This document shows, piece after piece, positions 1-64,000 of a stretch of DNA of 64,000 bases. How positions within the stretch are numbered: the first letter of the stretch is position 1; every line of letters begins with the position of its first letter. Both the position numbers and the translations under genes were made by a program. This stretch comes from Paenibacillus sp. (GTDB lineage: Bacteria > Bacillota > Bacilli > Paenibacillales > YIM-B00363), in the NCBI RefSeq assembly GCF_035645195.1, contig NZ_DASQNA010000018.1, forward strand, positions 62,001 to 126,000, given 5' to 3'. The notes beneath the pieces were generated by a model. The model was not told the DNA's origin, did not search any database, and worked only from the letters and a program-made list of their open reading frames with translations.

Positions 1-754
1 GGGGTGATGAAAATGACCGCGGGACCCGGACAACGGCGGTTCTCCGAATTGAGCGCGGCAATGCGTTTGTCCAAAAATGTCCAAGACCCGGTGGCCAGTC
101 TCAAGAAAGGAACCAGATAGTTAGCCGGGGGAGGGTGGGACAGCACCGAGATGGACAATTAGGGCCGGGAACTCGATCAACTGAAAGGCGGACGTGAAGC
201 ACATCGCATCGGGTTTGATGAACATGACCGCGGGGCCCGGACAACGGTGGATCTCCGAATTGAGCGCGGCGTTGCGTTTGTCCAAAAATGTCCAAGGCTC
301 GGTGGCCAGTCTCAAGAAAGGGAACAAGATAGTTAGCCGGGGAGAGGAGGACAGCATCGAGATGAACAATTAGGGCCAGGAACTCGATCAACTGAAAGGC
401 GGCCGCACAGCGCATCGCATCGGGTTTGATGAAAATGACAGCGGGGCTCGGACAACGGCGGTTCTCCATATTGAGCGCGGCAATCCGCTTGTCCAAAAAT
501 GTCCAAGGCTCGGTGGCCAGTCTCAAGAAAGGAACAAGATAGTTAGCCGGGGGAGGGAGAGACAGCACCGAGATAGACAATTAGGGCCGGGAACTCGATC
601 AACTGAAAGGCGGTCGCGCAGCGCTTAGCATCGGGTTTAATGAAAATGACCGCGGGGCTCGGACAACGGTGGATCTCCGAATTGAGCGCGGCAATGCGTT
701 TGTCCAAAAATGTCCAAGGCTCGGTGGCCAGTCTCAAGAAAGGAACAAGATAGT
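1..754. repeat. 211-bp tandem repeat array (about 3.5 copies, open at window start)
   Basis: Successive units begin at the GACCGC/GACAGC word at 15, 226, 437 and 648, exactly 211 bp apart; the last copy stops at about 754 and the first 14 bases are the end of an earlier unit, so the array may extend outside the window. Copies differ by scattered substitutions only. Each unit carries the element TTGTCCAAAAATGTCCAAG and a GGACAA-type word. Because 211 is not a multiple of three, the open frames that run across it on the minus strand change register each unit, so the array is not coding. Function is unknown. Confidence 0.9.
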
Positions 755-1095
755 ATTTCCGGGAAGGGGGAATGAGTCAAAAAGAACAATTGGGGAGCCG
801 AATCAGAACAGCGACAGGGAGGGAATGGGAGAAGCGTGAAAGCGGGGAGCTAACGGACAATTGGTGAAGTAGGGAGCCGAAACAGGACAAACAACTGCTG
901 AATGGGAAATTCGGTCGCATAAGCGAATGCAATAGGGATCTGGGGGCGTACAGCAGTTGGAGGGGGGAGGGGATTATTGGGACCTACTTGCGAGGAGCGG
1001 GCTGGTACGCAAAAAGAAGTCGCTAGAGCGAGGAGGGGGATGGCGTAATTCGGGAGGACGACACAAGCGGACAACACGTTTGCGAATACAACATT
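755..1095. other. Purine-rich intergenic tract with GGACAA words
   Basis: About 340 bp between the tandem repeats and the first gene. The plus strand is strongly enriched in G and A and repeats the word GGACAA or GAACAATT at about 784, 855, 887 and 1070, the same word that recurs in the 211-bp units. No convincing gene, RNA or terminator is visible. It could be degenerate repeat material. Confidence 0.5.
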
Positions 1096-1110
1096 ATTAT
1101 GGAGGGGTAA

Positions 1111-1554
1111 ATGATGCCGCGCATTCAATGGACATATCCAACGCATCCATACGATCTATCCAGAAAATTAAAAGTGGAAGACTACCTGCTGCCGAAAACG
1201 AAACAGGAGCGCCGGGGCGCACTGAGACGGATGGAGCTCGAGTTGGACAAGGAGGCGTTGCTGTCTCCTCTGAAGAGGTATAAGTATAACTGGGATTTAC
1301 GTAAAGTAGTTGCTTTGCTGCTGTCGGAGCAGGTCCGAATCGTCGCGACGGCGGGAGCGGATACCGGAAGGTATGTGCTTGCGCGGCGAAAGCCGAAGCC
1401 GGAGGAGCTCTGGCTTCCGGTTCCGGAGGCGGCTCGCCATGCGGGGTTGACGCCTGCCGCTCTCTATAAACGGATCCAACGCGGGAGCGTCGAGGCGCGT
1501 CGGGATCCGATGAGGGGGCTCTGCGTCGATGCGCTTCGGCTGCGGCCGCTTTGA
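1111..1554 (+). CDS. Hypothetical protein with C-terminal helix-turn-helix
   Basis: 147 residues, not recognised as a known family. It starts at ATG 1111 (a second ATG follows at once) five bases after a strong GGAGGGG ribosome site. The N-terminal two thirds are basic and charged. The C-terminal third (about residues 102-135, from WLPVPEAARHAGLTPAALY) resembles the MerR/excisionase-type winged helix that reads a helix-turn-helix followed by a basic strand. No membrane segment. It lies alone between the repeat array and zur, and could be a small DNA-binding protein. The DNA-binding role is inference. Confidence 0.6.
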   Translation: MMPRIQWTYPTHPYDLSRKLKVEDYLLPKTKQERRGALRRMELELDKEALLSPLKRYKYNWDLRKVVALLLSEQVRIVATAGADTGRYVLARRKPKPEELWLPVPEAARHAGLTPAALYKRIQRGSVEARRDPMRGLCVDALRLRPL

Positions 1555-1576
1555 CGGAATCGCGTTTTTCGTGCAT

Positions 1577-1595
1577 CATAGTAGATACTACTATG
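1577..1595. promoter_or_regulatory. Palindrome upstream of zur, candidate Fur-family operator
   Basis: CATAGTAGATACTACTATG is an inverted repeat that can be read as 9-1-9 with one mismatch, the architecture used by Fur-family regulators. It ends 20 bases before the zur GTG start, suggesting autoregulation. It does not match the Zur consensus seen at znuA closely, so the assignment is tentative. Confidence 0.45.
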
Positions 1596-1615
1596 GGAAT
1601 CGGGAGGGATTCGAC

Positions 1616-2059
1616 GTGTTGGCGCAGGAAATGATCGAGGCGATGTCGAAACGCGGACTTCGCGTGACGGACCAGCGGAAAACGTTGGCGCGGCTGTTCG
1701 CGGAGGCTCCCGGTTACTTGTCGGCGAAGGACGTTTACGAAGCGATGGGCAAAGTGTACGGCGGCCTCAGCTTCGACACGGTGTATCGGAATTTGCGGGT
1801 GCTTCAAGAGATGGGCGTGCTGGAGCAGTTCGTCTTCGAGGACGGCGTAAAGTTTAAGGCGCACTGCCAGGAGCACGGGCATCACCACCACGCGATTTGC
1901 ATGAACTGCGAGAAGACGTACGCAGTGCCGTTCTGCCCGCTCGACATTCAAGTCGATTTGCCCCAGGGCTTTCAGGTCGTAAAGCACAAATTCGAGCTGT
2001 TCGGGTATTGCGAGGCGTGCGGCGCCCAAGCGGAGACTGGAGGGGCCGGCGCGAAATGA
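1616..2059 (+). CDS. zur: Zinc uptake regulator Zur (Fur family)
   Basis: 147-residue Fur-family repressor that senses zinc and shuts off zinc import. The recognition helix [10 protein letters not shown] lies at residues 51-60; a His-rich segment (87-92) precedes the structural zinc pair C95/C98, and a second CxxC pair is C132/C135. The [11 protein letters not shown]...CPLD pattern fits Zur better than Fur or PerR. GTG 1616 is chosen because GGGAGGG lies seven bases upstream; an in-frame upstream extension lacks a ribosome site. It overlaps yidD by four bases, and znuABC with Zur boxes lies 2.7 kb downstream. Confidence 0.88.
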
Positions 2060-2292
2060 AGCGTGTCGTGCAGGCGCCGATTCACGTGTACCGGAAATTG
2101 ATTTCGCCGCTGTTTCCGCCGACGTGCCGGTTTTACCCGACGTGTTCGGCTTATGCGCTCGAGGCGATCGAGGTGCACGGGGCGGCGCGCGGGAGCTGGC
2201 TGGCGGCGAAACGGATCGCGCGCTGCCATCCCTTCCACCCCGGAGGGATCGATCCGGTGCCTCCGAGGCGGGGTGGCGGCAGCGCGACTTGA
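2056..2292 (+). CDS. yidD: Membrane protein insertion efficiency factor YidD
   Basis: 78 residues, the usual length for YidD, a small inner-face membrane-associated protein thought to help YidC-dependent membrane protein insertion. The family signature [15 protein letters not shown] spans residues 24-38 (C24, C30), followed by C57 in the RCHPFHPGG motif. The ATG overlaps the zur stop (ATGA), so it is translationally coupled to zur. The stop codon lies inside the -35 box of the metG promoter. Confidence 0.92.
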
Positions 2293-2317
2293 CTTCCGCT
2301 CGGCGGAAAATTATAGT
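2289..2317 (+). promoter_or_regulatory. Promoter of the metG T-box leader
   Basis: TTGACT at 2289-2294 and TATAGT at 2312-2317 are separated by 17 bp, a near-consensus sigma-A promoter. It overlaps the yidD stop codon. Transcription should start near 2324. Confidence 0.75.
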
Positions 2318-2323
2318 GGTGAA

Positions 2324-4652
<2,329 letters not shown>

Positions 4653-4656
4653 ATCG

Positions 4657-4686
4657 TTGACATGGATTCCGCACCCGCCGTATAAT
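4657..4686 (+). promoter_or_regulatory. znuABC promoter
   Basis: Perfect TTGACA (4657-4662) and perfect TATAAT (4681-4686) with an 18-bp spacer. Zur boxes lie just upstream and just downstream, so zinc-bound Zur would bracket the polymerase site. Confidence 0.85.
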
Positions 4687-4694
4687 CTGTCTAG

Positions 4695-4717
4695 TAAATC
4701 GGAATATTTACGATTAA
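4695..4717. promoter_or_regulatory. Zur box 2 (at the znuA transcription start)
   Basis: The core ATCGGAATATTTACGAT matches the 9-1-9 Zur operator with three mismatches over 23 bp. It begins nine bases after the -10 box, so binding would occlude initiation. Confidence 0.82.
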
Positions 4718-4745
4718 TAGACGGAAATACGGAGGGTCTTTTTCC

Positions 4746-5762
4746 ATGAACAAACGGTTTGCACCGATGTTGATCGGTTTGACGGCGGCGCTCGCGCTTG
4801 CGACCGGCTGCGCATCCCAAGGCGGAAGCGAAGCGCCGGAGGGCAAGGTGAGCGTCGTGACGTCGTTTTTCCCGCTGTACGATTTCGCGAAGACGATCGG
4901 CGGCGAACATGTGCATGTCGTCAACTTGATTCCGACCGGCGTCGAGCCGCATGACTGGACGCCGAAAAGCCAAGACATGGCGACGATTTCGAAGGCGCAA
5001 GTATTCGCATTCCAAGGCGCCGGCTTCGAAGGATGGACCGACGACGTGCTGGGCGGCATCGACGCGGACAAATTGGTCATCGTCGAAGCGAGCGAAGGCA
5101 TATCCTTAATGGAAGCGTCGGCCGAGGAAGCGGAGCATGCGCACGAAGCCGAGGACGCGCATGCGGACGAAGCGCACGCGCATGAAACCGAGGACGCGCA
5201 CGCGGAAGAGGCGCATGTCGAGGAAGGCCACGACCATGGCGCGTACGACCCGCATACGTGGCTTAGCCCGCGTTCGGCGCTGCAGATGGCGGAGAACGTG
5301 CTGGAAGGCCTGAAGCGGGCCGATCCGGCGCATGCGGCCGATTACGAAGCGAATTACGAAACGCTGAAAGCCGATTTGGAGGCGTTGGACGCCGCTTATA
5401 TGGAGAAGCTGTCCGCCGTCTCGAACAAAGAGATGGTCGTGTCCCATCAAGCGTTCGGATATCTTGCGCGGGATTACGGCCTCGTCCAAATGCCGATCAT
5501 GGGCATCTCTCCCGAAGGTGAGCCGACGGCGCAGGATTTGAAGGAAATCAGCGAGTTCGTGAAGGAGCACGGCGTGAAATACATTTTCACGGAAGAGCTC
5601 GTCTCGGACCGGCTGGCGAAAACGCTGGCGAGCGACCTCGGCGTCCAGACGCTGCCCCTCCATCCGTTGGAAGGGCTGACGGAAGCGGAAATGCAGGCGG
5701 GCGAGACATACGTTTCCTTAATGGAGAAAAACTTAGAGCAACTAGTGACGGCGCTGCAATAA
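4746..5762 (+). CDS. znuA: Zinc ABC transporter substrate-binding lipoprotein
   Basis: 338-residue cluster A-I metal-binding lipoprotein that captures zinc outside the membrane for ZnuBC. A signal peptide ends in the lipobox LATGC (C22). Metal ligands expected for the family are H69 (EPHDW), H170 (DPHTWLSP) and H234 (SHQAF). Between the first two lies a His/Glu/Asp-rich loop (about 131-164) with ten or more histidines, typical of zinc rather than manganese binders. First gene of znuACB; GGAGG lies upstream. The Zur boxes support zinc-repressed expression. Confidence 0.95.
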   Translation: MNKRFAPMLIGLTAALALATGCASQGGSEAPEGKVSVVTSFFPLYDFAKTIGGEHVHVVNLIPTGVEPHDWTPKSQDMATISKAQVFAFQGAGFEGWTDDVLGGIDADKLVIVEASEGISLMEASAEEAEHAHEAEDAHADEAHAHETEDAHAEEAHVEEGHDHGAYDPHTWLSPRSALQMAENVLEGLKRADPAHAADYEANYETLKADLEALDAAYMEKLSAVSNKEMVVSHQAFGYLARDYGLVQMPIMGISPEGEPTAQDLKEISEFVKEHGVKYIFTEELVSDRLAKTLASDLGVQTLPLHPLEGLTEAEMQAGETYVSLMEKNLEQLVTALQ

Positions 5763-5780
5763 CGCAAGGAGGCGGAACGA

Positions 5781-6581
5781 ATGACCGCTCAACAAGGTAA
5801 CCGCGACGCGTCCGGGGATACGCCGGTCGTCAGCATCCGGAACCTCGGGTTTCGTTATGACGATAAAACCGTGATCGAGGATTTGAATTTCGATATTCAT
5901 GCGCGCGACTTCGTCGGGCTGATCGGCTCGAACGGCGCGGGCAAAACGACGCTGCTGAAACTGCTCGTCGGCCTGTTGAAGCCGACGTCCGGCGAGCTGC
6001 AGCTGTTCGGCAAGCCGATCCGCTCGTTCGACGAATGGCACCGGATTGGCTACGTGCCGCAGAAGAACGCGCTCAACCCGCTGTTCCCGGCGACGGTCCG
6101 CGAGGTCGTCTTGTCGGGGCTTTACGGCAAGCGCAAGCTGTACCGCCGCGTTACGATGGCGGACCGCCAGCGGTGCGACGACGCGTTGTACGCGCTGCAA
6201 ATCGCCGATCTCGCGGATCGGCGCATCGGGCAGCTGTCCGGAGGGCAGCAGCAGCGGGCGTTCCTCGCCCGGGCGCTGGCGAGCAATCCGGAGCTGCTCG
6301 TGCTCGACGAGCCGACGGTCGGCATCGACGCGGAGACGCAGCGCGCGTTCTTCTCGATGCTGCGCCACATGCATGCGCATCATCGCATTACGTTCCTCAT
6401 GGTGTCTCACGATGTGGACATGATGCGCTCGTACCTCGGCGAGAGCCCGGTCGTGACGAACGGCAAGCTGAAATTTTTCGTGAAATCGATGGACAATACG
6501 GCGACGTGCGCCGAAACCGATTTGACGCATGCGTTGAAGGATTGGCCGGGGGCGGGCGAGCTCGTTCCCGCATACCAATAA
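5781..6581 (+). CDS. znuC: Zinc ABC transporter ATP-binding protein
   Basis: 266-residue ABC ATPase powering zinc import. Walker A GSNGAGKTT at 49-57, signature LSGGQQQR near 151-158, Walker B LLVLDEP near 172-178 and the H-loop VSHD are all present. It follows znuA by 18 bp and precedes the permease by 19 bp with the same ribosome-site style, so the three form one operon under Zur control. The C-terminal 45 residues are less conserved. Confidence 0.95.
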   Translation: MTAQQGNRDASGDTPVVSIRNLGFRYDDKTVIEDLNFDIHARDFVGLIGSNGAGKTTLLKLLVGLLKPTSGELQLFGKPIRSFDEWHRIGYVPQKNALNPLFPATVREVVLSGLYGKRKLYRRVTMADRQRCDDALYALQIADLADRRIGQLSGGQQQRAFLARALASNPELLVLDEPTVGIDAETQRAFFSMLRHMHAHHRITFLMVSHDVDMMRSYLGESPVVTNGKLKFFVKSMDNTATCAETDLTHALKDWPGAGELVPAYQ

Positions 6582-6600
6582 GGAGGGCGGCGGAACGACG

Positions 6601-7407
6601 ATGTGGGACATTTTCACGTTTCCGTTTTTCCAGCGCGCGCTCATCGGCGGCCTCTTGATCGGAGGCATGGCGCCGTTGCTCGGGGTGTTCCTCGTGCTGC
6701 GGCGCCTCTCCATGATCGGGGATACGATCGCGCACGTGTCGATCGCGGGCGTCGCGCTCGGCTTTTTGATCAACGTGTATCCGGTCGGCGTCGGCCTCGT
6801 GTTCGCGCTGTTGGCGGCGTTCGCGATCGAACGGCTCCGGAGCGCGTACCGGACCTACGCCGAGCTGTCGATCGCGATTATTATGTCCGGCGGCGTCGCG
6901 CTGGCGACGTTCCTGTTCACGGTCGGGGCGGGCTTTAATATGAACGTGACGAGCTTTTTCTTCGGGAGCATTTATTCGCTCAACATGGTCGATTTGTATA
7001 CGATCGCGGCGGTGACGGTCATCGTTTGGAGCGTCGTCGCGACGTATGCGAAAGAGTATTTTTTGCTGACGTTCGACGAGGACGCGGCGAGCGTATCCGG
7101 GCTGCCGGTGCGGATGCTGAATCTGCTGCTGACGGTGCTGACGGCGCTCGTCATTTCGGTGGCGATCAAAATCGTCGGCGCGCTGCTCGTTTCGTCGCTC
7201 CTGACGATTCCGGTCGCCTGCAGCCTGCTTGCCGGCAAAAGCTTCAAGCAAACGATCATTTGGGCGGTCGTTTTCTCGGAAACGGCGGTGCTGCTCGGCC
7301 TGCTCGGCGCGGGCTGGTTCAATTTGGCGCCGGGCGCGTCGATTGTGTTATTATTGATCGTAATGTTGATCGGGCTCTTGACGGTAAGGAAAGGGTTCCG
7401 ATTGTAA
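6601..7407 (+). CDS. znuB: Zinc ABC transporter permease
   Basis: 268-residue ABC-3 family permease with about seven to eight hydrophobic segments spread over its length. It begins at ATG 6601 after GGAGGGCGG. The pattern GDTIAHVSIAGVALGF near residues 40-55 is the conserved region of ABC-3 permeases (ZnuB/MntB). Zinc specificity rests on the ZnuA His loop and the Zur boxes. Confidence 0.94.
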   Translation: MWDIFTFPFFQRALIGGLLIGGMAPLLGVFLVLRRLSMIGDTIAHVSIAGVALGFLINVYPVGVGLVFALLAAFAIERLRSAYRTYAELSIAIIMSGGVALATFLFTVGAGFNMNVTSFFFGSIYSLNMVDLYTIAAVTVIVWSVVATYAKEYFLLTFDEDAASVSGLPVRMLNLLLTVLTALVISVAIKIVGALLVSSLLTIPVACSLLAGKSFKQTIIWAVVFSETAVLLGLLGAGWFNLAPGASIVLLLIVMLIGLLTVRKGFRL

Positions 7408-7422
7408 TCACGGGAGGTTCCG

Positions 7423-8130
7423 ATGGACGTTACGATTTGGGTCGCGTTCGCGGCGGGGCTGGCCTCGTTCATTTCGCCCTGCTGCCTGCCCTTATACCCA
7501 TCCTACTTATCTTACATTTCCGGCATATCGGTATCGCAGCTGAAAACCGATCATACGAAAGAAGTGCGGCTTCGTACGCTGAGCCACACTTTTTTCTTCA
7601 TTCTCGGGTTTTCGATCGTCTACTACGCGTTCGGCGCCGGCGCCGGCATCGTGGCCGAGCTGTTCCGGGATTATCAGGACTTGATCGCGAAGCTGTCGGC
7701 CGTGCTGCTCATCTTGGTCGGATTGTTTTTGATGGGCATTTTTCAGCCTCAGTTTTTGATGCGCGACATGAAGCTGAAGGTGAGCGGCAAGCCCGCGACG
7801 TACGCCGGCTCGTTCCTGATCGGCATCGGCTTCGCGGCGGGCTGGTCGCCGTGCATCGGGCCGATTTTCTCCGCGATCATCGGCCTATCCGCGACGGAGC
7901 CGGGCATCTGGTTCCGCCTGACGACGGCGTACACGCTCGGGTTTGCGGTGCCGTTTTTCGTCATGGCGTTCTTCCTCGGCTCGACGAAATGGATTCTCCG
8001 GTATTCGAACCTCATCATGAAAATCGGCGGCGCGTTCCTGATCGTGTTCGGCATCCTGCTTTATACGGGCCACATGCTGCGCATCACCGTCTGGTTTAAC
8101 GCCATTACGCCGGAGTGGCTGAAATTTTAA
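7423..8130 (+). CDS. ccdA: Cytochrome c biogenesis protein CcdA (thiol-disulfide transporter)
   Basis: 235 residues with six predicted membrane segments. CcdA passes reducing equivalents across the membrane for cytochrome c maturation or spore thiol chemistry. The redox cysteines are in the first segment (ISPCCLP, C20/C21) and fourth segment (GWSPCIGP, about residue 143). It starts 15 bp after znuB with its own GGGAGG site, so it is probably cotranscribed, although its job is not obviously linked to zinc. Confidence 0.92.
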   Translation: MDVTIWVAFAAGLASFISPCCLPLYPSYLSYISGISVSQLKTDHTKEVRLRTLSHTFFFILGFSIVYYAFGAGAGIVAELFRDYQDLIAKLSAVLLILVGLFLMGIFQPQFLMRDMKLKVSGKPATYAGSFLIGIGFAAGWSPCIGPIFSAIIGLSATEPGIWFRLTTAYTLGFAVPFFVMAFFLGSTKWILRYSNLIMKIGGAFLIVFGILLYTGHMLRITVWFNAITPEWLKF

Positions 8131-8154
8131 TTTCGCGGCAACGCGCTGCGAGGC

Positions 8155-9216
8155 TTACGTAAAATAGTCGATGGACGCCTTCGGGAAGTTCTCGAAAATG
8201 AGCTCCGTGAGATGCTCCCGGAGCGCGTTCGCCTGCTCGTTGGGGTACACGTATTTTCCTTGCCCGTAGCGTCCCCATTTGTATTTTCGTTTCGCCTCGT
8301 CCATCTCGAGCTTCGTCTTCGGGTAGCGCGACTCGATGACGCGTTTCGCCGTTTTCGTGAACCGGTGCTGGATGAGCTCGAACGTAAGGTCCGGCTCCGC
8401 TTCGGGCGGCACCTCGGCCTTCAGCTTCCGCATCAGCTCGGCGTAGCCCTCTTCCCAGCCCTCATGCCAAATGATCGGCGCGACGATGAAGCCGAGCGGG
8501 TAACCGGCACGGGCGACCTTGCCGGCCGCGGCGATGCGGTCCGCGAACGACGACGTGCCCGGCTCGAAATTGCGGATGACGTAGTCGGCATTGACGCTGA
8601 AACGAATGCGCGTGTGTCCGTTGTGCCTTAAGCCGAGCAGCGAGTCGACGTTGTTGAACTTCGTCACGAACCGGAGCCGGCCGTGCTCCTGATCCGCCAT
8701 AAATTCGATCAGATGCGCGAGCGACCCGGTAATATGCTCGAGTCCGACGGGGTCGGACGTACAGGCCGCTTCGAAGCGCGTAATTTCGGGCTCGCGTTCG
8801 GCGATGTACTTCCGCGCCCGATCGATAATATCGTCGATATTGACGTACACGCGGACATACGGCTTCGCGCCGAGCGTCGTTTGCAAATAGCAATAATGGC
8901 AGTGCGCCATGCACCCCGTCGAGATCGGGATGGCATATTCGGCGGACGGCTTCGACTGGTCGAATTCGAGCGTCTTGCGGATGCCGACGACGAGCGTGCG
9001 CTTCGCGATGCGGTACTTCTCGAGCTCGCCCTCGCCCGGCAGATTCGTGATGCGGTTGTGCGACGTCGTCATTCGGATCGGCAGCCCTTGCTGCTCCGCC
9101 CATTTCAGAATGCGCGCGCCCATCGGATATTCGAGCGCGTCCGGCTCGAAGTAGACGAGCTCGGGGATGAACACTTTGATGTCCGTCATCGGTTTGACGG
9201 GCGTATCCAAAGCCAT
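8155..9216 (-). CDS. splB: Spore photoproduct lyase
   Basis: 353-residue radical SAM enzyme that reverses the thymine dimer 'spore photoproduct' during germination. The iron-sulfur motif is C102-x3-C106-x2-C109 (CMAHCHYC), the form peculiar to this family. C152 (AACTSDPVG) aligns with the hydrogen-donating Cys141 of B. subtilis. ATG 9216 is used because GGAGG precedes it; a longer in-frame extension to 9324 lacks a ribosome site. Length matches SplB (about 340). It lies convergent to ccdA and divergent from mntR. Confidence 0.95.
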   Translation of the reverse strand: MALDTPVKPMTDIKVFIPELVYFEPDALEYPMGARILKWAEQQGLPIRMTTSHNRITNLPGEGELEKYRIAKRTLVVGIRKTLEFDQSKPSAEYAIPISTGCMAHCHYCYLQTTLGAKPYVRVYVNIDDIIDRARKYIAEREPEITRFEAACTSDPVGLEHITGSLAHLIEFMADQEHGRLRFVTKFNNVDSLLGLRHNGHTRIRFSVNADYVIRNFEPGTSSFADRIAAAGKVARAGYPLGFIVAPIIWHEGWEEGYAELMRKLKAEVPPEAEPDLTFELIQHRFTKTAKRVIESRYPKTKLEMDEAKRKYKWGRYGQGKYVYPNEQANALREHLTELIFENFPKASIDYFT

Positions 9217-9361
9217 GCGGAACGCCTCCTTTTTTAGCTTTAGCGTATGTCCGGCAAGGGCCGGCAAGTCGCGGGAAAAGCAGTCAATTTCTTGCGTTGC
9301 GAGGCTGTGCACGGTATAGTACAAAGAAACGCAATCTCATTTTCGGAAGGGGAAGCAAGGT

Positions 9362-9787
9362 GTGCCGACGCCAAGCATGGAAGATTATCTAGAGCGCATT
9401 TACCGTTTGATTCACGAAAAAGGGTATGCGCGGGTCGCCGACATTGCCGAGGGCTTGGAAGTGCACCCTTCGTCCGCCACCAAAATGATCCAGAAGCTGG
9501 ACAAGGACGAATACGTGGTTTACGAGAAGTATCGAGGCCTCATTCTGACGCCGAAAGGGAAGAAGGTCGGCAAACGGCTTGTCGAGCGCCACCAACTGCT
9601 CGAGCAGTTTCTCGAGACGATCGGCGTGAAGCAGGAGAACATTTACAAGGATGTCGAAGGTATCGAACATCACTTGAGCTCGGATTCGATTTTGTGCATC
9701 GAATCGCTCGTCGAATATTTCCGAAGAGATCCGTCGCGCTTGAACGAGCTGCGTTCGCTCCGCGAGCAGATGGATATGGAGTCGTAA
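9362..9787 (+). CDS. mntR: Manganese-responsive transcriptional regulator MntR
   Basis: 141-residue DtxR-family repressor of manganese uptake. All six metal-site residues known from B. subtilis MntR are present at the same numbers: D8, E11, H77, E99, E102, H103. The N-terminal winged helix ([22 protein letters not shown]) is at 25-46. GTG start 9362 follows GGAAGGGGAAGCAAGG; the PTPSMED N-terminus is collinear with the B. subtilis protein. No Mn transporter is adjacent; a terminator follows. Confidence 0.96.
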
Positions 9788-9789
9788 GG

Positions 9790-9813
9790 AGCGCCCTTGG
9801 GGGCGCTTCTTTT
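9790..9813 (+). terminator. Intrinsic terminator after mntR
   Basis: AGCGCCC-TTGG-GGGCGCT hairpin followed by TCTTTT, immediately after the mntR stop. Confidence 0.88.
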
Positions 9814-9898
9814 GCGTTTCGGCGGTCGATGCGCATCGGGACGCGCCCGCTTCGCATACATACTCATGAGAGGATGCGAACGGGAGGGGGAGCGAACG

Positions 9899-10915
9899 AT
9901 GCAGGTGAACGGCGTATTTCAGGGAGGCGGAGTGAAGGGCATCGGATTGGTCGGCGCCGTTTATGCGGCGGAGCGGCGAGGCATTACGTTTCGGCACACG
10001 GCCGGCACGTCGGTCGGCGCGATCGTGGCGGCGCTGCTGGCGGCGGGGTATACGGGGGAAGAAATGCGCGACCTGATGATGAAAACGCCGTTCACCCATT
10101 TTTTGCGCAAAGGATGGCTGCATTACATTTACGTCATCGGTCCGACGATCCGTCTGCTCACGAAGAAAGGGCTGTATTCGGGCGACCCGTTGGAGGAATG
10201 GATCGAGGAGGCGCTTGCGCGCAAGGGAGTGCGCACATTCGCGGATTTGCCGGAGCACGCGCTGCGCGTCGTCGCTTCCGATATTACGTCCGGCAAAATG
10301 CTCGTGCTGCCCGAGGATATCGCCGGCTACGGCATCGATCCGATGAAGCTGTCCGTGGCGCGGGCGGTGCGGATGAGCAGCAGTTTGCCGTTCTTCTTCG
10401 ACCCGGTCTTGCTGCGCGTCCGCGGCCGAGCCGGCAAAAGCAAAGCCGTATTCGGAGCTCCGACGTACATCGTGGACGGGGCGATCTTAAGCAATTACCC
10501 GCTGTGGATTTTCGACCGGGAGCTGAAGGAATGGCCGGCGCGCATACCGACGATCGGCTTTCAGCTCGTCGGCTCGAAGGATCCCGGGCCGCGTACGATC
10601 CGGGGGCCGATCACGATGCTGCAGGCGCTGTTTTCGACGATGTCCGCCGCTCACGATTTGCGCTACATCGAGCGCCACAGCCGGTTCCGGACCGTCAAAA
10701 TCCGCTCCGACATGGTGCATACGACGGATTTCGCGCTGTCCGCGGAGAAGCAGAAGGAGCTGTTCGAGGCGGGGGTGCAGGCGGTCGACGAGTTTTTCGC
10801 CTCCTGGACATACAAGGGGTATTCCGATGAAATGGACAAATGGCTTCAGAAGGCCCGCCCGGATCTGAAAACGAAAACCGACGGCCCGAATGGGCCGCCG
10901 GCGAAAAAAGCTTAA
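9899..10915 (+). CDS. Patatin-like phospholipase (RssA/YlbK type)
   Basis: 338 residues. The patatin oxyanion-hole motif GGGVKG is at 9-14, nucleophile motif GTSVG at 36-40 (S38), and the catalytic aspartate in VDGA at about D193, so the Ser-Asp dyad is complete. These enzymes hydrolyse acyl esters of membrane lipids; the natural substrate is unknown. ATG 9899 has GGGAGGGGG upstream. No signal peptide, so cytoplasmic or membrane-associated. Its stop overlaps that of the convergent small membrane protein. Confidence 0.88.
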   Translation: MQVNGVFQGGGVKGIGLVGAVYAAERRGITFRHTAGTSVGAIVAALLAAGYTGEEMRDLMMKTPFTHFLRKGWLHYIYVIGPTIRLLTKKGLYSGDPLEEWIEEALARKGVRTFADLPEHALRVVASDITSGKMLVLPEDIAGYGIDPMKLSVARAVRMSSSLPFFFDPVLLRVRGRAGKSKAVFGAPTYIVDGAILSNYPLWIFDRELKEWPARIPTIGFQLVGSKDPGPRTIRGPITMLQALFSTMSAAHDLRYIERHSRFRTVKIRSDMVHTTDFALSAEKQKELFEAGVQAVDEFFASWTYKGYSDEMDKWLQKARPDLKTKTDGPNGPPAKKA

Positions 10916-11217
10916 TGATATTTCGGCACGTTGTCGTTATCGTCGTCACGCTTGGAGCCTTGGATGACGCGAAATTTTGCGCGCTGCGTCTTCCGCCCCT
11001 TCTCCTTCGGCGAAGGCGGGGCGTACCTCGGCTTCGCTCGGAAGGAGAACGATTTCCACCGGTGCGGAGGGAACTTATACAGCAGAAACACGCCGCCGAG
11101 CACGATAATCGGAATGAGCATGCCGCCCGGGTTGCGGAACAACGAACTCAGGATGCCGACGGCGATCAGGCCAAGAATGACGTAAAACAAAATCTTTTGT
11201 CTTTGATCTCTTCTCAT
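10912..11217 (-). CDS. Small membrane protein of unknown function
   Basis: 101 residues: two hydrophobic segments (about 9-27 and 33-48) followed by a very basic, Lys/Arg-rich tail that should face the cytoplasm. Family not recognised. It lies four bases downstream of yqhQ on the same strand, probably in the same transcript, and its stop overlaps that of the convergent patatin gene. Confidence 0.72.
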   Translation of the reverse strand: MRRDQRQKILFYVILGLIAVGILSSLFRNPGGMLIPIIVLGGVFLLYKFPPHRWKSFSFRAKPRYAPPSPKEKGRKTQRAKFRVIQGSKRDDDNDNVPKYH

Positions 11218-11221
11218 GGCG

Positions 11222-12196
11222 TCACGCTCCTACGGCTTTGCTCGCTTCCAAAGGACGCGCCGCGTTGCGGCGGTCGACTTCCAGCATGCGCTCGAACGAG
11301 GCGATGGCGACTTCCACTTGGTCGTCGGTCGGCTGCTTCGTCGTCAACAGCTGCAGCCATAGCCCGGGGTAGCCGAGGTACCGAAGCACCGGAATGTCTC
11401 GCACGCTGTTCGTGAACCGAAGCACTTCGTACGAAATGCCGATGACGACAGGGAGCAGCATTAGACGGATGACGACCCGTTCCAAAATCGAATCCCACGT
11501 AAAAATCGGCAAAGAATACAAGATGACGCCGACGAGGACGGTCAACACGATAAAGCTGCTGCCGCACCGGTAATGGAGCGTATTGTATTTCTGCACGTTC
11601 TCGACGGTCAGCGGATCGCCGTTCTCGTACGCGGTGATCACCTTATGCTCGGCGCCATGGTATTGAAAGAGGCGCTTGATGAGCGGCGTTTGGGCGATCG
11701 CCAAAATGTAGACCACTAAGAAGATAAGTTTAATTAATCCTTCCAGCAGGTTGTGCAGGAAAATGCTTTCGAACCGTCCCTCGAACAACAAGCTCTCCAC
11801 GATGGCCGGAACGGCCGTAAAGACGACCTTCCCGACGATGAACGACAGCACGCCGACGACCGCGACGCCGAGCACCATCGTAATGCTGTCGCCGAGCGTC
11901 TTCTTCTGCGGAGCGTCCGACGGCGCCGCGCCCTCCTCCTCCGCGTACGTTTCGGCGGAAAAGTTCAAGTGCTGCGAGCCCTTCGCGCTGGAATCGATTA
12001 AAGCGACGAGGCCTCGAAGGAACGGAACTTTCTTCAGGCGGGTCACCCATGCTTTCTCGACCCTGGGCGATTCGAAATATGCGATGGAACGGTCTTTCTT
12101 CCTTACGGCGGTGACGTTCACGGTTTTTCCGGCGAACATGACGCCTTCGATCACCGCTTGTCCCCCGTAGGCGACCGGTTTTTGGGCCTCTGACAT
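11222..12196 (-). CDS. yqhQ: DUF1385 membrane protein YqhQ
   Basis: 324 residues. The N-terminus YGGQAVIEGVMF is the hallmark of the DUF1385/YqhQ family, whose biochemical role is undefined. Three to four membrane helices lie in the middle (about 110-260), with the motif YHGAEHKVI and a RCGTSF-like RCGSSF motif between them; family authors have suggested a metal-dependent enzyme. ATG 12196 has AGGAGG seven bases upstream. In B. subtilis yqhQ is also near yqhR and the aroQ/pepQ/efp group. Confidence 0.9.
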   Translation of the reverse strand: MSEAQKPVAYGGQAVIEGVMFAGKTVNVTAVRKKDRSIAYFESPRVEKAWVTRLKKVPFLRGLVALIDSSAKGSQHLNFSAETYAEEEGAAPSDAPQKKTLGDSITMVLGVAVVGVLSFIVGKVVFTAVPAIVESLLFEGRFESIFLHNLLEGLIKLIFLVVYILAIAQTPLIKRLFQYHGAEHKVITAYENGDPLTVENVQKYNTLHYRCGSSFIVLTVLVGVILYSLPIFTWDSILERVVIRLMLLPVVIGISYEVLRFTNSVRDIPVLRYLGYPGLWLQLLTTKQPTDDQVEVAIASFERMLEVDRRNAARPLEASKAVGA

Positions 12197-12349
12197 GACG
12201 TTCCTCCTCAAGTGCGTTTCCTACTATTTTACTTGATTCCACCCCCGTTTGCCACCGGAAACCCCTGCATCGCCGCCGCGCGAGTTTACGCGCCGCCGCT
12301 TTGATGCATACTACGCTTACGATTTTTGCGAAGGGGGACATTGGCAACG

Positions 12350-12877
12350 ATGGCGCATCCGAAGGACGCGAACCGGCGAAAACCGGGCGTACAAACCATT
12401 CAACAAACGAAAAAACTGCCATTCGCCCTGCAGCTCGGCTTCTTCGCCGGACTGATTTGGGGCGGGGTTCGGTGGCTGTTTTATTATTTCGGCTTCACCG
12501 ACGTCGTGCCCGGCTTTTTGGTGGAACCGTTTTTTCTGCATGACTTCTTGGCGGGAACCGCAGGCTATTTCGTCGGCTACGCTTCGTTCATCGCGATGTC
12601 GATGATCGCGTCGGTGCTCTACACGTTCGTCGCGTACAAGCTGAAAGGCCCGTGGCCCGGGGTCGCTTTCGGCATCGTATGGTACGCGCTTATCTACTTG
12701 TTGATCGGCCCGCTGCTCGGCATGCTGCCGCCGGTCGGGGTGAACGATTGGGATTCGCTCTGGTTCGACGGCGCCTTGTTCGTGCTCTGGGGCGTGTTCA
12801 TCGGTTATACCGTCAACTACGAGTTCACGGACGAACGGGAGCGCGGACAAGGAAAAAGCCTCGTCAATTTGCAGTAA
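12350..12877 (+). CDS. yqhR: YqhR family membrane protein
   Basis: 175 residues with four predicted membrane helices (about 24-47, 62-85, 94-117, 130-150) and charged ends. It matches the conserved YqhR protein by composition and by its place between yqhQ and aroQ. Function unknown. ATG 12350 is 12 bases from AAGGGGG; TTG 12341 is an alternative start. Divergent from yqhQ across 153 bp that hold no other feature. Confidence 0.8.
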   Translation: MAHPKDANRRKPGVQTIQQTKKLPFALQLGFFAGLIWGGVRWLFYYFGFTDVVPGFLVEPFFLHDFLAGTAGYFVGYASFIAMSMIASVLYTFVAYKLKGPWPGVAFGIVWYALIYLLIGPLLGMLPPVGVNDWDSLWFDGALFVLWGVFIGYTVNYEFTDERERGQGKSLVNLQ

Positions 12878-12986
12878 AAAGATTCGTTTTACCCGGAAAT
12901 CCGGCCGTTTCGAGCGAACAGTTCTCAAATAGGGGAAATCTGTGGTAAAATTGCTCTTGGTGCAAATCGGGAGGATGGTGCGTTCG

Positions 12987-13430
12987 GTGAAAACGGTGTT
13001 GGTATTGAACGGTCCCAACTTGAACGCGTTGGGTTGGCGGGAACAGGGCGTATACGGCTCGATGACGCTCGCCGATATCGAGCGCAGCGTCGCCGCCTCG
13101 GCGGAGAAGCTCGGCCTCGCGGTCCGATTTTTCCAGTCGAACCACGAGGGAGCGCTGATCGACGAAATTCATGCGGCGCGGGGGACGGCGGACGGCATCG
13201 TGATGAATCCGGGCGCGTTCACGCATTACAGCTACGCCATCCGGGACGCGATCGCGGCCGTCGATCTGCCGGCGATCGAAGTGCATTTATCGAACGTTTA
13301 TAAACGCGAGCCGTTCCGGCACGTGTCCGTCACCGCGCCGGTCATGCTCGGCGTCGTCGCCGGGCTCGGGCCGATCGGGTACGAGCTGGCGCTGCAAGCG
13401 CTCGCCGCACATTTTGAACACGGAAGGTGA
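12987..13430 (+). CDS. aroQ: 3-dehydroquinate dehydratase, type II
   Basis: 147-residue type II dehydroquinase, third step of the shikimate pathway. The N-terminus VLVLNGPNLNALG, the substrate loop with R/Y (REQGVYG) and the active-site segments NPGAFTHYS and EVHLSNVYKREPFRH are all present. GTG 12987 gives the standard length and aligns with family N-termini; ATG 12975, which overlaps the GGGAGG site, is an alternative. It sits directly before an Xaa-Pro peptidase and efp, as in other Bacillales. Confidence 0.95.
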   Translation: MKTVLVLNGPNLNALGWREQGVYGSMTLADIERSVAASAEKLGLAVRFFQSNHEGALIDEIHAARGTADGIVMNPGAFTHYSYAIRDAIAAVDLPAIEVHLSNVYKREPFRHVSVTAPVMLGVVAGLGPIGYELALQALAAHFEHGR

Positions 13431-13436
13431 CGGGGA

Positions 13437-14516
13437 ATGGCTCATACGGAACATCGGCTTGAAAAGCTGCGCGGCGTCCTTCGCTCGGAAGGCCACGAGG
13501 CGCTGCTCGTGACGAATCCGGTCAATCGCAAGTATGTATCCGGCTTTACAGGCACCGCCGGCTTCGTCGTCGTCACGGCGGACCGGGCCTTACTGTTTAC
13601 GGACTTCCGCTACACGACGCAGGCGGCGGAGCAGGCGAAGGGCTTCGAGATCGTCGAGCACGGCGCCTCGGCGCTCGCCTCGATCGGCGACGCGCTGCGC
13701 GCGGCCGGGGTGAAGCGACTCGGCTTCGAGCAGCGGCATGTCAGCTACGGCTCGTACCTCGCGTACGGCAAGGAGATCGGCGAAGGGGTCACGCTCGAGC
13801 CGACCGACGGCCTGATCGAGCGGCTTCGCCGGATCAAGGACGAGCAGGAGCTCGAGGTGATGCGGCAGGCGGTAAGCATCGCGGACGCGGCGTTCGAGCA
13901 CATTTTGACGGTGCTGAAGCCGGGGCTGCGGGAGCGCGACGTCGCGCTGGAGCTGGAGATGTTCATGCGGAAGCTCGGCGCGTCCGGCAGCTCGTTCGAC
14001 ATTATCGTCGCCTCGGGCGAACGGTCGGCGCTGCCGCACGGCGTGGCGAGCGACCGAGTCATCGGCAGCGACGAGTTCGTCAAGATGGACTTCGGCGCGC
14101 TCTACAACGGCTACTGCTCCGATCTGACGCGGACGGTGGTCATCGGCAAGCCGACGGCGAAGCACCGCGAAATTTACGACATCGTGCTCGAGGCGCAGCT
14201 GGCCGCGCTCGCGGGCATTCGCGCGGGGATCAGCGGCCGCGAAGGCGACGCGCTCGCGAGGGACGTCATCGCGAAGTACGGCTACGCGGAGCAGTTCGGG
14301 CACGGCACCGGGCATGCGGTCGGGATGGACATTCACGAAAGCCCGCGCCTCAGCAAGATGGAGCAGGATTCGCTCGAGCCCGGCATGGTCGTCACCGTCG
14401 AGCCCGGCATTTATTTGCCCGGATTCGGCGGCGTGAGAATCGAAGATATCGTCGTCGTGACGGAAAACGGCTGCGACGTCTTAACTAAATCTAAAAAAGA
14501 CTTCATAACACTCTAG
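13437..14516 (+). CDS. Xaa-Pro aminopeptidase (M24 family, YqhT-like)
   Basis: 359 residues: N-terminal creatinase-like domain (1-125) and C-terminal pita-bread M24 peptidase. Dinuclear metal ligands are visible in DFGALYNGYCSD, GTGHAVGMDIHE, TVEPGIY and VRIEDIV. Such enzymes remove an N-terminal residue before proline. It begins six bases after aroQ and ends 12 bp before efp; pairing with EF-P, which aids polyproline synthesis, is conserved in Firmicutes. Confidence 0.93.
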   Translation: MAHTEHRLEKLRGVLRSEGHEALLVTNPVNRKYVSGFTGTAGFVVVTADRALLFTDFRYTTQAAEQAKGFEIVEHGASALASIGDALRAAGVKRLGFEQRHVSYGSYLAYGKEIGEGVTLEPTDGLIERLRRIKDEQELEVMRQAVSIADAAFEHILTVLKPGLRERDVALELEMFMRKLGASGSSFDIIVASGERSALPHGVASDRVIGSDEFVKMDFGALYNGYCSDLTRTVVIGKPTAKHREIYDIVLEAQLAALAGIRAGISGREGDALARDVIAKYGYAEQFGHGTGHAVGMDIHESPRLSKMEQDSLEPGMVVTVEPGIYLPGFGGVRIEDIVVVTENGCDVLTKSKKDFITL

Positions 14517-14528
14517 GAGGATTCACCC

Positions 14529-15086
14529 GTGATCTCAGTCAACGATTTCAAAACAGGCCTTACGATCGAAGTGGACGGCGACATCTACACCGTCATCGAT
14601 TTCCAACACGTTAAGCCGGGCAAAGGCGCCGCGTTCGTCCGCTCCAAGCTGAAAGGCCTGCGCAACGGCAACGTCGTCGAGAAGACGTTCCGCGCCGGCG
14701 AGAACGTGTCCCGCGCCGTCATCGACAACCGGGCGATGCAGTACCTGTACAACTCCGGCAGCGAATACACGTTCATGGACAACGAGACGTACGACCAAAT
14801 TACGCTCTCGGAGAAGCAGCTCGATTGGGAAAAGAACTTCCTCATCGAGAACATGAACATCAACATCAGCTCCTACCAAGGCGAAATCATCGGCATCCAG
14901 CTGCCGAACAGCGTCGAGCTGAAAGTCGTCGAAACCGAGCCGGGCGTGAAAGGCAACACGGCGCAGGGCGCGACGAAAAACGCGAAGCTTGAGACGGGCC
15001 TCAACGTGCAAGTGCCGCTCTTCATTAACGAGGGCGACGTGCTGCTGATCGACACGCGCGAAGGCAAGTACATCTCCAGAGCGTAA
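14529..15086 (+). CDS. efp: Elongation factor P
   Basis: 185 residues with the three beta-barrel domains of EF-P, which relieves ribosome stalling at proline runs. The post-translationally modified tip is in [10 protein letters not shown] (K32 in KPGKGAA). The C-terminal signature with [14 protein letters not shown] is intact. GTG start 14529 follows AGGAGG. A strong terminator ends the aroQ-pepQ-efp unit. Confidence 0.97.
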
Positions 15087-15095
15087 GCCGAAACT

Positions 15096-15124
15096 CCGCC
15101 GCCGGACAAGCGGCGGTTTTTTTT
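15096..15124 (+). terminator. Intrinsic terminator after efp
   Basis: CCGCCGC-cggacaa-GCGGCGG hairpin followed by eight T. Confidence 0.92.
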
Positions 15125-15151
15125 GTGGGCGTCGGATTGCTGCGATGAATT

Positions 15152-15185
15152 TTGCCATGTAGCTCCGCCGTCCTTATGCTATAAT
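15152..15185 (+). promoter_or_regulatory. Putative lysC promoter
   Basis: TTGCCA at 15152-15157 with TATGCT at 15175-15180 (17-bp spacer); an overlapping TATAAT at 15180-15185 could be the real -10 of a promoter with a poor -35. No lysine riboswitch is seen in the 100-bp leader. Confidence 0.5.
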
Positions 15186-15227
15186 GATAGAATATGCTCG
15201 AAAGTAAGCCTGAGGGAGTGAGTCTTC

Positions 15228-16481
15228 TTGGCGTTAGTTGTCATGAAATTCGGGGGAAGCTCGGTCGGCGACGCCGAGCGCATGAAGCGCGTCGCCAAAC
15301 GGGTCGTGGAGAAGAAGCGCGAGGGGAACCGGGTGGTCGTCGTCGTATCCGCGATGGGGGACACGACGGACGATTTGATCGATTTGTCCAAACAGCTGAC
15401 TGACAAGCCGTCCGCGCGCGAGATGGATATGCTGCTGACGACGGGCGAGCAAGTGTCGGTGGCGCTGCTCGCGATGACGATTCACACGCACGGCGAGAAC
15501 GCCGTTTCGTATACGGGCTGGCAGGTCGGCATGATGACGGAAGCGAATCACGGCCGCGCCCGCATCACCGACATTCGCCCGGACCGCATCTTCAAAGCGT
15601 TGGATGCCGACCAGATCGTCGTCGTCGCCGGCTTCCAAGGCATGAGCGAGGACGGAGAAATTACGACGCTCGGCCGCGGCGGCTCGGATACGACGGCGGT
15701 GGCGCTCGCCGCCGCGCTGAAAGCGGACCTGTGCGAAATTTACACGGACGTCGACGGCATTTACTCGACGGATCCGCGGATCGTGAAGGTCGCCCGCAAA
15801 CTGAACGAAATCTCGTACGACGAAATGCTCGAGCTCGCGAATCTCGGCGCGGCGGTGCTTCATCCGCGCGCGGTCGAATACGCGAAGCATTATTCGGTGC
15901 CGCTCGTCGTCAGATCCAGCTTCAATTACAACGAAGGAACGATCGTAAAGGAGGACGCAGCCATGGAACAAGGCGTGGTCGTCAGCGGAATCGCGTATGA
16001 TAAGAACGTAGCGAGAATCAGCATTTTGGGCGTGAAGGATGTGCCGGGCCAGCTGGCGAAGGTGTTCACGGCGCTCGCCGACGCGGGCATCAACGTCGAC
16101 ATCATCGTCCAGAGCGGCGTATTGGACGGCAAAGCGGACTTCTCGTTCTCGACGGGGTCGAGCGACGCGGAGCAGGCGGTGGCGGTTCTCCGCCGCATCC
16201 AAAACGACGTCGGGTTCGACGACGTGACGAGCGAGACGAACCTCGTGAAGGTGTCGATCGTCGGCGCGGGCATGGTCAGCAACCCGGGCGTCGCGGCGAA
16301 AATGTTCGAAGCCATCTCGAGCCAAGGCGTCAGCATCAAGATGGTCAGTACGTCGGAGATCAAAGTGTCCTGCGTCATCGACGCCGAGAAGTTCCAAGAC
16401 ATCGTGCGCGCCCTGCATACGGCGTACGGACTCGATACGAACGAGCAAGCGTTCGTCGGCGGTCCTTCCGAGCGGAGATAA
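15228..16481 (+). CDS. lysC: Aspartate kinase, alpha subunit (LysC type)
   Basis: 417-residue aspartokinase, first step of lysine/threonine/methionine and diaminopimelate synthesis. KFGGSS (7-12) and the RGGSDTTAVALAAAL segment form the kinase core; two ACT regulatory domains occupy about 265-417. TTG 15228 is the start, with GAGGGAGTGAG upstream. An in-frame internal start at codon 246 encodes a separate beta subunit, as for B. subtilis aspartokinase II. A terminator hairpin follows. Confidence 0.95.
   Translation: MALVVMKFGGSSVGDAERMKRVAKRVVEKKREGNRVVVVVSAMGDTTDDLIDLSKQLTDKPSAREMDMLLTTGEQVSVALLAMTIHTHGENAVSYTGWQVGMMTEANHGRARITDIRPDRIFKALDADQIVVVAGFQGMSEDGEITTLGRGGSDTTAVALAAALKADLCEIYTDVDGIYSTDPRIVKVARKLNEISYDEMLELANLGAAVLHPRAVEYAKHYSVPLVVRSSFNYNEGTIVKEDAAMEQGVVVSGIAYDKNVARISILGVKDVPGQLAKVFTALADAGINVDIIVQSGVLDGKADFSFSTGSSDAEQAVAVLRRIQNDVGFDDVTSETNLVKVSIVGAGMVSNPGVAAKMFEAISSQGVSIKMVSTSEIKVSCVIDAEKFQDIVRALHTAYGLDTNEQAFVGGPSERR
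15949..15965 (+). promoter_or_regulatory. Internal ribosome binding site for the LysC beta subunit
   Basis: AAAGGAGG sits inside the lysC frame eight bases before ATG 15963. It is a better ribosome site than the one at the gene's own TTG start. Confidence 0.75.
15963..16481 (+). CDS. lysC: Aspartate kinase, beta subunit (in-frame internal start)
   Basis: 172 residues, identical to residues 246-417 of the alpha subunit, comprising the ACT regulatory domains. ATG 15963 is in frame and preceded by AAAGGAGG. In B. subtilis the homologous lysC makes a beta subunit from the corresponding methionine, and the active enzyme is alpha2-beta2. Expression from this start is inferred from that precedent and the ribosome site. 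Confidence 0.75.
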   Translation: MEQGVVVSGIAYDKNVARISILGVKDVPGQLAKVFTALADAGINVDIIVQSGVLDGKADFSFSTGSSDAEQAVAVLRRIQNDVGFDDVTSETNLVKVSIVGAGMVSNPGVAAKMFEAISSQGVSIKMVSTSEIKVSCVIDAEKFQDIVRALHTAYGLDTNEQAFVGGPSERR

Positions 16482-16501
16482 GGCACAAGCAACAATCGAG
16501 A

Positions 16502-16541
16502 GGGCTGCCGAACGAGCGCGAACGCTCGCCGGCAGCCCCTT
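16502..16541 (+). terminator. Hairpin after lysC
   Basis: GGGCTGCCG pairs with CGGCAGCCC, with an inner GAGCG/CGCTC helix. Only a weak T-rich tail (CTTATATT) follows, so it may act as terminator or RNA 3' end stabiliser. Confidence 0.65.
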
Positions 16542-16559
16542 ATATTGGAGTGGATTCGG

Positions 16560-17102
16560 TTGATCAAAAAAATCGTCATCGGCGCGACGGCCGCGGTGCT
16601 CGGCGCTTACTTGCTCTTCATGATCGTCAGTCAAGTGGCGCCGTACGTCCAATGGATGCTGCAGCGCGGGGAGACGGTGAAGCTGAGCTTCGCCGACGCC
16701 GAGCAGTTCCAAGCGTCGGACGACGTCGCGGCGCCGGCCAAGGCGTGGCTGCGGCTGCCGGAGACGCCCGAAGGCGCGGCGCTGACCGTCGTCGAGTACG
16801 CGGACGACGGATTCACGACGCCGCAAATTACGGCGCGGTACGAGACGGACGGACGCCGGTTCATCACTTACAGCATCGGGGGCAACTACGAGCTGGCGCA
16901 TTACCGCGGCCTCAAGACCGTCGACATCGGGAACGGCCTCTCCGGGGAAGTGCTCGTCGGCCGCGACAAATCCGTCGTCATCAAATGGAGGGACCCGGCA
17001 GGCCCCCCCTATCGATACTTATATTTTTACGAGCCGTCTATGACGGAGGAGCAAATGATCCGGTTCGCGGAACGTTTCGCCGCGGCCGCCGCTACCACTT
17101 GA
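16560..17102 (+). CDS. Hypothetical membrane-anchored protein
   Basis: 180 residues, family not recognised. One N-terminal membrane anchor (about 5-27) is followed by a soluble domain of about 145 residues with mixed beta/alpha pattern, probably outside the cell. TTG 16560 is preferred because GGAGTGG ends six bases before it; TTG 16545 would add five residues. It sits between the lysC terminator and the convergent DUF441 gene, whose 3' end it overlaps by about ten bases. Confidence 0.68.
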
Positions 17103-17559
17103 ATTTGTCGAACAGGAACGTGAAGGTTTTCAGCAGAAACGCCGTGATGCCGGCCGCCATGAGCGGGCCGACGGGAATGCCGCGGAGAAACAAGATGCCG
17201 AAAATCGAACCGATGACGAGCCCGACGATCAACTCGGGATCGACCTTCAGCAGATCGAGCCCTTTGCCGTTCATATAGGTGGCGATGGCGCCGCCGAGCA
17301 GCGCCAGAATCCCCGGCACGCTCGTGAAGACGGAGAGGATGTCTTTGTGCGAAATGCGTTCGCTCGCGAACGGCACGAGGACGCCCATCGTGAGGAACAG
17401 CAGGCCGAATTCGAGGCCGCGCCGTTCGATCGTCGGCAAATATCGCTCCAGCGAGACGAGCTTGATGATCAGCAACACGCACGCGGCGGTCGTTATGATG
17501 TGGGATCGCCCCACCATGCCGATGATAATTAATATAACGAGCAGCAGTTCACCGTTCAT
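17092..17559 (-). CDS. DUF441 family membrane protein
   Basis: 155 residues, nearly all hydrophobic, with four to five membrane helices; the pattern [15 protein letters not shown] followed by [22 protein letters not shown] is characteristic of the DUF441 (YtwI/YeaL-like) family. Function unknown. ATG 17559 is chosen; TTG 17577 would add six residues. It converges with the preceding membrane-anchored protein. Confidence 0.85.
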
Positions 17560-17732
17560 CGCGAGACCCCTGTCCAAGTGGATTCCCTTTTATTGTATGA
17601 ACGGTGTATCGTTTTAGAACAACTCGTCCGGAGTCGGGGGAGGCTTTGGGGGATCTGTTCCAAGAAGTCAACAATAGCGCTTCTCGCCTCGAAGCAGGCC
17701 GTCCCGTATGGGGCGGCCTGCTTCGTTTCCTA

Positions 17733-18542
17733 TTATACCTTCGCTTGCTTTCCCAAATGGAACGTATCCGAACGCAGCCCGCGCCGCAGCGCCTCGAGCG
17801 ACAAGGCGTCCTCCGGCGCGACGTTGCCGATGTTGACGTTCGGACCGAGCGCCTGCAGCAGCTCGGTTTGCTGCGACTTAAGAGGCGCCTCCCACATGAG
17901 CGCATGCCGGTTCGGCACGGCGTTCATGATCGCCTCCACGTCGTCGGTTTTGCATTCGCCGTTCTCGTCGAAAATGCCGACGCCCTTCCCCGACTCCCTC
18001 GCTTCGATCGTCACGAACGACGCCCCGAGACCCGTGTCGATTTCGACCGTCCGCGCCAGTTCCTCCCATTCGATCGTCGAGCCGAACAGCTTTTTGCCGT
18101 ATTCCGTAAACACGGTGAAGCCGGCGTCGATGCTCTTCACGATCAACGCGCTTCGCTGGTCCCGATTCAGTTCGATCGTGCCGTCGGACACTTCGAGCGC
18201 GGTAAAGCCGTACGCTTTCGCCGTATCGAGGAACGCGTCGACCAGCTGCTGCGTCACCGCCACTTCGAGGAACGTGCCGCCCGGCATCACGTGCACGCCC
18301 GCTTCCCGCGCCGCTTCGATTTTCCGAACGAGCAGCTCCTCCGGGTACAGAGCGGAAGTGCCGAAGCCGAGTTTGACGACGTCGATATAAGGGGCCGCGA
18401 GGCGGATCATGTCCTCGAACGCGCGGAGGCCCAGCCCTTTGTCGATGACCATCGTGAGCCCGGCGTCGCGCGGCTTCGCCTCTCTACGCCCGGTCGGGTC
18501 GACCAGCGCCGGGGGCCATTCCCGTTTTGCGTTGTGCTCCAT
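17733..18542 (-). CDS. Phosphosulfolactate synthase (ComA family, YitD-like)
   Basis: 269-residue TIM-barrel enzyme that adds sulfite to phosphoenolpyruvate. The family motifs DVVKLGFGTSALYP, HVMPGGTFLEVA and LEVSDGTIELN are clear. In archaea this starts coenzyme M synthesis; in B. subtilis YitD is needed for the 3-sulfolactate stored in spores, the more likely role here given the sporulation context. No phosphatase partner (ComB/YitC) is in the window. Divergent from yqhV. Confidence 0.88.
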   Translation of the reverse strand: MEHNAKREWPPALVDPTGRREAKPRDAGLTMVIDKGLGLRAFEDMIRLAAPYIDVVKLGFGTSALYPEELLVRKIEAAREAGVHVMPGGTFLEVAVTQQLVDAFLDTAKAYGFTALEVSDGTIELNRDQRSALIVKSIDAGFTVFTEYGKKLFGSTIEWEELARTVEIDTGLGASFVTIEARESGKGVGIFDENGECKTDDVEAIMNAVPNRHALMWEAPLKSQQTELLQALGPNVNIGNVAPEDALSLEALRRGLRSDTFHLGKQAKV

Positions 18543-18697
18543 TCGACTAAACTCCTCGCTGTTCTGATAGATTTCCTGAATCTGATGGCATCATATGCAT
18601 TCCCGCCCAAGGGTGTGCCCGCCGATGCTAAAACCGGACGACCCCGCATATAGATGTACAAGTCGGCTTGTCACAAATCAGGGGAGGAAACCGGAAC

Positions 18698-18970
18698 ATG
18701 ATGTGGGTGAACAAAATCGTACTAAGCATGGCGCTGCTGCGCGTGCTGTCGGGCTCGATCGAATTGATCGCCGCCTTTCTCATCTATCGGTTCAACAACG
18801 TCGAGAAAGCGCTCGTGATCAACTCTTCGCTCGCGCTGGTCGGACCGCTCATCTTCATTACGATCACGACGCTCGGCCTCGTCGGCATCGCCGATAAACT
18901 GTCGATCGGGAAGCTGGCGTGGGTCGCCGCGGGGGTGGCTTGTCTATTAATCGGCATTCTGAAAAAATAG
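18698..18970 (+). CDS. yqhV: YqhV family membrane protein (DUF2619)
   Basis: 90 residues with three membrane helices (about 8-30, 40-62, 70-88), matching YqhV, which lies immediately upstream of spoIIIAA in Bacillus. ATG 18698 follows GGGGAGG by ten bases; ATG 18701 is the next codon. Function unknown, though its place suggests a link to forespore engulfment. The spoIIIA sigma-E promoter begins right after its stop. Confidence 0.85.
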   Translation: MMWVNKIVLSMALLRVLSGSIELIAAFLIYRFNNVEKALVINSSLALVGPLIFITITTLGLVGIADKLSIGKLAWVAAGVACLLIGILKK

Positions 18971-18977
18971 CTAGCTT

Positions 18978-19007
18978 GTCATAAATCGATAGGCCAAGCA
19001 TACATAT
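18978..19007 (+). promoter_or_regulatory. Sigma-E promoter of the spoIIIA operon
   Basis: GTCATAAA (18978-18985) and CATACATAT (18999-19007) fit the mother-cell sigma-E -35 (GTCATATT) and -10 (CATACAAT) with a 13-bp spacer. It lies between yqhV and spoIIIAA, as in B. subtilis. Confidence 0.75.
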
Positions 19008-19074
19008 GGTTGTAAGTTGGGCCAAGCCGGACGCGCGCCGCTGGCCGACTGACCGCCGAAGGAGGACTCTAGCG

Positions 19075-20100
19075 ATGTGGGACGCCGTGCTTCAATGGCT
19101 GCCGGGCAGCGTTCGCGCCGTCCTGGGGCGCGTGAGCGGCGAATGGCCGGATCGCGCCGAAGAAATCCGCATCCGCGAAGGGCGGCCGCTCGAGCTCGTC
19201 GCGTCGAACGATTACGCGTTCGTCGGACCCGACGGACGGACGACCCGGCAGCCGGAGGGCGCCTTCCGCCCCTCCCGCGACGATTGCCTGAAGCTGCTCG
19301 ACCGGGTGACGAACCATTCCGTCTACACGATGGAGGAGCAGCTGCGGCGCGGGTACATCACCGTCCCGGGAGGGCACCGGATCGGTCTCTCCGGCCGGGC
19401 GGTGCTCGATCGGGGCGCGATCCGGACGCTGCAGCAGATCGGCGGCTTCAACGTCCGGATCGCCCGCGAAGCGCGCGGGTGCGCGGCGGGCGTCGTCCCG
19501 CTGCTGTGGAACGCCGAAGCGCGGCGGCCGCATCATACGCTCATCGTCTCGCCGCCGCAGCGCGGCAAGACGACGCTGCTCCGGGACGCGGCCCGCCTGC
19601 TGTCCGCCGGAGGATGGGCGGACGGCGCGGGGTTCGGCGGCGAACGGGCGGACCGGGCGCGCAAAGTCGGCATCGTCGACGAGCGTTCGGAAATCGCGGC
19701 GCTCGTCGACGGCCGGCCGTCGTTCGACGTCGGGCCGCGGACGGACGTGCTGGACGGCTGTCCGAAGGCGGAAGGGATGATGCTGATGATCCGCGCGATG
19801 TCGCCGGAGGTGCTCGTCGTCGACGAGCTCGGCCGCCCCGAGGACGCCGAAGCGGTGCTCGAGGCGCTGCACGCCGGCATCGCCGTTCTCGCCACGGCGC
19901 ACGGCCGCGACTTGGCCGACGTCCGCGGGCGCCCGTCGCTCGCCCCGCTGTTCGAGGCGAAGGTGTTCGGGCGGATCGTGACGCTGACGCCGAGCGGTCC
20001 GACGGGCGCGGTGCTGGACGTTCGGGACGCGGAAGGCCGCAGGCTGGAAGCGCCGCCGGCCCGGCCGGTAAACATTCGCGGCTTGGGGGGCTCGACATGA
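19075..20100 (+). CDS. spoIIIAA: Stage III sporulation protein AA (secretion ATPase)
   Basis: 341-residue cytoplasmic ATPase related to type II/IV secretion ATPases. It powers the SpoIIIA-SpoIIQ channel between mother cell and forespore. Walker A (PPQRGKTTLLRD) is near 160-170, Walker B (EVLVVDELG) near 246-253, and the sensor segment ATAHGRDLADVRGRP follows. ATG 19075 has GGAGG upstream; an in-frame frame extension to 19006 has none. First gene of an eight-gene operon from a sigma-E promoter. Confidence 0.95.
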   Translation: MWDAVLQWLPGSVRAVLGRVSGEWPDRAEEIRIREGRPLELVASNDYAFVGPDGRTTRQPEGAFRPSRDDCLKLLDRVTNHSVYTMEEQLRRGYITVPGGHRIGLSGRAVLDRGAIRTLQQIGGFNVRIAREARGCAAGVVPLLWNAEARRPHHTLIVSPPQRGKTTLLRDAARLLSAGGWADGAGFGGERADRARKVGIVDERSEIAALVDGRPSFDVGPRTDVLDGCPKAEGMMLMIRAMSPEVLVVDELGRPEDAEAVLEALHAGIAVLATAHGRDLADVRGRPSLAPLFEAKVFGRIVTLTPSGPTGAVLDVRDAEGRRLEAPPARPVNIRGLGGST

Positions 20101-20101
20101 C

Positions 20102-20623
20102 ATGCTGAAGTGGATCGGCGCGACGATCATCTTGGCCGCGGGCACGGCGTACGGCTTCGCGCAGGCGTCGCGATACATGCGGCGGCCGAAGGAGCTGCGC
20201 CAGCTCGGCGCGGCGCTCGGCACGCTCGAATCCGAGATCGTGTACGGGGTCTCGCCGCTCCCGGACGCGCTCGCGCGCGTCGCGTCGACGGCGCCTCCGC
20301 CGATCTCGCGCCTCTTCGCCGAAGCGGCGGCGCGCATGCGCGACAACGCCGCGGAGCGGACCGCCGGCGAATGCTGGAGCGACGCGATCCGCGCGGAGGC
20401 GTCGCGCACGGCGCTGCGGGAGCCCGAGCTCGCTTCGCTGCTCGCGCTCGCCCCGACGCTCGGACTGACCGATCGGGAGGACCAGGCGAAGCACTTGCGC
20501 CTCGCGATCGCCCAGCTTCGGACGGAGGAAGAAACGGCGAGGGACGAGGCGGCGCGGTTCGGAAAGATGTGGAAAAGCTTAGGCGCCTTACTGGCAGCAT
20601 TGATCGTTATTTTAATGTATTGA
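20102..20623 (+). CDS. spoIIIAB: Stage III sporulation protein AB
   Basis: 173 residues: a membrane anchor at the N-terminus (4-22), an alpha-helical domain resembling GspF-type components, and a second membrane segment at the very C-terminus (155-173). The motif RRPKELRQLGAALGTLESEIVYG is family-typical. It begins one base after the spoIIIAA stop. Confidence 0.92.
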   Translation: MLKWIGATIILAAGTAYGFAQASRYMRRPKELRQLGAALGTLESEIVYGVSPLPDALARVASTAPPPISRLFAEAAARMRDNAAERTAGECWSDAIRAEASRTALREPELASLLALAPTLGLTDREDQAKHLRLAIAQLRTEEETARDEAARFGKMWKSLGALLAALIVILMY

Positions 20624-20636
20624 GGATGGTGCTCGG

Positions 20637-20840
20637 ATGAACGAGGATGTCAACTCCGTCTTTCTGATCGCCGCCGTCGGCATCATCGTCGCCATGATTC
20701 ATACCGTCTTAAAGCAGATGGGGAAAGAGGATTTCGCGCATTGGGTGACGTTAGTCGGCTTCGTCGTGGTGCTGTTTATGGTCATTCGAAAACTGGATCA
20801 ACTGTTCCAAGAAATTAAAACGATCTTTTTGTTTCAATAG
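20637..20840 (+). CDS. spoIIIAC: Stage III sporulation protein AC
   Basis: 67 residues, two membrane helices, matching the short SpoIIIAC family. The KQMGKEDFAHWVTLVGF loop is characteristic. It is a membrane component of the SpoIIIA channel. Spaced 13 bp from spoIIIAB and followed at once by spoIIIAD. Confidence 0.95.
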   Translation: MNEDVNSVFLIAAVGIIVAMIHTVLKQMGKEDFAHWVTLVGFVVVLFMVIRKLDQLFQEIKTIFLFQ

Positions 20841-20852
20841 GCGGTGGCCGCC

Positions 20853-21242
20853 GTGGATATGATCCAAATCGTCGGCTTCGGCCTGATCGCGACCGTGCTC
20901 ATCTTGATCGTCAAGGAGCAGAAGGCGATGGTCGCCTTCCTGCTCGCCGCCTTCGCCGGCATCGTCATTTTCCTCGCCCTGATCGACAAAATTTCGGAAA
21001 TCATCGCGATGCTCGAGCGGCTGGCGGATCAATCGAACGTGAACATGGTGTTTTTCCAAACGATATTGAAAATTATCGGCATCGCGTATATCGCGGAATT
21101 CGGAGCGCAGGTCGTGCGGGACGCCGGACAGGAGGCGATCGCCTCGAAAATCGAACTGGCCGGCAAGGTGCTTATTATGGTGCTCGCCATACCGATCATT
21201 TCGGTCATCGTCGAAACCGTCATGAAGCTGATGCCGGCATGA
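20853..21242 (+). CDS. spoIIIAD: Stage III sporulation protein AD
   Basis: 129 residues, four membrane segments, homologous in layout to SpoIIIAC plus an extra hairpin. GTG 20853 is favoured because GGCGGTGG lies five bases upstream and the product starts DMIQIVGFGL as in relatives; GTG 20844 would add three residues. Membrane part of the SpoIIIA channel. Confidence 0.93.
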   Translation: MDMIQIVGFGLIATVLILIVKEQKAMVAFLLAAFAGIVIFLALIDKISEIIAMLERLADQSNVNMVFFQTILKIIGIAYIAEFGAQVVRDAGQEAIASKIELAGKVLIMVLAIPIISVIVETVMKLMPA

Positions 21243-21282
21243 CCCGCAGCGCTCCGCCGCGGCGGCAGAAAGGGGGATTACC

Positions 21283-22413
21283 GTGTCGGCAACCGCATCG
21301 CCGAGCGCCGGCGGCGCCGGCGCGGTCGAGGAATGGGTGAAGGCGCAAACCGAAATCGTGCGCACGGACGAGGTTTCGAAGTATTGGGACACCTTGATGA
21401 GGCAGTACGGCGGATGGTTTCCGAACGGAAACCCGTCGTTCCAAGAAGCGCTCATGCCGGGCGGCGACGGGTTCCAGTTGTCCGATCTCGCGACGGGGCT
21501 CTTGCAGTTCATGCTGCACGAGGTTTTCGTCAACGGCAAGCTGCTCGCGATGATCGTCATCTTGACGGTGTTCAGCATCGTGCTGGAGACGCTCCAGAGC
21601 GCCTTCGAGAAAACGACGGTGAGCAAAATCGCGTACGCCATCTCGTATCTGGTCATCGTGGTGCTGGCGATCAACAGCTTCCGGATCGGCATCGATTACG
21701 CGCAGGCCGCGATATCGGACATGATTCATTTCATGACGGCGATGATGCCGCTCCTGATGACGATGCTGGCTTCGATGGGCAACGTCGCGACGGTGTCGAT
21801 CCTGCACCCGCTCATCGTGTTCATGATTCATACGGTGGGCAATCTCGTCCATTTTTTTATCTTCCCGCTGCTGTTTTTCTCCGCCGTTTTACATATCGTG
21901 TCGACGCTGACCGACAAGTACAAGGTGACGCAGCTCGCGCAGCTGCTGCGGACGGTAGCGATCGGCACGCTGACGGTGTCGCTGACCGTGTTCCTCGGCG
22001 TCATCTCGGTGCAGGGAGCGACGGGAAGCGTCACGGACGGCGTGGCGCTGAAAACGGCGAAATACGTGGCCGGCAACTTCGTGCCCGTCGTCGGGCGCAT
22101 GTTCTCCGAAACGACGGACACGGTGCTCAGCGCTTCGCTCCTTATGAAGAACGCTATCGGGCTCGCCGGCGTCGTCATCGTCGTCCTGCTCGCGGCGTTC
22201 CCGGCGCTCAAAATTTTGGCGCTGGCGTTCATTTACGGCCTGGCCGCGGCGCTGCTCCAGCCGCTCGGCGATTCGCCGGTCATCGTATGCCTGCAGACGA
22301 TCGGCAAGAGCATGACGTTCGTGTTCGCGGCGCTCGCCACGGTCAGCCTGATGTTCTTCCTCGCGATCACGATCCTGATCGCCGCCGGCAACGCGACGGT
22401 GATGATGCGATGA
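21283..22413 (+). CDS. spoIIIAE: Stage III sporulation protein AE
   Basis: 376-residue polytopic membrane protein, the largest SpoIIIA subunit. From WVKAQTEIVRTDEV onward it is collinear with B. subtilis SpoIIIAE, including IVSTLTDKYKVTQLAQLLR and LGVISVQGATGSVTDG. Unlike that protein it lacks an N-terminal signal peptide: GTG 21283, with AAAGGGGG six bases upstream, leads into SATASPSAGGAGAVEE, and no upstream in-frame start exists. Confidence 0.93.
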   Translation: MSATASPSAGGAGAVEEWVKAQTEIVRTDEVSKYWDTLMRQYGGWFPNGNPSFQEALMPGGDGFQLSDLATGLLQFMLHEVFVNGKLLAMIVILTVFSIVLETLQSAFEKTTVSKIAYAISYLVIVVLAINSFRIGIDYAQAAISDMIHFMTAMMPLLMTMLASMGNVATVSILHPLIVFMIHTVGNLVHFFIFPLLFFSAVLHIVSTLTDKYKVTQLAQLLRTVAIGTLTVSLTVFLGVISVQGATGSVTDGVALKTAKYVAGNFVPVVGRMFSETTDTVLSASLLMKNAIGLAGVVIVVLLAAFPALKILALAFIYGLAAALLQPLGDSPVIVCLQTIGKSMTFVFAALATVSLMFFLAITILIAAGNATVMMR

Positions 22414-22441
22414 AGCGGTCACGAAAGGGGGCGGCGGCGGC

Positions 22442-23257
22442 ATGATGGAGGCGTTGGCCGGATGGCTCAAGCAAATTATTCTCGTCGTGCTGCTCGCGAC
22501 GTTCATCGATTTGCTGCTGCCGAACCGGACGATGCAGCGGTACGTCAAACTCGTCGTCTCCTTGTTCATCTTGATGACGATTTTGAGTCCGGTGCTGCAG
22601 CTGCTCGGGTCGAACGCGAATGTGCGCATGTTGGCCGCCTCCGTGGAAGGCTGGTCGATCGACGGTTCGACGCGGCCCCCGTCGGGGTCGGGGGGCGGAC
22701 CGGCGGCCGGGACGTCGATTCCCGCGCTCGGCGAAGTGCTCGCCGAAGGCGAAGCGCTCGAGCAGAGGCGCAACGCACAGTCGCTCGAGCTGCTGGCGGC
22801 GCGGCTCGAGTCGATGGTCGCGGATCACGTCCGCGAGCAGCACGGCTACGACGCATCGGCGAAAGCGGCGCTCGAGCTGGACCGCGACGGCATGCCCGTC
22901 CTCCGCTCGATCCGGATCCGGCTCGGCGCCGCGCTGCCGGAAGCGGGGGGCGCCGAGAACGCCGGCGCCGAGGCGGAGGACGGCCGCATCGCGGAGGTGC
23001 GCATCGAGCCGGTCGAGATCGAACCGGTGCGCATCGAACCGATCGCCCCTTCGGAGCCGGCGCAGCCCGCCGCGTCGCCGCGGTCTGCAACCGCGGCGGA
23101 GAGTGCGCCGGGGGCGGCGACCGACAAGACGCGGCGAGAGATCGCGGCGTCCGTGGCGAAGGCGTGGGGCCTGCCGGCGGCGAAGGTCATCGTCGAAGCG
23201 GTCGAAGCGTCCGGAGCTCGGGACGATAACGAAGCGGCGTCGCCGCGAAGGGGGTGA
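22442..23257 (+). CDS. spoIIIAF: Stage III sporulation protein AF
   Basis: 271 residues: two N-terminal membrane helices (about 8-24 and 32-52) and a long Glu/Ala/Pro-rich extracellular part ending in a ring-building-motif-like fold (KVIVEAVEASG). The N-terminus WLKQIILVVLLATFIDLLLPN is diagnostic. The Ala/Pro/Glu-rich insert at about 180-225 makes it longer than B. subtilis SpoIIIAF (206). Overlaps the next gene. Confidence 0.92.
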   Translation: MMEALAGWLKQIILVVLLATFIDLLLPNRTMQRYVKLVVSLFILMTILSPVLQLLGSNANVRMLAASVEGWSIDGSTRPPSGSGGGPAAGTSIPALGEVLAEGEALEQRRNAQSLELLAARLESMVADHVREQHGYDASAKAALELDRDGMPVLRSIRIRLGAALPEAGGAENAGAEAEDGRIAEVRIEPVEIEPVRIEPIAPSEPAQPAASPRSATAAESAPGAATDKTRREIAASVAKAWGLPAAKVIVEAVEASGARDDNEAASPRRG

Positions 23258-23262
23258 GGCGA

Positions 23263-23898
23263 ATGGCGAAGTGGTGGAGGGCGCTCGAGGAGCGGTTCGG
23301 CGGCGCGCCGGAAGGGAGGCCTCGGGGCAATACGTTCCGATGGCTGCTTATCGCCGTCGGCGTCGGCGCGGTGTTCATGATTCTGAACACGTACATGGCG
23401 GTAGAGGAGGTGCAGCCGTACGACGGCGGGCAGCGCAGCGCGGAGGCCGAAACGCCGCCGGGCGGCGACGTCGCCGCCTTCGGAAGCGGCGCCGCGAAGG
23501 AATCGAAATTCGCGGCGTACGAGTCGGCTTACGAAGACGAGCTGAAGGAGATTTTGGAGAAGCTCGTCGGCGTCGGCGAAGTGAGCGTGCTCGTGACGAT
23601 CGAGGCGACCGAGGAAATCGTCGCGGAGCGGAACGTGAGCGAATCTCAGCAGACGACGACCGAGCGCGACTCGAACGGAGCCAATCGGCACATCACGCAA
23701 ACGACGCGAAGCGGGGAAATCGTTCTGTACGAGCAAGGGCCGATCGTCCGCAAGACGATCAAGCCGCACATCCGCGGGGTGTTCATCGTCGCAGAGGGCG
23801 CGGAGAACGCGACCGTCAAAAAGATGATGATCGAAGCGGTCGAACGGGGCCTCGGCGTGCCGCCCCATAAAATATCCATCGCACCGAGCAAGAGGTAA
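23263..23898 (+). CDS. spoIIIAG: Stage III sporulation protein AG
   Basis: 211 residues: short cytoplasmic basic N-terminus, one membrane helix (about 27-47) and an outer domain with the ring-building motif seen as LVTIEATEEIVAERN and IRGVFIVAEGAENATVKKMMIEAVERGLGV. SpoIIIAG forms the large ring of the mother cell-forespore channel. ATG 23263 is used (GGGGGTGAGG upstream); GTG 23254 is possible. Confidence 0.93.
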   Translation: MAKWWRALEERFGGAPEGRPRGNTFRWLLIAVGVGAVFMILNTYMAVEEVQPYDGGQRSAEAETPPGGDVAAFGSGAAKESKFAAYESAYEDELKEILEKLVGVGEVSVLVTIEATEEIVAERNVSESQQTTTERDSNGANRHITQTTRSGEIVLYEQGPIVRKTIKPHIRGVFIVAEGAENATVKKMMIEAVERGLGVPPHKISIAPSKR

Positions 23899-23961
23899 CA
23901 AGGCCGATACCGGCGTTCCCATATTTTCAAAATTCAGATGAGCGCAAGGAGGAAATGAAAC

Positions 23962-24705
23962 ATGAACACGAGAAGACAAACGGTGTGGCTCGTATCGATG
24001 CTGGGGTTGATGGTCGTCCTGTCCGCATATTACCTGTTTACCGACGAAGCGGATCAAATTCCGGTGAACACGGAGCAGACGGCGGAGACGGAGATCGTGG
24101 TCGAAGGCGTAGGCATGATGGATCCGACGGCGGCGCAGCAAAGCGTGTCGATCGAAAACATCGCGACGATCGAAGAAGGCGAAGCGGCGGAAGGCGGTAC
24201 GACGACGGAAGGCGAAACGGCGGAAGGCGGAACGACGACGGAAGGCGAAACGACGGACGGCGCCTCGGCGAACGCGGAGAGCGAAGCGGCGGAGACGACG
24301 GGCGAAGCGGTCACGAACGAGCAGGTGCTCGAGCAGGTGGCGAACCAGAGCGGCGCCGACGCGATCACGGCGATGCAAATCGAGCGCGACTCGCAGTTCT
24401 CGAAGCGCTTCGAGGAGCTGACGGCGCAAATGACGAACGAAGAAGCGACGGAAGAGCAAATCGCGGAAGCGGCGAACCGCCAGAACGCCCTCATGGATCT
24501 CGAAACGAAGATGATCGCGCTCGAGGAAAAGCTGCTCGCCGACTACGAGAACGTCGCGGTCATGTACGACGAAGCGAAGGAGCACTTCACGGTTCACGTC
24601 TCGGCGGCGCAGCTCGAGAAGAGCGAGGCGGTGTCGATCGTGACCGAAGCGATGAAGGATCTCGGCATCGCGATCCATCAAATCACCGTCAAGCTGTACA
24701 ACTAA
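23962..24705 (+). CDS. spoIIIAH: Stage III sporulation protein AH
   Basis: 247 residues: one membrane anchor (9-27), an acidic Thr/Glu/Gly-rich linker (about 60-115), and a C-terminal ring-building domain (about 125-247) that in B. subtilis binds forespore SpoIIQ. The linker contains two near-identical copies of EGGTTTEGET, encoded by a short tandem DNA repeat at about 24189-24250. GGAGG lies upstream of ATG 23962. Last gene of spoIIIA. Confidence 0.93.
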   Translation: MNTRRQTVWLVSMLGLMVVLSAYYLFTDEADQIPVNTEQTAETEIVVEGVGMMDPTAAQQSVSIENIATIEEGEAAEGGTTTEGETAEGGTTTEGETTDGASANAESEAAETTGEAVTNEQVLEQVANQSGADAITAMQIERDSQFSKRFEELTAQMTNEEATEEQIAEAANRQNALMDLETKMIALEEKLLADYENVAVMYDEAKEHFTVHVSAAQLEKSEAVSIVTEAMKDLGIAIHQITVKLYN

Positions 24706-24752
24706 GATATGAAGTAACGAAATCGGCCAGCGGCGCGGGATACAAACGGCTG

Positions 24753-24777
24753 GAGCCCGGGGAAACTGGGCTCTTTC
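24753..24777 (+). terminator. Putative terminator after spoIIIAH
   Basis: GAGCCC pairs with GGGCTC across a nine-base loop, followed by TTTCC; modest T-run. Confidence 0.6.
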
Positions 24778-24790
24778 CATTTACTTCTTT

Positions 24791-24801
24791 TGTGGTATAA
24801 T
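24791..24801 (+). promoter_or_regulatory. Extended -10 promoter element of accBC
   Basis: TGTGGTATAAT, an extended -10 (TGnTATAAT-like), lies 84 bp before accB. No good -35 box is seen. Confidence 0.5.
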
Positions 24802-24884
24802 TACAACGTCGCTTTGCGGCCTGAAACAAGCCGTACCGCGCGGCGCCGCGAAGATTTAACCGCTTGAGGAGATGACGCACGACA

Positions 24885-25367
24885 ATGTACAAACTTAACG
24901 AGATCAAAGAACTTATCAAATTGGTAGACAGCACTTCCATACAGCAGCTCGATATCGAAATCGAGAGCGGCAAGATCAGCATCCGCAAGGCTGACGCAGG
25001 CGCCGCCCAATTCGTAGCGGCGCAGCCCGCAGCGGCGCCCGTCCAGCCCGCGTTCGTTCCGGCTCCGGCCGCGCCGCAGGCTCCGGCCGCAGCGGTCGCC
25101 GCAAGCGCGGAAGCCGACGCCAAAGCGGACCTGCACCAAATCACTTCCCCGATGGTCGGCACGTTCTATTCCGCGCCGTCGCCGGGCGCGCCAAGCTTCG
25201 TCAAAGTCGGCGACATCGTGAACGAGAAGACGGTCGTCTGCATCGTGGAAGCGATGAAGCTGATGAACGAGATCGAAGCGGAAGTGAACGGTCAAATCGT
25301 CGAAGTGTTGGTAGAGAACGGCCAATTGGTCGAGTACGGGCAGCCGCTCTTCTTGGTGAAACGGTAA
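24885..25367 (+). CDS. accB: Acetyl-CoA carboxylase biotin carboxyl carrier protein
   Basis: 160 residues: N-terminal helix, an Ala/Pro-rich flexible linker (40-80) and the biotinyl domain. The EAMKLMNE motif carries the biotinylated lysine K125. It carries carboxyl between AccC and the transferase for fatty acid synthesis. GAGGAG precedes ATG 24885. accC follows by 24 bp in the same operon, as in Bacillus downstream of spoIIIA. Confidence 0.97.
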
Positions 25368-25391
25368 GCGCGACAACGGGAGGAAATACGG

Positions 25392-26735
25392 ATGAAGTTT
25401 CACAAAGTGCTGGTCGCGAACCGCGGCGAAATCGCCGTTCGGATCATTCGCGCCTGCAGGGAACTCGGCATAACGTCGGTAGCGGTGTATTCGGAGGCCG
25501 ATCGCGACGCGCTTCACGTTCGCCTCGCGGACGAAGCGTACTGCATCGGGCCGGTTTCGTCGAAAGACAGCTATTTGAACTTGGCAAACATCATGAGCGT
25601 GGCGACGCTGACCGGCGCGGACGCGATTCACCCGGGTTACGGGTTCCTCGCCGAGAACGCGGACTTCGCGGAAATTTGCGAACGCTGCAACGTCGTCTTC
25701 ATCGGGCCGTCCCCGGACGCGATCTCGAAGATGGGCGACAAGTCGGTGGCGAAGCAGACGATGCGCGACGCGGGCGTACCGGTCATTCCGGGCTCCGTCG
25801 GCCTTGTCGAAACGGTGGAGGACGCGGTTTCGATCGCGCGCGACATCGGCTACCCGGTCATTATCAAGGCGACCGCGGGCGGCGGGGGCAAAGGCATCCG
25901 TCTCGCCATGAACGAGGAAGAGCTCATTCAAGGCATCACGGCGGCGCAGCAGGAAGCTCAGAAGGCGTTCGGCAACGGCGGCGTGTATTTGGAAAAATAT
26001 TTGACCGGCATGAAGCACGTCGAGATTCAAATTCTCGCCGACAAGCACGGCAACGTCGTGCATTTGGGCGAACGGGACTGCTCCGTGCAGCGCCGCCGCC
26101 AGAAGCTCGTCGAGGAGGCGCCTTGCCCGGTGCTGTCCCCGGACGTTCGCCAGCGCATGGGCGAAGCCGCGGTGCGGGCCGCGCGGGCCGTCGATTACGC
26201 CGGCGCCGGTACGCTCGAGTTTTTGCTCGGGCCGGACGGTCAATTTTATTTCATGGAAATGAACACGCGCATTCAGGTCGAGCATCCGGTAACCGAGATG
26301 GTGACCGGCGTCGACATCATTAAGGAAATGATCAGCGTGGCCGAAGGGCATCCGCTCAGCTTCCGCCAGGAGGATGTCGAGATCGAAGGCCATGCCATCG
26401 AATGCCGCATCAACGCGGAAGACCCGTCCAAGAACTTCATGCCATCGGCGGGCAAGATCGGCTTCTATTTGCCGCCGGGCGGCGTCGGGGTGCGCGTCGA
26501 CAGCGCGGCGTATCCGGGCTATACGATTCCGCCGCATTACGATTCGATGATCGCGAAGCTCATCGTATGGGGCGCGAACCGCGAGGAAGCGATCGCGCGC
26601 ATGAAGCGGGCGCTCGGGGAATTCGCGATCGACGGCGTGCATACGACGATTCCGTTCCATTCGAAGCTGATGGATCACCCGAAATTCCGACAAGGCGATT
26701 TCGACATCAAGTTTCTGGAAGAGTACGAAGTATAA
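25392..26735 (+). CDS. accC: Biotin carboxylase
   Basis: 447-residue ATP-grasp enzyme that carboxylates biotin on AccB. ATP-binding glycine loop GGGGKGIR (about 160-167), catalytic [12 protein letters not shown] and [14 protein letters not shown] segments are intact. Start ATG 25392 with GGGAGG. Standard length. Confidence 0.97.
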
Positions 26736-26775
26736 GCTTGGCGCGTATAGGACATACCGCCCGTTTTTCATAGGT

Positions 26776-26804
26776 TTGTCATAATTTTGGGCGGGTGGTA
26801 TAGT
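26776..26804 (+). promoter_or_regulatory. Promoter of the Asp23-like gene
   Basis: TTGTCA (26776-26781) and TATAGT (26799-26804) with a 17-bp spacer; TG precedes the -10. Confidence 0.75.
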
Positions 26805-26837
26805 TATTACTATAAGACAAGGGGAGGATGATCGATA

Positions 26838-27251
26838 ATGAACACGATTGCCCCGGAATTCGCCAAGACCGAGATGGGGAGCATTCAGATCGCTCCGGAG
26901 GTCATTGAGATTATCGCCGGCCTCGCCACGATCGAGGTGGACGGCGTCACCGGCATGAGCGGCGGATTCGCCAGCGGCGTTGCGGAACTGCTCGGTCGGA
27001 AAAATTTGTCCAAGGGCGTCAAAGTGGAAGTGGGCCAGCGCGAGGCGGCGGTCGACGTATCGGTCGTCATCGAGTACGGGCGCCGCATTCCGGAAGTCGC
27101 CGCCGAAGTGCAGGCGAACGTGAAGCACGCGATTCAATCCATGACCGGGCTGAACGTCGTCGAAGTGAACGTACATATTCACGACGTCATGTTCAAGGGC
27201 CAGGAACGGCTTGAAGAAGAAGAGGGTACCGTCGTTTCCCGCGTGAAATAA
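26838..27251 (+). CDS. yqhY: Asp23/Gls24 family envelope stress protein YqhY
   Basis: 137 residues of the Asp23/Gls24 fold, a membrane-associated cytoplasmic family bound by AmaP. Conserved stretch GVTGMSGG and the VEVNVHIHDV segment are present. In B. subtilis yqhY follows accBC and influences acetyl-CoA carboxylase; the same order here supports that link. It has its own promoter and a strong terminator. Confidence 0.92.
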   Translation: MNTIAPEFAKTEMGSIQIAPEVIEIIAGLATIEVDGVTGMSGGFASGVAELLGRKNLSKGVKVEVGQREAAVDVSVVIEYGRRIPEVAAEVQANVKHAIQSMTGLNVVEVNVHIHDVMFKGQERLEEEEGTVVSRVK

Positions 27252-27283
27252 TCGCGAACGGCCGCAAGCTGCGCGGTCAACCA

Positions 27284-27318
27284 GAAACCCCCCGACGAAC
27301 GCGTTCGGGGGTTTCCTC
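27284..27318 (+). terminator. Intrinsic terminator after yqhY
   Basis: GAAACCCCCCGA pairs with TCGGGGGTTTC around a CGAACGCGTTCG palindrome, with a short pyrimidine tail. Confidence 0.85.
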
Positions 27319-27366
27319 GTATGTCAGCGGCGGCAGGGATCGGAACATAAGGAGGAGCAGCATTTC

Positions 27367-27924
27367 ATGGGCAGAGTGGCCGACAAGTTTCTGTTGTTTC
27401 TATTCAGCATCGCCGTATTGATCGTATCCGGAACCGGCATCGTGCTGTCGCTCGGGTGGCTTGACCCGGCATTTTTCGAGACCTTCTTTGATGCCATGTA
27501 TATGCCGGGCTCGGCCCAATATGCCTCGATCGCGTTGTGCGTCGCGCTGTTTTTGCTGTCGATCCGATTTCTGTTCGTCTCTCTCCGGCGCAGCCGCGAG
27601 CGGTCGGGCTCGATCGATCAGCGGACGGAATTCGGCGACATCCGCATCTCGCTCGAGACGGTCGAAAATTTGGCGCTCAAGGCGGCGGGCCGGAGCCGCG
27701 GCGTGAAGGACCTCCGCGCGCGCGTGCGCGTCGACGAGAGCGGGCTGGACATTCAAATTCGCACCGTCATCGATGGCGAAACGTCGATTCCGCAGCTGAC
27801 GGAGGACATGCAGCGCAGCGTGAAAGAACATGTCGAGGAAATTACCGGCATTCCGGTGGCTCTGGTAACGGTGTACGTCGCCAACATCGTGCCGTCTCAA
27901 ACGTTCAAAGCTCGAGTGGAGTAG
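27367..27924 (+). CDS. amaP: Alkaline shock response membrane anchor protein AmaP
   Basis: 185 residues: two N-terminal membrane helices (about 10-32 and 52-72) followed by a cytoplasmic Asp23-like domain. AmaP tethers Asp23 proteins to the membrane, and its neighbour yqhY is such a partner. ATG 27367 follows GGAGGAG. The next gene is a DUF2273 protein, the usual third member of Asp23/AmaP clusters. Confidence 0.9.
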   Translation: MGRVADKFLLFLFSIAVLIVSGTGIVLSLGWLDPAFFETFFDAMYMPGSAQYASIALCVALFLLSIRFLFVSLRRSRERSGSIDQRTEFGDIRISLETVENLALKAAGRSRGVKDLRARVRVDESGLDIQIRTVIDGETSIPQLTEDMQRSVKEHVEEITGIPVALVTVYVANIVPSQTFKARVE

Positions 27925-27933
27925 GTGAGGCCG

Positions 27934-28179
27934 ATGTGGAAGCGTATCGCGGAATCGATCGCCGAGTGGGCCATGGCCGGGCGGGTCGGCCGCATCGTCG
28001 GCTCCGCGGCCGGAGTGCTCCTCGGGTTCGTATATTTGATTTGGGGGTTTTGGGATATGCTCGCGTTCGCGTTGATCGCCTTCGCGGGATATACGTTAGG
28101 TTTAAAATCGGACAATCGGGAAAAATGGGTGGATAGAAACGCCATCGCCCGATGGTTCACCGACAGATGGTATCGATGA
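27934..28179 (+). CDS. DUF2273 small membrane protein
   Basis: 81 residues with one or two membrane segments (about 20-55, GRIVGSAAGVLLGFVYLIWGFWDML) and a basic tail. The DUF2273 family co-occurs with AmaP and Asp23. ATG 27934 is chosen since GGTGAGG lies just upstream; GTG 27925 directly abuts the amaP stop. Function unknown. Confidence 0.85.
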   Translation: MWKRIAESIAEWAMAGRVGRIVGSAAGVLLGFVYLIWGFWDMLAFALIAFAGYTLGLKSDNREKWVDRNAIARWFTDRWYR

Positions 28180-28223
28180 ATCCCATGGTGTGGGATTTTT
28201 TCGTTAGGGAGGATGTTACGATT

Positions 28224-28682
28224 ATGAAGCGAAGATCCGCGCGGATTGTCGCGGTCCAATGCTTGTACCAAATGGAAATGAATCGCGTCGCGCCGGACGT
28301 GGCGCTGCACGCGGCCATGGAGGAGGCGCTGACGGACAACGAGGCGGGCACGGACGTGACGAACGCGGACGCGCTGCTCTCTTATGTGAAGGAGCAGCTT
28401 AAGCGGATGGTTCCGCTTATTCCGGAGATCGACCGGATGCTGACCGAATTTTTGACCGGATATCAGGTCGATCGGCTGTCGAAGGTCGACCGGGAAGTGC
28501 TGCGCCTTGCGGTGTACGAGATGATTTATTCGGACGACGTGCCGCCGAAGGTGGCGGTCAACGAGGCGATCGAGGTGGCGAAGCATTTCGGCACGGAGGA
28601 GTCGGGCCGGTTCGTGAACGGCGTGCTCGGCAAAATGGTGAAAAAAATCGACGAGCTGAAAGCGAACGTCGAGACGAAATAA
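28224..28682 (+). CDS. nusB: Transcription antitermination protein NusB
   Basis: 152-residue all-alpha RNA-binding protein that acts with NusE in rRNA transcription antitermination. The N-terminal RRSARIVAVQCLYQME and C-terminal VNEAIEVAKHFGTEESGRFVNGVLGK signatures are clear. ATG 28224 has GGGAGG upstream; in-frame upstream codons lack one. Confidence 0.96.
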   Translation: MKRRSARIVAVQCLYQMEMNRVAPDVALHAAMEEALTDNEAGTDVTNADALLSYVKEQLKRMVPLIPEIDRMLTEFLTGYQVDRLSKVDREVLRLAVYEMIYSDDVPPKVAVNEAIEVAKHFGTEESGRFVNGVLGKMVKKIDELKANVETK

Positions 28683-28738
28683 ACGGTTAGGGCGAATCGA
28701 AACAACGAATCGAACGGGGAAAAGGGGCGTTTCTATCC

Positions 28739-29599
28739 ATGACGGCGACGATCATCGACGGGAAAAAGGTGTCGAGCGAGCTGAAAGCGGCGCTCGCGCA
28801 GGAAGTGCAGCAATTGACGGAGGCGGGCGTCCGGCCCGGGCTCGCGGTGATTTTGGTCGGGGAGGATCCGGCTTCGCAGGTGTACGTGCGTAACAAAGAG
28901 AAAACCTGCATCGATCTCGGCATGCATTCCGAGGTTCACCGGCTGCCGGCGGACACGCCGCAAGCGGATCTCATCGCGCTCATCGAGAAGTTGAACGCGA
29001 GCGACGCGATCCACGGCATACTGGTGCAGAAGCCGCTTCCAGGCCAGATCGACGAGAAGGCGGTCATCGGCGCGATCGCGGTCGAGAAGGACGTCGACGG
29101 CTTCCATCCGATCAGCATCGGCAATCTGCTCATCGGGGACGAAGGCTTCGTGCCGTGCACGCCGGCTGGCGTCATCGAGCTGCTGCGCGCATACGACATT
29201 CCGCTTGAAGGCAAGCGCGCCGCGATCATCGGGCGCAGCAACATCGTCGGCAAGCCGATGGCGGCGCTGCTCATCCGCGAGAACGCGACCGTGACGGTAT
29301 GCCATTCGCGCACGGCCAACTTGCCGGAGGTGACGCGCGAAGCGGATATCGTCATCGCCGCGATCGGCCGTCCGAACATGGTCACCGCCGAGTACATCAA
29401 GCCGGGCGCCGTCGTCATCGACGTCGGCATCAATCGTCTTCCGAGCGGCAAGCTCGCGGGCGACGTCGATTTCGAATCGGCGAAGGAAGTCGCTTCGGCC
29501 ATTACGCCGGTGCCGGGGGGCGTCGGGCCGATGACGATCGCGCTGCTTATGAAAAATACGGTCGAATCGGCGCGGAAGGCGCTGGCATCGCGGCAGTGA
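28739..29599 (+). CDS. folD: Methylenetetrahydrofolate dehydrogenase/cyclohydrolase
   Basis: 286-residue bifunctional folate enzyme. Catalytic YVRNKEKTC (lysine and tyrosine) and the PGGVGPMT signature near the C-terminus are present, as is the NADP-binding GRSNIVGKP. It overlaps xseA by four bases, so the two are coupled. Confidence 0.97.
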
Positions 29600-30957
29600 A
29601 CGAGAATCAGCGCATTTTTTCGATCCGGGATTTGACCCGGTACATCAAAATGAAGCTGGACGCGGACGCGGTGCTCCAGAACGTGTGGGTGCGCGGCGAA
29701 ATTTCGAATTTCACGAGACATTCCAGCGGGCACTTATACTTCACGTTGAAAGACAAGGACAGCCGCATCAAATGCGTCATGTTCGCGGGACAAGCCTCGC
29801 GCCTGCCGTTCGCGCCGAAGGAAGGCGCGAGAGTGATCGCGAACGGCAGCGTATCCGTCTACGAGCGGGACGGGCAGTACCAGATGTACGTGACCGGAAT
29901 GCAGCCGGACGGGATCGGCAGCCTCTACCTCGCGTTCGAGCAGCTGAAGAAGAAGCTCGAGGAGGAAGGTCTGTTCTCCCCCGCGCGCAAAAAGCCGATC
30001 CCGAAGTTTCCGACCGCGATCGGCGTCATTACGTCGCCGACCGGCGCCGCCGTGCGGGATATTCTGATTACGCTGCAGCGTCGCAATCCGGCGGTCCCGG
30101 TGCTCTTGTACCCGGTCTCCGTGCAGGGGACCGCGGCGGCGCCGTCGATCGTGAAGGCGCTTCAAGCGATGAACGCGCGCCGCGAGGTCGATGTCCTGAT
30201 CGTCGGCCGCGGCGGCGGCTCGTTAGAGGAGCTGTGGGCGTTCAACGAAGAGATCGTCGCCCGCGCCATCGCCGCGTCGGACATCCCGGTCATTTCCGCG
30301 GTCGGGCACGAGACGGACACGACGATCGCGGATTTCGTCGCCGATTTGCGCGCGGCGACGCCGACGGCCGCGGCGGAGCTCGCGGTGCCGAGCCGGCTCG
30401 AGCTGCGCCAGCAGCTTGCGCATTTGCGCCAGCGGATGACCGGCGCCCTGAATGGCTCGGTCGCCTCCCGGCGCGAAGCGCTGCTGCGCCTCAAACGTTC
30501 GCCGTTCCTGACGAACCCGAAGCGGCAGCTCATGATGCAGCAGACGGAGCGGCTCGACCGGTATACGGCGGCGCTCGCGTACCACGCGCGCTCCGCGAAG
30601 CGGGAGGCGGCGGACCGGCACGGCCGCCTCGACCGGCGCCTTGCGGCGGCGAGTCCCCGCGAAGCGGCGCGGCAGGCGTCGAAGGCGCTCGACGTCGCGA
30701 AGCTGAAGCTGCTCCAGCGGATGAACGCGGCGATGAAGGAGAAGCGGCACGCGTTCGACTCGCAGGTGCAGCGGCTCGACGCGCTTAGCCCGCTTAAAGT
30801 GATGCAGCGGGGCTACAGCCTCGTCTACGACGACAAGCAGCGTTTGGTGAAGTCCGTGCGGAGCGTGCAGCTCGGCGATCCGGTGCGCGTTCGGCTCGCC
30901 GACGGCGAGCTCGACTGCACCGTATGGGCGATGAAGGAGGAACGAGACGGTGACTGA
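29596..30957 (+). CDS. xseA: Exodeoxyribonuclease VII large subunit
   Basis: 453 residues: N-terminal OB-fold (to about 100), catalytic domain with [10 protein letters not shown] and [14 protein letters not shown], and a long coiled-coil C-terminal half. Degrades single-stranded DNA with XseB. GTG 29596 overlaps the folD stop (GTGA) and gives the standard length. Confidence 0.96.
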
Positions 30958-31204
30958 GACGGAATCGATACAATTCGAAGAAGCGATGGAGAAGCTCGAG
31001 GTGATCGTCGCGAAGCTCGAAAGCGGCGACGTGCCGCTCGAGCAGGCGATCGAGCTGTTCCAGGAGGGGATGCGGTTATCCCGCATTTGCAGCCAGAAGC
31101 TCGAGAGCGTCGAACGCAAAATCGAGATGCTGCTCGAAGAGGACGGCCAAACCGTGAAGAAACCCTTCACGGCGGCTTTGGAGAAAGGTGACGCCCTTGA
31201 ATAA
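30950..31204 (+). CDS. xseB: Exodeoxyribonuclease VII small subunit
   Basis: 84 residues, helical; the FEEAMEKLEVIVAKLESGDVPLE signature pattern is at residues 8-30 (conserved LE-x-IV-x-LE-x-GD). GTG start overlaps xseA by eight bases and the end overlaps ispA, so the set is tightly coupled. Confidence 0.96.
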   Translation: MTETESIQFEEAMEKLEVIVAKLESGDVPLEQAIELFQEGMRLSRICSQKLESVERKIEMLLEEDGQTVKKPFTAALEKGDALE

Positions 31205-32120
31205 CGCGCATTCCGCGCCGCTCGAGCCGATCGAGCATTTTATATCCGATATCGCCAGCCGCGTCGCGGACGAGCTGACGGTCATCGTCCCCGCGTCGTG
31301 GGACGTGCCGGCGAAGCTGCGCGAGGCGATGGCGTATTCGCTGCTCGCCGGCGGCAAGCGGCTGAGACCGGCGCTCGCGATCGCGGCCGCGGAAGCGGTC
31401 GGCGGCTCGACGGAGCCGGCGTTCCCGGCCGCTTGCGCGGTCGAGCTGATTCATACGTACTCGCTGATTCACGACGATCTGCCGGCGATGGACGACGACG
31501 ACTTCCGCCGGGGCCGCCCGACGAACCACAAGGTGTTCGGCGAGGCGATGGCGATTTTGGCCGGAGACGCGCTGCTGACGCACGCGTTCCACGTGCTCGC
31601 CGCCATACCCGAGAAGCACCCGAGCGTCCCTGCGGCGGCCGCGCTGCGCGTCGTGAAGGAGCTCGCGGCTTACGCGGGCGCGCCGGGCATGGTCGGCGGG
31701 CAAGCGGCCGACATGCTCGGCGAGCAGGGGGCGACGACGCTTAATGAGCTGGAGTATATCCACCTGCACAAGACGAGCGATCTCATCGTCGCGTCGCTGC
31801 GCTCGGGCGCAATCGTCAGCGGCGCGACCGAAGCGCAGCTCGACGCGCTCGCCGTGTTCGGGCGGTCCGTCGGCCTCGCGTTCCAAATCCAAGACGACAT
31901 CCTCGACGTCGTCGGCGATCCGGCGAAGCTCGGCAAAAGCACGAACAGCGATGCCGCGCAGCAGAAGGTAACATATCCGTATTTGATCGGGCTCGACGAG
32001 AGCCGGCGGAAGGTCGCCGAGCTGACCGCGGAGGCGAAAGCGGCGGTCATGAACGGCGAACTGCCGGCGCCGGGGCGGCTCCTGCAGCTCGCCGACTATT
32101 TGCTGTCCAGAGAATACTAA
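31197..32120 (+). CDS. ispA: Farnesyl diphosphate synthase
   Basis: 307-residue trans-prenyltransferase. The first Asp-rich motif (DDLPAMDDDDFRRGR) and the second (QIQDDILD) bind Mg-diphosphate; the residues before the first motif (HTYSLIH) fit a C15 product. TTG 31197 is placed nine bases after GGAGAAAGG; GTG 31188 is an alternative adding three residues. In most Bacilli dxs follows directly; here the OLE RNA and oapA intervene. Confidence 0.94.
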   Translation: MNNAHSAPLEPIEHFISDIASRVADELTVIVPASWDVPAKLREAMAYSLLAGGKRLRPALAIAAAEAVGGSTEPAFPAACAVELIHTYSLIHDDLPAMDDDDFRRGRPTNHKVFGEAMAILAGDALLTHAFHVLAAIPEKHPSVPAAAALRVVKELAAYAGAPGMVGGQAADMLGEQGATTLNELEYIHLHKTSDLIVASLRSGAIVSGATEAQLDALAVFGRSVGLAFQIQDDILDVVGDPAKLGKSTNSDAAQQKVTYPYLIGLDESRRKVAELTAEAKAAVMNGELPAPGRLLQLADYLLSREY

Positions 32121-32132
32121 TAGACGAGCTTT

Positions 32133-32164
32133 ACGCGCTTTCGGCCTTGCCGGAGGCGCGTTTT
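32133..32164 (+). terminator. Intrinsic terminator between ispA and OLE RNA
   Basis: ACGCGC pairs with GCGCGT with an inner CGGC/GCCG helix, followed by TTTT. It separates the folD-ispA transcript from the OLE unit. Confidence 0.72.
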
Positions 32165-32209
32165 CGTTTGCGAGTGCAGGGCGCGGAACGGAACTGAGCG
32201 GCACTTCCA

Positions 32210-32239
32210 TTGAGCCGAGTTTTCGCATTGTGGTATAAT
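32210..32239 (+). promoter_or_regulatory. Promoter of the OLE RNA
   Basis: TTGAGC (32210-32215), 18-bp spacer, perfect TATAAT (32234-32239) in the extended context TGTGGTATAAT. The predicted start at about 32246-32248 coincides with the start of the structured RNA. Confidence 0.72.
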
Positions 32240-32246
32240 AGCGACA

Positions 32247-32900
32247 GGATTCGGAGTGGCGCAGTATTCTAGTCGGCCTACCGCTTTGAGGGCGAGCCTA
32301 AAAATTCGCCGAAGGGCACATCGATGAAGTTCCTGGTGCCGGCTTTCGACGCCCAGTCGGGGGCTGGTGGTGGGAGTTAAGGTTGCAGGGCGATCCGCAA
32401 TGGCATGCGGGCGTTGACCCTGCTTCCGCGGAGGCCCAAGTGCGTGGCGGCGGGCTTGTCGTCTTGCTGACGATCAAGTGACCGGCCATGGCTCGGGGTA
32501 TGAACCTGCTACCGTGCCGGCGTGATTTTGAAGTGATTTATTCGCTTATAAGATTACCGCAGGGTGCGGTGCAGCGTAGCCTGCCTTGAGTGGGCCAGCA
32601 GGGATTATAGATATAGGCGCATTCGGTCCTCGGCCAAGGACGTTTGCCGCCCACGCTATATGAAATCTGGTCTGCAAAAGAGGCTAAGAAGCGGTTCTTG
32701 AGCTGCCCGAGGAAAACTCCTAGACTGTTCATATCCATGAAGCTTCTTGGGGATTATAGTGTGGACTAAGTGGTAATCCAGTCTGACGAGCGGCAACGTC
32801 GTCAAGGCGCTCTTAAAGGGGAACCGCCCAGCCGGCGACGGGGGGTGAGCGCTTGGGAAAACCTACTGGACCTAAGCCACAGCATTTACTCAAGAAGCTG
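32247..32900 (+). ncRNA. ole: OLE RNA (ornate, large, extremophilic RNA)
   Basis: About 650 bp with no credible reading frame but rich in complementary segments (for example GCAGGG near 32386 with CCCTGC near 32417). It lies between ispA and dxs and directly before a four-helix membrane protein of OapA type. That gene neighbourhood and size are the known setting of OLE RNA in Bacillales and Clostridia. Known OLE RNA binds OapA at the membrane and is linked to cold, short-chain alcohol and magnesium tolerance. It has its own promoter. Identity rests on context, size and structure, not a covariance-model match; the 3' end is approximate. Confidence 0.85.
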
Positions 32901-32944
32901 CCACTCCTACATATCCTTAAGAGAGGAAACTAACGCGCAAATTT

Positions 32945-33574
32945 ATGAAACCTATCTGGAAGCACTCCATGCAATGGAGTATTTTTATTTCCATAGTAAC
33001 CTTCGTGCTGGCGAGCGTGTTTTCGGTTGTCTCCACCGCGATGCTACAAGGCGTCGTTTGGGGCGTCGGCGTTCTGGTCGTGATGGTCATCGTGGCGATC
33101 GGCATCTTTTTCGACATGATGGGCATCGCGTCCGCGTCGGCGAACGAGCGTCCGTTCCATGCGATGGCGGCGGAGAAGGTGCCCGGCGCGAAGCAGGCGA
33201 TCGCGATCGTCCGCAACGCGGACCGGTTCTCGAACTTTTGCAACGACGTCGTCGGCGACATCTGCGGCATTATCAGCGGCACGGCTTCGGCGCTCGTCGT
33301 CGTTCTGATGATCGGCGACGCCGGAGAAGGCGAAGGGTTGATGACCGCCGTCGTGACGGTCGTGTTTTCCGCGGTCGTCTCCGCGTTCACGGTCGGCGGC
33401 AAAGCGCTCGGTAAATCGTTCGCGATACACAATTCCATCCCGATCGTGCTTTGGATCGGCAAAGCGTTCTACGTGGTGGAGCATCGGTTTGGCATCCGCG
33501 TGTTAGGCGGCAGAAAGAAAACCAACGGAAAGCGGGGGAGCAAACGTGCTGCTCGATCGGATTCATCAGCCTAG
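32945..33574 (+). CDS. oapA: OLE-associated membrane protein OapA
   Basis: 209 residues with four predicted membrane helices (about 9-34, 36-58, 105-125, 130-152) and a highly basic C-terminal tail ([17 protein letters not shown]) that could contact RNA. Conserved-looking loop [20 protein letters not shown] follows helix 2. OapA is the membrane protein that binds and localises OLE RNA, and the two genes nearly always adjoin. The nearest purine-rich site (AGAGAGGA) is 16 bases before ATG 32945, unusually far, so the start or its control is uncertain. It overlaps dxs by 29 bp. Confidence 0.87.
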
Positions 33575-35459
33575 CGATCTGAAGTCGCTCGATGTCGCCC
33601 AGCTGGAGCAGCTGGCCCAAGAAATTCGGGAGTTCCTGATTACGACGCTGTCCTCGACGGGCGGACATCTCGCGCCGAACCTCGGCGTCGTGGAGCTCAC
33701 GCTCGCGCTGCACTACTTGTTCGACAGCCCGAAGGACAAATTGATTTTCGACGTAGGCCACCAAGCCTACGTACATAAGCTGCTTACGGGTCGGAAAGAT
33801 CGCTTCCCGACGCTGCGCAAATACAAAGGCCTCTGCGGCTTCGTGAAGCGCTCCGAATCCGAGCACGACGTCTGGGAAGCGGGTCACAGCTCGACGTCGT
33901 TGTCGGCCGCGATGGGCATGGCCGTCGCGCGCGATTTGCAGGGCCAAGATTACAAGGTCATCGCCTTGATCGGCGACGGGGCTCTAACCGGCGGCATGGC
34001 GTTCGAAGCGCTCAACCATATCGGTCACGAGAAGAAAAATTTGACCGTCGTGCTGAACGACAACGAAATGTCGATCGCGCCGAACGTCGGCGCGCTGCAC
34101 AATTACTTGTCCAAGGTACGTACGGACAGAACGTACATAAAAGCGAAAGAAGAAGTCGAAACGCTGCTCAAAAAAGTGCCCGCCATCGGCGGAACGCTCG
34201 CGTCGTGGGCGGAGAAAGTGAAAGACAGCCTCAAATACCTCGTCGTGTCCGGGGTGCTGTTCGAGGAACTCGGCTACACGTATTACGGACCGATCGACGG
34301 GCACAATTTGCCGGTGCTGCTCGAAACGTTCCGCCAAGCGTCCAAGGTGGAAGGCCCGGTGCTCGTGCACGTCGTCACGACCAAAGGCAAAGGCTACGCG
34401 CCGGCGGAGAAGGACTCTCACACGTGGCATGGCCTCGGGGCGTATAAAATCGAATCGGGCCAAGTGCTGAAATCGGCCGGCCCTCCGATGTACACGGAAG
34501 TGTTCGGCAAGACGCTCATCGAGCTCGCGGAGCGCGACGACCGGATCGTCGCCGTCACGCCGGCGATGCCGGGCGGCTCGGGGCTGCTCAAATTCGCCGA
34601 CCGGTTCCCGAACCGGATGATCGACGTCGGCATCGCCGAGCAGCACGCCGCTACGCTGTGCGCCGCCATCGCGATAGAAGGCATGAAGCCGGTGTTCGCC
34701 GTGTACTCCACCTTCCTGCAGCGCGCCTACGACCAGGTCGTGCACGACATTTGCCGGCAAAATTTGAACGTCGTCTTCGCCATCGACCGAGCCGGCTTCG
34801 TCGGTCCCGACGGAGAAACCCATCATGGCGTATACGACATCGCGTACCTGAGGCACGTGCCGAACATGGCGATTCTGATGCCGAAGGACGAGAACGAGCT
34901 GCGACATATGCTGCACACGGCGATTCAATACGACGGCGGCCCGATCGCCGTCCGCTACCCGCGGATCCAAGGCACGGGCGTCGACTGGAACGACGAGCTG
35001 AAGCTCATCCCGTTCGGCGAATGGGAGACGGTGCGCGACGGCCGCGACGCGGTCGCCCTCGCCGTCGGTCCGATGGTGCAGGTCGCGTTAGACGCGGCGG
35101 AGAAGCTGGCTTCGCAAGGCGTATCGCTGCGGGTCGTCAACGCGCGCTTCCTGAAGCCGCTCGACGGCGCGATGCTGTCGGCGCTCGCGGAAGAACGTCT
35201 GCCGATCGTGACGATCGAAGAAGGCGCCGCGGCCGGCGGCTTCGGCAGCGCGGTGCTCGAATGGTTCGCCGCGGAAGGCGCGTACGGCGTGCCGATCAAA
35301 GTCATGGGCGTGCCGGACCGGTTCGTGGAGCACGGCTCGATTCAAGAGCAGCGCGACGAAGTGGGCCTTACGGCGGAAGAGCTCGCGGAGACGGTGAAAC
35401 GGCTGCGCCCGAAGGCGGCCGCCGCCGAGAAGCCGCTCATGACGGGCACGAATATGTAA
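33546..35459 (+). CDS. dxs: 1-deoxy-D-xylulose-5-phosphate synthase
   Basis: 637-residue thiamine-diphosphate enzyme, first step of the MEP isoprenoid pathway. TPP/Mg motif [15 protein letters not shown] begins near residue 143; the [15 protein letters not shown] segment forms part of the active site. GTG 33546, inside the end of oapA, follows GGGGGAGC. The gene is translationally coupled to oapA. Confidence 0.96.
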
Positions 35460-35501
35460 TGCGGTAATTACGGATTTCGGGACGGAGCGGAAGGAACACG
35501 T

Positions 35502-36335
35502 ATGTCGGATTCAACCGGGAAGGAACGCATCGACGTCCTGCTCGTCGAGCAAGGACATTTCGACAGCAGGGAAAAAGCGAAGGCCGCCGTCATGGCTGGC
35601 CTTGTCTTTTTAGAAGGGGTTCGTTTGGAGAAGGCGGGCATGAAGGTGCCCGCGAACAGCAAATTTACGGTGAAGGGCGAACTGCACCCGTACGTGAGCC
35701 GCGGCGGGCTGAAGCTGGAGAAGGCGATTCGGCATTTCGGCCTGGACCTTGCGGGCGCCGTCATGATCGACATCGGCGCTTCGACGGGCGGCTTCACCGA
35801 CTGCGCGCTGCGGCACGGAGCCGCGTTCGTCTACGCGATCGACGTCGGCTACAATCAGCTCGATTGGTCGCTGCGGAAGGACGAGAGGGTGCGCGTCATG
35901 GAGCGGGTCAATTTCCGCTACGTGACGCCGGCGGATCTCGTCGGCCCGCAGCCGACGTTCGCGGCGACGGACGTGTCATTCATATCGCTGCGGCTCATTC
36001 TGCCGCCGCTGAAGCCGCTGCTCGCGCCGGGAAGCAAGCTCGTCGCGCTCATTAAGCCGCAGTTCGAGGCGGGGCGCGAGCTCGTCGGCAAGAACGGCAT
36101 CGTCCGCGAGCCGAACGTTCATCGCGACGTGCTGCGAACAGTCGTCGGCTTCGCCGCCGCGGAAGGCTACGTCCTCGAAGGGCTGACGTATTCCCCGATT
36201 ACCGGAGGCGAGGGCAATATCGAGTTTTTGGCGCTCTGGCGGTTCGACGCTTCAGGAGCCGAACTTCCGGCGAACGTCGACGACCTCGTCGAGGCGGTCG
36301 TGCGGGAGGCGCACGAAACGCTGCACCGTTCGTAA
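35502..36335 (+). CDS. yqxC: TlyA family rRNA (cytidine-2'-O)-methyltransferase / hemolysin A-like (YqxC)
   Basis: 277 residues: N-terminal S4 RNA-binding domain (about 6-65) and an FtsJ-type methyltransferase domain whose SAM loop DIGASTGGFTDCALRHGA is near 89-106. Family members methylate ribosomal RNA. The dxs-yqxC-argR-recN order is conserved in Bacilli. Standard length. Confidence 0.92.
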   Translation: MSDSTGKERIDVLLVEQGHFDSREKAKAAVMAGLVFLEGVRLEKAGMKVPANSKFTVKGELHPYVSRGGLKLEKAIRHFGLDLAGAVMIDIGASTGGFTDCALRHGAAFVYAIDVGYNQLDWSLRKDERVRVMERVNFRYVTPADLVGPQPTFAATDVSFISLRLILPPLKPLLAPGSKLVALIKPQFEAGRELVGKNGIVREPNVHRDVLRTVVGFAAAEGYVLEGLTYSPITGGEGNIEFLALWRFDASGAELPANVDDLVEAVVREAHETLHRS

Positions 36336-36407
36336 ACTTTTTCGCGGAGGAAGAAGCAGGAAACGGCCGCTTCGCCGCGAATACGTTTACCGTGGAGGTG
36401 CAGCGTT

Positions 36408-36857
36408 TTGAACGACGATGCGCTTGGACTGACGGTAGTGCTTTTGGTGCTGGCGGCGTGGGGAGCGGTCGCGTTCCGGCGCTGGCTGCGGCAGGCGCCC
36501 GGCGTGAAAGCGCCCGAAGAGTCGCCGTCGCGGCGGCCGCGGGACGACGTCGCGCAGCTGCTCGCCGAGCACGGCTACGAGGTGACGCACGGGAAGCGCA
36601 AGGTGAATATCGGCGTCCTCGTCGACGACAAGGAGCTGGGAAGCAGCCTGTTCGTCGACTACTTCGCGCGGCGGGACGGCCGCGTCTACGTCGTCAAAGT
36701 GGCGCGAACCCGCAAGCCGCTGGACCTCGCGGCGGGGAGCGCGGTCCGGGAGCAGTTGCTGCCGTTCGCGCTGCTGTACGACGATGCGGGCGGCGTGCTG
36801 TATGTGGACATGCAGACGCGCCAAGTTCACCAAATTCGATTCGAGTTGGAGTTGTGA
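36408..36857 (+). CDS. Hypothetical protein with one membrane anchor
   Basis: 149 residues: membrane segment at 7-24, basic linker, then a soluble domain (about 45-149). The strand pattern [21 protein letters not shown] resembles the core of PD-(D/E)xK nucleases of the YraN type, but the expected Glu before the Lys is Val, so any such domain would be degenerate. TTG 36408 has GGAGGTG seven bases upstream. It replaces the NAD kinase gene that some relatives carry here. Function unknown; it ends one base before argR. Confidence 0.7.
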
Positions 36858-36858
36858 C

Positions 36859-37308
36859 ATGAAAGGGCAGCGACATATCAAGATCAGGGAAATCATCACG
36901 GGGAAAGAAATCGAAACGCAGGACGAGCTGGTGGACGCGCTGCGCGCGGCGGGCTTTCCCGTCACGCAGGCGACGGTGTCGCGCGACATCAAGGAGCTGC
37001 AGCTCGTGAAGGTGCCGTTATCGGACGGCCGGTACAAATATTCGCTTCCGTCCGACCAACGATACAACCCGGCGCTCAAGCTGAAGCGCGCGTTGATCGA
37101 CTATTTCGGCTCGATCGATCATGCCGACAACCTGGTCGTCATGAAAAGTCTTCCGGGCACCGCGAACACGATCGGCGAACTGATCGACAATTTGGACTGG
37201 CCCGACGTCATGGGCACGATTTGCGGCGATAATACGGTACTCATCATTTGCCGCAGCGGCGAAGCGAGCCAACGCGTCGTCGACGAAATTCTCGGCATGC
37301 TCTCATAA
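36859..37308 (+). CDS. argR: Arginine repressor ArgR
   Basis: 149 residues. N-terminal winged helix with the recognition helix [14 protein letters not shown] and a C-terminal oligomerisation/arginine-binding domain containing [14 protein letters not shown]. It represses arginine synthesis and activates catabolism. ATG 36859 gives the family-standard length, one base after the upstream gene. Confidence 0.96.
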
Positions 37309-37318
37309 GGGGGAATCC

Positions 37319-39019
37319 TTGTTGCTCCTTGAATTGAATGTAAAACATTTGGCCGTGATCGAAGAGGTGCGCGTCTCGTTCCAGAACGGTTTCCACGTCT
37401 TTACGGGGGAGACGGGAGCGGGAAAGTCGATCCTCATCGACGCATTGAGCCTGGCCATCGGAGGAAGAGCTTCAGCCGACCTTGTTCGTCACGGATACGA
37501 CAAAGCGGAGATCGAAGCTCTTTTTGACGTTCCGGCGCATCATCCGGCGCGCGCCCAGCTGCGCGAGCTCGGCATCGCCGCGGCGGAGGACGAGCCGCTC
37601 ATCGTACGCCGCGAAGTGACCGCGGCGGGCAAAAGCACCGCGCGCGTCAACGGGCAGCTCGTCACGATTCTCGCGCTCAAGTCGATCGGCGAAACGCTCG
37701 TCAACATACACGGCCAGCACGAGCATCAGTCGCTGCTGCAAACCGAGCGGCATCTGGAATGGCTGGACGCGTTCGGCGGCGAGCGGGTGGCGCCGGCGAA
37801 GGCGGCGTACCGCGAGGCGTACGAAGCGTACACGTCAACGAAGCGGGAGCTCGAGCGCATCGAGCAATCGGGCAAGCAAGCGCTGCAGATGGCCGATTTG
37901 TACCGATTCCAGTGGGAAGAGATCGAAGGGGCGAAATTGAAGCCCGGCGAGGACGAATGGCTGCTGGAAGAAAAGCAAAGACTATTCTATGCGGAGCGGT
38001 TGTTCGCTGCCGCGAACGACGGCTACGAAGCGCTGTACGGAAGCAAGAAAGCGCTGGAGTGGACGACGAAAGCCGTTCAGCGCATCGCCGACATCGCGAA
38101 ATACGATCCCGCGAAGCTGAATCCGCTGCTCGAGCAAGTGCAGTCGGCGTATTACCAGCTTGAGGACGCGGCGTTCCAGCTGCGCGACTACCGCGAGGGG
38201 ATCGAATTCAATCCGGACAAGCTCGAGCAAATTGAGGATCGGCTGCAGACGCTGCATTCGCTGAAGCGCAAATACGGCGATTCCGTCGAGGATATCCTCG
38301 CGCACGCGGCGAACATTAAGCGCGAGCTCGATATGGTCGAAAATCAGGAAGAGCGGGTCGCCGAGCTGTCGGCGAAGCTTGCGGCGCTCGAGGGGGAGCT
38401 GCGCGCAAGGGCAGAGACGCTGTCCGCCGCGCGGAAGGATGCGGCCGAACGGCTCGCCGCGAAGCTGATGGATCATCTGAAGGACTTACATATGGAGAAG
38501 ACGCGCTTCCAAGTCGTTCTTCGCTCCGGCGAAGCCGGGTATCGGGCGGACGGCTGGGATCAAGCGGAATTCATGATTGCGCCGAATCCGGGCGAACCGC
38601 TGCGAGGCCTTGCGAAAATCGCCTCCGGCGGGGAGCTGTCCCGCATCATGCTGGCGATGAAATCGATCTTCGCGGCGGTGGACGAGGTGCCGACGCTCAT
38701 TTTCGACGAGGTGGACACGGGCGTCAGCGGCCGGGCGGCGCAAGCGATCGCCGAGAAGATGGCGCAGCTCGCCCGCGGCGTGCAGGTGTTCGCGATTACG
38801 CACTTGCCTCAGGTCGCCTGCATGGCGAACGCGCATTATGCGATCGAGAAGAAGGTGAAGGACGGGCGTACGTTCACGGAGGTCAACGCGCTGCAAGGGG
38901 ACGCGCGCGCACAGGAGCTGGCGCGCATGCTCGGCGGGGTCGAAGTGACGGATACGACGCTGCGTCATGCGCAAGAAATGCTTGCGATGGCGAATAGCAG
39001 AAAGTCGGGATGGATATAG
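37319..39019 (+). CDS. recN: DNA repair protein RecN
   Basis: 566-residue SMC-like ATPase that acts early at DNA double-strand breaks. Walker A GETGAGKS (30-37), a central coiled coil (about 150-380), signature ASGGELSRIMLA and Walker B TLIFDEVDTGVSG are present. TTG start 37319 (or TTG 37322) follows AAGGGGG. Confidence 0.96.
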   Translation: MLLLELNVKHLAVIEEVRVSFQNGFHVFTGETGAGKSILIDALSLAIGGRASADLVRHGYDKAEIEALFDVPAHHPARAQLRELGIAAAEDEPLIVRREVTAAGKSTARVNGQLVTILALKSIGETLVNIHGQHEHQSLLQTERHLEWLDAFGGERVAPAKAAYREAYEAYTSTKRELERIEQSGKQALQMADLYRFQWEEIEGAKLKPGEDEWLLEEKQRLFYAERLFAAANDGYEALYGSKKALEWTTKAVQRIADIAKYDPAKLNPLLEQVQSAYYQLEDAAFQLRDYREGIEFNPDKLEQIEDRLQTLHSLKRKYGDSVEDILAHAANIKRELDMVENQEERVAELSAKLAALEGELRARAETLSAARKDAAERLAAKLMDHLKDLHMEKTRFQVVLRSGEAGYRADGWDQAEFMIAPNPGEPLRGLAKIASGGELSRIMLAMKSIFAAVDEVPTLIFDEVDTGVSGRAAQAIAEKMAQLARGVQVFAITHLPQVACMANAHYAIEKKVKDGRTFTEVNALQGDARAQELARMLGGVEVTDTTLRHAQEMLAMANSRKSGWI

Positions 39020-39148
39020 GGGCGTCAGGAATCATTTCCGAGTTTAAAACGAGCGGCCCGGGGTACCTTAAAGGTACGTTATTGGCGACCGCGCCAAGCG
39101 GCTCAGGAAGTGGCTTAAGGCGTGAGAACGAAAAGGAGCGTGAGGCGT

Positions 39149-40474
39149 TTGACTTCCGGCAGCAAGAAAAAACTTTTCGGACTTATGCTCGTTTTACTCG
39201 TATTTATCATTACCTGCTCTCCTCCGTTTCAACGATTCGCGACGTTCCCGGAGACGCTGCGCGCGTTCGCGGGCGAACGCAAAGAGATCTCGCTCAGCAT
39301 GCCGGTGCATGCCGTCGGGCTCGTCAAAGACCCGAACATCGTTGAGGTGAACGGTTCGAGCGAGCCGACGTTCGATCTCAATCTCGAAGAGCCGATTTCG
39401 CTTCGCACGCATAAGGCGGGACAAACCGAAATGCAGCTGAAGCTGTTCGGGAAAATTCCGTTCAAAACGGTCAAAGTGGACGTCGTGCCGGACTTGAAAG
39501 TCATTCCGGGCGGCCAAACGATCGGCGTCAAAATCAAATCGAAAGGCATCCTCGTCGTCGGACACCATCTCGTCCCATCCGAGGACGGCCGCAAGACGTC
39601 TCCCGGGGAAGAAGCGAAGCTGACCGTCGGCGACGTCATCCTCGAGATGGACGGCCAAAAGCTGAACGACGTCAATAAAGTGGCGGATATCGTGCAAAAA
39701 GCGGGCCGCGCGAACCGGCCGATCGAGTTGGTCGTGCTGCGAGCCGGCCAAAAGTTCAACACGACGATCACGCCGACGTACGACCCGTCGGATAAGGCGT
39801 ATCGGCTCGGCATCTACATTCGCGATTCGGCGGCGGGCGTAGGCACCTTAACGTTCTATGCGCCCGATCAGAAGGCGTACGGCGCGCTCGGCCACGTCAT
39901 CACCGATATGGATACGCAGACGCCGATCGTCGTCGGAGGCGGTCAAATCGTCCACTCGAACGTCACATCGATCGACAAAAGCGAGAACGGCGAGCCCGGC
40001 GAGAAGCGGGCGGTGTTGATCGACGAAGATAAAGTGCTCGGCGACATCCGCAAAAACACCGACTTCGGCATCTTCGGCAAAATGTACGAAGCCCCCGAGT
40101 ACGCGAGCATGAAAGAACCGATTCCGGTCGCGTTCGCGGACGAAGTGAAGGAAGGTCCCGCGCATATTTACACTGTTGTCAACGGCCAGAAGGTTGAGAA
40201 ATTCGACGTCGAAATCGTGCATGTCGCGAAGCAGACGTTCCCCGCGACGAAAGGGATGATCATCAAAATCACCGATCCCCGGCTCGTCGAGAAAACGGGC
40301 GGCATCGTGCAAGGCATGAGCGGGAGCCCGATTATACAAAACGGAAAGCTGATCGGCGCGGTGACGCACGTATTCGTCAACGACCCGACGAGCGGATACG
40401 GCTGCTTCATCGAATGGATGCTCCGCGATGCGGACATCTTGGTGGACAGCCGGGCGAATCCTAAGGCGAGTTAA
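39149..40474 (+). CDS. spoIVB: SpoIVB peptidase
   Basis: 441-residue secreted PDZ serine peptidase made in the forespore. It cleaves SpoIVFA to trigger pro-sigma-K processing. Order: signal anchor (about 8-26), PDZ domain (about 100-200), S55 peptidase. Catalytic residues are in GHVITD (His), KITDPRL (Asp) and GMSGSPI (Ser). TTG 39149 is ten bases after AAAAGGAG; GTG 39122 would add nine residues without a ribosome site. The recN-spoIVB gap holds only a small GGTACCTTAAAGGTACG hairpin. Confidence 0.94.
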   Translation: MTSGSKKKLFGLMLVLLVFIITCSPPFQRFATFPETLRAFAGERKEISLSMPVHAVGLVKDPNIVEVNGSSEPTFDLNLEEPISLRTHKAGQTEMQLKLFGKIPFKTVKVDVVPDLKVIPGGQTIGVKIKSKGILVVGHHLVPSEDGRKTSPGEEAKLTVGDVILEMDGQKLNDVNKVADIVQKAGRANRPIELVVLRAGQKFNTTITPTYDPSDKAYRLGIYIRDSAAGVGTLTFYAPDQKAYGALGHVITDMDTQTPIVVGGGQIVHSNVTSIDKSENGEPGEKRAVLIDEDKVLGDIRKNTDFGIFGKMYEAPEYASMKEPIPVAFADEVKEGPAHIYTVVNGQKVEKFDVEIVHVAKQTFPATKGMIIKITDPRLVEKTGGIVQGMSGSPIIQNGKLIGAVTHVFVNDPTSGYGCFIEWMLRDADILVDSRANPKAS

Positions 40475-40499
40475 CCGGCCTTGGGGTTTTTTTTATGCC
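40460..40499 (+). terminator. Intrinsic terminator at the end of spoIVB
   Basis: CCTAAGG inside the last codons pairs with CCTTGGG, followed by eight T. Confidence 0.75.
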
Positions 40500-40503
40500 A
40501 TTT

Positions 40504-40510
40504 TGTCGGA
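40504..40510 (+). promoter_or_regulatory. Candidate 0A box 1 (one mismatch)
   Basis: TGTCGGA, one mismatch from the Spo0A box TGTCGAA, upstream of spo0A. Confidence 0.5.
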
Positions 40511-40522
40511 AATTAAATAATT

Positions 40523-40529
40523 TTCGACA
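40523..40529 (-). promoter_or_regulatory. 0A box 2 (perfect, minus strand)
   Basis: TTCGACA is the reverse complement of TGTCGAA and abuts the sigma-H -35 region. Confidence 0.72.
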
Positions 40530-40558
40530 GAAGGAATTTTCCTCCTCATGTCGAATTC
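40530..40558 (+). promoter_or_regulatory. Sigma-H promoter of spo0A
   Basis: GAAGGAATT (40530-40538) and GTCGAATTC (40550-40558) fit the sigma-H -35 (RnAGGAwww) and -10 (RnnGAATww) with an 11-bp spacer and one mismatch. It corresponds to the sporulation promoter of B. subtilis spo0A. Confidence 0.75.
40549..40555 (+). promoter_or_regulatory. 0A box 3 (perfect)
   Basis: TGTCGAA overlaps the -10 of the sigma-H promoter, consistent with autoregulation by phosphorylated Spo0A. Confidence 0.72.
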
Positions 40559-40617
40559 ATAAAAGACCAAGTTTTGGATGACACAACTGCTTTCATGACG
40601 TCTAAGGAGGATTCGCT

Positions 40618-41460
40618 TTGCACAAGATTGAAGTGTTGTTGGCAGACGATAATCGGGAGTTTGCGAATTTATTGTCGGAGTACATCGGCGAGCAAGACGA
40701 TCTAGAGGTAGTCGGGGTAGCATATAACGGGGAAGAAGTGATGGAAATCATCGAGGACAAGGGCATCGTGCCCGACGTTCTCATTTTGGATATTATCATG
40801 CCGCATCTCGACGGGCTGGGCGTGCTCGAGCGTCTCCGGGAACTGAATTTGGAGCCGGCCCCGAAAATCGTCATGCTGACCGCGTTCGGCCAGGAAAACA
40901 TTACGCAGAAAGCTGTACAGCTCGGCGCGTCATACTATATTCTAAAGCCGTTCGACATGGACGTGCTGGTCAATCGCATTCGCCAGCTCGCGTCCGGTCC
41001 GGTTCCGGCCGGCGGCAGCATGAACGGCGCCGGCTCGATGAACGGGCTCGGATCGCAGATGCGCAAGCGACAGACGTCTCTCGTGCAGACGAAGCCTCAA
41101 GGCAAGCCGAATTTGGACGCGAGCATCACGAACATCATTCACGAAGTCGGCGTTCCTGCGCATATCAAAGGGTACCAATATTTGCGCGATGCCATCACCA
41201 TGGTTTACAACAATATTGAACTGTTAAGCGCTGTTACGAAGACGCTGTATCCGGCGATTGCCGAGAAATACCGGACTACTCCGTCCCGCGTGGAGCGCGC
41301 GATTCGCCATGCCATTGAGGTCGCTTGGACGCGCGGCAACATCGACAGCATTTCGCACCTGTTCGGCTATACGATCAACATTTCGAAGGCGAAGCCGACG
41401 AACAGCGAATTCATCGCGATGGTCGCGGACAAATTGCGCATCGAGCATAAGGTGGGGTAA
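40618..41460 (+). CDS. spo0A: Sporulation master regulator Spo0A
   Basis: 280-residue response regulator. Receiver domain with acidic pocket D10/D11, phospho-acceptor D58 and the conserved Lys in YYILKPFD; a Gly/Ser/Met/Asn-rich linker with the word GSMNG twice (about 127-142), somewhat longer than in B. subtilis; then the C-terminal 0A-box-binding domain ending [23 protein letters not shown] 40618 follows AAGGAGG. Preceded by a sigma-H promoter and 0A boxes, followed by a strong terminator. Confidence 0.97.
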
Positions 41461-41515
41461 ATTGCGTCCAATTAAAGGGTCTCGTATGTAATTTACAAAA
41501 AATGAAAAACGAATG

Positions 41516-41572
41516 AACACCCCTATGGATTGGTTTGACAGTAAACCAATCGATAGGGGTGTGTTGTTTTGC
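41516..41572 (+). terminator. Intrinsic terminator after spo0A
   Basis: A long hairpin (AACACCCCTAT with ATAGGGGTGT, plus inner ATTGGTTT/AAACCAAT) followed by GTTGTTTT. It also lies at the end of the convergent DUF916-like gene. Confidence 0.88.
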
Positions 41573-41602
41573 TTATAATAAAGAAGAAGCCCGCGGGCGG
41601 CG

Positions 41603-42658
41603 TTACCTCCCGGGGGCTTGTCGGTTCGAACCGTTCTTTCTTCGGCGGATGATGAAGACTAGCGCGATAATGAGAACGATCGAAGCGGCGACGACGCCGG
41701 CAATCTTCAAGGCATCGGACTTCGTAATAATGATGGCCTCTTCCGAGAACGTCTCGCCGGTTTGTTGGTAATGGGTCGCTTCTGCGCGAGACACGCTCAC
41801 ACCCGTAAGGTTGTAGGCGAACGTTGTGCTTTCCGTCACCCCGGCGTACTCCCATGTCACTTCCGCCGTGTATTCTCCCGCTTTCTTCAGCGCGTTCGGC
41901 AGCTGTTGGAGGTTGTAGATGCCAACCTTCCCCGGGTAAATCGAGCCCATTTCGGCTTTTTCTGTATGCAGCAACGTTCCGTCTCGATAAATCCGAATTT
42001 CGCCCTTCAATCGTTCCACTTTATTTCCGTCATTGCGAATGGAAAGCGCCAATCCCAAGTTTGCGCCGTCCCATTGCGTTTCCATAGAAGCGAGCGTCAG
42101 CTTGTGCGTCTCCGCGCCCGGCACCGTGACCAGCACGCCGATCGCCTGCGCATAAGCTTTATTGATCGTTACCGATGTGCCGTCTTCGATCTCTTGCCGT
42201 TCTTGTTCCTTCAACAGGTGACGAAGGGTGAGAACCGCGACGTGGTCGCCCGGAGCGGCATCTTTCGGGATGGTAAGTTGAAGCGTAACGTCTTTTTTCT
42301 CGCCGGCACGCAGATGGATTTCTTGTTCCGGAACAAGGAACCAGGACCCGATTCCGCCGCGCTGGATATGTTCCGGATCGACCGCGCCCATGCCGCCGCC
42401 GATGGCGACCGGCGCATCGGAGACATACAAGAAACCGTTGGCGATGTGGGCGCCAGACGTATTCCGCGTTCCCAACTCGAAGGTAATGATTTCGCCGGGC
42501 TTCCCGATGAAGGAGTAATAACCGGCAACGACTTGATCCCCTTTGGCTTGAATGGCGACGATCCCTTCTTCGGCATCAGCCGCCGAAACCCGCGGTTCCA
42601 TTCCGTATATCGTCAACAGCATAGCGGCCATAATGATCCCAAAGCATTTTGCGATCAT
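41603..42658 (-). CDS. DUF916-like (WxL-associated) membrane-anchored surface protein
   Basis: 351 residues: signal peptide (1-26), an immunoglobulin-like N-terminal domain (about 30-160; PGEIITFELGTRNTSG, AGEKKDVTLQLTIPKDAAPGDH), a second beta domain (about 175-285), and a C-terminal membrane helix (about 316-338) with basic stop-transfer RRRKNGSNR. This layout is that of the DUF916/DUF3324 proteins that hold WxL proteins at peptidoglycan. ATG 42658 follows GGAAGGGGG. It lies 63 bp downstream of the WxL-type gene, past an intercistronic terminator. Confidence 0.82.
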   Translation of the reverse strand: MIAKCFGIIMAAMLLTIYGMEPRVSAADAEEGIVAIQAKGDQVVAGYYSFIGKPGEIITFELGTRNTSGAHIANGFLYVSDAPVAIGGGMGAVDPEHIQRGGIGSWFLVPEQEIHLRAGEKKDVTLQLTIPKDAAPGDHVAVLTLRHLLKEQERQEIEDGTSVTINKAYAQAIGVLVTVPGAETHKLTLASMETQWDGANLGLALSIRNDGNKVERLKGEIRIYRDGTLLHTEKAEMGSIYPGKVGIYNLQQLPNALKKAGEYTAEVTWEYAGVTESTTFAYNLTGVSVSRAEATHYQQTGETFSEEAIIITKSDALKIAGVVAASIVLIIALVFIIRRRKNGSNRQAPGR

Positions 42659-42674
42659 TCATATCCCCCTTCCA

Positions 42675-42712
42675 TAAAAAAGGCAACCAGCTCGAGCAGA
42701 GTGGTCGCCTGT
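42675..42712 (-). terminator. Intercistronic terminator between the WxL-type and DUF916-like genes
   Basis: On the minus strand AGGCGACCA pairs with TGGTTGCCT, followed by six T. It probably lowers expression of the downstream gene relative to the upstream one. Confidence 0.8.
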
Positions 42713-42721
42713 GATTCATGC

Positions 42722-43459
42722 TTACGGCCCCGTTGCAACGGTGTAGGTTACCGTTGTGCTGTACGAACCTTCGAACAAACCGACTTGAGCAGGACGGTTC
42801 GAATTGGTTGCCTCATATTGAGAGCCCGCAGCGATATCGGAGAGTTGAGCAATCGAAATATATTGTGGAAGCTTCAAAGTGTAACGAAAACGTTGCGTAT
42901 AGGCGCCTTGACCGAACATGACGTCCGCGTCCATGATGCGCACGCCGGAAGTCGTGACTTGACCGCTGTAAGCGGAGACGTTCGTCGTGTCCGACGAGTT
43001 CACGCCTGTCAGCGTGCCGTCCTGTACGACCTGAAGAATCGGCGTATTCGTATTATGAATAGGGTCCGGATTTGTGCTGTCCACCGGAAGATTTACCTTG
43101 AAGGTAGCCCCGTTCAAGGAAGGATCGTTCACGGTAGCGCGCAAGTCGGATGCCGAGACCGTGACTTTCCAACCGGCGCCTTGCCCCGTGTTGTCGTCGA
43201 CCCGCACATAATCGTTGGCCGTAATGGCCGGCACGGCCGACCCCATGTCGATCAAGTACGAACCGAGCGACATTTGCGAAGTCGATTGTATCGTCGTAGG
43301 GGTTGTTGCCGGCGCTTGGTTCGGGTCCGAGGACACGTATACGTTGTCCGCCCCGTTAACGGCGGTGCCCGATGCCGCAGCGGTCGGTGTTCCAATGCTT
43401 GCGACGGATGCCGCGATCGCGGCGATCGCCGCGATAGTACGAAATTGCTTCTTCATCAT
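42722..43459 (-). CDS. WxL-type secreted surface protein
   Basis: 245 residues: signal peptide (about 1-29, ending near TAAAS), then a secreted all-beta domain rich in Thr, Ser, Asn and Gly. The segment NTGQGAGWKVTVSASDLRA fits the Trp-rich motif of WxL domains, which bind peptidoglycan non-covalently; it ends with a typical threonine-rich strand (STTVTYTVATGP). ATG 43459 follows GGAGGG. GC content is lower than the neighbours. The gene is downstream of a c-di-GMP-I riboswitch. Assignment to the WxL family is by pattern and partner gene. Confidence 0.75.
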   Translation of the reverse strand: MMKKQFRTIAAIAAIAASVASIGTPTAAASGTAVNGADNVYVSSDPNQAPATTPTTIQSTSQMSLGSYLIDMGSAVPAITANDYVRVDDNTGQGAGWKVTVSASDLRATVNDPSLNGATFKVNLPVDSTNPDPIHNTNTPILQVVQDGTLTGVNSSDTTNVSAYSGQVTTSGVRIMDADVMFGQGAYTQRFRYTLKLPQYISIAQLSDIAAGSQYEATNSNRPAQVGLFEGSYSTTVTYTVATGP

Positions 43460-43479
43460 ATGACCCTCCATTTTGGCAT

Positions 43480-43508
43480 AAAAAAATCCATCTGCCGAGG
43501 GGGATGGA
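43480..43508 (-). terminator. Riboswitch expression-platform terminator
   Basis: On the minus strand TCCATC pairs with GATGGA over a ten-base loop, followed by seven T. The word CCATCC in its 5' arm can instead pair with GGATGG at 43524-43529, giving an antiterminator. Confidence 0.82.
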
Positions 43509-43539
43509 AGTCGTGCTTGTATGTCCATCCTTCCAGCGG

Positions 43540-43620
43540 CCTGGCGATCGTGGCAGCATGGCTGCGTTAGACCCACGGCTTTGCGTCCCCGCGTTTCCGC
43601 GGGTTTGCCTTTGTTACAGG
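43540..43620 (-). promoter_or_regulatory. Cyclic di-GMP-I riboswitch (GEMM-I) aptamer
   Basis: Reading the minus strand, the core GGCAAACC - GCGGAAACGC stem-loop - GGGACGCAAAGCC is the GEMM-I consensus with its GNRA tetraloop, then a second arm (GTGGGTCTAACGC...GCTGCCACGATCGC). Closing stem P1 is CCTG (43617-43620) with CAGG (43540-43543). A terminator with an exclusive antiterminator follows, then the WxL-type gene. Sign of control by c-di-GMP cannot be read reliably. Confidence 0.93.
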
Positions 43621-43857
43621 ATTCAGTTTTCGTCGGAAAGCGGATCGCGATCACGTCTTACCTTACTGAGTATATTCGAATTTGCATCAAAAGCAATACT
43701 CCAAGTATAGACAACATGATAGATTCGATGAATCGTTTCCAATACGAAGAAGTCTCGGTTTCCGGTTCTGGGACGAGCTGCATGCGAAGTACGCGTTTTG
43801 CGTACAATAATTGCTACGCAATCGTACGCGAAGAGCGTACCTCCGAGGGGTGTAGCG
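43621..43857. promoter_or_regulatory. Divergent intergenic region between riboswitch and ger operon
   Basis: 237 bp. It must hold the minus-strand promoter of the riboswitch transcript and the plus-strand promoter of the ger genes; neither was identified with confidence. A GTACGC-gtttt-GCGTAC hairpin lies at 43789-43805, 53 bp before the gerA-type start. Confidence 0.4.
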
Positions 43858-45432
43858 ATGTACCGCAAGTCCAATGCAGCCGGAACGGTTCGGTCGAAGG
43901 GCAAGGCGCCTTTCGGCCAAAGCTCGACTGCCGGATCGTCGTTTCAGGAGAAACTCGAATATTTCAAGTCCGTCTTCCATCATACGCAGGATTTCGTTAT
44001 TCGGGATTTCGACGCGTTCGGCGGTACGTCGGCGGCCGCGCTGTTTTTCACGAGCTTGGTCGATAAGGACATGATCTCGGAAACCGTCATCAAGCCATTG
44101 ATGCAGCTTTCGGCGAAGCCTGAGCCGGCGGATTCGTCGCGGGCCGCGGAACTCGTTCTCAAGCAAACGATGTTTCATGCGGACGGGAAAACCGCGCCGG
44201 ATTGTCGGCTAGCCGTGAGCGACTTGCTGGCGGGGAGCGCCGTCGTGCTGATCGAAGGCTTCGACGAAGCGATCGTCGTGAACGTGCAGAAGGTCGAGCA
44301 GCGCGCCGTGGAGCAGCCGAAGAGCGAGCAGGTCATTCGGGGGCCGAGGGACGGCTTCATCGAAAATTTGCAGACGAACATTGCGCTGATTCGTACACGG
44401 CTCCCCACGGAACAGCTGAAAATGAAGACGCTGCAGCTGGGGCGGCTTACGAAAACGAGCGTCATATTGTTGTATTTGGACGGCATCGCGAACCCGAAGC
44501 TCGTCGAAGACGTGGAGCGGCGGCTGAATGCGATCGACATCGACCGCATTCTCGATGCAGGTTACATCGAGCAATACGTTCAAGACAACCCATGGTCGCC
44601 GTTTCCGCAAATTCGGAACACGGAACGGCCGGATGTAACGGTCGGCAATTTGCTTGAAGGCCGCGTCGCTATTTTGACGGACGGTTCACCGTACGCGTTG
44701 CTGTGTCCGACGTCCTTCGCGATGTTCTACCAAACGTCGGAGGATTACAACGAACGGGCGGGCATCATGAGCATGCTTCGGCTCGTCCGCTTGATGGCGC
44801 TGCTGTTTTCGCTTATTACGCCTTCGTTGTACATCGCCATTTTGTCGTTCCATCCGGAGCTCATCCCGACGAAGTTCGCCGTCGCCGTCGCCAGCGGCCG
44901 AGCCGGGGTGCCGTTCCCGACGTTTCTCGAGGTGTTCGTCATGGAAGTGGCGGTGGAGATTTTGCGGGAAGCGACCGTTCGCATGCCGCAGCAAATCGGC
45001 GGCGCGCTGTCGATCGTCGGCGTGCTGGTCATCGGGCAGGCGGCGGTCATGGCCGGCTTCGTCAGTCCGATCACCGTCGTGGTGATCGCGCTGACGACGA
45101 TCAGCTCGTTCGCGACGCCGGCGTACAACGCCGCGATGGCGTTCCGTATGCTCCGGTTTCCGATTATCGCTGCCACCGGTCTATTCGGTTTCTTCGGCTT
45201 GATCTTGGCGTTGTTTCTCGTGAACAACCATCTGATTTCGCTGCGCTCGTTCGGCGTGCCGTTCCTCGCCCCGGTCGCGCCGCTGAATGCCGCGGGCCTC
45301 AAGGACGCGATCATACGAGCGCCGATCCGGTTTCTGCTGGACCGGCCGGCGGAGCTGCGACCGCGCGAGCGGCTTCGCGCCGCGCCGTATCCAAACCCGC
45401 GGAGCGGCTCGAACGGAAGGGGGACATCGTAG
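43858..45432 (+). CDS. Spore germination receptor subunit A (GerA family)
   Basis: 524 residues: hydrophilic N-terminal domain (1-300) and four to five membrane helices (about 320-470), then a basic Pro/Arg-rich tail. The segments GPRDGFIENLQTNIALIRTRL and NPWSPFPQIRNTERPDV are hallmarks of the GerA/SpoVAF family of nutrient receptors in the spore inner membrane. ATG 43858 has GAGGGG upstream. First of three ger genes; specificity cannot be told. Confidence 0.93.
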   Translation: MYRKSNAAGTVRSKGKAPFGQSSTAGSSFQEKLEYFKSVFHHTQDFVIRDFDAFGGTSAAALFFTSLVDKDMISETVIKPLMQLSAKPEPADSSRAAELVLKQTMFHADGKTAPDCRLAVSDLLAGSAVVLIEGFDEAIVVNVQKVEQRAVEQPKSEQVIRGPRDGFIENLQTNIALIRTRLPTEQLKMKTLQLGRLTKTSVILLYLDGIANPKLVEDVERRLNAIDIDRILDAGYIEQYVQDNPWSPFPQIRNTERPDVTVGNLLEGRVAILTDGSPYALLCPTSFAMFYQTSEDYNERAGIMSMLRLVRLMALLFSLITPSLYIAILSFHPELIPTKFAVAVASGRAGVPFPTFLEVFVMEVAVEILREATVRMPQQIGGALSIVGVLVIGQAAVMAGFVSPITVVVIALTTISSFATPAYNAAMAFRMLRFPIIAATGLFGFFGLILALFLVNNHLISLRSFGVPFLAPVAPLNAAGLKDAIIRAPIRFLLDRPAELRPRERLRAAPYPNPRSGSNGRGTS

Positions 45433-45433
45433 C

Positions 45434-46540
45434 ATGCGCGAACGTCAAATTACGGCGGTGCAGGCTGCGGCCGTGCTCGTATCCAGCTTAATCGGCATCA
45501 GCGTCCTCGCGCTGCCGCGCATAACGGCCGAACGCGTGAATTACGGGGCGCCGCTGGCGACGCTCGTCGGTCTCGCCATTACGGCCGCAGGCCTCGTTGC
45601 GATAACGTTCCTTGGCACCCGGTTTCCTAGGGATTCGATCATAGAATACGCCAGGAAGCTGATCGGACGTCCTTTGGGTGATACGTTAGGATTTCTTTAC
45701 GTTTCGTTCATTGCGGTTCTGTTAAGTTTAGCCGTACGGGAGTTTGCTGATATGATGAACACGATCGTGCTGTCGACAACGCCCTTTGCCGCGATCATTG
45801 CGGCCGTCTTGATCGCCGTCGGGCTGACCAGCCGCAGCGACGTGACGACGTTCGCGTATATTCAATTTTATTACGCCCCGCTGACGGCTGCGGCGATGCT
45901 GCTGCTGATCGCCTTAAGCGCGACGGAAATGAAGCTCGTCAACTTGCTGCCCGTGTGGGGCAACGGCACACATATCGGCGATTTTTGGTCGGCGGGCGTC
46001 CTCGTGGCGAGCATGCCGTTCGCGCAAATCGGCATGTGTATCTTAACGGTCGTCATTCCTTCGATGGCCGATCCCCGGCAGGCGTTCAAGGGAATGACGG
46101 CGGGGTTGATCGTCTCCTCGTTGCTTGTCGTGCTTACCGTCGCGGCGACGATGGCCGTCATGAGCGCGGAGGAGGCCGCGAACGACGTTTGGCCGGCGAT
46201 GGCGCTGACCCGGATGATGCAGCTGCCTGCGCAAATTTTGGAGCGAATCGATCTCCTGTACTTAATGGTTTGGGTCGGCACGGCGTTGACCACGTTCTTG
46301 TCCGGATATTATTTGATCTGCTGCCTCGCTTCGCGCTTGTTCGGCCTGCGCAGCCACCGCACGGCGGCCATGCCGCTGATCCCGGTGTTGTTCGCTCTCG
46401 CCCTCGCGCCGCGCAATACGCTGCACACCTACTCCCTAATCCAGCTCGTCGGCGTCGGGGGGCTGGGGTTGACCGTCGGCTTTCCGATCTTGCTCGCGCT
46501 CCTGTCGGCATGGCGCGGGAAAGGACGGTCCGCCGCATGA
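45434..46540 (+). CDS. Spore germination permease (GerB family)
   Basis: 368 residues, ten predicted helices, an amino-acid-permease-fold protein that binds the germinant. It begins ITAVQAAAVLVSSLIGISVLALPR, a typical GerB/GerAB start. ATG 45434 is one base after the A-subunit stop. Confidence 0.92.
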   Translation: MRERQITAVQAAAVLVSSLIGISVLALPRITAERVNYGAPLATLVGLAITAAGLVAITFLGTRFPRDSIIEYARKLIGRPLGDTLGFLYVSFIAVLLSLAVREFADMMNTIVLSTTPFAAIIAAVLIAVGLTSRSDVTTFAYIQFYYAPLTAAAMLLLIALSATEMKLVNLLPVWGNGTHIGDFWSAGVLVASMPFAQIGMCILTVVIPSMADPRQAFKGMTAGLIVSSLLVVLTVAATMAVMSAEEAANDVWPAMALTRMMQLPAQILERIDLLYLMVWVGTALTTFLSGYYLICCLASRLFGLRSHRTAAMPLIPVLFALALAPRNTLHTYSLIQLVGVGGLGLTVGFPILLALLSAWRGKGRSAA

Positions 46541-47754
46541 GCAAAGGAACGATCGCGCTGTTGGCGCTGGCGATGCTGCTGACGGGCTGCTGGGATCGTG
46601 TGGAAATCGAGGAAAGGGGAACGGTGCTGGCGCTGGCGATCGATCCGGCGAGCGAAGAGGAGGCGGCCGCGGAGCCGCTGGTGAGCCATCCGAAGGGCGC
46701 CGCTCCGGCTTCGAAGAAAGGTAACCTGCTCAAAGTGACGGCGCAGCTCGCGATTCCGGGACAAATTCCGCTGGGGCCCGAGAGCGGCGGCGCGGGCGGC
46801 AACGGGGCGCAGGACAAGGTATGGGTCGTATCCGCGGTCGGGCATACGATGGACGACGCGCTGCAGAATTTACAGCAGTCGATCGCGAACGAGCTGTTTT
46901 TCGGCCATCTGCAGGTGGTCATTTTGAACCGGAACATTGCGGAAAACGGGATCGACGACATCAACGAATATTTGCGGCGCATGCCCGAGATCCGACGCAC
47001 CGTGTGGCTTGTGGTCAACCATACCGACGCGGCCGGCACGATGACCGTTTCGCCGAAGCTGGAGCGCGTTCCCGCCCTGTATTTCGCCCAAACGTTCCGC
47101 CAAGCGACGAAGATGGGGAAATTGCCGGCATCGACGATGGGGCGATTTTGGATCGACCGGAGCAAAGAGGGAAAAGACGGATTTCTTCCCTACATTACCG
47201 TCAAAAACAAAGAAAACATCGAAGTGTCCGGGGTCGCGTACTTTCGCGACGACAAGATGCAAGGCGTGCTGAGGCCGCACGAAGTCGCCTACTTCAACGG
47301 GCTGACGGAGCAAAATCCGGGCGGCGCTTCGGCATATATCACCGTTCCGGGTACCGGGGGAGAAGCGATCATGTTTCAATCCGTCCATCGGGACGCTCGG
47401 TACAAGCTCTCGTTTCGCGGCGGTCGTCCGCACTTCGATGTGTACGTAACCGTCAAGGGAATCGTCAAGGAAAAGTCGAGCATTAAGGTCGATTTGGAAA
47501 AACCGGAGGACGTGGCCGCGATCGAACAAGGGGCGGAGGAGCAATTCCGGAAGGCGTTCGAATCGGTTATTCGGAAGACGCAGGCGGCGGAGGCCGATAT
47601 TTTCGGTTTCGGAGATCAAATTCGCGCCTTCGCTCCAGGGTACTGGGACGCTCGAATTCGGGAAGCCGCCCGATGGCATCAGCAATATGAACAGCTGTCT
47701 GTATCGGTGCATCCGACGATTCGCATCATTCGCATGGGCATGAGTCCGAGGTGA
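46537..47754 (+). CDS. Spore germination lipoprotein (Ger(x)C family)
   Basis: 405 residues: signal peptide with lipobox LLTGC (C18) followed by WDRVEIEERG, the invariant GerC N-terminus, and a long extracellular domain. Third receptor subunit, anchored outside the spore inner membrane. Its ATG overlaps the permease stop by four bases. Confidence 0.93.
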   Translation: MSKGTIALLALAMLLTGCWDRVEIEERGTVLALAIDPASEEEAAAEPLVSHPKGAAPASKKGNLLKVTAQLAIPGQIPLGPESGGAGGNGAQDKVWVVSAVGHTMDDALQNLQQSIANELFFGHLQVVILNRNIAENGIDDINEYLRRMPEIRRTVWLVVNHTDAAGTMTVSPKLERVPALYFAQTFRQATKMGKLPASTMGRFWIDRSKEGKDGFLPYITVKNKENIEVSGVAYFRDDKMQGVLRPHEVAYFNGLTEQNPGGASAYITVPGTGGEAIMFQSVHRDARYKLSFRGGRPHFDVYVTVKGIVKEKSSIKVDLEKPEDVAAIEQGAEEQFRKAFESVIRKTQAAEADIFGFGDQIRAFAPGYWDARIREAARWHQQYEQLSVSVHPTIRIIRMGMSPR

Positions 47755-47818
47755 GCATGGCGGGGCAAGCGTTTGCGCCGGGCGTTTCCTGGAAAAGATA
47801 GGTTACAGGAGGTATGAC

Positions 47819-48499
47819 ATGACACCTAGAAACGGCAGCAAGAGCGGCGGCGAATCGCGGATGCAGGAAATCGTTACGTACATGAAGAAATATTCGTTAA
47901 ACAAAGAGGTGAAGCGGCTGCTCAGCGTCGTGAATCCGCTTCTCGCCCGCAAGGAAACCAATATACGCGTCCATCTGGAAGCGCTCAAGGATTGCGTCAT
48001 CACCGAGGACGAATTCCGGACGATCGAAGCGAAAATCCAGTTGGGGCGATTGTGTCTCGATCTCGAGAAACTCATTCCGAAAACGCGCGTGACGCTCCTG
48101 TTTTACGATCAGGAAGAAAACCGCATTTATCACGGAGCCGCGCCGAGCATTCCCGTCGAATTTTTCGATTTTTTCGAGACGATCAACGAGGAAAACCTTC
48201 TCGACGAAAACTGCGGATCGTGCGGAAGGGCGATCTACAGCAAAACCGTCGCCATCACCGATATCGCAACAGATCCGGTGTGGCAGCCTTTCAAGGAACA
48301 CGCGTTTCGGTACGGGTTCCGATCTTGCTGGTCGGTTCCGTTCTTCCGGGAGGAACAGGTGCTCGGGACGTTCGCCATTTATTCCTGGCTCCCGCTCGTC
48401 CCGACGCGCAAACAGATTCGTTTGATCAAGGACCGTGTCGTCCTGTACCGCGACGCCATTTTTCGAGTGTCGCACGAACTTACCAAGAAAGAGGCGTAG
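47819..48499 (+). CDS. GAF domain protein
   Basis: 226 residues: N-terminal helical part (1-75) and a GAF domain (about 80-210) with the typical ENCGSCGRAIYSKTVAITDI and YGFRSCWSVPF blocks. The conserved cysteines C137/C140-like and the SCWSVP cysteine resemble GAFs that sense redox or small ligands. AGGAGG six bases before ATG. Four bases upstream of an XRE regulator, suggesting a sensor-regulator pair. Ligand unknown. Confidence 0.82.
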   Translation: MTPRNGSKSGGESRMQEIVTYMKKYSLNKEVKRLLSVVNPLLARKETNIRVHLEALKDCVITEDEFRTIEAKIQLGRLCLDLEKLIPKTRVTLLFYDQEENRIYHGAAPSIPVEFFDFFETINEENLLDENCGSCGRAIYSKTVAITDIATDPVWQPFKEHAFRYGFRSCWSVPFFREEQVLGTFAIYSWLPLVPTRKQIRLIKDRVVLYRDAIFRVSHELTKKEA

Positions 48500-48502
48500 C
48501 CC

Positions 48503-48880
48503 ATGCCCGTACCCTACGGACAACGTTTGAAAACCCTTCGCCAGTTGCACAAGATGACGATGAGCCAAGTCGCCGGGAAAATCGGCGTCTCCAAATCCAG
48601 CTATGCCGGATACGAGCAAAATTATCGCCATCCGCCGATGGACAAGCTGCTGCTGCTGAGCGAATTGTTTCAAGTGTCGGTCGATTATATTTTGTGCCGA
48701 ACCGAAGATCTGTCCGCTTCCCGGCATACGACCAATGCCAAGGAGCTGCTGAAAACGAAGGATCTGCATTGGGACGGCGTGCCATTGTCGGAAACGGATC
48801 TTGAAGCGATTTTTCAGATGCTGGACCGCTCTTCTGCCCAGCGCAGAGGCGAAGCGCGTCTCGCCGGCGGAGATTCGTAA
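48503..48880 (+). CDS. XRE family transcriptional regulator
   Basis: 125 residues: N-terminal Cro/CI-type helix-turn-helix (YGQRLKTLRQLHKMTMSQVAGKIGVSKSSYAGYE, about 5-40) and a C-terminal segment without a recognised domain. It starts three bases after the GAF gene stop and is probably cotranscribed. Targets unknown. Converges with the GGDEF gene. Confidence 0.88.
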   Translation: MPVPYGQRLKTLRQLHKMTMSQVAGKIGVSKSSYAGYEQNYRHPPMDKLLLLSELFQVSVDYILCRTEDLSASRHTTNAKELLKTKDLHWDGVPLSETDLEAIFQMLDRSSAQRRGEARLAGGDS

Positions 48881-48900
48881 AGCCCGCGCGGGCGCGCCCT

Positions 48901-50580
48901 TCATCGCCCGCCGCGATAAAACCGATACGCGTCCGCCTTCGACTGTTTTGCCTCGTACAGCGCCTCGTCCGCGCATTTTTCGAGCCTCTTCCGACTGGCC
49001 GCGTCGACCGGGTACAGCGCGATGCCGATGCCGGCTCCGAGCGGAATCGCATGCCCTTCGTACTGCAGGGGCGTCCGGAACGAGGCCAGCATCCGTCGCG
49101 CGATCGTCTCGGGCGTCTCGGCGCCGTCGATGGCGGGCAATATAACCCCCATCTCGTCTCCGCCCAATCGGGCGACCGTATCCGTCGACCGAACGCAGCG
49201 CTTGAGCCGATCGGCGAACTCCTTGATGACGGCGTCCCCCGCGTCGTGCCCGTATTGGTCGTTCACCTTCTTGAAGTTTCGGCCGTCCAGCAGCATGACC
49301 GCGACCTGCTCGCCGGTGCGATCCGCTTCGCGAAGGGCCGTCTCCAGCCGATCGTCGAACGTCCTTCGGTTCGGCAGCCCTGTCATATAATCGTAATAGG
49401 CCAGCTTCTCCAGCATTTCCTCATGGTTTTTTCGTTCGGTCACGTCGCGGCTAATGATGACGATCTGTTTGATTTCTCCGTCTTCTATTACAGGGGTCGC
49501 CGTTCCTTCCACCCACAGCCAATGTCCTCCTTTCCGCTTTAATCGCGCCATCATTCGGGTCGATTTTCCGCTGTTTACTTTGGCCAAATGCTTCCCGACC
49601 TCAGGCAGGTCCTCAGGGTGAATAAGGTCTGTATAGTGGATCCCGATGTATGTTTCCTTCGCGTAGCCTAATGTATTTTCGCTGGAAGGAGAGATGTACT
49701 CTACGATCCCAGCCGGATTTGCTAACGCGATAATGTCGTAGGCGTGTTCCGCGATGACTCGGAACCGCTCCTCGCTTTTGCGCAGCTCCCTGGCGGCCGC
49801 CTTCAGGAGGGCGATGTCGTGCAGCGCGAGCTTTTCGGTCGTGACGTCCTTCGCGATGCCGTAGACGCCCGCGACTTCGCCGTCCACGACGATCGGGATA
49901 TTGGTAACGCCGACGAAGACGCGTCGGCCGTTCTTATGAAGAATCGTCAGCTCGTAATGAACGGCTTCGCCGGACAAGCAGCGCGAGAAATAGGCGCGAA
50001 CCGCTTCCCGGTATTCCGGCGCGACGAACGGCTCGAACGATTTCGAGCGCAGTTCGTCTTCGCTGTACCCGATAATTTCCATGGTACGGCCGTTAAAGCT
50101 CGAAAACGTGCCGTCTCTCGTGAGCGAAAACACGGCGTCCGGATTATGCATGAATAAAGACATATAACGCTGTCTGCTGTCCTGCAGCATCCGCTGCGCC
50201 TCTTTCTGCGCCCGAATGTCCCGGAATACGAGCGATACCGCCGTCAGTTTCCCGTCCTCGTCCAATACCGGGCTGTATGAGGCGGACACGTCGATCAGCG
50301 TGCCGTCCTTGGCCTTGCGCTGCGTCTCGAAGCCCGGCAGCTGCTTGCAGGACAAGAACGATTCGATGATGCGGCGCACCTCGTCGCGCTTGTGCTCCGG
50401 AATGATCGGCAGCTGCGCTGCTTTTAATCCGGCGACTTCGCTCTCTTCGTACCCGAACATATCCGTGAACCCACGATTGACCGCGATAACGGTTAGTTCC
50501 CGGTCCAGCACGACGATGGCGTCCGACATCTGTTGAAGCACCGATTGCAGAAACCGGGGATCGTCGAAGTACTCCTTCAT
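48901..50580 (-). CDS. PAS-PAS-PAS-GGDEF protein, likely diguanylate cyclase
   Basis: 559 residues, no membrane segment: three PAS domains (about 8-120, 135-250, 275-390), each followed by a PAC-like strand, and a C-terminal GGDEF domain (about 395-559). The active-site motif is GGDEM (473-477) rather than GGDEF, and the upstream metal-site region reads LDGRNFKKVND instead of the common LDLDNFKxxND. The first catalytic Asp and the GGDE core are kept, so activity is plausible. ATG 50580 follows AGGAGGTG. A structured leader with terminator precedes it. Confidence 0.88.
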   Translation of the reverse strand: MKEYFDDPRFLQSVLQQMSDAIVVLDRELTVIAVNRGFTDMFGYEESEVAGLKAAQLPIIPEHKRDEVRRIIESFLSCKQLPGFETQRKAKDGTLIDVSASYSPVLDEDGKLTAVSLVFRDIRAQKEAQRMLQDSRQRYMSLFMHNPDAVFSLTRDGTFSSFNGRTMEIIGYSEDELRSKSFEPFVAPEYREAVRAYFSRCLSGEAVHYELTILHKNGRRVFVGVTNIPIVVDGEVAGVYGIAKDVTTEKLALHDIALLKAAARELRKSEERFRVIAEHAYDIIALANPAGIVEYISPSSENTLGYAKETYIGIHYTDLIHPEDLPEVGKHLAKVNSGKSTRMMARLKRKGGHWLWVEGTATPVIEDGEIKQIVIISRDVTERKNHEEMLEKLAYYDYMTGLPNRRTFDDRLETALREADRTGEQVAVMLLDGRNFKKVNDQYGHDAGDAVIKEFADRLKRCVRSTDTVARLGGDEMGVILPAIDGAETPETIARRMLASFRTPLQYEGHAIPLGAGIGIALYPVDAASRKRLEKCADEALYEAKQSKADAYRFYRGGR

Positions 50581-50686
50581 GGCGATTCGCACCTCCTTAC
50601 GGGGATGGAACGGCTTGCTCCAATGTCTTAGGGCGGTTCGGCAGGGAAGACGATGCTTGCGCCGGCCGCGGACGGTCCATACAACG

Positions 50687-50711
50687 AAAAAGGACCCGGT
50701 TTCCCGGGTCC
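50687..50711 (-). terminator. Terminator in the leader of the GGDEF gene
   Basis: Minus strand: GGACCCGG-gaaa-CCGGGTCC followed by five T, about 107 bases before the coding start. A T-run exists only in the minus direction. Confidence 0.85.
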
Positions 50712-50840
50712 CCGACGGCGCCGTTGGTAGTTTCACTTCTTCATCGAAAGCAAATCCGGTATTGCTACCGCGCGTCTAAAGCCCGTTACGAGTCTTTAGC
50801 GCATCCCTCGCCCTCTATTTCGAGTGAGAACCCTCCGAAG
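50712..50840 (-). promoter_or_regulatory. Structured leader of unknown class upstream of the GGDEF gene
   Basis: About 130 nt immediately before the terminator. On the minus strand CTAAAG/CTTTAG and CGGT/ACCG hairpins and a GGTAG...CTACC pairing could form a compact fold with a pseudoknot-like overlap. It is in the position of a riboswitch aptamer. The complementary strand has a weak likeness to GEMM words (GCAAATCC, AAAGCC) but lacks the consensus. Class not assigned. Confidence 0.5.
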
Positions 50841-51054
50841 AACTGTCACGTTCCGCTGAATTCCTTACGTCCTCCAACGCAACCACGACCTTTCTCGTCG
50901 CCGTCGTAAGTATAGTATGTCCGCCGTTCGCCGTTTTAAACGTCCGCCCGCAGGAAATTTTCGCCAATGCGCGGCGTATCGTCTTTTCCCGTTCCGGAAA
51001 AACTAAAACAATCTAGGCTTATCCGAAGTCGGAATCGAGGAGGTTTTCGAACAG

Positions 51055-51252
51055 ATGAACGGGTTGCTTCAATGGATCAACAAGCTAAACTTGGCCCTCG
51101 CGTTCCTGGTGTTATTCGCCGCGCACGGGCTGCTCTATTTCGGACTCGGCAACGGGGACTGGTTTTTCCTCGCGCTGTCGGCCGCGCTCGTCTGGACGGG
51201 CGTGCTCGCCGCCGTGCAGCTGTTCTCGCGGGGCCGCGCCCGCTCCAAGTGA
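51055..51252 (+). CDS. Small membrane protein
   Basis: 65 residues, two membrane helices (about 11-31 and 36-57) with a short basic tail (RGRARSK). ATG 51055 follows GAGGAGG by about 10 bases. Family not recognised. Its coding DNA is antisense to the 3' end of the next, opposite-strand gene; its own good ribosome site argues that it is real. Confidence 0.65.
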   Translation: MNGLLQWINKLNLALAFLVLFAAHGLLYFGLGNGDWFFLALSAALVWTGVLAAVQLFSRGRARSK

Positions 51253-51741
51253 ACCGGCGGCGCGGCGCGCCCGAACGGCCGCCGCGCGCTTCGCCACCGG
51301 GGCGAGCAGCCACTGCGGCTTCAGATGCTCCGGGAGGTCGTCCCGAACGTATTTGCGAATGTCTTCCCCCAAATATTTGCGCATGCGCACCTCGGTCTCG
51401 GCTTTGGCGAAATGCCACAGCATCTCGAAGCTGGCCTTGTAGCCGCGGCACCAGTAGACGCAGCCGACGCCTTCCTCGTCCCGCCGCTCGTCGGTCACCT
51501 TGATGCCCTTCGTCCGCAGCCGGTGGCGGAGCTTCGCCAAATCGGCGGCGACGTCGTCCATCGCCCGCTGCAGCAGGTCGAGGTACGGCTGCTTCGTCTT
51601 CAGCTTGCTTTCCCGCAGCACCTTGGCGTCCCGGTCGAACACCGTCATCAGCAGGTTCAAAATCAACGTTTCTTTGATCGTGCCGAGCTCGTCGACGGCG
51701 GTGACCGGCGGGATGGTCGGGATCCGTTCTTGCTTCGCCAT
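51112..51741 (-). CDS. Hypothetical cytoplasmic protein
   Basis: 209 residues, helical and charged, no recognised domain. The first 150 residues look like an ordered protein (AVDELGTIKETLILNLLMTVFDRDAK; GCVYWCRGYKASFEMLWHFAKAETE). The last 45 or so, rich in Arg, Ala, Gly and Glu, are antisense to the small membrane protein gene on the other strand and may be an unselected extension. ATG 51741 is chosen over 51756. Confidence 0.6.
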   Translation of the reverse strand: MAKQERIPTIPPVTAVDELGTIKETLILNLLMTVFDRDAKVLRESKLKTKQPYLDLLQRAMDDVAADLAKLRHRLRTKGIKVTDERRDEEGVGCVYWCRGYKASFEMLWHFAKAETEVRMRKYLGEDIRKYVRDDLPEHLKPQWLLAPVAKRAAAVRARRAAGSLGAGAAPREQLHGGEHARPDERGRQREEKPVPVAESEIEQPVRGE

Positions 51742-51935
51742 CTTGTCATCACCCACGATACGAATGTATGTTCTTATTCTATGCGATAACGGTGTTTCTA
51801 TGCAAGGGGCGGAACCATTTTACAGGGCGGGACGAGGTATGATATAGTTACTTTTGGCTTCGCGCTTTAGAAAATTGTTCGAAATTTCGTCATGTTTGGA
51901 GGGAGCAGCATTCTCCCAAAAAGCGGGCGAGTCTT

Positions 51936-51941
51936 TATAAT
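51936..51941 (+). promoter_or_regulatory. Putative -10 box of the CuA protein gene
   Basis: TATAAT, 37 bp before the coding start; no clear -35. A small GGGAG-cagcatt-CTCCC hairpin lies at 51901-51917. Confidence 0.4.
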
Positions 51942-51977
51942 AGTAGGATGTAAACCGTTTGAGGGGGAAGACAGTGC

Positions 51978-52352
51978 ATGTACAAGTGGATTATGGCGGT
52001 GCTCTTTTTCGGGTCGGCCGCGCTTGGCGTCGGCATCTTGTTTAACGAGCTTCCGCAGCCGCCGAGTGAAGAAGAATTAGCCGAAGCGGCGAACACGCTC
52101 GAAATCGTGGCAAGCAACTGGGAATTCGATCAGCAGGAGTACGTCGTCGAAGCGGGCTCCACGATGACGGTCAAGCTCGTGAACGATCAAGGGGTGCACG
52201 GAATTAACATCAGCGGCCTCGGCGTCGATTTGCAGGGCGCGCACCTGTCCCAAGAAGTGACGTTCGGCGAACCGGGCGAGTACGAAATCACTTGCATCGT
52301 TCTGTGCGGCGAAGGCCACGCGGAAATGAAAGCGAAGATTGTCGTTCAGTAA
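51978..52352 (+). CDS. Stand-alone CuA cupredoxin (cytochrome c oxidase subunit II-like)
   Basis: 124 residues: one N-terminal membrane anchor (about 4-23) and a cupredoxin domain. The CuA motif C106-x3-C110-x3-H114-x2-M117 is intact, with the second histidine at H74 (VHGIN), so a binuclear copper site can form. There is no subunit I gene nearby. It could serve as an extra electron donor to an oxidase encoded elsewhere or as a copper carrier. GGGGGAAG precedes ATG 51978. A bidirectional terminator follows. Confidence 0.85.
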   Translation: MYKWIMAVLFFGSAALGVGILFNELPQPPSEEELAEAANTLEIVASNWEFDQQEYVVEAGSTMTVKLVNDQGVHGINISGLGVDLQGAHLSQEVTFGEPGEYEITCIVLCGEGHAEMKAKIVVQ

Positions 52353-52365
52353 ATAGGGAAAAATA

Positions 52366-52396
52366 AAAACAGCACCTTAGCGGCGCTGTTTTTTCT
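52366..52396. terminator. Bidirectional terminator
   Basis: AAAACAGC...GCTGTTTT hairpin with A-run before and T-run after, at the convergent ends of the CuA gene and the DUF2627 gene. Confidence 0.85.
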
Positions 52397-52637
52397 TTTC
52401 GCGAAAACGGGGGGCGACGTAGTTTCGCTTGCGGTCGCGGTAAAAAATCCAGCCGCCGATGAAGGCGACGCCGAGGATAAACAGCAGCAGACCCGCGAGA
52501 AACGACAGCCACGGGAACGCGCCGGGGCCGAACGAGGCGAACACCGCGTTCTTCATCAGCAGAAAGCCGTACGTCGCGGCCCAGCCCGGGATGACGAGCA
52601 GCAGCACGGCGATGAAACGCGAAAACTTCGTAGGCAT
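52377..52637 (-). CDS. DUF2627 small membrane protein (YqzF-like)
   Basis: 86 residues, two membrane helices (about 7-28 and 40-65), with the FLAGLLLFILGVAFIGGWIFYRDRKRN pattern typical of DUF2627. In B. subtilis the homologue yqzF is beside the bkd operon, as here. ATG 52637 follows AAAGGAAC; ATG 52658 would add seven residues. Function unknown. Confidence 0.82.
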   Translation of the reverse strand: MPTKFSRFIAVLLLVIPGWAATYGFLLMKNAVFASFGPGAFPWLSFLAGLLLFILGVAFIGGWIFYRDRKRNYVAPRFREKKKQRR

Positions 52638-52803
52638 GGTGAGATAGTTCCTTTCCATACATGTCGTCTTATTTTACCCTATCCCGGCATCGCGTAAAAA
52701 GAGTACAATAAACAAAGAGTCTAACAAATTCATGAACGAATATTTAGCGTCATAGACTCATAGTACAGGCATGCGGTTAGCCTATTATTTGGAGGATCTA
52801 TCA

Positions 52804-54246
52804 TTGACTCGTACATACGATATCGTAGTGCTCGGCGGCGGTCCGGGCGGGTACGCGGCGGCGATTCGCGCGGCGGAGCTCGGCAAGTCGGTCGCCATCG
52901 TGGAGAAGGCGGGGCTCGGCGGGACATGCCTGCATAAGGGATGCATCCCGAGCAAGGCGCTGCTGCGCAGCGCAGAAGTGTATCAAACCGTAAAGCGCGG
53001 GGAGGAATTCGGCATCGTCGCCGGCGGAGGAGCGGAGCCGTTCATCGACTTCGCCCGCGTGCAGGCGCGGAAGGCCGCCGTCGTCGAGGAGCTGCACCGC
53101 GGCTTGCAGCTGCTCATGAAGAAGCATAAGATCGACGTATATTACGGGAAGGGACGGCTGATGGGCGCCTCGATCTTCTCGCCGCAGACGGGCACGATCG
53201 CGGTCGAGACGGCGGACGGCGAGCCGGAGACGCTCGTCAACGAGCGGCTCATCATCGCCACCGGCTCGCGCCCGCGCGTCATTCCCGGCCTCGAGCCGGA
53301 CGGCCGCTTCGTGCTGACGAGCGACGAGGCGCTCGAGCTGCCGGCGCTGCCGCAATCGATCGCGATCGTCGGCGGCGGCGTCATCGGCGTCGAATGGGCG
53401 TCGATGATGATCGACTTCGGCGTCGACGTCACGCTGCTCGAAGCGGCGGACCGGCTGCTGCCGACCGAGGAGGAGGACGTCTCGCGGGAGATGGCCGCGG
53501 CGCTGACGAAGCGGGGCGTCCGCATCGTCACCGGCGCGAAGGTGCTGCCGGAGACGCTGCGGAAGCGCGAAGCGGGCGAGCGCACCGAGGTGCGCATCGA
53601 GGCGGAGCGCGGCGGCGAGCGGATCGCCGTCGAGGCGGAGACGCTGCTCGTCGCGGTCGGACGAGCCCCGAACATCGAAGGCATCGGCCTCGAGAACGCG
53701 GACGTGGCGCTTGAGCGGGGCGCCATCCGGGTGAACGGCTGGATGCAGACGAGCGAGAAGCACATCTACGCGATCGGCGACGTCGTCGGCGGTCTGCAGA
53801 TGGCGCACGCGGCGACCCGCCAGGGCGTCGTCGCGGCGGAGCATATTTGCGGCGCCGCGCAGCGTCCGTACGACGCGGCCGCCGTGCCGCGCGCCGTCTT
53901 CTCGCACCCGGAAGTCGCGTCGATCGGCCTTACGGAGGCGCAGGCGAAGGAAGCCGGCCGCGACGTCGCCGCCGCGAAGCTGCCGCTGCGCGCCGCCGGG
54001 AAATCGGTCGTGTACGGCGAGCCGGGAGGCTTCGTCAAAATCGTCGCCGACCGGACGACGAACGACGTGCTCGGCGTTCACATGATCGGGGCGAAGGTGA
54101 CGGAACTGATCGGCGAAGCGTCGCTCGCTCAGCTGGTCGAAGCGACGCCGGGCGAGCTGGGCCAAGCGATCCGCCCGCATCCGACGCTGTCGGAGGCGGT
54201 CATGGAAGCGGCGCAGGCGGTTGACGGTCGTATCGCGGGACGGTAA
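52804..54246 (+). CDS. lpdV: Dihydrolipoyl dehydrogenase, E3 of branched-chain 2-oxoacid dehydrogenase
   Basis: 480-residue flavoprotein disulfide reductase. FAD loop GGGPGGYAAAIRA, redox pair GGTCLHKGCIPSK, NAD loop GGGVIGVEWA and C-terminal HPTLSEA with the catalytic His are intact. It reoxidises lipoamide on BkdB. TTG 52804 has GGAGGA seven bases upstream. First gene of a four-gene bkd operon. The gap before it holds GAGTCTA/TAGACTC inverted repeats 29 bp apart but no clear promoter. Confidence 0.95.
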   Translation: MTRTYDIVVLGGGPGGYAAAIRAAELGKSVAIVEKAGLGGTCLHKGCIPSKALLRSAEVYQTVKRGEEFGIVAGGGAEPFIDFARVQARKAAVVEELHRGLQLLMKKHKIDVYYGKGRLMGASIFSPQTGTIAVETADGEPETLVNERLIIATGSRPRVIPGLEPDGRFVLTSDEALELPALPQSIAIVGGGVIGVEWASMMIDFGVDVTLLEAADRLLPTEEEDVSREMAAALTKRGVRIVTGAKVLPETLRKREAGERTEVRIEAERGGERIAVEAETLLVAVGRAPNIEGIGLENADVALERGAIRVNGWMQTSEKHIYAIGDVVGGLQMAHAATRQGVVAAEHICGAAQRPYDAAAVPRAVFSHPEVASIGLTEAQAKEAGRDVAAAKLPLRAAGKSVVYGEPGGFVKIVADRTTNDVLGVHMIGAKVTELIGEASLAQLVEATPGELGQAIRPHPTLSEAVMEAAQAVDGRIAGR

Positions 54247-54304
54247 GATGAACGAAAGGGGATTATGACCTGGTCATAATACTCGGTGCTAAGGAGGCGA
54301 TCCG

Positions 54305-55339
54305 GTGATTGACGAAAAGGCGTTGAAAAACGGTCAGTCGAAGCATGCGCAAGTAGGCCTCAGCGACGACGATGTCATAAACATGTACATTACGATGGTG
54401 AAGGCGCGCAAGTACGACGAGCGCGCCACGGTGCTGCAGCGCGCCGGGAAGGTGCCGTTCCACGTGTCCGGCGTCGGCCAAGAATGCGCTCAGGTCGCGG
54501 CGGCGTTCGCGCTGCGGCCCGGCACCGATCTGTTCTTCCCGTACTATCGCGACTACGGCTTCGTGCTGTCCGTCGGCATGACGATTCGGGAGCTGATGCT
54601 CGCCTTGTACTTCAAGGCGGAGGATCCGAACAGCGGCGGGCGGCAGATGGCCGGCCATTTCGGCTGCAAGCGGCTCGGCATCTTCACGGGCTCGAGCCCG
54701 GTGACGACGCAGGTGCCGCACGCCGTCGGCGCGGCGTACGCGGCGAAGCTGCGCGGCGAAGAGAGCGTCGCGTTCGTGACGTTCGGCGAAGGCTCGAGCA
54801 ATCAGGGCGACTTCCACGAGGGCTGCAACTTCGCGGGCGTCCATAAATTGCCGGTCATTCTCATGTGCGAAAACAACCGATACGCGATTTCGGTGCCGGA
54901 GAGCCAGCAGGTCGCGGGCCGCATCGTCGACCGCGCCATCGGCTACGGCTTCCCGGGCGTCCGCGTGGACGGCACCGATCCGTTCGAGGTGTACGCGGCC
55001 GTGAAGCAGGCGCGCGAGCGCGGCCTCGCGGGCGAGGGCCCGACCTTGATCGAGGCGATGATGTACCGCATCTCGCCGCATTCGACGTCGGACAACGATT
55101 TGCTGTACCGGACGAAGGAAGAAGTCGAAGAGCATAAAGCGAAGGACGGCCTTCCGAAGCTGAAGGCTTATTTGATCGAGCAAGGCCTATGGGACGAAGC
55201 GCGGGAAACGTCGCTGCTCGAGGCGATTCGCGCGGAGCTCGACGAAGCGACGCAGTACGCCGAGCAGGCGCCGTACCCGCGTCCGGAAGATACGCTGTTG
55301 TACGTCTACGGCGACGACGACGCGAGCGGGAGGAGCTGA
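54305..55339 (+). CDS. bkdAA: Branched-chain 2-oxoacid dehydrogenase E1 alpha
   Basis: 344 residues. TPP-binding region FGEGSSNQGDFHEGCNFAGVHKLPVI and the phosphorylation-loop-like YRISPHSTSDND mark a BCKDH rather than pyruvate E1. It decarboxylates 2-oxo acids of Leu, Ile and Val, supplying iso/anteiso primers for branched fatty acids. GTG start 54305 follows AAGGAGG. Confidence 0.93.
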   Translation: MIDEKALKNGQSKHAQVGLSDDDVINMYITMVKARKYDERATVLQRAGKVPFHVSGVGQECAQVAAAFALRPGTDLFFPYYRDYGFVLSVGMTIRELMLALYFKAEDPNSGGRQMAGHFGCKRLGIFTGSSPVTTQVPHAVGAAYAAKLRGEESVAFVTFGEGSSNQGDFHEGCNFAGVHKLPVILMCENNRYAISVPESQQVAGRIVDRAIGYGFPGVRVDGTDPFEVYAAVKQARERGLAGEGPTLIEAMMYRISPHSTSDNDLLYRTKEEVEEHKAKDGLPKLKAYLIEQGLWDEARETSLLEAIRAELDEATQYAEQAPYPRPEDTLLYVYGDDDASGRS

Positions 55340-55344
55340 AGCGC

Positions 55345-56325
55345 ATGGCGACGATGAAATATTTGGAGGCGATTCGCGCCGCGATGCACGAGGAGATGGG
55401 GCGCGATTCGCGCGTGTTCGTGCTCGGCGAGGACGTCGGCAAGGGCGGCGTGCTCAACGCGACCAAAGGGATGCGCGACGCCTACGGGCCCGCGCGCGTG
55501 TTAGACACGCCGCTCGCCGAATCGGCCATCGCGGGCGTCGCGATCGGCGCGGCGATGCACGGCATGCGGCCGATCGCGGAAATGCAGTTCGCCGATTTCG
55601 TGTTCCCGGCGACGAACCAGATCATCTCGGAAGCGGCGAAAATCCGCTACCGTTCCAATAACGATTGGCATTGCCCGATCGTCGTGCGGCTGCCGTACGG
55701 CGCGACGGGCGGCGGCGCGTTGTACCATTCCCAATGCCCGGAGTCGGTGTTTTTCGGAACGCCGGGGCTGAAAATCGTGGCGCCGTCCACGCCGTACGAC
55801 GCCAAAGGGCTCATGCTCGCGGCGATTCGCGACGCGGATCCGGTGCTGTATTTCGAACATAAGAAATGCTATTTGTCGATCTCGGGCGAAGTGCCGGAGG
55901 GCGATTACGTCGTCCCGATCGGGAAGGCGGACGTGAAGCGCGAAGGCGACGACCTGACGGTCATTACATACGGCATGACGGTGCATTACGCCTTGGCCGC
56001 CGCGGAGCAGCTCGCGGAGGAAGGCATCAGCGCCCACGTGCTCGATTTGCGGACGCTGCAGCCGCTCGACAAGGAGGCGATTCTCGCCGCCGCGTCGAGA
56101 ACGGGCAAGGTGCTGATCGTGCACGAGGACAATAAGTCGGGCGGCGTCGGCGCGGAAGTGTCCGCGATTATTGCCGAGGAGCTGCTGTTCGACCTCGATG
56201 CGCCGATCATGCGGCTGTGCGGCCCGGACGTGCCGGCCGTCGGGTCGAGCCCGACGACGGAGAAGTTTTTCTTGCTGAACGCCGACAAGCTGAAGGAAGC
56301 CATGAGAACCTTGGCGTTGTACTAG
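55345..56325 (+). CDS. bkdAB: Branched-chain 2-oxoacid dehydrogenase E1 beta
   Basis: 326-residue transketolase-like subunit completing the E1 active site; VFVLGEDVGKGG, EMQFADFVFPATNQI and HYDLRT-type LDLRTLQPLD segments are family-typical. ATG 55345 follows GGAGG, five bases after bkdAA. Confidence 0.94.
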   Translation: MATMKYLEAIRAAMHEEMGRDSRVFVLGEDVGKGGVLNATKGMRDAYGPARVLDTPLAESAIAGVAIGAAMHGMRPIAEMQFADFVFPATNQIISEAAKIRYRSNNDWHCPIVVRLPYGATGGGALYHSQCPESVFFGTPGLKIVAPSTPYDAKGLMLAAIRDADPVLYFEHKKCYLSISGEVPEGDYVVPIGKADVKREGDDLTVITYGMTVHYALAAAEQLAEEGISAHVLDLRTLQPLDKEAILAAASRTGKVLIVHEDNKSGGVGAEVSAIIAEELLFDLDAPIMRLCGPDVPAVGSSPTTEKFFLLNADKLKEAMRTLALY

Positions 56326-56349
56326 AGTCGGTGCGAGAGGAGAGCGAAG

Positions 56350-57714
56350 ATGAGCGATACGAAAACGATCGACGGCATCCCCGGCATCGCCGTGACGGTG
56401 CCGCACCTCGCGGAGAGCCTCGTGTCGGCCACCGTCGGCAAATGGTTGGTTGCGCCGGGGGATTACGTGAAACAATATGATGTCATTTGCGAGCTGGTGA
56501 CGGACAAAGTGACGACGGAAATGCCGTCCCCGGTGGAAGGCGTCGTCACGCATCTGCTCGTGAAGGAAGGCGTGGAGGCGGCCGTCGGCGAGCCGCTGTG
56601 CATCTTGGCCGGCGCGGACGCGGCGAACGCGGCGCAGGCGCCTGCGTCCGCGCCGTCGGCCGCAACGGGCGGCGGGACGCCGCCTACGTCCGGCGCGGGC
56701 GCGATGCGCCGCCGGTATTCGCCGGCGGTGCTGACGCTCGCGGCGGAGCACGGCATTCGGCTCGACGAGGTCGATATCGTCGGCACCGGGCTCGACGGGC
56801 GCATTACGCGCAAGGACGTGCTCGCGTTCGTCGCCTCGGGCGCTCACAAGGCGCAAGCGGCGCGGCCGCAGGCGGCTTCGCCGGCTCCGGCTGCGGCGCC
56901 GCCCGCCGCCGTCCACGCGGAGTCGGCTCGTCCGGCCGAAACGCCGGTCCGTACGAGCGGGCTCCACCTGTCCGAAGAGCCTCGCATTCCGTCGATCGAA
57001 ATCGAGCAGGGCAACGAGCGCGAATATTTGATCGACGTCACGCCGGTCCGAAGCACGATCGCGAGCCGCATGCGGCAGAGCGTCAGCGAAATTCCGCACG
57101 CGTGGACGATGATCGAAGCGGACGTGACGAACCTCGTCAATTTGCGGAACAAGGTGAAGGACGAGTTTTTCAAGCGGGAAGGCGTCAACTTGACGTACAT
57201 GGCTTTCATGCTGAAGGCCGTCGTCAACGCGATCAAAGACTACCCGATCATGAACTCCGTGTGGGCGGTCGACAAAATCATCGTGAAGCGGGACATCAAC
57301 GTGTCGCTGTCGGTCGGCACCGAAGACAGCGTCATGGTGCCCGTCATCAAGCAGGCGGATCGGAAAAACATCGCCGGCCTCGCCCGCGAAATCGACGAGC
57401 TCGCGCGCAAAACGCGGGCCGGGAAGCTGACGCTGTCGGATATGCAGGGAGGCACGTTCACGGTCAACAACACCGGCTCGTTCGGCTCCATTTTGTCGTA
57501 TCCGATCATCAACTACCCGCAGGCGGCGATCATTACGTTCGAATCGATCGTGAAGCGCCCGGTCGTCATCAAGGATATGATCGCCGTCCGATCGATGGTG
57601 AACTTGTGTTTGTCGCTCGACCACCGGATTCTCGACGGCGTCATTTGCGGCCGGTTCCTGCAGCGAGTGAAAGAAAACTTGGAAAGCTTCGACGAATCGA
57701 CCAATCTCTATTAA
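56350..57714 (+). CDS. bkdB: Branched-chain 2-oxoacid dehydrogenase E2 (lipoamide acyltransferase)
   Basis: 454 residues: lipoyl domain (about 12-87; lipoylated K53 in TDKVTTE), Ala/Pro linker, peripheral subunit-binding domain (about 120-155; RRYSPAVLTLAAEHGIRLDEV), second linker, and the catalytic domain with LDHRILDG near residue 425. Core of the complex. No ptb, bcd or buk genes precede this operon. Confidence 0.95.
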   Translation: MSDTKTIDGIPGIAVTVPHLAESLVSATVGKWLVAPGDYVKQYDVICELVTDKVTTEMPSPVEGVVTHLLVKEGVEAAVGEPLCILAGADAANAAQAPASAPSAATGGGTPPTSGAGAMRRRYSPAVLTLAAEHGIRLDEVDIVGTGLDGRITRKDVLAFVASGAHKAQAARPQAASPAPAAAPPAAVHAESARPAETPVRTSGLHLSEEPRIPSIEIEQGNEREYLIDVTPVRSTIASRMRQSVSEIPHAWTMIEADVTNLVNLRNKVKDEFFKREGVNLTYMAFMLKAVVNAIKDYPIMNSVWAVDKIIVKRDINVSLSVGTEDSVMVPVIKQADRKNIAGLAREIDELARKTRAGKLTLSDMQGGTFTVNNTGSFGSILSYPIINYPQAAIITFESIVKRPVVIKDMIAVRSMVNLCLSLDHRILDGVICGRFLQRVKENLESFDESTNLY

Positions 57715-57813
57715 TTAGGCGCCGAAGAAGCTGACGCCCATCAACAGCGTAGACACGATCATCGAGATCAGCGTCGCCCAAACGACGACTTTGATCCATA
57801 CGCGATTACCCAT
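57715..57813 (-). CDS. Prli42-like stressosome-associated miniprotein
   Basis: 32 residues: basic N-terminus then one membrane helix, with the pattern VVWATLISMIVSTLLMGVSFF. This matches the Prli42 family, which in Listeria anchors the stressosome to the membrane. ATG 57813 has AAAGGAGCG about ten bases upstream on the minus strand. It is convergent with bkdB, whose stop directly abuts its own. Identification is from length and pattern. Confidence 0.78.
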   Translation of the reverse strand: MGNRVWIKVVVWATLISMIVSTLLMGVSFFGA

Positions 57814-57898
57814 AGCGAAACAACGCTCCTTTCGATGATGAACAAGCTTTAAGCCTGTATCCATTGTAACGCAACGACTTGACGGGAGGAAACCGAAA

Positions 57899-59035
57899 AT
57901 GGTGGTGCAACAGCGACTGATCGACGAATTTTTCGAGCTCGTCCGCACCGACAGCGAGACGAAGCACGAGCGCGAAATTTGCGACCTGCTGATCCGAAAG
58001 TTTACGGAACTCGGTTTGGACGTGTACGAGGACGACACGGCGGCGAAAACCGGCCACGGGGCGGGCAATCTGTTCGCGACGTGGGCGGCGACGCCGGGCA
58101 TGGAGGACGTCGCGCCGTTCCTGTTCACGTGCCACATGGATACGGTCGCGCCGGGGAAAGGCATTCAGCCGCGCCTCGACGACGACGGCTTCATCCGCAG
58201 CGACGGGACGACGATTCTCGGCAGCGACGATAAAGCGGGCCTCGCGGCCATCTTCGAAGCGATCAAGGTCGTGAACGAAAACAACGTCCCGCACGGGCGC
58301 ATCCAGTTCGTCATCACGTCCGGGGAAGAGAGCGGCCTCGTCGGCGCGCGCGCGATGGATCCGAAGCGTCTCGACGCGAAATACGGCTACGCGCTCGATT
58401 CGGACGGCAAAATCGGCGAAATTTGCACGGCCGGCCCGACGCAGACGAAAATGCGCATCACCGTCGTCGGCAAATCCGCGCACGCGGGCGTCAATCCGCA
58501 GGACGGCATCAGCGCGATCACGGTGGCGGCGAAGGCGATTTCGCGCATGCCGCTCGGCCGCATCGACCACGAAACGACCGCGAACATCGGCCGCTTCGAA
58601 GGCGGCGGCGAGACGAACGTCGTCGCCGACCGCGTCATCATTACGGCGGAGGCGCGCAGCCTCGTGAACGAGAAGATGCAGGCGCAGGTGCAGAAAATGC
58701 GCGACGCGTTCGAATCGGCGACGAAAGAGTTCGGCGCGACGTACGAGTTCGAAGAAAATTACTTGTACCCGGCCTACAAATTCGACGACGACGCGCCGGT
58801 CGTGCGCGTCGCGGCCGACGCGTTCGATGCGCTCGGCATCCCGTGGAGCACGTTCCCGTCGGGCGGCGGCAGCGACGCCAACATGTTCAACGGCATGGGT
58901 GTGCCGACGGTCAATCTTGCGATCGGCTACGAGCACATCCATACGACGAAGGAGCAAATCCGCTTGTCCGATCTGATCGGCGCGGCCCGCATGGTCGTGG
59001 AGATCGTCCGGCAATCCGTCAAGGTGAAAGCGTAA
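57899..59035 (+). CDS. PepT-like M20 family metallopeptidase (YqjE-like)
   Basis: 378 residues. Zinc ligands of M20 enzymes are visible: CHMDTVAPG, LGSDDKAGLAA, SGEESGLVGA (catalytic Glu) and the C-terminal YEHIHT. The dimerisation domain inserts at about 185-295. Likely cytoplasmic di/tripeptidase; YqjE sits at this place in B. subtilis too. ATG 57899 follows GGGAGGA. Confidence 0.92.
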   Translation: MVVQQRLIDEFFELVRTDSETKHEREICDLLIRKFTELGLDVYEDDTAAKTGHGAGNLFATWAATPGMEDVAPFLFTCHMDTVAPGKGIQPRLDDDGFIRSDGTTILGSDDKAGLAAIFEAIKVVNENNVPHGRIQFVITSGEESGLVGARAMDPKRLDAKYGYALDSDGKIGEICTAGPTQTKMRITVVGKSAHAGVNPQDGISAITVAAKAISRMPLGRIDHETTANIGRFEGGGETNVVADRVIITAEARSLVNEKMQAQVQKMRDAFESATKEFGATYEFEENYLYPAYKFDDDAPVVRVAADAFDALGIPWSTFPSGGGSDANMFNGMGVPTVNLAIGYEHIHTTKEQIRLSDLIGAARMVVEIVRQSVKVKA

Positions 59036-59050
59036 GCGAACGCGCGTCAG

Positions 59051-59097
59051 AAAGGCCGCCTCCGGAAGAGAGCATCTCTTCCGCGAGGCGGCCTTTT
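59051..59097. terminator. Bidirectional terminator
   Basis: AAAGGCCGCCTC pairs with GAGGCGGCCTTTT, with an inner GGAAGAG/CTCTTCC helix, between convergent genes. Confidence 0.9.
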
Positions 59098-59113
59098 CGC
59101 GCCGAAGCCGGCG

Positions 59114-59365
59114 TTACACCATCGGATACGAGCGGTAATCGCCGACGATCCGTTCCGCGCCGGCGCGTCCGGGCGAAACCGAAGCCGGCGCGCCGGACGC
59201 CGCGTTCGATTCGAGACCGAAGAACGCGGCCTCGGTCCGCGCGCGGAGCATGGCTTGAAGCGAGACAGCATCTCCGGATTCCCGGCGAAGCTGGCGAAGC
59301 TTCCCTCGAATTTGCCATGCTTTGCCGACCAGCCGCATCTGTCGGTCCCCGTAGTAGCTTTTCAT
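59114..59365 (-). CDS. Small hypothetical protein
   Basis: 83 residues, basic N-terminal half (QMRLVGKAWQIRGKLRQLRRES) and a disordered C-terminus. Possibly related to the small YqkK-type proteins found near nudF/yqxK, but this is weak. ATG 59365 has GAAGGG about 12 bases upstream. Divergent from nudF and convergent with the peptidase. Confidence 0.5.
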   Translation of the reverse strand: MKSYYGDRQMRLVGKAWQIRGKLRQLRRESGDAVSLQAMLRARTEAAFFGLESNAASGAPASVSPGRAGAERIVGDYRSYPMV

Positions 59366-59448
59366 AGTTTCAGCGCACCCTTCGTTTGATCTGGTATAAT
59401 CACCGTATGCGCGAATGAGACGACTTATGACGGGGAGGCTATCCAAGA

Positions 59449-60012
59449 GTGGAAACGAAACCTATGGATTTGACGGAACGCACGATTTCGACAAGGCCGA
59501 TATTCAACGGCCGCATTATATCGCTGCAAGTGGACGAAGTGACGCTGCCGAACGGCGGGACCGCGACGCGGGAGATCGTGAAGCATCCGGGAGCGGTGGC
59601 GGTCATCGCGGTAACCGGCGGCAAGCTGCTCGTCGTCGAGCAGTACCGCAAGCCGCTCGAGCGGCTGCAGGTCGAAATTCCGGCGGGCAAGCTGGACGGC
59701 GGAGAAGATCCGGCGGAAGCCGCGAAGCGCGAGCTGCGGGAAGAGACCGGATACGACTGCGAGAAGGTCGCGCTGCTGCATTCGATGGCGACGTCGCCCG
59801 GCTTCGCGGACGAGGTCATTCACCTGTACGTGGCCGAAGGGCTGACGAGCGGCGACGCGAGCCCCGACGAGGACGAATTCTTGAACGTCTTCGCATATAC
59901 GCCCGAAGAAGCGTCGCAGGCGATCGCGGACGGCCGCATTTGCGACGCGAAGACGCTGATCGCGGTGTACGCGTGGCAGCGTTACATGTCCACAGGCAGC
60001 TGGGGAGTTTGA
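59449..60012 (+). CDS. nudF: ADP-ribose pyrophosphatase (Nudix)
   Basis: 187 residues. The Nudix box GGEDPAEAAKRELREETGYD (about 84-103) has all required Glu and Arg residues, and the AxxP-type ADP-ribose loop (VEIPAGKLDGGED) precedes it. Hydrolyses ADP-ribose to AMP and ribose-5-phosphate. GTG start 59449 after GGGGAGG. Followed by yqxK, as in Bacillus. Confidence 0.93.
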   Translation: METKPMDLTERTISTRPIFNGRIISLQVDEVTLPNGGTATREIVKHPGAVAVIAVTGGKLLVVEQYRKPLERLQVEIPAGKLDGGEDPAEAAKRELREETGYDCEKVALLHSMATSPGFADEVIHLYVAEGLTSGDASPDEDEFLNVFAYTPEEASQAIADGRICDAKTLIAVYAWQRYMSTGSWGV

Positions 60013-60019
60013 TTCGACG

Positions 60020-61213
60020 TTGAACGATACAGACACATTGCGCACTTACTACGCGGACCTGCATATCCACATCGGCCGCACCGAAGCCGGGGCGCCGGTG
60101 AAAATCACCGGCTCGCGCGATCTTACGTTCTTCAACATCGCCCATGAGGCGAGCGTGCGCAAGGGTATCCACATGACGGGCATCATCGATTGCCAATCGC
60201 CCGCCGTGCAGGAGGAGATCGAGCGGTATTTGGACGCGGGCGAGATGGACGAGCTCGCGGGCGGCGGCATTCGCTACCGCGACACGACCGTGCTGCTCGG
60301 CAGCGAGCTGGAGGTGAAGGATCCCGGCTTCGGCCCGATGCACATGCTGATCTTCCTCCCGAAGCTGTCGGCGATGAAGGAATTCACCGCTTGGCTGAGC
60401 GGTCGGATGAAGAACGTGTCGCTCAGCTCTCAGCGGGTGTACGCGCTCGCGCGGGAGCTGCAGGAGGAGGCGGTCGGCCGCGGCGGCATCGTTATCCCGG
60501 CTCACATTTTCACGCCGCATAAGAGCTTGTACGGCAGCTGCTGCTCGCGGATGGAGGACGTGCTCGATCCCGCCGACGTCGCCGCCGTCGAGCTGGGCCT
60601 CAGCTCCGACACGGCGATGGCGGATACGATTCCGGAGCTGCGCCGGCACGCCTTCGTAACGAATTCCGACGCGCATTCGCTGCCGAAGATCGCGCGGGAA
60701 TACAACGCGCTGCGGCTGGGCGAGCCGACGTTCGAGGAACTCGTCAAAGCGCTGCGCGGCGAAGGCGGACGGGGCATCGAAGCGAATTACGGCCTAACGC
60801 CGCAGCTCGGCAAGTATCACAAGACGTACTGCGAAAGCTGCGACGCGCTGATCGAAGCCGAAGCCGCGGCGTTCGCTAAGACGTGCCCGGCCTGCGGCGG
60901 CACGAAGCTCGTGCGCGGCGTGCATGACCGGATCGCGTTCCTCGGGCAGGCGGGGGAGCGGGACGTCCCGGTGCCGGAGCGTCCGCCGTACCGCCATCAG
61001 GTGCCGCTCGAATTCGTGCCGGGACTCGGGCCGAGGAAGCGGGAAGCGCTGCTCGCGCGGTTCGGCACGGAAATGCGCATTTTGCACGACGCCCCCGAGG
61101 CGGAGCTCGCCGATCTCGCGGGACCGGGCCCCGCCGCCGTCATCGCCGCGGCCCGGATCGGCGGCGTCGAAGTCGCTTCCGGCGGCGGCGGCAAATACGG
61201 CAAACTCAAGTAA
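60020..61213 (+). CDS. yqxK: Endonuclease Q family protein (YqxK)
   Basis: 397 residues: PHP-type metal hydrolase domain (YADLHIHIG at 11-19; IVIPAHIFTPH and TNSDAHSLP supply further ligands), a four-cysteine zinc site (CESC near 272 and CPAC near 292), and a C-terminal helix-hairpin-helix region (VPGLGPRKREALL). This is the layout of EndoQ, which nicks DNA 5' of deaminated bases such as uracil and hypoxanthine. TTG 60020 follows GGGGAG. Activity is inferred from the family. Confidence 0.87.
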   Translation: MNDTDTLRTYYADLHIHIGRTEAGAPVKITGSRDLTFFNIAHEASVRKGIHMTGIIDCQSPAVQEEIERYLDAGEMDELAGGGIRYRDTTVLLGSELEVKDPGFGPMHMLIFLPKLSAMKEFTAWLSGRMKNVSLSSQRVYALARELQEEAVGRGGIVIPAHIFTPHKSLYGSCCSRMEDVLDPADVAAVELGLSSDTAMADTIPELRRHAFVTNSDAHSLPKIAREYNALRLGEPTFEELVKALRGEGGRGIEANYGLTPQLGKYHKTYCESCDALIEAEAAAFAKTCPACGGTKLVRGVHDRIAFLGQAGERDVPVPERPPYRHQVPLEFVPGLGPRKREALLARFGTEMRILHDAPEAELADLAGPGPAAVIAAARIGGVEVASGGGGKYGKLK

Positions 61214-61240
61214 ATTGCATTCAAGGAATCTCTTACGCCC

Positions 61241-61270
61241 GTCATAGTTTCCCTTCTAGCTTCATATATT
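61241..61270 (+). promoter_or_regulatory. Sigma-E promoter of spoIIM
   Basis: GTCATAGT (61241-61248) and CATATATT (61263-61270) with a 14-bp spacer match the sigma-E consensus well. Confidence 0.72.
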
Positions 61271-61305
61271 TGGTTACGAAGCGACATGGAAGGATGGGAC
61301 TGCCG

Positions 61306-62025
61306 ATGACGGGCGTTTTTCGTTTGTACTCCAAAGATTTGCTGCCTCTCTACTTATTTGTTTGCATCTTGTTCGTCATGGGCGTCGTGTTCGGCGCGCT
61401 GCTCGTCAATGCGCTTACGCTGCAGCAGAAACACGACGTCGCGCAATATATGAACAACTTTCTCGCGAACTATGGGGCGACAGGCGTTCCGGCGGGAACC
61501 GGCGACGCCGCCGGCGCTGCAGGCGCTGGCGCGGGCGGGGCGAACGCGGCGCCGGCATCCGCCGCGAGCGAGTCGAAGTCGCCGGCCGCCTCGGTATGGG
61601 ACACGTTCGGCGCGCACGTCCGCTGGGTGTTTTTCATTTGGATTCTCGGTCTCTCCGTGGTAGGCGTGCCGATCATTTTGCTGCTCGATTTTCTGAAGGG
61701 CGTACTGATCGGGTTTACGGTCGGCTACTTGGCGGGTCAATGGTCGTGGGACGGCGTCGTGTTCGCCCTCGCCTCGGTCGCGCCGCAGAACGTCGTCGTC
61801 GTGCCGGCGATCATCATCTGCAGCGTCGCCGCCATTTCGTTCAGCAGCCTGCTCGTGAGCAACCGGCTCATGAACCGCTCCGGGACGATCAAGAAGCCGT
61901 TCGCCGCATTTTCGCTGACGGCGCTGCTGCTGGCCGCGCTCATGTTCGGCGTGTCGATGTTCGAGGTGTACGTTTCTCCCGAATTGCTGGAATGGGCCGC
62001 GCCTCGGCTGCTCGCCTCCGTTTGA
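61306..62025 (+). CDS. spoIIM: Stage II sporulation protein M
   Basis: 239 residues, five membrane helices. SpoIIM, with SpoIID and SpoIIP, dissolves septal peptidoglycan during engulfment. An Ala/Gly-rich low-complexity loop (about 62-90) makes it longer than B. subtilis SpoIIM (214). ATG 61306 is the likely start, 12 bases from GGAAGGA; ATG 61294 is possible. Preceded by a sigma-E promoter. Confidence 0.9.
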   Translation: MTGVFRLYSKDLLPLYLFVCILFVMGVVFGALLVNALTLQQKHDVAQYMNNFLANYGATGVPAGTGDAAGAAGAGAGGANAAPASAASESKSPAASVWDTFGAHVRWVFFIWILGLSVVGVPIILLLDFLKGVLIGFTVGYLAGQWSWDGVVFALASVAPQNVVVVPAIIICSVAAISFSSLLVSNRLMNRSGTIKKPFAAFSLTALLLAALMFGVSMFEVYVSPELLEWAAPRLLASV

Positions 62026-62050
62026 CGGGCGACAGTCCTCCCCCTATAAT
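62022..62050 (+). promoter_or_regulatory. fur promoter
   Basis: TTGACG (62022-62027), 17-bp spacer, TATAAT (62045-62050); the -35 overlaps the spoIIM stop codon. Confidence 0.82.
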
Positions 62051-62091
62051 GAATAGAAGAGTCATAGAGGTGCGTGAGGGGGGACGACGCT

Positions 62092-62562
62092 TTGGAGGCG
62101 CGCATAGAGAAAATCAAGCAGCAGCTGCAGTCGCAAGGGTACAAGCTAACGCCCCAGCGCGAAGCGACCGTCCGGGTCCTGCTGGAGAACGAGGAGGATC
62201 ACCTCAGCGCGGAAGACGTGTTCATGCTCGTGAAAGACAAAGCCCCCGAGATCGGCCTTGCTACCGTGTACCGCACGTTGGAGCTGCTCAGCGATCTTCA
62301 CGTGGTCGAGAAGATGAATTTCGGAGACGGCGTCGCCCGCTACGACCTGCGCAACGACAGCGCGCATCACCACCATCACCATTTGATTTGCGTCCAATGC
62401 GGCGCGGTCGATGAAATTATGGAAGATTGGCTGGGCGAATTGGAAGAGAGACTCGAGCGCGAATTCCGCTTCGCGGTGCTCGATCATCGCCTCGACTTCC
62501 AAGGCATTTGCAGCCGCTGCCGAGACCAAGGCGTACCGGTTCCGAACCGAGCGAAGATGTAA
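62092..62562 (+). CDS. fur: Ferric uptake regulator Fur
   Basis: 156-residue iron-sensing repressor. Recognition helix in LATVYRTLELL, the His-rich segment SAHHHHHHLICVQCG and a second CSRC pair are as in Bacillus Fur. TTG 62092 has GAGGGGGGA seven bases upstream; GTG 62074 is a less likely start. Follows spoIIM as in B. subtilis. Confidence 0.93.
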   Translation: MEARIEKIKQQLQSQGYKLTPQREATVRVLLENEEDHLSAEDVFMLVKDKAPEIGLATVYRTLELLSDLHVVEKMNFGDGVARYDLRNDSAHHHHHHLICVQCGAVDEIMEDWLGELEERLEREFRFAVLDHRLDFQGICSRCRDQGVPVPNRAKM

Positions 62563-62566
62563 CGCG

Positions 62567-62606
62567 AACACTCCTTTCCGAACGGAAGAGGGGTGTTTTT
62601 ATTTTG
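62567..62606 (+). terminator. Intrinsic terminator after fur
   Basis: AACACTCC...GGGGTGTT hairpin with inner TCCG/CGGA, followed by TTTATTTT. Confidence 0.9.
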
Positions 62607-62707
62607 CGTTCGCCCCCCTCTCGAGGGAATAATTTCCTGTCCGTTGCAAAACAATGATAACGTGCCGCATAGGCGCAACATTACGGACGGGGGTCACGGA
62701 AACGACG

Positions 62708-63334
62708 ATGAACACGTTAGGCGCACATGAATTGTTGGAACTGCACGAAGTATTGAGCGACGCGATCCACGGCTTGAACACGCTGAAGCTGTATCGGCCG
62801 CATGCGCGGGACAGGCAGCTTGCGGCGATGGTCGACGCCCATATGCATGCGCTGACGATGGAGTACAACGAGATGGTGCAGATGGCGCACCGAATGGGCG
62901 GCTCGCAGGCGGTGCCGATGCGCCGAAGCGCTTCGGCGGCGGGTATGGGCGCAGGCTTCGGAGGGCAGCGGCAGGCAGCGTTCCAGCCGACGTACGGACT
63001 GCACCAGCCGCAGCCGCAAACGCCGGCGTCCGGCGCCGAGGACATCGACGACGTCGACGTCGCGATCTGCCTCGTCAACTGCCACAAGCAAACGGCCTCG
63101 CTCAAAATGAAAGCGACGCTCGAAATGGCGCATCCGACGCTGCGGAGCATGCTGCAGTCGGCGGCCAACGCGTCGGCGAACATGGCGTACGAGGCGTTCC
63201 AGTACGCGAACCAGCGCGGTATGTACCAAGTGCCGACGATGAAGGACACGACGACGGAAACGTTCCTGTCGGCGTATGGCAGCGCCCCTTCCGCGTCGCA
63301 GGCGAATGCGCAGGGACAGCCGTATATGATGTAA
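62708..63334 (+). CDS. CotF-type spore coat protein
   Basis: 208 residues: two blocks of the coat-F helical domain (about 1-60, GAHELLELHEVLSDAIHGLNTLKLYRPHA, and about 115-180, DVAICLVNCHKQTASLKMKATLEMAHPTLRSMLQ) separated by a Gly/Gln/Pro/Met-rich spacer, with a Gln/Ala-rich tail. ATG 62708 is the likely start. The family makes small coat components in the mother cell. A terminator follows. Confidence 0.82.
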   Translation: MNTLGAHELLELHEVLSDAIHGLNTLKLYRPHARDRQLAAMVDAHMHALTMEYNEMVQMAHRMGGSQAVPMRRSASAAGMGAGFGGQRQAAFQPTYGLHQPQPQTPASGAEDIDDVDVAICLVNCHKQTASLKMKATLEMAHPTLRSMLQSAANASANMAYEAFQYANQRGMYQVPTMKDTTTETFLSAYGSAPSASQANAQGQPYMM

Positions 63335-63343
63335 ACCAACGAG

Positions 63344-63367
63344 GGGAGTCGAGAGACTCCCTTTTTT
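63344..63367 (+). terminator. Intrinsic terminator after the coat protein gene
   Basis: GGGAGTC-gaga-GACTCCC followed by six T; flanking CAACGA/TCGTTG extends the stem. Confidence 0.93.
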
Positions 63368-63467
63368 CGTTGCCGGACGGCTGCGCGGCATCGTACATAA
63401 TTTCCCATGGCGGAAGCAATCTAACGGGGAATAGCGAAGGGAAGGAAAGGAAGGTGTCGAATCTTTT

Positions 63468-64000
63468 ATGGTGATATCGTTGTTCGCGAAGGAAGACAAG
63501 CGCGGGAGCGAACCGTCCGACGCCGGACGGGCGCCGGCGCGGCGCAGGCTCGAAGGCATGGCCGCGTTCGTGACCGGGGCGGGGTCGGGCATCGGCCGCG
63601 CGGCGGCGATCCGGATGGCCCAGGAAGGGGCGCGGGTGTGCCTCGTCGATTTGAAGGAGCGCAACGCGGACGCGGTGCGCGAGACGATTGAATCGCTCGG
63701 CGGGGAGGCGATCGTGACGGATACGGACGTGTCGGACCCGGGGCGCGTCGAGGAGGCCATGCAGGCGGCGGTAGACGAGTTCGGGAGGCTCGACGTCGTC
63801 TTCGCCAACGCGGGCATCAACGGGACGATGGCGCCGATCGAGACGATGACGCCGGAGCAGTGGGCGCACACCTTGACCACGAACTTATACGGCACGTTCT
63901 ACGCGGTGAAATACGCGATTCCGCATTTGAAGGAAGACGGCGGCAGCATTATCATTACGAGCTCGATTAACGGCAACCGGAAGTTTAAAAATTTCGGCGG
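63468..64000 (+). CDS. SDR family oxidoreductase (truncated by window end)
   Basis: The first 177 codons of a short-chain dehydrogenase. The Rossmann motif VTGAGSGIGRAAA, the D of CLVDLK, the NAGING motif and the start of the catalytic segment (IITSSINGNRK, with the active-site Ser) are visible; the YxxxK lies beyond the window. An N-terminal extension of about 30 polar residues precedes the fold. ATG 63468 is about 13 bases after GGAAGG. Substrate unknown. Confidence 0.85.
   Translation, partial: MVISLFAKEDKRGSEPSDAGRAPARRRLEGMAAFVTGAGSGIGRAAAIRMAQEGARVCLVDLKERNADAVRETIESLGGEAIVTDTDVSDPGRVEEAMQAAVDEFGRLDVVFANAGINGTMAPIETMTPEQWAHTLTTNLYGTFYAVKYAIPHLKEDGGSIIITSSINGNRKFKNFG

Follow-up and report, generated by a model that had tools for sequence, protein, structure and literature searches.

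A Terminator-like Hairpin within oapA Suggests That OLE RNA May Be the Leader of the oapA Transcript in Bacilli

Introduction

We identified a terminator-like hairpin hidden within the first codons of oapA, the partner gene of OLE RNA, in a 64,000-nucleotide stretch of a Paenibacillus sp. genome (hereafter the window). With a probability of roughly 0.6, we propose that OLE is the leader of the oapA(-dxs) transcript, in which this hairpin leads either to OLE release or to read-through to OapA. A more far-reaching version, whose odds we put at about even, holds that OLE is made in Bacilli by a termination decision inside the oapA frame. A hairpin kept on synonymous bases, with different sequences in two lineages, would split free OLE from OapA message, and oapA translation or OLE folding could set the RNA:protein ratio. 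The hairpin and the leader-like arrangement go beyond the initial annotation of the window, which had proposed the OLE locus itself.

A Full-Length OLE RNA between ispA and dxs

The proposed locus, a noncoding, structure-rich segment of about 700 bp lying between ispA and dxs, was borne out when we ran the Rfam model as the initial annotation had suggested. Coordinates below refer to the forward strand of the window unless stated otherwise. A covariance search with RF01071 gave a match at 32240–32920 (489.1 bits, gathering score 50, E = 1.8e-140) whose alignment spans positions 1–616 of the 616-position model, and a single OLE copy was found in the source genome. Upstream lies ispA (farnesyl diphosphate synthase, 31188–32120) and downstream dxs, from 33546, in the order described before. 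The RNA belongs to the full-length OLE class and not to the published variants, in which P7–P9 are short or missing (PMC11332333; cited, like the other papers here, from excerpts): the whole model is aligned, and the window OLE differs from it by longer distal ends of two variable stems. One distal end (32451–32482) has 32 nt compared to 13 in the model, and that of the next stem (32519–32562) has 44 nt compared to 4. Going by published diagrams, we take these stems to be, likely, P7 and P8, respectively.

An A-rich segment, CCUAAAAAU, and a palindromic GGCC loop are both present in the window's RF01071 alignment and appear to correspond to L4 and L9.3, the dimer contacts of the published OLE structure (PMC12286853). 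With the OLE of H. halodurans, the RF01071 model system, the locus shares the full-length match, its own promoter, and oapA in tandem. The locus is a canonical, complete, and ordinary member of the known OLE class, with its partner gene oapA, and by analogy to other carriers OLE and OapA presumably form a membrane ribonucleoprotein for stress adaptation here as well. It has also been speculated of OLE generally that the RNA is a catalyst or transporter, an activity that would be invisible in sequence. Its size and conservation, together with published arguments (PMC11332333, PMC12265935), favor this idea, on which our data have no bearing and which does not compete with the hairpin proposal; we regard it as rather unlikely.

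The initial annotation had named a conserved coding frame across homologous intervals as telling against OLE. In relatives, the matches conform to the structure model of OLE, mostly over its full length, and look unlike a coding frame; on the recurrence of such matches we provisionally set aside a coding reading of the interval. ORF 32770–33414, which overlaps OLE and oapA in a different frame, is taken as a chance frame.

Besides OLE, the window contains one Rfam match at gathering score, a c-di-GMP-I riboswitch (68.4 bits, 43531–43618, reverse strand). It covers the 5′ part of ORF 42722–43654 as called, for a WxL cell-wall surface protein, whose true start is probably behind the riboswitch. 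The next gene (41603–42658) resembles that for a WxL-interacting protein, with matches below cut-off.

OapA, a CNNM-like Membrane Protein

A gap of 24 nt separates OLE from oapA (32945–33574), which encodes a CNNM-like membrane protein of 209 aa with the hallmark DVVGD at residues 101–105. Four long helices are predicted (residues 3–34, 39–65, 92–125, and 131–162; model pLDDT 74.7, pTM 0.61), in agreement with the four-helix membrane protein described initially, and.D...D of the DxxxD hallmark is kept in 108 of 109 aligned OapA proteins. Identity is 69–83% to same-genus OapA (69% to Paenibacillus alkalitolerans, the closest named species identified, and 81–83% to two Paenibacillus sp. bins) and 47–64% to more distant ones.

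The Pfam CNNM match scores 23.8 bits, below the cut-off of 28.4. Pfam detected no CBS or CorC_HlyC domain in the protein, an NCBIfam search returned no match at E 0.001, and neither did a sequence-profile search against solved structures return any. The best solved-structure matches of the OapA model are MtCorB (7m1t, Z 11.6, rmsd 2.5, 129 residues) and then CorC (7cff, Z 10.0, rmsd 3.1, 124 residues), followed by an unrelated entry at Z 8.0. For helical bundles, according to the tool, a Z below about 13 can reflect a common arrangement. Foldseek (best E 0.021) pointed to the same CorB/CorC family. OapA thus shares with the MpfA/CorC/CNNM magnesium transporters a weak CNNM match and these two fold matches; the relation of OapA to CNNM proteins has already been published, and the CorB monomer is reported to have three helices (PMC11332333), whereas the window OapA model has four long ones.

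The protein shares DxxxD, the four long helices, and the CNNM-like fold with known OapA and differs in its C-terminal end, which is encoded across the dxs ribosome-binding site and start. The ribosome-binding site, GGAAAGCGGGGGA (33527–33539), read from the sequence, lies inside oapA, and a similar block is also found upstream of dxs in OLE-less relatives. From its GTG start at 33546, dxs (33546–35459, from the ORF list and profile matches) overlaps the last 29 bases of oapA (33546–33574). The very basic tail noted by the initial annotation is there, with 9 K/R among the last 28 residues, but its last part is constrained by dxs as well, given the overlap and several tail codons that are nearly fixed in the order. 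The basic tail is not merely a by-product of this overlap, because the Bacillaceae-type proteins L074, L080, L102, L107, and L113 also have K/R-rich C-termini while their dxs begins after oapA. (Bacillaceae-type is a label from record titles that covers L068–L144 without L078; one title, that of L116, is Roseburia.)

Distribution of OLE, OapA, and Associated Genes

OLE was found in seven of eight genomes of the window's family and OapA in the same seven, with G005, of the same genus, lacking both. Among 296 genomes of the order, 36 contain OLE and 37 have OapA matches at E 0.001, including a weak one inside a 465-aa frame (G054) and two that comprise a C-terminal stretch only (G147 and G079). 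OLE and OapA co-occur in the order with few exceptions. In the phylum sample, OLE is present in 284 of 398 genomes. The source genome also contains a bS21 gene and an OapC-like L7Ae-family gene at the YbxF position. The latter is presumably flanked by rpoC on one side and the S12 and S7 genes on the other, and we take the second L7Ae-family gene of this genome to be in the nusA operon.

OLE carriers tend to have at most one MpfA (PMC11332333). Counter to this tendency, the source genome has three CorC_HlyC matches, counted by that match alone, and among the order's 36 OLE carriers there are 15 with at least three such matches and four with none. G007, a 1.4 Mb genome of the window's family (91% complete), has no CorC_HlyC match; it carries an OLE truncated where its contig stops (389.9 bits) and, terminally on a different contig, OapA (L007 G007:C133; L016 G007:C47).

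Of 62 OLE loci checked, 61 have oapA in tandem behind OLE. All 80 named loci have ispA upstream of oapA and in the same orientation, and the OLE 5′ core motif is present in 71. An Rfam scan of nine loci returned full-length OLE for the seven named ones and reduced OLEs for G079 and G171.

Natural deletions were observed at several loci. In G219 (70% complete), L032 (G219:C84:12595–13262) is a full-length OLE of 519 bits with dxs (G219:C84:10706–12574) about 20 bases later and no oapA between; with no OapA match found in the genome, this is a natural OLE without its partner gene. L147 (G171:C44, OLE part at 51313–51548, minus strand) contains a mini-OLE (174.7 bits, model positions 283–595) that retains the promoter, the 5′ end strand, and an intact domain 2, while domain 1 is gone; its oapA has an intact frame and the hairpin, with a changed DxxxD hallmark (SGVIGD). 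This mini-OLE is unlike both variants described in the excerpts of PMC11332333. L150 (G079:C1, OLE at 118938–119332) is a 395-nt OLE that has lost much of domain 1, and the oapA behind it is broken, with only pieces left, so that RNA and partner decay together in G079. At L149 (G147:C7), only a C-terminal stretch of oapA is left before dxs, overlapping the dxs ribosome-binding site, and an OLE-like promoter is still in place.

A Single Promoter Match Upstream of OLE, oapA, and dxs

A terminator scan identified a terminator-like hairpin behind ispA (32133–32161; 13 pairs, 9 GC), followed by TTTTCGTTTGC. The OLE promoter claimed in the initial annotation was recovered as a consensus match, TTGAGC-18 nt-TATAAT with TG before the −10 (32210–32239), and it is the sole sigma-70-type match on either strand of 31900–33700 (shuffles: mean 0.5). 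Upstream of OLE, TTGAGN-17/18 followed by TATAAT, or by a −10 with a single base changed, is present at 27 of 32 loci of the order. The exact form, TTGAGN-17/18-TATAAT, occurs in the window once on the forward strand, as the OLE promoter, and not on the reverse strand; its background is six occurrences in 526 kb (L065–L144). The promoter probably also serves oapA and dxs, a role that the initial annotation had missed. Given the ispA-distal hairpin and the lack of another promoter match up to dxs, oapA, and probably dxs, would have to be expressed from transcripts extending through both OLE and the hairpin, although consensus matches are no proof. The oapA hairpin element was also considered as a dxs promoter and dropped, since 31900–33700 contains no promoter match but that of OLE.

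Five OLE-less relatives were inspected, and four of them (G005, G147, G020, and G012, but not G009) have TTGAGN-17/18-TATAAT upstream of dxs, 117 to 274 bases before its start. This arrangement lends some weight to an explanation in which the hairpin in oapA is a terminator that solely curbs overexpression of oapA and dxs from a strong OLE promoter, with the mature OLE end unrelated and nothing regulated. The high abundance of OLE RNA in H. halodurans (PMC12054373) is likewise in its favor. Within the downstream stretch covered, dxs was found behind oapA in 48 of the 80 named loci, and the other 32 are without exception Bacillaceae-type. Every one of these retains the hairpin, which argues against its being there for dxs alone. 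We consider the curbing explanation unlikely, if still a serious contender.

The Hairpin in the Window

The hairpin ACTCCAT-GCA-ATGGAGT (32964–32980), supported by folding, alignment, and a pattern search, occupies codons 7–12 of oapA, beginning 19 bases after the A of the ATG, and a T-rich tract read from the sequence, ATTTTTATTT (32981–32990), stands behind it. It thereby combines the stem-loop and T-rich tract of an intrinsic terminator, with a weak stem in the window (7 pairs, 3 GC, about −7 kcal/mol) and stronger stems in Bacillaceae-type genes. Under a fixed terminator definition (stem of at least 6, loop of 3–8, six T in nine, −6 kcal/mol or better), it scores −7.6, a value equalled or bettered by 5 of 1000 codon shuffles. 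The fold lies 2.3 SD below shuffles in a short piece and is indistinct in a longer one. The region 31900–33700 contains six terminator-like matches compared to 2.1 expected, with two more of them inside oapA (33004–33019 and 33347–33360).

Conservation of the Hairpin beyond the Protein Sequence

Alignment of oapA starts revealed bases conserved beyond the protein. For codon analysis we tried 111 loci and obtained an OapA match for 110 and a usable frame for 109 (L032 and L028 are missing); L065–L067, copies of L006, L004, and L005, were left out. L078 was counted in the window's order (33 genes), and the 76 Bacillaceae-type entries are genes, not species, as some species recur. The hairpin has the form ACTCCAT-nnn-ATGGAGT followed by ATTTTTAT in the window's order. 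In Bacillaceae-type genes it lies about 27 bases deeper in oapA and reads GCCGTTATCAC-nnnn-GTGTTAGCGGC, with TATTTTTTC behind it.

Codon bias, recent common ancestry, or protein constraint might by themselves produce such conservation. The encoded residues are well conserved in Bacillaceae-type genomes, and in the window's order the excess of third-base identity is modest (59.5% in hairpin columns versus 40.2%). However, third-base identity of synonymous pairs in the Bacillaceae-type genes is 89.3% in hairpin columns 18–28 and 43.6% in columns 32–190, which are thus free at third positions; it rises to 97.1% without the loop and one tolerant column. Synonymous shuffles, moreover, seldom yield such a hairpin: only 133 of 3800 Bacillaceae-type and 42 of 1650 order shuffles passed the fixed definition. 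A matching element in G012, a genome without oapA, is a further point against these explanations, and we find it highly improbable that they suffice.

In Bacillaceae-type genes, normalized codon entropy is 0–0.2 at columns 18–20, 23, and 25–28, compared to a median of 0.85 over 95 conserved columns; loop column 21 is free (0.94), and column 24 is somewhat variable (0.36). Outside the hairpin, low entropy was observed at one serine column, 113 (0.14). Among the conserved-residue hairpin codons of the order, two serines alone stand out (0.46 and 0.24).

Of the 76 Bacillaceae-type genes, 74 have an element fitting the fixed definition within the opening 115 nt of oapA, as do 19 of the order's 33; among other 115-nt pieces of the same genes, the counts are 10 of 291 and 5 of 131, respectively. 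All 50 of a gene's own codon shuffles were beaten by 41 of the 76 and 12 of the 33 genes, and the L068 hairpin lies 4.9 SD below shuffles. The 14 genes of the order that fail include L005, from P. alkalitolerans. Across the order's 33 genes, 207 of 231 stem pair cells pair versus 63–120 when one side is slid; in L041, G-C replaces the outer A-T pair of the stem, but no T-tract passes. The Bacillaceae-type stem is frozen, without covariation and with one mismatch included, a hint that a further or another constraint acts on it. For Bacillaceae-type genomes, these comparisons provide good support for selection on the hairpin, and the signal in the window's order is weaker.

An exact search for the order's hairpin, in which no mismatch was allowed and weaker forms went uncounted, gave one match each in 16 of 296 genomes; the reversed pattern gave one match in the same set. 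In 15 of the 16, all of them OLE carriers, the match falls at the beginning of oapA. The 16th, G012, lacks OLE and OapA; here a TTGAGA-18-TATAAT promoter precedes the match, which is about 55 bases ahead of dxs. In our reading, OLE and oapA were lost from the G012 locus and its promoter and hairpin were retained. The G012 hairpin alone folds no better than shuffles, so this match may be a chance similarity, although its position speaks against chance.

Between −20 and +180 of the OLE end, a terminator-like element is present at 22 of 32 loci of the order compared to 59 of 1240 shuffled pieces; at L040, L045, L046, and L048, a hairpin with a T-tract lies between OLE and oapA instead of inside oapA. 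In other classes of the phylum, represented by the 30 best-scoring of 284 genomes, 6 loci have such an element and 24 do not, indicating that the hairpin is not a general OLE feature. It belongs to Bacilli and, within the window's order, has a patchy distribution.

A Model for OLE Release and OapA Read-Through

In the model that we favor, transcription would start at about 32246, judging from the −10 of the 32210–32239 promoter, and OLE would be made first. Polymerase that stops at the hairpin and T-tract (32964–32990) would leave an OLE precursor of about 745 nt, to be trimmed to the end helix, and polymerase that reads through would produce the oapA (and dxs) mRNA. Termination at this site is suggested by the hairpin's form and conservation. 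An initiating ribosome would be close to the 5′ arm of the hairpin, so translation could favor read-through; more generally, translation or OLE folding may tune the balance between the two outcomes. In Bacillus, RNA polymerase outruns ribosomes, and there the hairpin might instead simply be leaky. Pairing of the hairpin with the OLE end helix as an anti-terminator (CACTC is in both) was dropped as a general mechanism; by eye, only about half of the order's genes have this shared motif, and Bacillaceae-type genes do not.

The mature OLE of H. halodurans is about 630 nt, with its own promoter, and is described as “presumably posttranscriptionally processed” (PMC9723947). As this is shorter than the approximately 730–745 nt to the T-tract, trimming of a precursor to mature OLE, or another 3′ end, would be needed, and the published view of an own promoter plus processing can be combined with our termination proposal. 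The same description also favors a different explanation, in which the hairpin is an RNA-processing or RNA–protein site (a nuclease stop, or a site where OapA or another protein feeds back on oapA mRNA) and the OLE 3′ end arises by cleavage of a longer operon RNA. The partial binding sites that OapA has in OLE are palindromic (PMC12265935), as is the oapA hairpin, and the near-invariant Bacillaceae-type stem without covariation would suit a partner that reads sequence. Such a site would not readily account for the T-tract behind the stem in both lineages despite unrelated stem sequences, or for L040, L045, L046, and L048, which have yet another stem and T-tract between the genes. We judge this explanation unlikely and continue to prefer a terminator that releases OLE.

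The proposed arrangement shares with transcription attenuators a promoter, a long structured leader, and a hairpin with a T-tract before or in the first gene. It differs in having as leader an RNA of about 600 nt with a function of its own, and in the placement of the hairpin within a reading frame; ORF-internal 3′ ends have been reported in E. coli (PMC7815308). The excerpts of OLE literature that we searched contain no mention of a terminator or conserved hairpin in oapA; the founding 2006 and 2012 papers and the 2023 review are outside this scope, so an earlier mention is possible. The word “terminator” is absent from PMC12286853, PMC12054373, PMC12265935, PMC9723947, and PMC11332333, and in PMC10898510 its 13 occurrences fall in 11 places, of which ten concern the ykoY Mn riboswitch and one is the title of a reference.

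Conclusions

OLE is among the largest conserved bacterial RNAs of unknown activity, and its 3′ end is put down to presumed processing in the excerpted text of PMC9723947. The conserved hairpin in oapA provides a concrete and inexpensive test of how this end arises, and also of how the RNA:protein ratio is set. The natural deletions in relatives, OLE without oapA and OLE without most of domain 1, are ready-made experiments on the mutual dependence of the parts. Constructs that start or end within oapA may alter OLE itself.
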